From the NCBI GenBank assembly GCA_003175865.1, contig PSRF01000356.1, positions 1 to 19,952 on the forward strand: a DNA stretch of 19,952 nt, written 5' to 3'. How positions within the stretch are numbered: the stretch's first letter is position 1; the number at the start of each line of letters is the position of its first letter. A program made the position numbers and the translations under genes. The DNA comes from Blastocatellia bacterium (GTDB lineage Bacteria; Acidobacteriota; Blastocatellia; Pyrinomonadales; Pyrinomonadaceae). This document shows, piece by piece, positions 1 through 19,952 of the stretch. The notes below the pieces were generated by a model. The model was not told the DNA's origin and did no database searches. It saw only the letters and a program-made list of their open reading frames with translations.

Positions 1-752
1 TCCGGGATTTGAATGTGTTTGATCAGTTGTTTCCCGAGATGAAGAGCCTGATCGATGTTCCGCAGGATCCGGACTGGCATCCAGAGGGAGACGTCTTTGT
101 TCATACGCAACTCGTTGTGGATTGTGCACGTGAGCTCATTGATGATTTGTCGTATCCACGCCAGGTGACAGTAATGCTGGCAGCGCTGTGTCACGATTTC
201 GGGAAACCACCAACTACAGAATTTCTCGAAGGGCATTGGCGCTCACGCGGGCACGAAGAAGCGGGTGTTGCACCTACGATTAGTTTTCTCGATCGGCTTA
301 ACGTTCACACGATCGAAGGATACGACGTCCGTTCGCAAGTCGTCGCACTTGTGCGAGAGCATTTAAAGCCGGGAGAGTTCTACAAAAAGCGTGACGAGGT
401 GGGTGAGGGAGCCTTCCGAAGACTCGCGAGGAGGTGTGAACCTGACCTGCTATACCGAGTCGCGAAAGCTGACTCGCTTGGCCGAAATGCAGAGTGGGTG
501 CCGCGTGAGAAGTGGTACGAGGCTGAACCGCAAGAATGGTTTATCGACAAAGTGCGTGCATTGGAAATAGAGCGAAGTGCGCCACCTCCGATTCTGTTAG
601 GCCGTCATCTGTTGGAGATGGGTCTTACGCCTGGCCCACGGGTCGGTGAGATCACGCGCTTGGTTTACGAGATGCAGCTTGACGGACGAGTTCGAGATCT
701 GGAGGATGCGAAGAAGGAGGCCCAGCGTTTGGTTGCGGAAAGAAGTGACTAG
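1..752 (+). CDS. HD-domain protein, CCA tRNA nucleotidyltransferase-like (5' partial)
   Basis: The reading frame is open to the window edge, and the first possible start is only a TTG at position 9, so the N-terminus probably lies outside. The visible part (about 247 residues from that TTG) carries an HD metal-dependent phosphohydrolase domain: H32 in the WHPEGDVFVHT segment, the H62-D63 pair in LCHDFGKP, and H82 in GHEE. The C-terminal stretch LLGRHLLEMGLTPGP resembles the body/tail of bacterial CCA-adding enzymes and related poly(A) polymerase-like proteins. In that family an N-terminal nucleotidyltransferase head adds or repairs the tRNA 3' CCA, and the HD part has phosphatase/phosphodiesterase activity. 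Whether a head domain is present cannot be seen here, so a stand-alone HD hydrolase is the alternative. It converges on the polyamine operon, with only 38 bp between stop codons and no obvious hairpin. Confidence 0.75.
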   Translation, partial: RDLNVFDQLFPEMKSLIDVPQDPDWHPEGDVFVHTQLVVDCARELIDDLSYPRQVTVMLAALCHDFGKPPTTEFLEGHWRSRGHEEAGVAPTISFLDRLNVHTIEGYDVRSQVVALVREHLKPGEFYKKRDEVGEGAFRRLARRCEPDLLYRVAKADSLGRNAEWVPREKWYEAEPQEWFIDKVRALEIERSAPPPILLGRHLLEMGLTPGPRVGEITRLVYEMQLDGRVRDLEDAKKEAQRLVAERSD

Positions 753-790
753 GTTAGTTGAGTGTTGCGGAACTTAAGACAAGCCGAAGC

Positions 791-1855
791 TTATCGGACA
801 TTTGGTTGTTGTTGAGTGAGGCAATGAATTGTTCCCATGCCCCAGACCAATGGTTCGCAGTTGATTGGGACGACGCGCCGCGTGGGAAACAGCGATTGCA
901 GTGTTGCGACTGCGCGTTCATCGTTTATGTGACCAAACACTGGTGCAAGTACAACCTTGTTGCCGATGTAGAAGTTCGCGTAGCTTGCAGGTAATCGATC
1001 AAGATTGCGCTTGTTTGTGCTGGTGCCGCCAACAACCCCGGGCATTGGTAGTGTAACGATGTCGAAACCGCGGCCCGAAATGTCCGTCATCGAACGCAGT
1101 CGGGAAAGGTTATCTTGTAGTAGTTGGTAGTTTGCGTCTGACGGGTCGTCCTCAATCACGGTCACAATCACGTTTGGTTCGACAAACCGTGCAATGTCAT
1201 CGATGTGTCCGTCAGTATCATCACCAACAATACCGTCACCAAGCCACAAGACCTTTTCCACACCGAGAAAGTCCTTCAAGTATTGTTCGATCTCCGTTCG
1301 GCTTAACTGTGGATTGCGATTGGGATTGAGTAAACACTGTTCAGTGGTGAGCACGCACCCGGCCCCGTTGACTTCGATCGATCCACCTTCCATTACTATG
1401 CGAGGTTCAAAGCGACGGACCTCGAGCACCGTTTCCAACAGTTGCGGAATGCGGTCATCGCGTTTCAGTTCTTCATATTTGTCGCCCCAGGCGTTGAATA
1501 TCCAATCGTTAAAAGCCAACTCTCCGTCGTCGCTGATTAGGAAGTTTGGACCATAATCGCGAACCCATGAGTCAACAGTTGGGATTTGATGAAAGACGAT
1601 ATTCTTCGCGCTCTCAAAAACGCACTGATTGCGCACCTTTGCTTCGGCCTCGGTATCATCGACCATCAGATGCACCTCTTCACCAGGCGTGAGTGCCGCC
1701 ATCATCTTAAGAAATATTGATTGAGCCAGTTCAACTCGATCCGGCCAGGTCTCGGGGTCTTTGGGCCAGGTTAGCCAGGTCGCTGAATGAGGATGCCACT
1801 CGGCGGGCATCCTAAAAGCAAGTTCCGCTGGTGTCGGTTCTTTAGTTTCTGCCAT
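791..1855 (-). CDS. aguA: Agmatine deiminase
   Basis: Agmatine deiminase (peptidyl-arginine-deiminase-like fold) hydrolyses agmatine to N-carbamoylputrescine and ammonia in the cytoplasm. The 354-residue product has the family hallmarks: an N-terminal MPAEWHPHSATWLTWP segment, EGGSIEVNG (about 156-164), DGHIDD with the catalytic His (about 217), and the C-terminal GMGTIHCLTQQQP carrying nucleophile C345. Length is normal for the family. I chose the ATG at 1855 over the TTG one codon upstream because it gives the usual MAE start. The start overlaps the end of the small membrane protein gene by 14 bp, which suggests translational coupling; no good Shine-Dalgarno is visible. With aguB two genes upstream on the same strand it completes the agmatine-to-putrescine route. 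Confidence 0.95.
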   Translation of the reverse strand: MAETKEPTPAELAFRMPAEWHPHSATWLTWPKDPETWPDRVELAQSIFLKMMAALTPGEEVHLMVDDTEAEAKVRNQCVFESAKNIVFHQIPTVDSWVRDYGPNFLISDDGELAFNDWIFNAWGDKYEELKRDDRIPQLLETVLEVRRFEPRIVMEGGSIEVNGAGCVLTTEQCLLNPNRNPQLSRTEIEQYLKDFLGVEKVLWLGDGIVGDDTDGHIDDIARFVEPNVIVTVIEDDPSDANYQLLQDNLSRLRSMTDISGRGFDIVTLPMPGVVGGTSTNKRNLDRLPASYANFYIGNKVVLAPVFGHINDERAVATLQSLFPTRRVVPINCEPLVWGMGTIHCLTQQQPNVR

Positions 1856-2111
1856 CAAGAATTTCGGAGGGGTGCTTGAAGTGTCGATAGATTCCGAGGA
1901 GGCTTATGAAGATCCAAAATACTTCAATAATAAAGGCAGATAAGTTGAAATTGGCTACGAGCGAGATGACGATCATGGCGGCGCCGATTGCATTAAGCAG
2001 TGAGTACATGAGTCCGCTAATGCTGAGCCGGTTTAACTGGAGTAGCAGGTAAGCCACCATCAACAACACAACGCCGATGTTCCCGATGAAGTCAAGAATT
2101 CCGTATTTCAT
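1842..2111 (-). CDS. Small integral membrane protein, CBU_0592-like family
   Basis: This 89-residue hydrophobic protein starts at an ATG one base after the aguB stop codon, and its last 14 bp overlap aguA. It therefore lies inside the polyamine operon. It has about three membrane segments: residues 5-24 (ILDFIGNIGVVLLMVAYLLLQ), about 28-46, and about 53-75 (IIEVFWIFISLLGIYRHF). The pattern (G-x-hydrophobic, AYLLLQLNRLS, Y-LLN-IGA) fits the small CBU_0592-like membrane family, whose function I do not know. The frame remains open upstream into aguB, but the ATG at 2111 gives a normal family length. A role in polyamine export or sensing can only be guessed from position. Confidence 0.8.
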   Translation of the reverse strand: MKYGILDFIGNIGVVLLMVAYLLLQLNRLSISGLMYSLLNAIGAAMIVISLVANFNLSAFIIEVFWIFISLLGIYRHFKHPSEILDGRN

Positions 2112-2112
2112 G

Positions 2113-2994
2113 CTATTCACCGTAACGAAGGCGCAGACCATCGTATGCGTCAATCCTGCGATCGCGAAGGAAGGGCCAGTTTTGTCTTGTCTCGTCAATT
2201 TTAGACAGGTCGCAATCGACGACCAGAACTTCTTCCCGATCAGCTGAGGCCCTGGCAATTATGCGGCCGAAAGGATCAGCAACAAACGATTGGCCCCAGA
2301 ATGTGAGTTTGCCCTCTTTACCGACACGATTCACCACAGCAACATAGACTCCATTTGCGATGGCATGCGCACGCTGGATAGTCTCCCAGGCTGAATGTTG
2401 CGCTTCATTCATCGATTGTTCTTCATCCGGTAACCATCCGATAGCGGTGGGATAGAAAAGAAATTGCGCTCCCTGCAGTGCAGTCAAACGCGCAGCTTCT
2501 GGAAACCATTGGTCCCAACAGACAAGGGCTCCAACTTTGCCATGGGTTGTGACGTGAGTTTGGAATCCGAGATCTCCTGGCGTGAAGTAAAACTTTTCAT
2601 AGTAAAGAGGGTCGTCAGGAATGTGCATCTTGCGGTACTTGCCGGCAACTTTTCCGGTTGCATCGATGATGACCGCGGTATTGTGATAAACGCCGGCGGC
2701 ACGCTTTTCAAATAACGACGCGATCACGACAACTTTCTTTTGTTTCGCAATCTTGCCGACTGCATCAGTTGAGGGTCCCGGAATCGTTTCCGCAAGCTTG
2801 AATAGCTCAATATCCTCCGTTTGACAGAAATACTGTGAGCGAAACAGTTCCTGTAAACAGACTATCTTTGCCCCTCGTTTAGCAGCATCCGAGATTCCGT
2901 CGATAGCTTTTTTCAGGTTGCTCTCGGGCTTTTGATCGCAAGTCATCTGAACGAGACCAACTGTGGTGCTGTTTCCATTCTTTTTCGCTGGCAT
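2113..2994 (-). CDS. aguB: N-carbamoylputrescine amidase
   Basis: This nitrilase-superfamily amidohydrolase converts N-carbamoylputrescine to putrescine, CO2 and ammonia. The 293-residue product carries the Glu-Lys-Cys triad: E49 in CLQELF, K122 in YRKMHIPDD, and C159 in LVCWDQWFPEAARL. The CWDQWFPE and YPTAIGW segments are characteristic of AguB rather than generic nitrilases. The frame continues upstream of 2994, but the ATG there gives the family length, and the upstream extension (which crosses the start of the divergent acyl-CoA dehydrogenase gene) has no family resemblance. No Shine-Dalgarno precedes the ATG; a TATACT box lies 7 bp upstream, which hints at a leaderless transcript. First gene of the operon with the membrane protein and aguA. 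Confidence 0.95.
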   Translation of the reverse strand: MPAKKNGNSTTVGLVQMTCDQKPESNLKKAIDGISDAAKRGAKIVCLQELFRSQYFCQTEDIELFKLAETIPGPSTDAVGKIAKQKKVVVIASLFEKRAAGVYHNTAVIIDATGKVAGKYRKMHIPDDPLYYEKFYFTPGDLGFQTHVTTHGKVGALVCWDQWFPEAARLTALQGAQFLFYPTAIGWLPDEEQSMNEAQHSAWETIQRAHAIANGVYVAVVNRVGKEGKLTFWGQSFVADPFGRIIARASADREEVLVVDCDLSKIDETRQNWPFLRDRRIDAYDGLRLRYGE

Positions 2995-3001
2995 GGAGCG
3001 C

Positions 3002-3007
3002 AGTATA
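3002..3007 (-). promoter_or_regulatory. Putative -10 box of a leaderless aguB promoter
   Basis: TATACT (5 of 6 matches to TATAAT) reads toward aguB and ends 7 bases before its ATG, so transcription would begin at or next to the start codon. No convincing -35 box lies 16-18 bp upstream. Inferred from position and from the lack of a Shine-Dalgarno. Confidence 0.4.
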
Positions 3008-3114
3008 GCAAAGCGTTTTATCCAACCGGAATCTGGCGCTGTTTGGACTTTGCGAGTTGGAGTTGAGTAAGATGTGCGGTCATTTTTAGAACGTAACTGA
3101 AGAGAGTAAACACA

Positions 3115-4317
3115 ATGATCGATTTTGAATTTACCGATGACCATAAAGCTCTTGTGCAGACAGTGCGGGAATTTGCGCGCAATGAAGTGGGACCACATAT
3201 CAAAGAATGGGATGAGAAACAGCAGTTTAATCCGGCAATCCTCAAGAAAATGGCCGAGCTGAATCTACTGGGAGTATGTATTCCAGAGGAATACGGTGGT
3301 GCGGGATTCGACTACATTTCCCTGGGCCTTGTGTGTGAGGAACTCGAGGCTGTCGACACCTTTCTACGAGTCATCATGTCAGTTCATACTGGGCTGAACT
3401 CGCTGACCTTGTTGACCTGGGGAACGGAGGAACAGAAGCAGAAGTATTTAGTTCCTCAGGCAAAGGGAGAGAAGTTGGCGACCTATGGTCTAACTGAACC
3501 AGGCGCAGGGTCGGATGTTGTTGGTGCGCGATCTAACGCGCGGCGCGATGGCAACGACTGGATTCTCAATGGGGAAAAGATGTGGATTAGCCTCGCGGAT
3601 ATTGCAGATAATTTTCTGTTTTTCTGCTGGACCGATGAAGAGAAACGACGCAAGCGGGATCACAGTGGGATGTCGTGTTTCATCGTTGAGCGATCAATGA
3701 AGGGTTTTTCTTCGGGCACGATTCATGGAAAGCTGGGAATTCGCGCTGGTAACACTGGCTACTTCTCGCTTGAGGATGTACGAGTGCCACAAGCGAACAT
3801 GGTCGGTGAAGAGGGCGAAGGCTTCAAGATTGCGATGTTTGCACTCGAACAGGGCAGGTACACGGTTGCTGCTGGTGCAACTGGAGTAATTCGAGCATCA
3901 CGGGATGCGTCAGTTGATTATGCCAATACGCGTGAAACGTTCGGGACCAAGATTGCCAACCATCAACTTGTGAAACAGAAGATTGCCGAGATGGAGGCGG
4001 ATTATCAGATGAGTCATTTGCTTTGGCTTCGGGCCGGATATTTGAAGAACACTGGTCAGCCAAACGCGAAAGCGACAAGTTTAGCTAAATGGCAGGCAAC
4101 AACAAGAAGTGAAAAAGCGGCGTCTATGGCGATTGAGGTTCACGGCGCAAATGGTTATTCAAATGATTATCCGGTCGAGCGATATTTGAGAAACTGCAAG
4201 GCGGCAGTGATTTACGAGGGGACAAGAGACATTCACACCTTAATGCAGGCTGACTGGGCGTTGGGTTTGAAAAAAGAGAGAGGGGCTCGAAGAACGTTGC
4301 CCGCTTGGCAGAAGTAG
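3115..4317 (+). CDS. Acyl-CoA dehydrogenase
   Basis: FAD-dependent acyl-CoA dehydrogenase that introduces a trans-2,3 double bond in acyl-CoA thioesters and passes electrons to electron-transfer flavoprotein. The 400-residue protein is full length. The N-terminal helical domain covers roughly 1-120; the middle beta domain contains YGLTEPGAGSD (about 123-133) and the NGEKMWIS segment; the C-terminal helical domain includes the R-FG-KI segment, the EVHGANGYSNDYPVERYLRN signature, and IYEGTRDIHTL with the probable catalytic base E368. The EGTRDIHTL sequence and overall look are near the glutaryl-CoA/cyclohexanecarboxyl-CoA branch, but chain length and substrate cannot be assigned. ATG at 3115 with a weak purine-rich GAAGAGAG upstream. 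Divergent from aguB across 120 bp, and single in its direction. Confidence 0.93.
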   Translation: MIDFEFTDDHKALVQTVREFARNEVGPHIKEWDEKQQFNPAILKKMAELNLLGVCIPEEYGGAGFDYISLGLVCEELEAVDTFLRVIMSVHTGLNSLTLLTWGTEEQKQKYLVPQAKGEKLATYGLTEPGAGSDVVGARSNARRDGNDWILNGEKMWISLADIADNFLFFCWTDEEKRRKRDHSGMSCFIVERSMKGFSSGTIHGKLGIRAGNTGYFSLEDVRVPQANMVGEEGEGFKIAMFALEQGRYTVAAGATGVIRASRDASVDYANTRETFGTKIANHQLVKQKIAEMEADYQMSHLLWLRAGYLKNTGQPNAKATSLAKWQATTRSEKAASMAIEVHGANGYSNDYPVERYLRNCKAAVIYEGTRDIHTLMQADWALGLKKERGARRTLPAWQK

Positions 4318-4348
4318 CCGTGCGACTACACCTTTCAGAACGTGTAAA

Positions 4349-4380
4349 AGAGCGTCGGCGCATTTTTGCGACGACGCTCT
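4349..4380. terminator. Bidirectional intrinsic terminator between convergent genes
   Basis: A 9-bp perfect stem (AGAGCGTCG at 4349-4357 with CGACGCTCT at 4372-4380) continues, after a single G/A mismatch, into an inner CGC/GCG helix around an ATTTTT loop. On the minus strand it is followed by a short T run (CTCTTTTAC). It lies between the acyl-CoA dehydrogenase stop and the stop of the convergent secreted-protein gene and can serve both. Confidence 0.75.
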
Positions 4381-4405
4381 TGGTGTTTAAAAAGGTAGCT
4401 CAAGT

Positions 4406-6382
4406 CTAGTGTGACAAGAAGACATCCCATGCCCAGCGTCCGACTGAGCCTTCCCTTGTATCTTTAACCTTCGCGCGATACCGAAACTCGTTTCCGTATT
4501 GGTCTACACGTTTGGCTTCCCTGAAATCCAGTTCGATCGCCTTGACGTTCAGTGAAGCCAGACTGAACAGTTCGCCAGGTTCTGACACGCCATTGTGGTT
4601 AACGTCTCGCCACAGACGAAGGCTGGGGAAGATGGCGTCCTGGGTATCTATCTGACCGTCTCCGTTTCCGCCATTAGAAGACTTATCAAACTCCGCGAGT
4701 GCCAGGAATCCATTCTTATTTGGAGCTGCAGGTTGTGAAGTGAGGTCACCGAACAATTCAGCACCGTTATCAATTGTGCCGTTGCCATTTCGGTCCAGCA
4801 CTAACCAGGCATCATCGGAATTCGCTGCCAGCCAGCCAAGACGATCCCTTGTGCCGTTGCTGTTCAGATCAAACTGGACACCATCTGACGGTCCAGTCAT
4901 CGATATCCCATCTCCGTTCACATCGATGACGATCGGAGATCCTCCACAGGTGTCACAGCCAGTGCAGGTGCAAGAGATGAAGTCGTAGTCTCCTCCAAAC
5001 CTCAAACACCGATTTGCAAAGTCAGTGCTGCAACTGCCGGAACTGCCGATTACGCAGCAGCCGGAACTATTAACAGTCATTCCAATTGGGCATGTGCCAT
5101 TGAGGCTTGGGACGGTACAACCGCCCGCGATTACCGGAGGTAAGTTGCACGTGTTGGAGACCGCTTGGGCTGCTCTCCATAGATTTCCACCTGTAACGGT
5201 TGCGCTTGCTGTACCCACGCCAAAGTTTAAGGTGACCGATGCGTTGACCTGACACTCAAACCCAATCAGACAGGACGAGAATGCTACTGCCGCCGCTGAA
5301 GCGCAGGTAACGTTTGTTCCGATGGGTGCAAAAGCCGATTCGAGCTTTTCATCCTTTGCCCCTCTGTGAACGTAAATTTGAAATATGTCGGTTAAAGTGC
5401 CACTGTCATTTGCCGCAAAATTGCTGATTGTGACGTCACACCGCTGGCGGTTGTTTTCGGCGTAGCTGCATTTGGTTGCGAACTTTGCGGTTCCCAAGTG
5501 GTCACCCGACGCGTGGTCCGTGTCGTCCCTGGCGGTCCATAGACCATCTGTTGTAAGACCGGCGAGAGCAACTCCCGGATCAATGCCACCTCCATCAGAT
5601 GACGGATACAGGGAGCTTTCCGATGATTCAAGGGATGTATCTGCGCTATTTAAATCGAGCGAGTCACGTGCTGGTGCTGATGGTGGCTGATCTTCCATTG
5701 CAGGATCGTAGGGCGGACGAGTTTCGCCCCAAACCCAGTTCAAACCATCTACGATTTGGTCCAAGAACTGTGGACTGCCGATTCCCATTGAACGACCAAG
5801 ATCGTGAAACAGGACCATGGCGCGGTAGCTCCGGGACTTGCCGTCAAGTGATACCTTGACGTCATACAACGTATACGTGCTGACGTCCGAGTACTTACTT
5901 GCTTCAAATTGTAGAACGTCAGAAAAGGTCCACTCTGGATCGAAAATAGTGGAGTAGCTGCCTGAGGTCCAACTCGCTGTGAACGTCACTTGTTCGGGAC
6001 CCTTATTTACTGAGTAGGTGCCGTGGCTTACCGTGACAACCTCGCCTGTTGGCATCGTTATCAATTTCGAATATCGATTCGCCAGGACCTCCTGAATGGG
6101 TCCCGTGTGAAAATTCGTAAACTCAAACCCAATCAGTTGACTTTGTCGCAGTGCAGCTCGCGCCTCTTTGTTTTGCCGCGTGATCGCACTGGCGTGGTAC
6201 CTCACGAGTTTGTCATACGCTTCCCGTATGAGTTTCTCGTGCGGTTCAATCGACTTCTTAATAGTCGCCACAGGCGAACCTGGTTTTTCAGCCTCCTTTC
6301 GCTGGGCGGCCGTTCGTGTTTCTAGAGCTGTAAGAAGCACCACCAGGCAAGTGGCAAACGCTAGAGAATATTTACTATGCAT
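4406..6382 (-). CDS. Secreted Cys-rich protein with C-terminal calcium-loop (EF-hand-like) repeats
   Basis: A 658-residue exported protein of unknown function. Residues about 5-26 form a signal peptide ending near TRTAA. Residues 40-230 look globular, with no family I recognise. Residues 230-270 are low complexity (P, S, D). All 16 cysteines of the mature chain fall between residues 305 and 479, ending in [13 protein letters not shown]. The C-terminal module (about 481-645) begins [13 protein letters not shown] and holds five Dx[ND]x[DN]G-type loops: DVNGDG (487), DLNSNG (505), DRNGNG (530), a loop around [10 protein letters not shown] (570-579), and DVNHNG (593). These resemble dockerin/EF-hand or thrombospondin-3-like calcium sites. 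The start ATG has a GGAG Shine-Dalgarno overlapping the stop codon of the DsbA-like gene, 9 bp upstream, so the two are probably translationally coupled. Confidence 0.85.
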
Positions 6383-6391
6383 GAGGATCTC

Positions 6392-7471
6392 CTACTTAGT
6401 TGAGGACGGTGTTGAGGTCAGTTGACTTAGCTTGCGATCGACGATTTGTTTGAACTCTGCGAGGCTGATAGCTCCATTAACAATTTCATCACCGATGACA
6501 AAGCTGGGTGTGCTCTCTATCCCTAGAAGCTTCGCATTCTCCAGGTCTTTGGCGATTGCGACTTGAGGACGAACAGATTTGGAGCATTCACTGAATTTTG
6601 AAAGATTCAGACCAAGGTTCGTTGCGATTAATTCGAGGCTGTTCTTTGAAACTTCGCTGGAGGCGAAAATTGCATCATGAAATTGCCAGAACCGTTCTTG
6701 CTCACTAGCACAGTACGCGCCCTCAGCAGCCAGATGAGAGTTTGCATGGCTTTCAATCGGTAGGTATTTGAATACCACACGGACTCGCTGAGCATATTCA
6801 TCCAGCAATGCATTGAGAGTAGGCTGCACTTGTCGACAATACGGACACTGGAAGTCGGAGAACTCGACGATTGTTAGTGTCGGTTGACGTGCACCCTTAG
6901 TAGGCGAGAGTCCATCATCCAGTTTGCCTGGTGGGCCAGGCTGTTCAAGGAGCAAAGTGATCTTAGCCTGTTGCTTCAGATCCTCCAGTGCCCTGCGATA
7001 GAGTTTCATTCGCTGTTGACTCTCGAGATCCAGCCTAAGTCTCTCCTTGGCCTCGTGTGGACTCATCATTGACAGCAGGGGTAGATTCTGGACGTATGCC
7101 TCCTCCACCTGAGCCTTCGTCACATTGATACTGCCAACCATAAGTTGTTTGCGGAGATCTTCGACAGAGATGCCCTTTTTTATAGCCTCACGTTCGAGAA
7201 TCTTGGCGGCGATTAGATTCGACAGGGCCGCCTTTCTAAGGGCGTACAACTGCTGGTTCAATGGAAAGATTTGCTGAGCAATCGATTCATCAAGCTCTCT
7301 CAAGGTTACTTTTTCATCGTTCACAATGGCGATAGTAACGTCGGGACTCTGTGCTTTTGCGAGATTGATGGCCAGGATGTAAATGAGAGTGATGAATACG
7401 GTGAGGCTACGAAGGAAGTGTCTCGTGATCTTATTCTGGCTGACAATGAGACGTGAGGATTCGGACGTCAT
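6392..7471 (-). CDS. Exported SurA-N/DsbA-like thiol oxidoreductase
   Basis: A 359-residue protein with three parts. An N-terminal hydrophobic signal or anchor spans residues about 19-39 (ending AINLAKA). A helical region (about 46-175) resembles the SurA N-terminal chaperone domain of peptidyl-prolyl isomerases (VNDEKVTLRELD onward), without a visible parvulin domain. A thioredoxin-fold DsbA/thioredoxin_4 domain (about 195-350) carries the redox motif C209-P-Y-C212 and a cis-Pro loop STPSFVIG (P322). It probably oxidises or isomerises disulfides outside the cytoplasm. I chose the ATG at 7471 because a GGAG lies 6 bases before it; the ATG four codons upstream (7483) has no Shine-Dalgarno. Its partner is the Cys-rich secreted protein that follows after 9 bp, a plausible client. 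Confidence 0.87.
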   Translation of the reverse strand: MTSESSRLIVSQNKITRHFLRSLTVFITLIYILAINLAKAQSPDVTIAIVNDEKVTLRELDESIAQQIFPLNQQLYALRKAALSNLIAAKILEREAIKKGISVEDLRKQLMVGSINVTKAQVEEAYVQNLPLLSMMSPHEAKERLRLDLESQQRMKLYRRALEDLKQQAKITLLLEQPGPPGKLDDGLSPTKGARQPTLTIVEFSDFQCPYCRQVQPTLNALLDEYAQRVRVVFKYLPIESHANSHLAAEGAYCASEQERFWQFHDAIFASSEVSKNSLELIATNLGLNLSKFSECSKSVRPQVAIAKDLENAKLLGIESTPSFVIGDEIVNGAISLAEFKQIVDRKLSQLTSTPSSTK

Positions 7472-7477
7472 ATAGAA

Positions 7478-7481
7478 CTCC
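7478..7481 (-). promoter_or_regulatory. Shine-Dalgarno that selects the 7471 start
   Basis: GGAG, six bases before the second in-frame ATG of the DsbA-like gene, overlaps the first ATG (7483) itself. This argues for initiation at 7471. Confidence 0.6.
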
Positions 7482-7525
7482 ATTTGTGAGGTTATTACGA
7501 CATTGGTTGTTCTTGAGTGCCGCGA

Positions 7526-7554
7526 ACTCTATGCGACTTCATCGATAGAGTCAA
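7526..7554 (-). promoter_or_regulatory. Sigma70-type promoter of the DsbA-like/secreted protein unit
   Basis: On the minus strand TTGACT (7549-7554) is followed, after a 17-bp spacer, by TAGAGT (7526-7531). The expected transcription start is near 7519, giving a 5' UTR of about 48 nt to the 7471 ATG. The match is good at -35 and moderate (4 of 6) at -10. Confidence 0.5.
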
Positions 7555-7597
7555 TGGTGAAGGATTGAACAAAGTGGCTATTGTGTGTCTAAAACGG

Positions 7598-7936
7598 CTA
7601 GTCGCCTTTGGCACTTGGGCCAAATCGTAGTCGATAGGTTGTTGGTGAAGTGCCGAAGCGTGTCTTGAATTGCCTGGCGAAGTACGGACCCGAACCCATT
7701 CCTACTTGAGTTGCAATCTCCTTCACAGAGAGGTAGGTAGTGCGAAGCAGAAACTCGCCTCGCTTCAGTCGCTCTTCCTTTATGTATTGGCTTAGCGTCT
7801 CACCAGTTTCATGCTTGAAGAGGTGGCGGAGGCGTGATGCTGAAAGGCCAACCGACATACCGAGAGCTGCGATGGACAACGATAGAGAGGCCTCGCGTTC
7901 AATCTTTTCTCTAATCGCCACTATTCTGCGGTCCAT
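7598..7936 (-). CDS. AraC-family DNA-binding domain protein (no sensor domain)
   Basis: A 112-residue protein consisting almost only of the AraC/XylS double helix-turn-helix domain. The first HTH lies around LSLSIAALGMSVGLSASRLRHLFKHETGETLSQYI (residues 18-52). The second is around LSVKEIATQVGMGSGPYFARQFKTRFGTSPTTYR (69-102), with the conserved GxxxxxYFxRxFKxxxGxSPxxYR pattern. There is no N-terminal cupin or other effector domain, and an in-frame TAG eight codons upstream of the ATG rules out a longer version. No Shine-Dalgarno is visible. It lies between the methyltransferase and the DsbA-like gene on the same strand, separated from each by more than 100 bp, so its targets are unclear; autoregulation or control of a neighbour is possible. 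Confidence 0.88.
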   Translation of the reverse strand: MDRRIVAIREKIEREASLSLSIAALGMSVGLSASRLRHLFKHETGETLSQYIKEERLKRGEFLLRTTYLSVKEIATQVGMGSGPYFARQFKTRFGTSPTTYRLRFGPSAKGD

Positions 7937-8076
7937 GGTGATGAGGATGGAGGCAAGAAACTAAAAACTCTTGAACAAAGTGAGGAGACGATCACCTTAC
8001 CATCAAGTGCGCGTGAGATTACTCGTTGAATTTTTGTTTGTCTACTACAAAGTGAAATCCTGGCCTACTGAAATAA

Positions 8077-8105
8077 AGAAGGGCGACCGTGATAGTCGCC
8101 CTTCT
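8077..8105 (-). terminator. Intrinsic terminator of the methyltransferase gene
   Basis: Perfect 11-bp stem (AGAAGGGCGAC / GTCGCCCTTCT) with a 7-base loop (8088-8094), 20 bp after the methyltransferase stop. On the minus strand it runs into CTTCTTTATTTC, a T-rich tail. Confidence 0.85.
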
Positions 8106-8125
8106 CAGTGCAAGATACTCGACTA

Positions 8126-9199
8126 CTAATGTCTCACTTCGAAAATTCGATTGAATGGCGTTTCTGTAGTTCGACGAAACTGCGTGAATCCTCCGGCCAA
8201 AACGGTATTGCGAATTGCCTCCTCCGACGCAACTGCACCCAGTGCCGGTCCATTCAACGCCATTGAATTTGCCGTACAGCACAACGTCGAGGCTGCCGCA
8301 AACGTTCTTCCTATTGGGTTGAAGTTTTCTTCAACCTTGTTACCTGCCATTGGCTCAACAATCAACACGCTGCCTTCAGGGGACAATACCTCTGCTGCTC
8401 GCTTCATTGCACCAACTGGGTCACCCATGTCGTGCAAACAGTCAAAGAAGCAAACCATGTCGTATTGTTTGTCTGGAATTGTTTGCGCACTCGCGACTTC
8501 GAAATGCACACGGTTCGCGACTTCGCTGCCAGCTTTAGCTGCTCCAGCGTGTCGAATCGATGCTTCGTGATTATCAAACGCCCAAAACTCTGAATTGGGA
8601 TATGCCTGCGCCATGATCAGCGTCGAGGCGCCGTGTCCACATCCAACATCGGCGACCTTGCCGCCGGCTTTCAGTTTTTCGTCGATTCCGGTCAGCGAGG
8701 GAATCCAGCTGGCAACTAGATGAGCTGAGTACCCCGGACGGAAGAACTTTTCCGTACCGATGAATAGGTCAGGATGATGTTCACCCCATAACATTCCGCC
8801 GCCATTGCGGAAGTGGTCCTCAATACGTTCGACAGCCTGGGTCATCGCCTTGACCACGAAGAAACCGCCACCGATGTAGAAAGGACTTAATTCCTCGGTT
8901 AAGGCGACTGTTTGCTCAGGAGTCAGACTGTATTTCCCACTTTCTTTGTCGTATTCCACATAACCGCCAGCGGCCTGGTTAACCAACCACTCACGTATGT
9001 ATCGCTCATTTGTATTGGTTTGTTGGGCCAGCTCTGACGGAGTGAGTGGTCCATTTGCAAGAGCATTGTACAAACCCAGTTTCTGACCGATATACACAAG
9101 GGCTGAGCTTAAGGATGCACCAAAGTCGCCGATGACTTTACCCAGGAACTGATTCATTTTGTCTTCATTGATTTCTTGAACTGCTTGAGCAGTGGACAT
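8126..9199 (-). CDS. Class I SAM-dependent methyltransferase with N-terminal winged helix
   Basis: A 357-residue methyltransferase of the small-molecule type. The N-terminal winged-helix/dimerisation-like domain covers about 25-100 (LGLYNALANGPLTPSELAQQ, ERYIREWLVNQAAGGY). The Rossmann domain follows, with motif I VADVGCGHGAST at about 182-193, an acidic ribose-binding position in FWAFDNHE (about 205-212), and motif IV around YDMVCFFDCLHDMGDP. It resembles the Rv2258c-like family, whose substrates are poorly known; an O-methyltransferase of secondary metabolism is the alternative. The start is secure: a strong GGAGGT Shine-Dalgarno (9203-9208) lies just upstream of the ATG. It appears to be a single-gene unit with its own terminator. 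An inverted repeat at 9276-9293 lies in its promoter region. Confidence 0.88.
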   Translation of the reverse strand: MSTAQAVQEINEDKMNQFLGKVIGDFGASLSSALVYIGQKLGLYNALANGPLTPSELAQQTNTNERYIREWLVNQAAGGYVEYDKESGKYSLTPEQTVALTEELSPFYIGGGFFVVKAMTQAVERIEDHFRNGGGMLWGEHHPDLFIGTEKFFRPGYSAHLVASWIPSLTGIDEKLKAGGKVADVGCGHGASTLIMAQAYPNSEFWAFDNHEASIRHAGAAKAGSEVANRVHFEVASAQTIPDKQYDMVCFFDCLHDMGDPVGAMKRAAEVLSPEGSVLIVEPMAGNKVEENFNPIGRTFAAASTLCCTANSMALNGPALGAVASEEAIRNTVLAGGFTQFRRTTETPFNRIFEVRH

Positions 9200-9275
9200 A
9201 ACACCTCCTCAGGGGCTGGAATTAAGACCTAGTTTGGGGGAGTCCGCTAGAATTATGCGTTGCTACTTACGCTGA

Positions 9276-9293
9276 TTGACACCGGATAGTCAA
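9276..9293. promoter_or_regulatory. Inverted repeat TTGAC-N8-GTCAA upstream of the methyltransferase
   Basis: A perfect 5-bp inverted repeat with an 8-bp spacer, 77-94 bp upstream of the methyltransferase ATG. The half-site read toward the gene (TTGACT) could also be a -35 box, with TAAGTA 18 bp downstream. It might be a repressor operator, but a short palindrome like this can arise by chance. Confidence 0.25.
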
Positions 9294-9356
9294 GCAGAGG
9301 CAAGCGAGTTGATTGGGATGTGAGGACGCAGGTGCGGACGACTGCGGCCCCAGAAA

Positions 9357-11846
9357 TTAGTCGAGCGTTGCTTCGACGACTGATATCAACTCCGTTTTTG
9401 ATGGTGGTGTCGTCACAACAGCTGGAACTGTAGTCGCCAGAGACTGCAACTCTTCTTCGAACTCGAGAATTTTCTCCGTCGTTTGAATCACAGTGTCAGG
9501 ATTTAGTGAAATAGAAGAGATGCCTTTCTCCACAAGAAACTGAGCAAACTCTGGATAATCGGATGGCGCTTGGCCACAAATGCCTATTTTCTTTCCGGCA
9601 CGTCTTGCCGCTTCAATCGCCAGCGTGACCATGCGCTCGACTGCACCATCGCGCTCATCAAACAAGTGGGCCACCATCTCAGAGTCACGATCGAGTCCAA
9701 GTGTTAACTGCGTCAGATCATTCGATCCAATTGAGTAACCATCAAACACACGGAGAAACTCATCGGCATAAATAACATTTGCCGGTAACTCGCACATCGC
9801 ATAGATTTCGAGTCCGTGTTCGCCCTGTTTCAAACCAAATTCCGCCATCAAACTGACAACGCGCTCTGCTTCAGCGACTGTCCGACAAAACGGAATCATC
9901 GCTTTTACGTTCACCAGGCCCATTTCTTCTCGAACTCGTTGTAGCGCCTGGCATTCAAGATGAAATCCTTCGCGATAGCGTTCATCGTAGTAACGCGAAG
10001 CTCCGCGGAAACCGAGCATCGGATTTTCCTCGACCGGTTCGAACTCATGTCCACCAATCAACATCGCGTATTCGTTTGATTTGAAGTCCGACATTCGCAC
10101 GATAACGGGCTTGGGATAAAACGCTGCAGCAATACGACCAATGCCTTCTGCCAACCGTCGAATAAAGAAGTCTCGTGGGTCTTCTTCGCCGATTCGCCTC
10201 TCAATCTCTTTTACGACGTCGGCGTTCTGCAATAGTGGATAGCGAACGAGCGCCATCGGGTGTATGCCGATGTGGTTATTTATGATGAACTCGAGTCGTG
10301 CGAGTCCGACACCATCGTTTGGAAGTGAAGCAACCGCGAACGCATGATCGGGATCGCCAACGTTCATCATCACTTGTGTACGCGGTCGCTGCCCGCCGCC
10401 GACTAATCGTCGATCGACCGCGAAGTCAATCTTGCCTTCGTAAACATTTCCATGTGCTCCTTCAGAACACGAGACGGTAACCTGGTTACCAGTCTTCAAG
10501 ACACTTGTTGCATTTCCAGTCCCGACAATGCACGGTAGCCCTAACTCGCGGCTGATGATTGCACTATGACAGGTGCGACCACCACGGTCAGTAACAATCG
10601 CGGCGGCCTTCTTCATGATCGGTTCCCATGCTGGATCAGTCATTGATGTGACGAGTACGTCACCAGCTTGAAATTGTGCGAGATGATCTGGATCCGCCAG
10701 GACGTGAACGCGACCCAGGCTAATCTTTTCTCCGACAGCAATTCCACTAACGAGTGCGGTGTCGTGTTCTCCAGTCAGACGATAGGTTTCGACGTAGGTG
10801 TGATGATTGCTCGAGTGAACTGTTTCTGGTCTTGCCTGGAGAATAAACAACTCTCCAGTGTAACCATCCTTGGCCCACTCAATGTCCATTGGCGTCGCTT
10901 TACCGGCTCGTTCCGAATAGTGGTCCTCGATGACGCAGGCCCAACGAGCGAGTTCGAGCACCTCATAGTCACTAAGACAACAACGTTGTCTCTGTGCTTC
11001 AACAACCTCACGAGTGCGTGTACCTCTCCCGTCGAGACCGTAAACCATTTTCACTTCCTTGCTTCCGAGACGACGACTGACGATCGGCCGAGCACCTTGC
11101 TTTAGTGTAGGTTTGAAAACGATCCACTCATCCGGAGTCGCCATCCCCTGCACAATTGCTTCGCCAAGTCCCCATGCGCCGTTAATTACAACTGCATCAC
11201 GAAAGCCGGATTCAGTGTCGAGTGTAAACATGACCCCCGAACAAGCCTGATCCGATCGCACCATTGGTTGGACTCCGATCGAAAGTGCGACGTCAAAGTG
11301 ATCGAAACCACGTGCAGCACGATAGGAGATTGCACGATCAGTCCAGAGCGAAGCGAAACAACGGTGACAGGCATCGATGAGATGTTGCTCACCTCGTACG
11401 TTGAGAATTGTGTCCTGCTGACCGGCAAAGGATGCCTCGGGAAGATCTTCCGCCGTCGCTGATGAACGAACGGCTACTTCGGTGGTTCGACCAAGACGAG
11501 CACAGAGACGTCGATAGCTATCGATAATCGCTTCGTGAACTGTTGTGGGTAGCGGAGTGTCCAGCATGAGTGCCCGGGCTTCACGTCCGGCGTCATTCAA
11601 CGCACGAATGTCATTGTGGTCCAAACCGTTCATCAATTCTTTCAGGCGCTCGCGCAAGTTGTTGCTGGCCAGGAGAAGACGATAGGCCTCACTTGTCGTG
11701 GCGAAACCGTCTACCGCACGCACACCGCGTGGAGATAAGGCGCGGAACAGTTCGCCAAGACTGGCACACTTGCCGCCGACGAGCTCGATATCGTCTGCGC
11801 CAACTTGCGAGAGATCGAGAACAAGAGATTTGGGACGTGGATTCAT
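9357..11846 (-). CDS. ppsA: Phosphoenolpyruvate synthase
   Basis: Pyruvate, water dikinase: pyruvate + ATP + water to phosphoenolpyruvate + AMP + phosphate, the entry step of gluconeogenesis from pyruvate. The 829-residue protein has the full architecture. The N-terminal ATP-grasp/PPDK domain (about 17-345) contains LVGGKCASLGEL, VRSSATAEDLPEASFAGQQ (127-145) and MDIEW. The swivelling phospho-histidine domain carries TDRGGRTCHSAIISREL with catalytic H427. The C-terminal PEP/pyruvate-binding TIM barrel includes the ANVIYADEF, GSNDLTQLTLGLDRDS and GICGQAPSD segments. Length is close to the usual ~800. ATG at 11846 with GGAG eight bases upstream. It is divergent from glpX, another gluconeogenic gene, across 384 bp. 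Confidence 0.96.
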   Translation of the reverse strand: MNPRPKSLVLDLSQVGADDIELVGGKCASLGELFRALSPRGVRAVDGFATTSEAYRLLLASNNLRERLKELMNGLDHNDIRALNDAGREARALMLDTPLPTTVHEAIIDSYRRLCARLGRTTEVAVRSSATAEDLPEASFAGQQDTILNVRGEQHLIDACHRCFASLWTDRAISYRAARGFDHFDVALSIGVQPMVRSDQACSGVMFTLDTESGFRDAVVINGAWGLGEAIVQGMATPDEWIVFKPTLKQGARPIVSRRLGSKEVKMVYGLDGRGTRTREVVEAQRQRCCLSDYEVLELARWACVIEDHYSERAGKATPMDIEWAKDGYTGELFILQARPETVHSSNHHTYVETYRLTGEHDTALVSGIAVGEKISLGRVHVLADPDHLAQFQAGDVLVTSMTDPAWEPIMKKAAAIVTDRGGRTCHSAIISRELGLPCIVGTGNATSVLKTGNQVTVSCSEGAHGNVYEGKIDFAVDRRLVGGGQRPRTQVMMNVGDPDHAFAVASLPNDGVGLARLEFIINNHIGIHPMALVRYPLLQNADVVKEIERRIGEEDPRDFFIRRLAEGIGRIAAAFYPKPVIVRMSDFKSNEYAMLIGGHEFEPVEENPMLGFRGASRYYDERYREGFHLECQALQRVREEMGLVNVKAMIPFCRTVAEAERVVSLMAEFGLKQGEHGLEIYAMCELPANVIYADEFLRVFDGYSIGSNDLTQLTLGLDRDSEMVAHLFDERDGAVERMVTLAIEAARRAGKKIGICGQAPSDYPEFAQFLVEKGISSISLNPDTVIQTTEKILEFEEELQSLATTVPAVVTTPPSKTELISVVEATLD

Positions 11847-12230
11847 TCGGCTACTCCAAAACGTGAATTGGGATGGTACTTATGAGTCGAGTTGCTAGTC
11901 ATTCATTACAACGAGTGGGGCCACGATCGGATGCGAAAATAACTACTTGGATCAGGACAAATAATAGCCAGGCAGTTTTGCCGTATTAATGGTGAAAAAG
12001 TGTGGATTACAGGCGATTTTCAGAATTTAATCCTTCTTACTTTGTTGCAGTCTCAGGCAGAACTATCACCTTCCCGGAGTCGTTGCAGATGGGCGACTAG
12101 AGAAGAGCAAGCGGCTACGAAATGGGGGGTCTCGTCTGTTAGTATGACAGCGCATTTCTTCTACAGTGAACACCGTTAATCGTCCACTGCTGAGCAGCTA
12201 TTACATCCCGGAATCAGGAGAACTGAACCT
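11847..12230. other. 384-bp divergent intergenic region between ppsA and glpX
   Basis: No convincing ORF, tRNA or strong hairpin is seen. It must hold the promoters of both genes, but I find no clear -35/-10 pair on either strand. An odd-centred palindrome CTGCTGAGCAG lies at 12187-12197, and AGGAG (before 12231) serves glpX. The length leaves room for shared control of the two gluconeogenic genes, but nothing recognisable supports a specific regulator. Confidence 0.5.
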
Positions 12231-13280
12231 ATGGGTCACGAGTTGAGAACAGATCGCGAACTGTCTCTGGATTTCCTGCGCGTTTGTGAGGCGGCAGCCA
12301 TTGCTGCGGCGCGCACTATGGGACAGGGTGATAGAAAATATTCCGATCATGTCGCCGTCGAAGCGATGCGCGAGGTAATGGATACTGTGCCTATGCGCGG
12401 GCGCGTCGTTATCGGCGAAGGCGAGCGCGATGAAGCGCCAATGCTGTACATCGGCGAGGAAGTGGGAGGCGGATTCGGAATTAACGAAGATTTGGCTGCG
12501 TCGTTTCCCGAGGTTGATATCGCTGTTGACCCACTTGAAGGGACCAACCTTTGTGCGCTCGGCGCCAACAACGCGATTGCTGTTCTGGCGGCGGCTGAAC
12601 GAGGTGGACTCCTGAATGCGCCGGATATTTACATGGACAAGATAGTTGTCGGGCCGTCGTCGCGCGGTGTCATCGATATCGACGCACCGGTGAAGGACAA
12701 CTTGAAGAATATCGCTCGCCGCTTAGGACGTGACATAGAAGATCTAACGGTGATCGTTCTCGATCGTACTCGGCACAAAAAGCTAATAGGTGATGTTAGA
12801 GAAGCCGGTGCGCGCATCCGTTTGATTTCGGATGGCGATTTGTCTGCGGGTATCTCTTCTGCAGTTGCTGGCACAAACATTCACGCCTTGGTGGGCATTG
12901 GTGGTGCACCCGAGGGAGTTATTACAGCAGCTGCAATGAAGTGTTTGAATGGTGAGATTCAGGCACGACTTGTTTTTGATGCAGAACGACTCGGGGTTGA
13001 CAAGGACAAGGTGCCAAATCGCGAGGACGTCCTCAGAAGACTCGACTCGATGGGGATCAGAGATCCAAACAAGATATACGACACAGACGACTTGGCCCCG
13101 GGCAAGAAGATCATCTTCTCAGCAACCGGGGTAACAGACGGAGCTCTGTTGAAGGGTGTACGGTTCTTTGGTGCGGGCAAGCGAACGCATTCACTGGTGA
13201 TGACAAGTGAGTCGCGCAACATCAGGTTTGTCGATACGCTTCACATTGATGGTGGACCGGATACAGTGATTAGGTTTTGA
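12231..13280 (+). CDS. glpX: Fructose-1,6-bisphosphatase class II (possibly also sedoheptulose bisphosphatase)
   Basis: GlpX-type, metal-dependent hydrolysis of fructose-1,6-bisphosphate to fructose-6-phosphate, the committed step of gluconeogenesis. The 349-residue protein has the class II signatures: [15 protein letters not shown] (about 62-76), the sugar-phosphatase metal motif DPLEGTN (100-106), and GIGGAPEGV (222-230). The N-terminal [25 protein letters not shown] is also typical. Length matches the family (about 320-350). ATG at 12231 with AGGAG ten bases upstream. Class II enzymes in some bacteria also act on sedoheptulose-1,7-bisphosphate; this cannot be decided from sequence. Divergent partner ppsA supports a gluconeogenic role. 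Confidence 0.95.
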
Positions 13281-13311
13281 GTATCAGGAGTTGGGAAAGA
13301 CAACTTAATCT

Positions 13312-13914
13312 GTGCTTTTAGCTCCAAACGAATATCGATCACAAACAAAGCGTGATCGGAGACCGCTGCTCTTCTGGTCAGGCGTGGTTCTGATGACGTT
13401 GTTGTTTTGTTCCCTAATCATCGCAGCGCCTTTGGCTTCAGCCGCAGGTCATACCCAGGTCGCGCTAACAATCTATCAGCCGTTCGGACTTCTTTGTCAC
13501 CAACTTCCAGAACGTTCCTTCTTTATTGCTGGTCATAAGTTCGCTGTGTGTGCTCGCTGTACAGGGATTTATGCTGGCTTCGCCCTGACGCTGCTTGGCT
13601 ACCCTTTGATTCGATCATTGAGATCCTGTTCAGTTCCGCCTCGCAAGTGGTTATTTCTTGGTGCTGTCCCACTGCTCATCGATTTCTCGCTGGGCTTCTT
13701 CGGCATTTGGCTGAACACACATTCATCCCGATTCGCGACTGGCTTTCTGTTTGGGGCAGTGGTTGTTTTTTATGTAATGCCAGCGGTAGCAGAGTTAAGT
13801 CAGTGGCGCTTATCGAAGCGCGTTAGACCTGCTCTTCAAACATTCACAGTGCCATCTCCGGAAGCTGTCGCTAGCGCCTCGAGTGATTACAGCGCTCCTG
13901 AAAGACGAATTTAG
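13312..13914 (+). CDS. DUF2085-family membrane protein
   Basis: A 200-residue integral membrane protein with four likely membrane segments (about 20-40, 84-102, 111-131, 140-160). The family's conserved Cys/His set is visible: LLCHQLPERSFFIAGHKFAVCARCTGIYAGF, with C62, H63, H75, C80 and C83, which suggests a metal or redox site at the membrane face. The function of DUF2085 is unknown. The start is a GTG at 13312, which I chose because an in-frame TAA sits two codons upstream and the next in-frame Met (28) lies inside the first membrane segment. The Shine-Dalgarno is poor. It lies 31 bp after glpX and may share its transcript. The C-terminal ~30 residues are polar and probably disordered. A hairpin element follows 6 bp after the stop. 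Confidence 0.8.
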   Translation: MLLAPNEYRSQTKRDRRPLLFWSGVVLMTLLFCSLIIAAPLASAAGHTQVALTIYQPFGLLCHQLPERSFFIAGHKFAVCARCTGIYAGFALTLLGYPLIRSLRSCSVPPRKWLFLGAVPLLIDFSLGFFGIWLNTHSSRFATGFLFGAVVVFYVMPAVAELSQWRLSKRVRPALQTFTVPSPEAVASASSDYSAPERRI

Positions 13915-13920
13915 TTAGAG

Positions 13921-14042
13921 AACCTCCTTGGAGTGGCGCACCTTTGTAACAGAGTCTCCTTCGGCGGTCTCGATATAACAAAGCGGCGCTTCAGACTCGT
14001 CGTGATCGGCCTCCCAGGAGGTAGGCACTTGCCAAGGAGGTT
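13921..14042. repeat. Hairpin repeat element B (degenerate, 122 bp)
   Basis: Bounded by perfect 11-bp terminal inverted repeats AACCTCCTTGG (13921-13931) and its complement (14032-14042). It shares an exact 15-base word (reverse complement at 13975-13989) with the element at 19386-19400, and TTTGTAACAG (13943-13952) with the element at 15897-15906. An inner CCTCC/GGAGG palindrome lies at 14010-14021. The interior pairs poorly, so it looks like a decayed copy of the family. Confidence 0.65.
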
Positions 14043-14131
14043 TCGCGATTCCAGTGTTGCTAGGTTAGAATCTTTGTCGCTCAATGAGCGGATTTAAGTT
14101 GCAAAGGTAGACCAATCAGGAGTTTAAAGTT

Positions 14132-14160
14132 GCGCCGTCCGGCTATTTCGCTGACGGCGC
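14132..14160 (+). other. Hairpin in the leader of the glycosyltransferase gene
   Basis: Perfect 8-bp GC-rich stem GCGCCGTC (14132-14139) / GACGGCGC (14153-14160), 13-base loop, followed only by TTTCG, so it is a weak terminator at best. It lies 40 bp before a start codon with no visible Shine-Dalgarno. It may be a regulatory leader structure or an upstream terminator. Confidence 0.4.
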
Positions 14161-14200
14161 TTTCGATGTAGGGCCTGGCCCGCTCGAAGTTCTTAACCAT

Positions 14201-15856
14201 ATGATCTTCCAAACTCAAGCAGTTCCTGTACCGACACCGTGGCCTACCCCTGTCGGAGCCCCGCCAGACAAAATTTTTGAAAAGTACTTTCACGACCTGG
14301 TCTATAAAACCTGGGGCAACATCAGTCCGCTATACAAACTCGATACCTTTGATTGGATTGTTCTGCTTCTCTATTTCACCATCCTGGCGACGCTCGCGGT
14401 CTATGGTGCATACCGCATCAAGCAGGTCATCGACTTCTGGCGTTATCGCAACTTCGTTCCTGAGCCCGCCGGCCGTTATGACGAAGCTAACCTGCCGCCC
14501 ATTACGGTCCAACTCCCGCTCTTCAACGAACTTTATGTCGTCGAGCGACTCCTGAAAGCGGTAACAGCGATCGATTACCCGCGTGAGAAGTTTGAAATTC
14601 AAGTGCTCGATGACTCGACCGATGAGACGACAAAAGTAGCCGCGGCCGTTGTCGCGAAATACGTGGATCAAGGATTCGACATTCACTACATTCATCGTGA
14701 CGATCGAACCGGGTTTAAAGCGGGCGCATTGGAGAACGGACTCAAATATGCCAAGGGTGATTTGTTCGCGATCTTCGATGCTGATTTTGTTCCCAAACCG
14801 GATTGTTTGCGGAAGCTCGTCGACTTCTTCATCGATCCACTTGTGGGTTGCGCACAAATGCGTTGGGCCCACATTAATGGAAACTACAATTTGTTGACTC
14901 GTCTTCAGACGATCATGCTCGATGGTCACTTTGTAGTTGAGCAAACGACGCGTAATCGTACTGGTGGTTTTTTCAACTTCAACGGCACCGCCGGCATTTG
15001 GCGAAGACAGGCAATTGCTACGAGTGGTGGTTGGCAACACGACACGCTGACGGAAGACACTGATCTCAGTTTTCGTGCTCAGTTGATGGGTTGGAAGTTT
15101 GTTTACCTGCTCGATGAAGAATCACCTGCGGAAATTCCTGTCGAAATCAATGCATTCAAGGCTCAGCAACGACGCTGGGCCAAGGGCGTGATGCAAGTCG
15201 GCTTGAAGTTATATCCAAGGATATGGCTTGCGCCTTTACCGCTACGCGTGAAGTTGGAAATGTTCTTTAGGTTGACCGGCAACATCAGCTACCCGCTGAT
15301 GATTGTTGCGAGCTTCCTCCAGTTTCCGCTGTTGCTGGTTCGGTACAACCAACCTTTCTACCACTTGATGATCCTTGATCTTCCGTTATTGTTTTTCTCG
15401 TCGATCTCAGTTGTGCTTTTCTATGGGACCGCCGTTTGGTATCTCGACGAGAAACGTACGCCGCGTTTGCTGCACCTGCCGCTGGTCATGGCGTTAGGTA
15501 TTGGCCTGGCATTTTCAAACGCACGCGCTGTACTCGAGGCTTTGTTAGGTGTGAAGACTGAATTTGTTCGCACTCCGAAGTATCGAGTGGAAGAAACAAC
15601 TGACGCGACGTGGAAGCGAAAGAAGTACAAGCGTAAGCGAGGACTATTGCCGCTGTTGGAACTCAGTTTTGCGGTTTACTTTCTGCTCGCTATTCTCTAC
15701 TCGGTACGTTTGCACATGTGGGGCACGATCCCGTTTCTGACGCTATTCTTTTTCGGCTTCAGTTACATGGGCGTGATGAGTATTTTGCAAACGGCGAGTG
15801 GCAAACGGCTGAGTGCCTTTTGGAAGCCACTTAAAGCGTCTGGTGGATCAAACTAA
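14201..15856 (+). CDS. Processive family 2 glycosyltransferase, cellulose-synthase/CslA-like, membrane-bound
   Basis: A 551-residue membrane glycosyltransferase of the beta-glycan synthase type. After an amphipathic N-terminus there is one membrane segment (about 51-73). The cytoplasmic GT-A domain (about 95-345) carries the D,D,D,QxxRW series: D137-D138 in VLDDSTDE, D193-A-D195 in IFDADF, T284-E285-D286, and Q322-QRR-W326. Three to four further membrane segments follow (about 360-380, 388-412, 424-445, 482-530). No PilZ c-di-GMP domain is present. It likely polymerises a beta-linked glucan or mannan for export; the sugar cannot be assigned. ATG at 14201 lacks a Shine-Dalgarno, but the upstream frame has no alternative ATG, GTG or TTG before a stop at 14108. 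It converges on the DUF5996 gene. Confidence 0.9.
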   Translation: MIFQTQAVPVPTPWPTPVGAPPDKIFEKYFHDLVYKTWGNISPLYKLDTFDWIVLLLYFTILATLAVYGAYRIKQVIDFWRYRNFVPEPAGRYDEANLPPITVQLPLFNELYVVERLLKAVTAIDYPREKFEIQVLDDSTDETTKVAAAVVAKYVDQGFDIHYIHRDDRTGFKAGALENGLKYAKGDLFAIFDADFVPKPDCLRKLVDFFIDPLVGCAQMRWAHINGNYNLLTRLQTIMLDGHFVVEQTTRNRTGGFFNFNGTAGIWRRQAIATSGGWQHDTLTEDTDLSFRAQLMGWKFVYLLDEESPAEIPVEINAFKAQQRRWAKGVMQVGLKLYPRIWLAPLPLRVKLEMFFRLTGNISYPLMIVASFLQFPLLLVRYNQPFYHLMILDLPLLFFSSISVVLFYGTAVWYLDEKRTPRLLHLPLVMALGIGLAFSNARAVLEALLGVKTEFVRTPKYRVEETTDATWKRKKYKRKRGLLPLLELSFAVYFLLAILYSVRLHMWGTIPFLTLFFFGFSYMGVMSILQTASGKRLSAFWKPLKASGGSN

Positions 15857-15857
15857 G

Positions 15858-15942
15858 TTTGGAGTGCGGTGACTCTGGCACCGCTTTAGTATTGGTTTTG
15901 TAACAGCGTTCCAAAGCGGTGCCAGAGCCACCGCACTCCAAA
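15858..15942. repeat. Hairpin repeat element A (30-bp arms), probable bidirectional terminator
   Basis: Arms 15858-15887 and 15913-15942 pair over 30 bases with a single A/C mismatch (A15872 opposite C15928); the loop is 25 bases. The outer end reads TTTGGAGTGCGG from both sides. It fills nearly all of the 91 bp between the convergent stop codons of the glycosyltransferase and the DUF5996 gene, so its RNA hairpin would form in both transcripts. It is related to the elements at 13921 and 19368. Confidence 0.9.
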
Positions 15943-15947
15943 AATTA

Positions 15948-16844
15948 TTACCGCTCCAACGCCGCGCGATCCCAGCCTGCTAAATTAGCTCCTGCCTCGT
16001 ACGTCGACTCACAAAACTCCATCAAAGCCTTTTCAGGATCTGTTGACTGACGTACATCGTCGTAAAGCAATAAAAACTCGTTCAGGTCCTTTGAGTAATA
16101 AGCCTCCTTCGGTCGAAGTGGACCTTCGCTCAATCCATTCGGAGCTGGAGCTGTGTAGGAATAAAAAGCCGGCTTACCAAAGCCGTGTCCTGGCCAAAAA
16201 CCGTGACTGATAACTTCGTGTGAATATGCCTCACGCGTTATTGGGTCGGCGTCAGGACGTGGTGGTGCTGGCCTACCTGAGAAGCGTGTGACTGCAAGAT
16301 CGAAACTGCCCCAGAAAAAATGGACTGGACTGCACTTCCCGATAAAACGGGCACGAAACTCCTGGAGCACATCAGTGGAGCTCCGTAACACTCGCCAGAA
16401 CTTTCGAACGTAATCTGGATCGTACGACGCGTGCTTCTGATCTTCTTCGAACCGGATTGGATCAGGAATTTCAACTGGCATGGTCCAGATGTGAACTTGT
16501 AATCCCAGGTTACTCAATGCGGCCATTGTTTCCTGATAAAACGTTGCGACCGACTTTGGTTCGAGTTTCACTCGTCGTTCGGCCCCGTCACTGCATTTAA
16601 CGACCAAATTGTGATCGATGAAATCAAACTCCATCTCGAAAGTTGTTTCGCCGTAAGGCATCGCAGAAGTTGTCAGTCCCCGAGCCGAAACATAGAGCGG
16701 CACATTCCACCAGTGATTAACCAGCGGCGTTTGTGCTAATCGCACCTTGCCGACGATCTGACTCCACATATGGAGCGTTGCGCGCGTGTCTTCCCACGCG
16801 TCGAGTGGTAAAGCGGGCCACAACGTGGCAGTAGCAGGATTCAT
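15948..16844 (-). CDS. DUF5996-family protein
   Basis: A 298-residue soluble protein that matches what I know of the DUF5996 family along its length. It opens with a tryptophan-rich WPALPLDAWEDTRATLHMWSQIVGKVRL, followed by NHWWNVPLYVSARGLTTSAMPYG, the MEFDFIDH strand, CSPVHFFWGSFDLAVTRFSGR, an EAYSHEVISHGFWPG segment, and a C-terminal ESTYEAGANLAGWDRAALE. The family function is unknown to me. I chose the ATG at 16844 because a strong GGAGG (16850-16854) lies 5 bases upstream; the in-frame TTG at 16856 overlaps that site and would be a false start. The 5' leader of its mRNA contains the 26-bp-arm hairpin at 16859-16966. Confidence 0.88.
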   Translation of the reverse strand: MNPATATLWPALPLDAWEDTRATLHMWSQIVGKVRLAQTPLVNHWWNVPLYVSARGLTTSAMPYGETTFEMEFDFIDHNLVVKCSDGAERRVKLEPKSVATFYQETMAALSNLGLQVHIWTMPVEIPDPIRFEEDQKHASYDPDYVRKFWRVLRSSTDVLQEFRARFIGKCSPVHFFWGSFDLAVTRFSGRPAPPRPDADPITREAYSHEVISHGFWPGHGFGKPAFYSYTAPAPNGLSEGPLRPKEAYYSKDLNEFLLLYDDVRQSTDPEKALMEFCESTYEAGANLAGWDRAALER

Positions 16845-16849
16845 TATGA

Positions 16850-16854
16850 CCTCC
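16850..16854 (-). promoter_or_regulatory. Shine-Dalgarno deciding the DUF5996 start
   Basis: GGAGG five bases before the ATG at 16844. It lies within the upstream in-frame TTG-started extension, which argues against that start. The hairpin repeat arm begins 4 bp further upstream. Confidence 0.75.
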
Positions 16855-16858
16855 AATT

Positions 16859-16966
16859 TGTAGGGGCGGCACTCCGTGGCCGCCCTCTTTTCAATTCTCC
16901 CGTTCGCTTAGAAACATGGTTGAATGATAATTCATATCAAGGCGGCCACGGAGTGCCGCCCCTACA
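16859..16966. repeat. Hairpin repeat element C with perfect 26-bp arms
   Basis: Arms at 16859-16884 and 16941-16966 are perfect inverted copies (outer end TGTAGGGGCGGCACTCC), separated by an AT-rich 56-base interior that includes a TGAAT/ATTCA palindrome. It sits between the divergent DUF5996 gene and the cys unit. One arm falls in the DUF5996 5' UTR next to its Shine-Dalgarno; the other ends one base before the TTGACA -35 box of the cys promoter. The perfect arms suggest recent insertion or active maintenance. Confidence 0.92.
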
Positions 16967-16967
16967 G

Positions 16968-16997
16968 TTGACAGTCGTTTCGAGGAGCCCCTATAGT
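16968..16997 (+). promoter_or_regulatory. Sigma70-type promoter of the cysteine leader and operon
   Basis: A consensus TTGACA (16968-16973) and TATAGT (16992-16997, 5 of 6) are separated by 18 bp. The predicted start is near 17004, about 20 nt before the leader ATG. This is the best promoter match in the window. Confidence 0.8.
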
Positions 16998-17024
16998 TTT
17001 CGCATAATTAATACTTCGTCAACC

Positions 17025-17117
17025 ATGCTGAACACTTGCTCTTGTTGTTATTACTGTCAGTGGTGCTGTTACCGCAGCGCGACCGTAGGGCCGTGTGCAG
17101 CCGGAGGGAGCCAATAA
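17025..17117 (+). CDS. Cysteine-rich leader peptide (attenuator uORF)
   Basis: A 30-codon ORF from an ATG about 20 nt after the predicted transcription start to TAA at 17115-17117. Seven codons are Cys (5, 7, 8, 11, 14, 15, 24), six of them within codons 5-15 (CSCCYYCQWCC). It precedes a terminator and then a cysteine synthase-family gene, the arrangement expected of a leader peptide whose translation rate senses charged tRNA-Cys. No Shine-Dalgarno is seen in the short leader. The frame is open further upstream into the repeat element, but that part lies before the predicted transcript start. Cysteine-responsive poly-Cys uORFs are known from mycobacteria; this would be a separate example with terminator/antiterminator structure. 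Confidence 0.8.
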   Translation: MLNTCSCCYYCQWCCYRSATVGPCAAGGSQ

Positions 17118-17130
17118 GCTAACCACTGAC
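17056..17130 (+). promoter_or_regulatory. Long-range 9-bp pairing of the Cys-codon tract with the post-stop segment
   Basis: GTCAGTGGT (17056-17064, within codons 11-14) is perfectly complementary to ACCACTGAC (17122-17130), which begins five bases after the leader stop codon. Three more pairs (17065-17067 with 17117-17119) can form past a 2-base bulge. This helix crosses the proposed antiterminator helix, so the two should exclude each other. A ribosome on the Cys codons would block it. Confidence 0.6.
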
Positions 17131-17159
17131 TAGCAAAAGATTCACGGTAAACCGGTCGC
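17079..17159 (+). promoter_or_regulatory. Proposed antiterminator helix
   Basis: GCGACCG (17079-17085) pairs with CGGTCGC (17153-17159) and CCGTG (17091-17095) pairs with CACGG (17143-17147), around a symmetric 5x5 internal loop in which one G-U pair can also form. The second strand includes most of the left arm of the terminator, so this helix and the terminator are mutually exclusive. The first strand lies in codons 19-24 of the leader peptide, just downstream of the Cys-codon cluster. Confidence 0.65.
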
Positions 17160-17187
17160 ATTGAAAAAGGCGACCGGTTTTCTTTTC
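17149..17187 (+). terminator. Intrinsic terminator (attenuator) before the cysteine synthase gene
   Basis: A perfect 11-bp stem AAACCGGTCGC (17149-17159) / GCGACCGGTTT (17170-17180) with a 10-base A-rich loop, then TCTTTTC. It lies 31 bp after the leader stop and ends 7 bp before the cysM ATG, so it must be bypassed for the operon to be transcribed from the 16968 promoter. Confidence 0.9.
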
Positions 17188-17194
17188 GGGCAAA

Positions 17195-18142
17195 ATGAAC
17201 ATGGGACTCAGCCCAGCAAAAGACTATCGCCTCAGTTTCACCCGCGGTTCGATCGAAGCACAGATCGGAAACACTCCACTTCTTCGCATCGACATTTTCG
17301 ATAAAGAGTTGCCGAGCGGCGTCGAACTTTTCGCTAAAGCGGAACACCTCAACCCAGGCGGTTCAGTGAAGGACCGCGCGGCGTTATCGATGATTCTTGA
17401 AGGTGAACGCACCGGTAGATTGAAACCTGGGATGACTATCGTCGACGCCACAAGCGGAAACACTGGGATTGCATATGCGATGATCGGTGCCGCGCGTGGC
17501 TATCGCGTGACAGTTTGTTTACCGGCAAACGCGAGTATTTCCCGGAAGGAAATCCTCCGGGCGTATGGCGTCGAAGTAATCGAAACCGATCCTTTAATGG
17601 GTACTGACGGAGCTCAACAAATCGCGCGCGAATTATTCGACTCAGCGCCAACAAAATACTTTTACCCGAATCAGTACTACAACGACGCAAACTGGCTGGC
17701 CCATTACAAAGGTACAGCAAGAGAGATCTGGGAGCAGACTCGAGGTAACGTCACGCATTTCGTTGCCGGGGTTGGTACATCAGGAACGTTTGTTGGTGTC
17801 GTAAGACGACTGCGCGAACTACGTCCCGATCTCCATGCGTTACTAATGCAACCTGATTTACCGCTCCACGGTTTAGAAGGAGTGAAACATCTCGCCAGTG
17901 CAACACACCCCGGCATTTACGACCCCGCACTCGCGGATGATAATGTAGAGGTCACAACGGAGAACGCGCACCTCACAATGCGCCGACTCGCAAGAGAGGC
18001 CGGCATACTCGTTGGCCCCAGCTCGGGCGCGAATGTGTTTGCAGCATATCAAGTCGGGCAAACCTTGAACGCGCCCGCGCAACTGGTCACGATATTGTGT
18101 GATGGCGGTGAACGTTACGCTCGAGAACACATTTTCGGTTAG
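17195..18142 (+). CDS. cysM: Cysteine synthase / CBS-family PLP enzyme, CysM-like
   Basis: A fold-type II PLP enzyme of 315 residues that makes cysteine (or cystathionine) by beta-replacement. Visible signatures are NPGGSVKDRAA with PLP lysine K59, the substrate loop ATSGNTG (85-91), the phosphate-binding GVGTSGTF, and the C-terminal GPSSGAN segment. Parts such as THFVAGVGTSGT, EGVKHLASATHPGIYDP and REAGILVGPSSGA resemble, from memory, the CysO-dependent, O-phosphoserine-using CysM of Mycobacterium tuberculosis. NQYYNDANWLAHY also recalls cystathionine beta-synthases. There is no C-terminal CBS regulatory domain. ATG at 17195 has a weak ribosome site and follows the attenuator directly. A gene of the gamma-family follows after 9 bp. 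The acceptor and donor substrates are unresolved. Confidence 0.88.
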   Translation: MNMGLSPAKDYRLSFTRGSIEAQIGNTPLLRIDIFDKELPSGVELFAKAEHLNPGGSVKDRAALSMILEGERTGRLKPGMTIVDATSGNTGIAYAMIGAARGYRVTVCLPANASISRKEILRAYGVEVIETDPLMGTDGAQQIARELFDSAPTKYFYPNQYYNDANWLAHYKGTAREIWEQTRGNVTHFVAGVGTSGTFVGVVRRLRELRPDLHALLMQPDLPLHGLEGVKHLASATHPGIYDPALADDNVEVTTENAHLTMRRLAREAGILVGPSSGANVFAAYQVGQTLNAPAQLVTILCDGGERYAREHIFG

Positions 18143-18151
18143 TTAACTCCC

Positions 18152-19360
18152 ATGACTGACGATAAAAACAAATTCGACCTTACGACGCAGCTGGTACACG
18201 CCGGAAAGGAACTACGCGTCGATGACTTCAAACCCGTCACTACTCCAATCTACCCGAGCGTTACGTTTACCTATGGCTCGATGGAGGAGATTGATAAGGT
18301 TTTCGGCGGCGAGAAGAAAGGCTACATTTATACCCGCCACGGAAATCCGACGCTTGCTTCGCTGGAAGAAGCGCTTCGAGTCATCGAGGGCGGTGCGTTT
18401 GCCTGTGTTTACTCAACCGGAATGGCGGCATTACACGCGGCACTATTTGCATGTGAACTACAACCTGGGGCAACTGTTCTCGCTTCGCAAGATCTCTACG
18501 GTGCAACAACTAATCTGTTGCTAAACGTGTTTGGATCGTTTGGCGTCAAAACAGTGTTCGTTGACTTCAATGATCTGGACACGGTCCGTGCACGTGCGCT
18601 TGAACTTAAGCCAAGAGTTTTAATTGCCGAAACAATCTCAAATCCACTGCTAAAAGTCTGCGACATCGAGGCCACCGCAGAAATCGCACATGCAGCGGGC
18701 GCCAGGTTGATTGTCGACAATACCTTTGCATCACCTTATCTCTGCCAACCCCTGAAGTTTGGTGCGGATCTCGTTGTTCATAGTGCGACCAAGTATCTTG
18801 GCGGCCATGGCGACGTGATGGGTGGCGTTGTCGTTTCACGTGACGAAATGGACAGCCTCGCATTGGTTGGAGTGATGAAGTTGGTTGGTGGTGTACTCGG
18901 CGTTTGGGAAGCTCACGAGATCCGTCGAGGTATGAAGACGTTGTCGCTCCGCATTGAACGACAGTGTGAAAATGCGCTGTGGATTGCTGAACATTTGCAA
19001 CGCGATGCACGCGTGGGACGGGTTTACTATCCAGGTTTTGTGTTGCGCGATGTTGCGAATCCAGCGCGCCGAATGTTGCGTTCACCGTATTCCGGTGCGC
19101 TCGTCACAATAGAACTGAGCAATAACACGCGCGAAGCTGCTTTTCGATTCATGGATGCTTTGCATTTATGTGTTCGATCGACAAGTCTTGGAGATGTGTT
19201 TACGAGTGTGCTGCATCCTGCGACAGCGTCGCATCGTGACCTGGTACCGGGTCGCAGGAAAGAACTTGGGATAACAGACGGATTGATTCGTATTTCAGTA
19301 GGTATTGAGAGTGTCACGGACATCATCGGCGATATCGAACAAGCGCTGGATGAAATTTGA
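18152..19360 (+). CDS. Cys/Met metabolism PLP enzyme (cystathionine gamma-lyase/synthase family)
   Basis: A 402-residue fold-type I PLP enzyme of the gamma-family (cystathionine gamma-lyase, cystathionine gamma-synthase, O-acetylhomoserine sulfhydrylase, methionine gamma-lyase). Signatures are PVTTPIYPSVTF, Y60-TRHGNPT, the STGMAALHAAL loop, VDNTFASPYLCQP with PLP-contacting D189, HSATKYLGGHGD with the Schiff-base lysine K214, and the C-terminal SLGDVFTSVLHPATASH and RISVGIE. Length is typical. The ATG at 18152 lies 9 bp after the cysM-like stop without a clear Shine-Dalgarno, so it is very likely co-transcribed. With a CBS-type partner it would act as cystathionine gamma-lyase in reverse transsulfuration; the exact reaction cannot be read from sequence. 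Confidence 0.9.
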   Translation: MTDDKNKFDLTTQLVHAGKELRVDDFKPVTTPIYPSVTFTYGSMEEIDKVFGGEKKGYIYTRHGNPTLASLEEALRVIEGGAFACVYSTGMAALHAALFACELQPGATVLASQDLYGATTNLLLNVFGSFGVKTVFVDFNDLDTVRARALELKPRVLIAETISNPLLKVCDIEATAEIAHAAGARLIVDNTFASPYLCQPLKFGADLVVHSATKYLGGHGDVMGGVVVSRDEMDSLALVGVMKLVGGVLGVWEAHEIRRGMKTLSLRIERQCENALWIAEHLQRDARVGRVYYPGFVLRDVANPARRMLRSPYSGALVTIELSNNTREAAFRFMDALHLCVRSTSLGDVFTSVLHPATASHRDLVPGRRKELGITDGLIRISVGIESVTDIIGDIEQALDEI

Positions 19361-19367
19361 AAACTCC

Positions 19368-19465
19368 TTGGAGCACGGCGGCCCGGCGCCGCTTTGTTAT
19401 TCGATAACGCCAGAAGAATATATCGAGAGGCGATACCAGAGCGGCACCGGGCCGCCGCACTCCAA
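19368..19465. repeat. Hairpin repeat element D (33-bp imperfect arms)
   Basis: Arms 19368-19400 and 19433-19465 match at 28 of 33 positions around a 32-base loop. The core CGGCGGCCCGG is shared by both arms, and the right arm read inward begins TTGGAGTGCGG, as in the element at 15858. GCGCCGCTTTGTTAT (19386-19400) is identical to a reverse-complement word in the element at 13921. It lies between the gamma-family gene and the JAMM peptidase gene, and the AGAGG ribosome site of the latter abuts its right end. Confidence 0.85.
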
Positions 19466-19477
19466 AGAGGTGAATGA

Positions 19478-19912
19478 TTGATTCGAGTGACCGAACAACT
19501 GATAGACCAGATTCGCGAGCACGGGCGCCGCGATTATCCGTACGAATGTTGTGGATTGCTGATCGGTAAATTCGAAAGCGACGGCCGTAAGACAGTGCTT
19601 GAGACTTACGCTATTTCAAATGCACGTGAAGACAGCGCGAAGCGAAATAGGTTTTTGATCACGCCGGAGGAATTGATTAAGGGTGAGCGATACGTAGCTT
19701 CGAAAGGGTTGGACATTGTTGGTTTCTATCACTCTCATCCAGATTCGCCGGCGAGGCCCTCGCAGTACGATCTTGAGCATGCGTGGCCAACTTATTCGTA
19801 CATCATCGTCTCAAGTAATAACGAAGGAACCACTGATCTGTTTTCATGGGAACAGGAGTCCGATCGGTCGAAGTTCAATGAAGAACAAATCGAGCTGTCC
19901 GATAAGCTTTAG
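19478..19912 (+). CDS. JAMM/MPN metallopeptidase (M67 family), Mec-like
   Basis: A 144-residue stand-alone JAMM (Mov34/MPN/PAD-1) zinc isopeptidase. The metal site is complete: E23 in YPYECCGLLIG, H85 and H87 in FYHSHP, and D98 in PSQYD, giving HxH-x10-D. Length and layout match the mycobacterial Mec+ peptidase, which releases cysteine from the CysO sulfur-carrier protein after CysM has built it there. Being on the same strand as a CysM-like enzyme supports that role here, by inference. The start is a TTG at 19478 with AGAGG seven bases upstream; an ATG four bases earlier is out of frame. It may share the cys transcript, although the hairpin element in the 117-bp gap could attenuate read-through. 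A carrier (ThiS/MoaD-like) or E1-like gene might follow beyond the window. Confidence 0.87.
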   Translation: MIRVTEQLIDQIREHGRRDYPYECCGLLIGKFESDGRKTVLETYAISNAREDSAKRNRFLITPEELIKGERYVASKGLDIVGFYHSHPDSPARPSQYDLEHAWPTYSYIIVSSNNEGTTDLFSWEQESDRSKFNEEQIELSDKL

Positions 19913-19952
19913 CTTGTCGTTGGACTCGATTACACACAACTCGGTGGTACCG

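What the first reader, a model, noticed from the sequence alone, without database searches (positions are those of the whole stretch)
17025..17117. Cysteine-rich leader peptide upstream of a cysteine biosynthesis operon
A 30-codon ORF with six Cys codons in an 11-codon stretch (CSCCYYCQWCC) starts about 20 nt after a consensus promoter and precedes a terminator and a CysM-like gene. Cys is normally a rare residue, so this density beside a cysteine gene is very unlikely by chance. It fits a ribosome-stalling sensor of charged tRNA-Cys. Poly-Cys uORFs are known in mycobacteria, but I do not know of a described one in an organism of this type.
Basis: partly seen in the sequence, partly recalled or inferred. 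Interest (0 to 1): 0.88.

Follow-up and report, generated by a model that had tools for sequence, protein, structure and literature searches.

The report
Cysteine-sensing attenuator before cysteine operon
A tiny gene packed with cysteine codons sits between the promoter and a cysteine-making operon of an uncultured bacterium, and sequence comparison suggests that ribosomes waiting on those codons when cysteine is short keep the RNA from folding into an off-switch.

Summary
ORF 17025-17117 has six Cys in codons 5-15, follows a TTGACA-18-TATAGT promoter and precedes an intrinsic terminator and a cysM-like gene. It is the only ATG ORF of its kind in the window, and 0 of 20000 shuffles of its upstream region reach six Cys in 12 residues. 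The leader is conserved: of 35 family loci (the window's included) in which cysM comes first, 23 have at least 5 Cys in 12 residues against 0.01 expected, and 33 keep CC or CxC (by reading). After the Cys codons the ORF carries GCGACCG, complementary to the terminator's 5' arm. In folds of the growing RNA a ribosome at Cys5-Cys14 leaves most or all of this antiterminator free; one at the stop codon leaves the terminator. The element is read in two different frames in two leader groups, so RNA, not peptide, is kept there. Relatives' operons add a ThiS-ThiF-rhodanese fusion: a carrier-protein route to cysteine. Best reading: classical ribosome-mediated transcription attenuation sensing Cys-tRNA-Cys. 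The principle is known; this gene context and lineage were not found in the papers searched. No expression data exist.

The parts
16968..16997 (+). sigma-70-type promoter TTGACA-18-TATAGT
   Evidence: TTGAC and TATAGT also visible upstream of the leader in the 12 other aligned loci (by reading)
17025..17117 (+). Cys-rich leader ORF, 30 codons plus stop
   Evidence: conserved in relatives
17037..17069 (+). regulatory Cys codons (codons 5, 7, 8, 11, 14, 15)
   Evidence: role inferred from folds
17056..17064 (+). segment 1, GTCAGTGGT, within the Cys cluster; 9-nt perfect complement of 17122-17130
   Evidence: I9
17122..17130 (+). partner of segment 1, ACCACTGAC, just after the leader stop
   Evidence: I9
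17079..17085 (+). antiterminator 5' arm, GCGACCG, inside the leader ORF
   Evidence: (I14); conserved pairing
17090..17095 (+). second antiterminator arm, GCCGTG, pairs with 17143-17148
   Evidence: fold
17143..17148 (+). CACGGT, partner of 17090-17095
   Evidence: fold
17153..17159 (+). CGGTCGC: 3' arm of the antiterminator and 5' arm of the terminator
17150..17187 (+). intrinsic terminator hairpin and T-rich tail
   Evidence: (I3)
17195..18142 (+). cysM-like cysteine synthase gene
18152..19360 (+). Cys/Met metabolism PLP-dependent enzyme (cystathionine gamma-synthase / methionine gamma-lyase type)
19478..19912 (+). Prok-JAB (JAMM) hydrolase, TTG start, Mec-like by context

Best explanation
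Classical ribosome-mediated transcription attenuation that senses charged tRNA-Cys. RNA polymerase starts near 17004 and a ribosome begins the 30-codon leader. With enough Cys-tRNA the ribosome runs to the stop codon and covers 17079-17085; the terminator 17150-17187 forms and transcription ends before cysM. When Cys-tRNA is short the ribosome waits at Cys5-Cys14; 17079-17085 and 17090-17095 pair with 17153-17159 and 17143-17148 as these emerge, the terminator loses its 5' arm, and the operon is transcribed. Shown by sequence: the ORF, its conservation, promoter, terminator and complementarity. Inferred: translation, stalling, readthrough, and the direction of regulation.
For: Conserved Cys-rich ORF before cysM: 23 of 35 loci with at least 5 Cys in 12 residues, 0.01 expected. 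In 49 family loci (354068 bases, both strands) 25 ATG ORFs reach that density: 23 are these leaders and one is the leader of L057 before prx. Terminators between leader and gene in 32 of 34 loci, 31 of 34 by a strict rule against 0.58 in shuffles. Folds of the unfinished RNA (to 17166): stall at Cys8, 11 or 14 leaves the 7-bp antiterminator helix, at Cys5 or 7 five pairs of it, at Cys15 four, at Cys24 or the stop codon none. Antiterminator helix paired in 91.5% of cells over 13 loci against 19-36% when slid; own arms pair better than swapped ones over 20 loci, permutation p 0.0004. The element is read in two frames (S-A-T and R-D-R) in two leader groups. Cys residues kept in 39 of 43 columns of five leader pairs against 76 of 112 other residues, Fisher p 0.004. 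Held-out case: a leader on a contig end of G049.
Against: No expression, translation or ribosome data. In one search the full-length RNA has the terminator in its minimum-energy fold at every masked ribosome position, so readthrough needs folding during transcription; and with no ribosome the unfinished RNA also forms the antiterminator, so the untranslated state is ambiguous. No pair of the antiterminator changes on both sides among 13 loci, and the letter-shuffle control is uninformative. Only 16 of 32 loci pair better than 95% of shuffles; in 5 of 20 (L020, L033, L050, L054, L058) own arms do no better than half of the swaps. No third-position excess in codon changes (20, 24, 23). Two of 35 loci lack the cluster (L030, L065). 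Of 10 operons examined in which cysM is not first, 1 has a leader before the first gene.
Confidence: 0.85

Rival explanations
1. The Cys codons act by translational coupling or Rho-dependent termination, as proposed for mycobacterial Cys uORFs, and the hairpin before cysM is incidental.
For: In family f7 of the same class, Cys uORFs without a terminator precede prx or overlap the cysM start. Mycobacterial cys uORFs have no terminator (PMC1262725, passages).
Against: In the window's family a terminator follows the leader in 32 of 34 loci and the leader contains its complement.
Confidence: 0.07
2. The peptide itself has a job, for example as a small metal-binding or modified peptide.
For: High Cys density; an ORF is kept in 33 of 35 loci.
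Against: Length, order and the C-terminal half vary between genera; the same RNA element is read in different frames; no NCBIfam family; placed between promoter and terminator.
Confidence: 0.03
3. A riboswitch or T-box controls the terminator and the ORF is a bystander.
For: A terminator before a sulfur operon is a usual place for a SAM riboswitch or T-box (general knowledge).
Against: No Rfam match at gathering scores in the window, and only mir-34 and DnaX at E 0.98 and 4.6 in 16900-17260; the ORF takes up 93 of the about 146 nt between start and terminator; fold z-score only -1.68.
Confidence: 0.02
4. Chance ORF.
For: Some loci have few Cys (L030, L031, L063).
Against: 0 of 20000 shuffles for the window; 23 of 35 versus 0.01 expected for relatives.
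Confidence: 0.01

Closest known systems
uORFC-8-2 motif upstream of cysS in Rhodobacterales (PMC8632094, passages seen)
   Same: Short ORF with Cys codons, first stem containing those codons, final stem with a U run; read by its authors as ribosome-mediated attenuation
   Different: Gene is cysteinyl-tRNA synthetase, two tandem Cys usually at codons 14-15, Alphaproteobacteria; here six Cys in 11 codons before a cysteine biosynthesis operon in another lineage
Polycysteine uORFs of mycobacteria (Seliverstov et al. 2005, PMC1262725, passages; Canestrari et al. 2020 seen only as citations)
   Same: Cys-codon runs in a short ORF before cysteine genes
   Different: There the Cys run is near the stop codon, no terminator was found, and the later title calls the ORFs leaderless; here the cluster is at codons 5-15 of 30, a terminator follows, and a 5' UTR of about 21 nt is predicted
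Classical trp and his attenuators of enterobacteria (recalled)
   Same: Regulatory codons overlapping segment 1, competing hairpins, intrinsic terminator
   Different: Amino acid, operon and lineage; here the antiterminator arm lies inside the leader ORF
Mec-CysO-CysM cysteine biosynthesis of mycobacteria (recalled), as the pathway controlled
   Same: CysM-type synthase, JAMM hydrolase, ThiS-type carrier
   Different: In relatives the carrier is fused to ThiF and rhodanese domains; that gene lies beyond the window's contig end

Membership tests
Ribosome-mediated (classical) transcription attenuator | Short translated ORF with codons for the operon's product, between promoter and first gene | tested here: met
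   translation itself not testable here
Ribosome-mediated (classical) transcription attenuator | Intrinsic terminator between leader and first gene | tested here: met
   32 of 34 family loci
Ribosome-mediated (classical) transcription attenuator | Antiterminator that excludes the terminator and is exposed by a stalled ribosome | tested here: inconclusive
   Complementarity and folds fit in the window; no double-sided covariation in 13 loci and no clear partner in 5 of 20 representatives
Ribosome-mediated (classical) transcription attenuator | Readthrough depends on charged tRNA for the regulatory codons | not testable with these tools
   needs a reporter or in vitro assay
Mycobacterial polycysteine uORF | Run of Cys codons near the stop codon (PMC1262725) | tested here: not met
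   cluster at codons 5-15 of 30; met by f7 relatives such as L114 and L121
Mycobacterial polycysteine uORF | No terminator hairpin | tested here: not met
   terminator 17150-17187
Mycobacterial polycysteine uORF | Leaderless start | tested here: inconclusive
   promoter position predicts about 21 nt of 5' UTR (inference); start site not mapped
uORFC-8-2 motif (Rhodobacterales) | Upstream of cysS, tandem Cys at codons 14-15 | tested here: not met
   upstream of cysM, six Cys at codons 5-15; codons 14-15 are Cys-Cys here too, but no sequence comparison with the motif was possible
SAM riboswitch or T-box | Match to the Rfam covariance model | tested here: not met

The most novel reading that the evidence does not exclude
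The leader reads sulfur status through more than charged tRNA-Cys. Tyr codons are enriched among the non-Cys codons inside the cluster (35 of 220 against 17 of 582 outside), and some leaders are YYYYYWCAC (L062). Codons that begin with U are read by tRNAs that carry the sulfur-containing modification ms2i6A37 in E. coli (recalled). Slow decoding by under-thiolated tRNAs could add to the signal, making the leader a joint sensor of cysteine charging and tRNA thiolation. A plainer cause is not excluded: TAY is one transition from TGY, and the loci are related.
Probability: 0.07. Interest if true: 0.85.

Novelty: new variant of a known kind. Interest (0 to 1): 0.62.

Why it matters
It gives a specific, testable rule for cysteine regulation in an uncultured lineage. 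[quoted passage not shown] It also suggests that one sensor, a cysteine-codon leader, is joined to different outputs within one class: terminator and antiterminator in f1, terminators in f4 and f5, and terminator-less uORFs before or across the start codon in f7. That makes the exchange of outputs behind a fixed sensor open to study.

Tried and rejected
Search for four Cys codons in a row in the own genome: 56 matches versus 42 for the reversed pattern, too noisy; not followed. Second leader sites: none convincing in the genus (only weak matches beyond the 12, not read one by one). In the family 14 of 119 genomes matched: 10 are rows of the model, G049 is a leader at a contig end, and L230, L232 and L233 lie inside or across longer frames and look like chance; one row, L034, was not recovered. 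Codon-position test of five leader pairs: no third-position excess. Covariation on both sides of the antiterminator: none. A plasmid search to name the organism found only an Aliarcobacter plasmid. The named-contig scan gave 15 remote loci, not used. The other synthase-like genes of the own genome (L002-L005) were not studied.

Acidobacteriota, class Blastocatellia, is my inference: class relatives G119, G124 and G125 have 3.7 Mb in two contigs, one of 1.0 Mb in G125, which recalls Chloracidobacterium.

Rows dropped: G085 (57% identity, cut ortholog at a contig start). Set aside before the 35: L028 and L051 (contig edges), 6 loci behind cgs, 6 behind prx. The sorting was done by reading; 'behind cgs' rests on tblastn for L023, L032, L053, L056 and on reading the sequence for L018, L022. 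L065 was left out of the 34. L007 counts as without terminator there, though one is visible. At class level, ORFs of L106, L110, L113 and L122 pass the three-Cys rule but were judged chance (non-ATG start, distance or no terminator) and counted as none.

Full report
Observation. The sequence at 17025-17117 is as described: a 30-codon ORF with Cys at codons 5, 7, 8, 11, 14, 15 and 24. A promoter-like TTGACA-18-TATAGT lies at 16968-16997. A 10-bp G+C-rich hairpin with a T-rich tail lies at 17150-17187, 7 nt before the cysM-like gene at 17195. No other ATG ORF of 8-60 aa in the window has 4 or more Cys in 12 residues, and none of 20000 shuffles of the upstream region reached six.

Operon. The window genes are CysM-like, a Cys/Met-metabolism PLP enzyme and a Prok-JAB hydrolase; the contig ends there. 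In 8 of 8 relatives whose downstream regions were listed (L212-L219) cysM is followed by the JAMM gene (listed short, from an inner ATG, in L213 and L218) and then by a protein of 480-512 aa with a similar ThiS-like start; the PLP enzyme is between cysM and JAMM in L213, L215 and L216 and before cysM in L218. Pfam finds ThiS, ThiF and rhodanese domains in the two of these proteins that were tested (L212, L215). The set resembles the mycobacterial Mec-CysO-CysM route, in which cysteine is built on a sulfur carrier protein (recalled). The fusion protein was not found in the own genome, which is 62% complete. Whether CysM here uses O-acetylserine or O-phosphoserine was not tested.

Conservation in the family. 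Of 119 family genomes (own included) 48 hold 49 orthologs of 57% identity or more; one cut ortholog (G085) was dropped. In 35 of the 49, the window included, cysM is the first gene and its upstream region is present; 2 are contig edges, 6 lie behind cgs, 6 behind a peroxiredoxin gene (by reading). Of the 35, 28 have at least 3, 25 at least 4 and 23 at least 5 Cys in 12 residues of an ATG ORF; shuffles predict 1.62, 0.17 and 0.01. By reading, 33 have CC or CxC; L030 has scattered Cys only, and L065 shows a deletion of roughly 90 nt that removes the leader ORF and keeps promoter and terminator. Among 10 operons examined in which cysM is not first, one has a leader before its first gene (L138, the same place as L057: MCACACTCCYLAVSERHEDAS before prx).

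Specificity. In the 49 loci (354068 bases counting both strands) 25 ATG ORFs have at least 5 Cys in 12 residues: 23 leaders, the L057 leader and one other on the opposite strand of L010. A profile of 13 leaders (12 of the genus, one of a sister genus) searched in the 16 genomes of the genus gave 12 places with E of 8.4e-8 or better, one per genome, at the cysM loci; the 4 genomes without a cysM ortholog (75-95% complete) had best values of 0.03-0.25. The 12 are rows of the profile, so only the negatives and the lack of second sites are independent. A second profile of 11 other leaders, searched in 119 family genomes, found outside its rows a leader on a contig end of G049 (MNIFQPKHCTCRYCCNCACPAYRLNVCVRI, after a TTGACA promoter, the contig ending in what looks like the terminator); the cysM contig of G049 is cut upstream. 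Three other matches look like chance.

Coding. Over five leader pairs Cys is kept in 39 of 43 columns that hold Cys in either row, other residues in 76 of 112 (Fisher p 0.004); changes by codon position are 20, 24 and 23, without a third-position excess.

Mechanism. Terminators follow the leader in 32 of 34 loci by a loose rule (L007 missed although visible, L026 without a T tail) and in 31 of 34 by a strict rule against 0.58 in shuffles. The leader contains GCGACCG, the complement of the terminator's 5' arm, and a second arm 17090-17095. With everything up to 12 nt past the A site masked (an assumption) and the RNA ending at 17166, ribosomes at Cys8, 11 or 14 leave the 7-pair helix, at Cys5 or 7 five pairs, at Cys15 four, at Cys24 or the stop codon none. 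In the full-length RNA the terminator is in the minimum-energy fold at every position, so antitermination must win while the RNA grows. Without a ribosome the unfinished RNA forms the antiterminator and the full RNA forms the segment 1:2 hairpin plus the terminator, so the untranslated state is ambiguous.

Pairing across loci. In 13 loci (genus plus L009) the helix is paired in 91.5% of cells, 19-36% when slid, but no pair changes on both sides and the letter-shuffle control says nothing. In 16 of 32 loci the leader pairs with the terminator arm better than 95% of its shuffles. Over 20 representatives own arms pair better than swapped ones (permutation p 0.0004), yet in five (L020, L033, L050, L054, L058) own arms do no better than half of the swaps; for these I have no partner to name. 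The element GCGAYCG is read as S-A-T in the window's group and as R-D-R in the other group of the genus, which favours selection on RNA.

Wider distribution. Outside the family 33 class loci were examined. Sixteen have a Cys-rich leader candidate: 3 of 3 in f5 and 6 of 6 in f4, with a hairpin and T run after it (L123 by eye), and 7 of 7 in f7 without one. Seventeen were judged to have none: 9 in f2, 6 in f9, 1 in f3, 1 in f8. In f7 loci L112, L114, L116 and L124 the uORF overlaps the predicted cysM start out of frame, so its Cys run coincides with codons such as those for AVVV of CysM; selection on the uORF itself is not shown. In L111, L119, L121 and L124 a uORF ending in CCCR precedes prx. 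Outside the class, 40 of 87 matching genomes were fetched, chosen to span families: 6 have at least 4 Cys in 12 residues versus 0.43 expected (L172, L175, L182, L183, L190, L194; starts other than ATG allowed). L172 and L183 are the clearest, L194 doubtful.

Literature. Nine paper searches were made. Seen as passages: PMC1262725, PMC2965389, PMC4833913, PMC8632094, PMC13236596, PMC9094748, PMC8079986. PMC10219788 held none of the terms looked for. Canestrari et al. 2020 is not held. In these I found no cysteine attenuator with an intrinsic terminator on a cysteine biosynthesis operon and none in Acidobacteria; most subscription papers, such as Lopatovskaya et al. 2010 (seen only as a citation), were not searchable.

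Verdict. Most likely a classical attenuator sensing Cys-tRNA-Cys, new in operon and lineage, not new in principle. Cysteine dependence and direction remain to be measured.

Noticed in passing
L112, L114, L116, L124 (family f7 of the class): Cys-rich uORFs that overlap the predicted cysM start codon out of frame, with no terminator: a possible dual-coding, translation-level cysteine sensor.
   Followed up: partly
L111, L119, L121, L124: A uORF ending in CCCR about 50-60 nt before a peroxiredoxin gene; a small hairpin spans its stop codon (GCCGG/CCGGC in L119, L121, L124 and GTCGG/CCGAC in L111, by reading).
   Followed up: partly
L065 (G016): A deletion of roughly 90 nt removes the leader ORF but keeps promoter and terminator: a natural leader-less allele or an assembly fault.
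   Followed up: partly
leaders of L021, L024, L033, L062: Runs of Tyr plus Trp before CAC; Tyr is enriched inside the Cys clusters over all leaders, 35 of 220 versus 17 of 582. Unexplained.
   Followed up: partly
L212:5056-6504 (-), L215:3992-5473 (-): ThiS, ThiF and rhodanese domains fused in one protein in the cysteine operon of relatives.
   Followed up: partly
16859-16899 and 16926-16966: 41-nt inverted repeat, 85% complementary, just upstream of the leader promoter; looks like a repeated intergenic element.
   Followed up: no
15948-16856 (-): Divergent neighbour is a DUF5996 protein (Pfam PF19459).
   Followed up: no
L172, L183, L190: Cys-rich short ORFs upstream of cysM in genomes outside the class.
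   Followed up: partly
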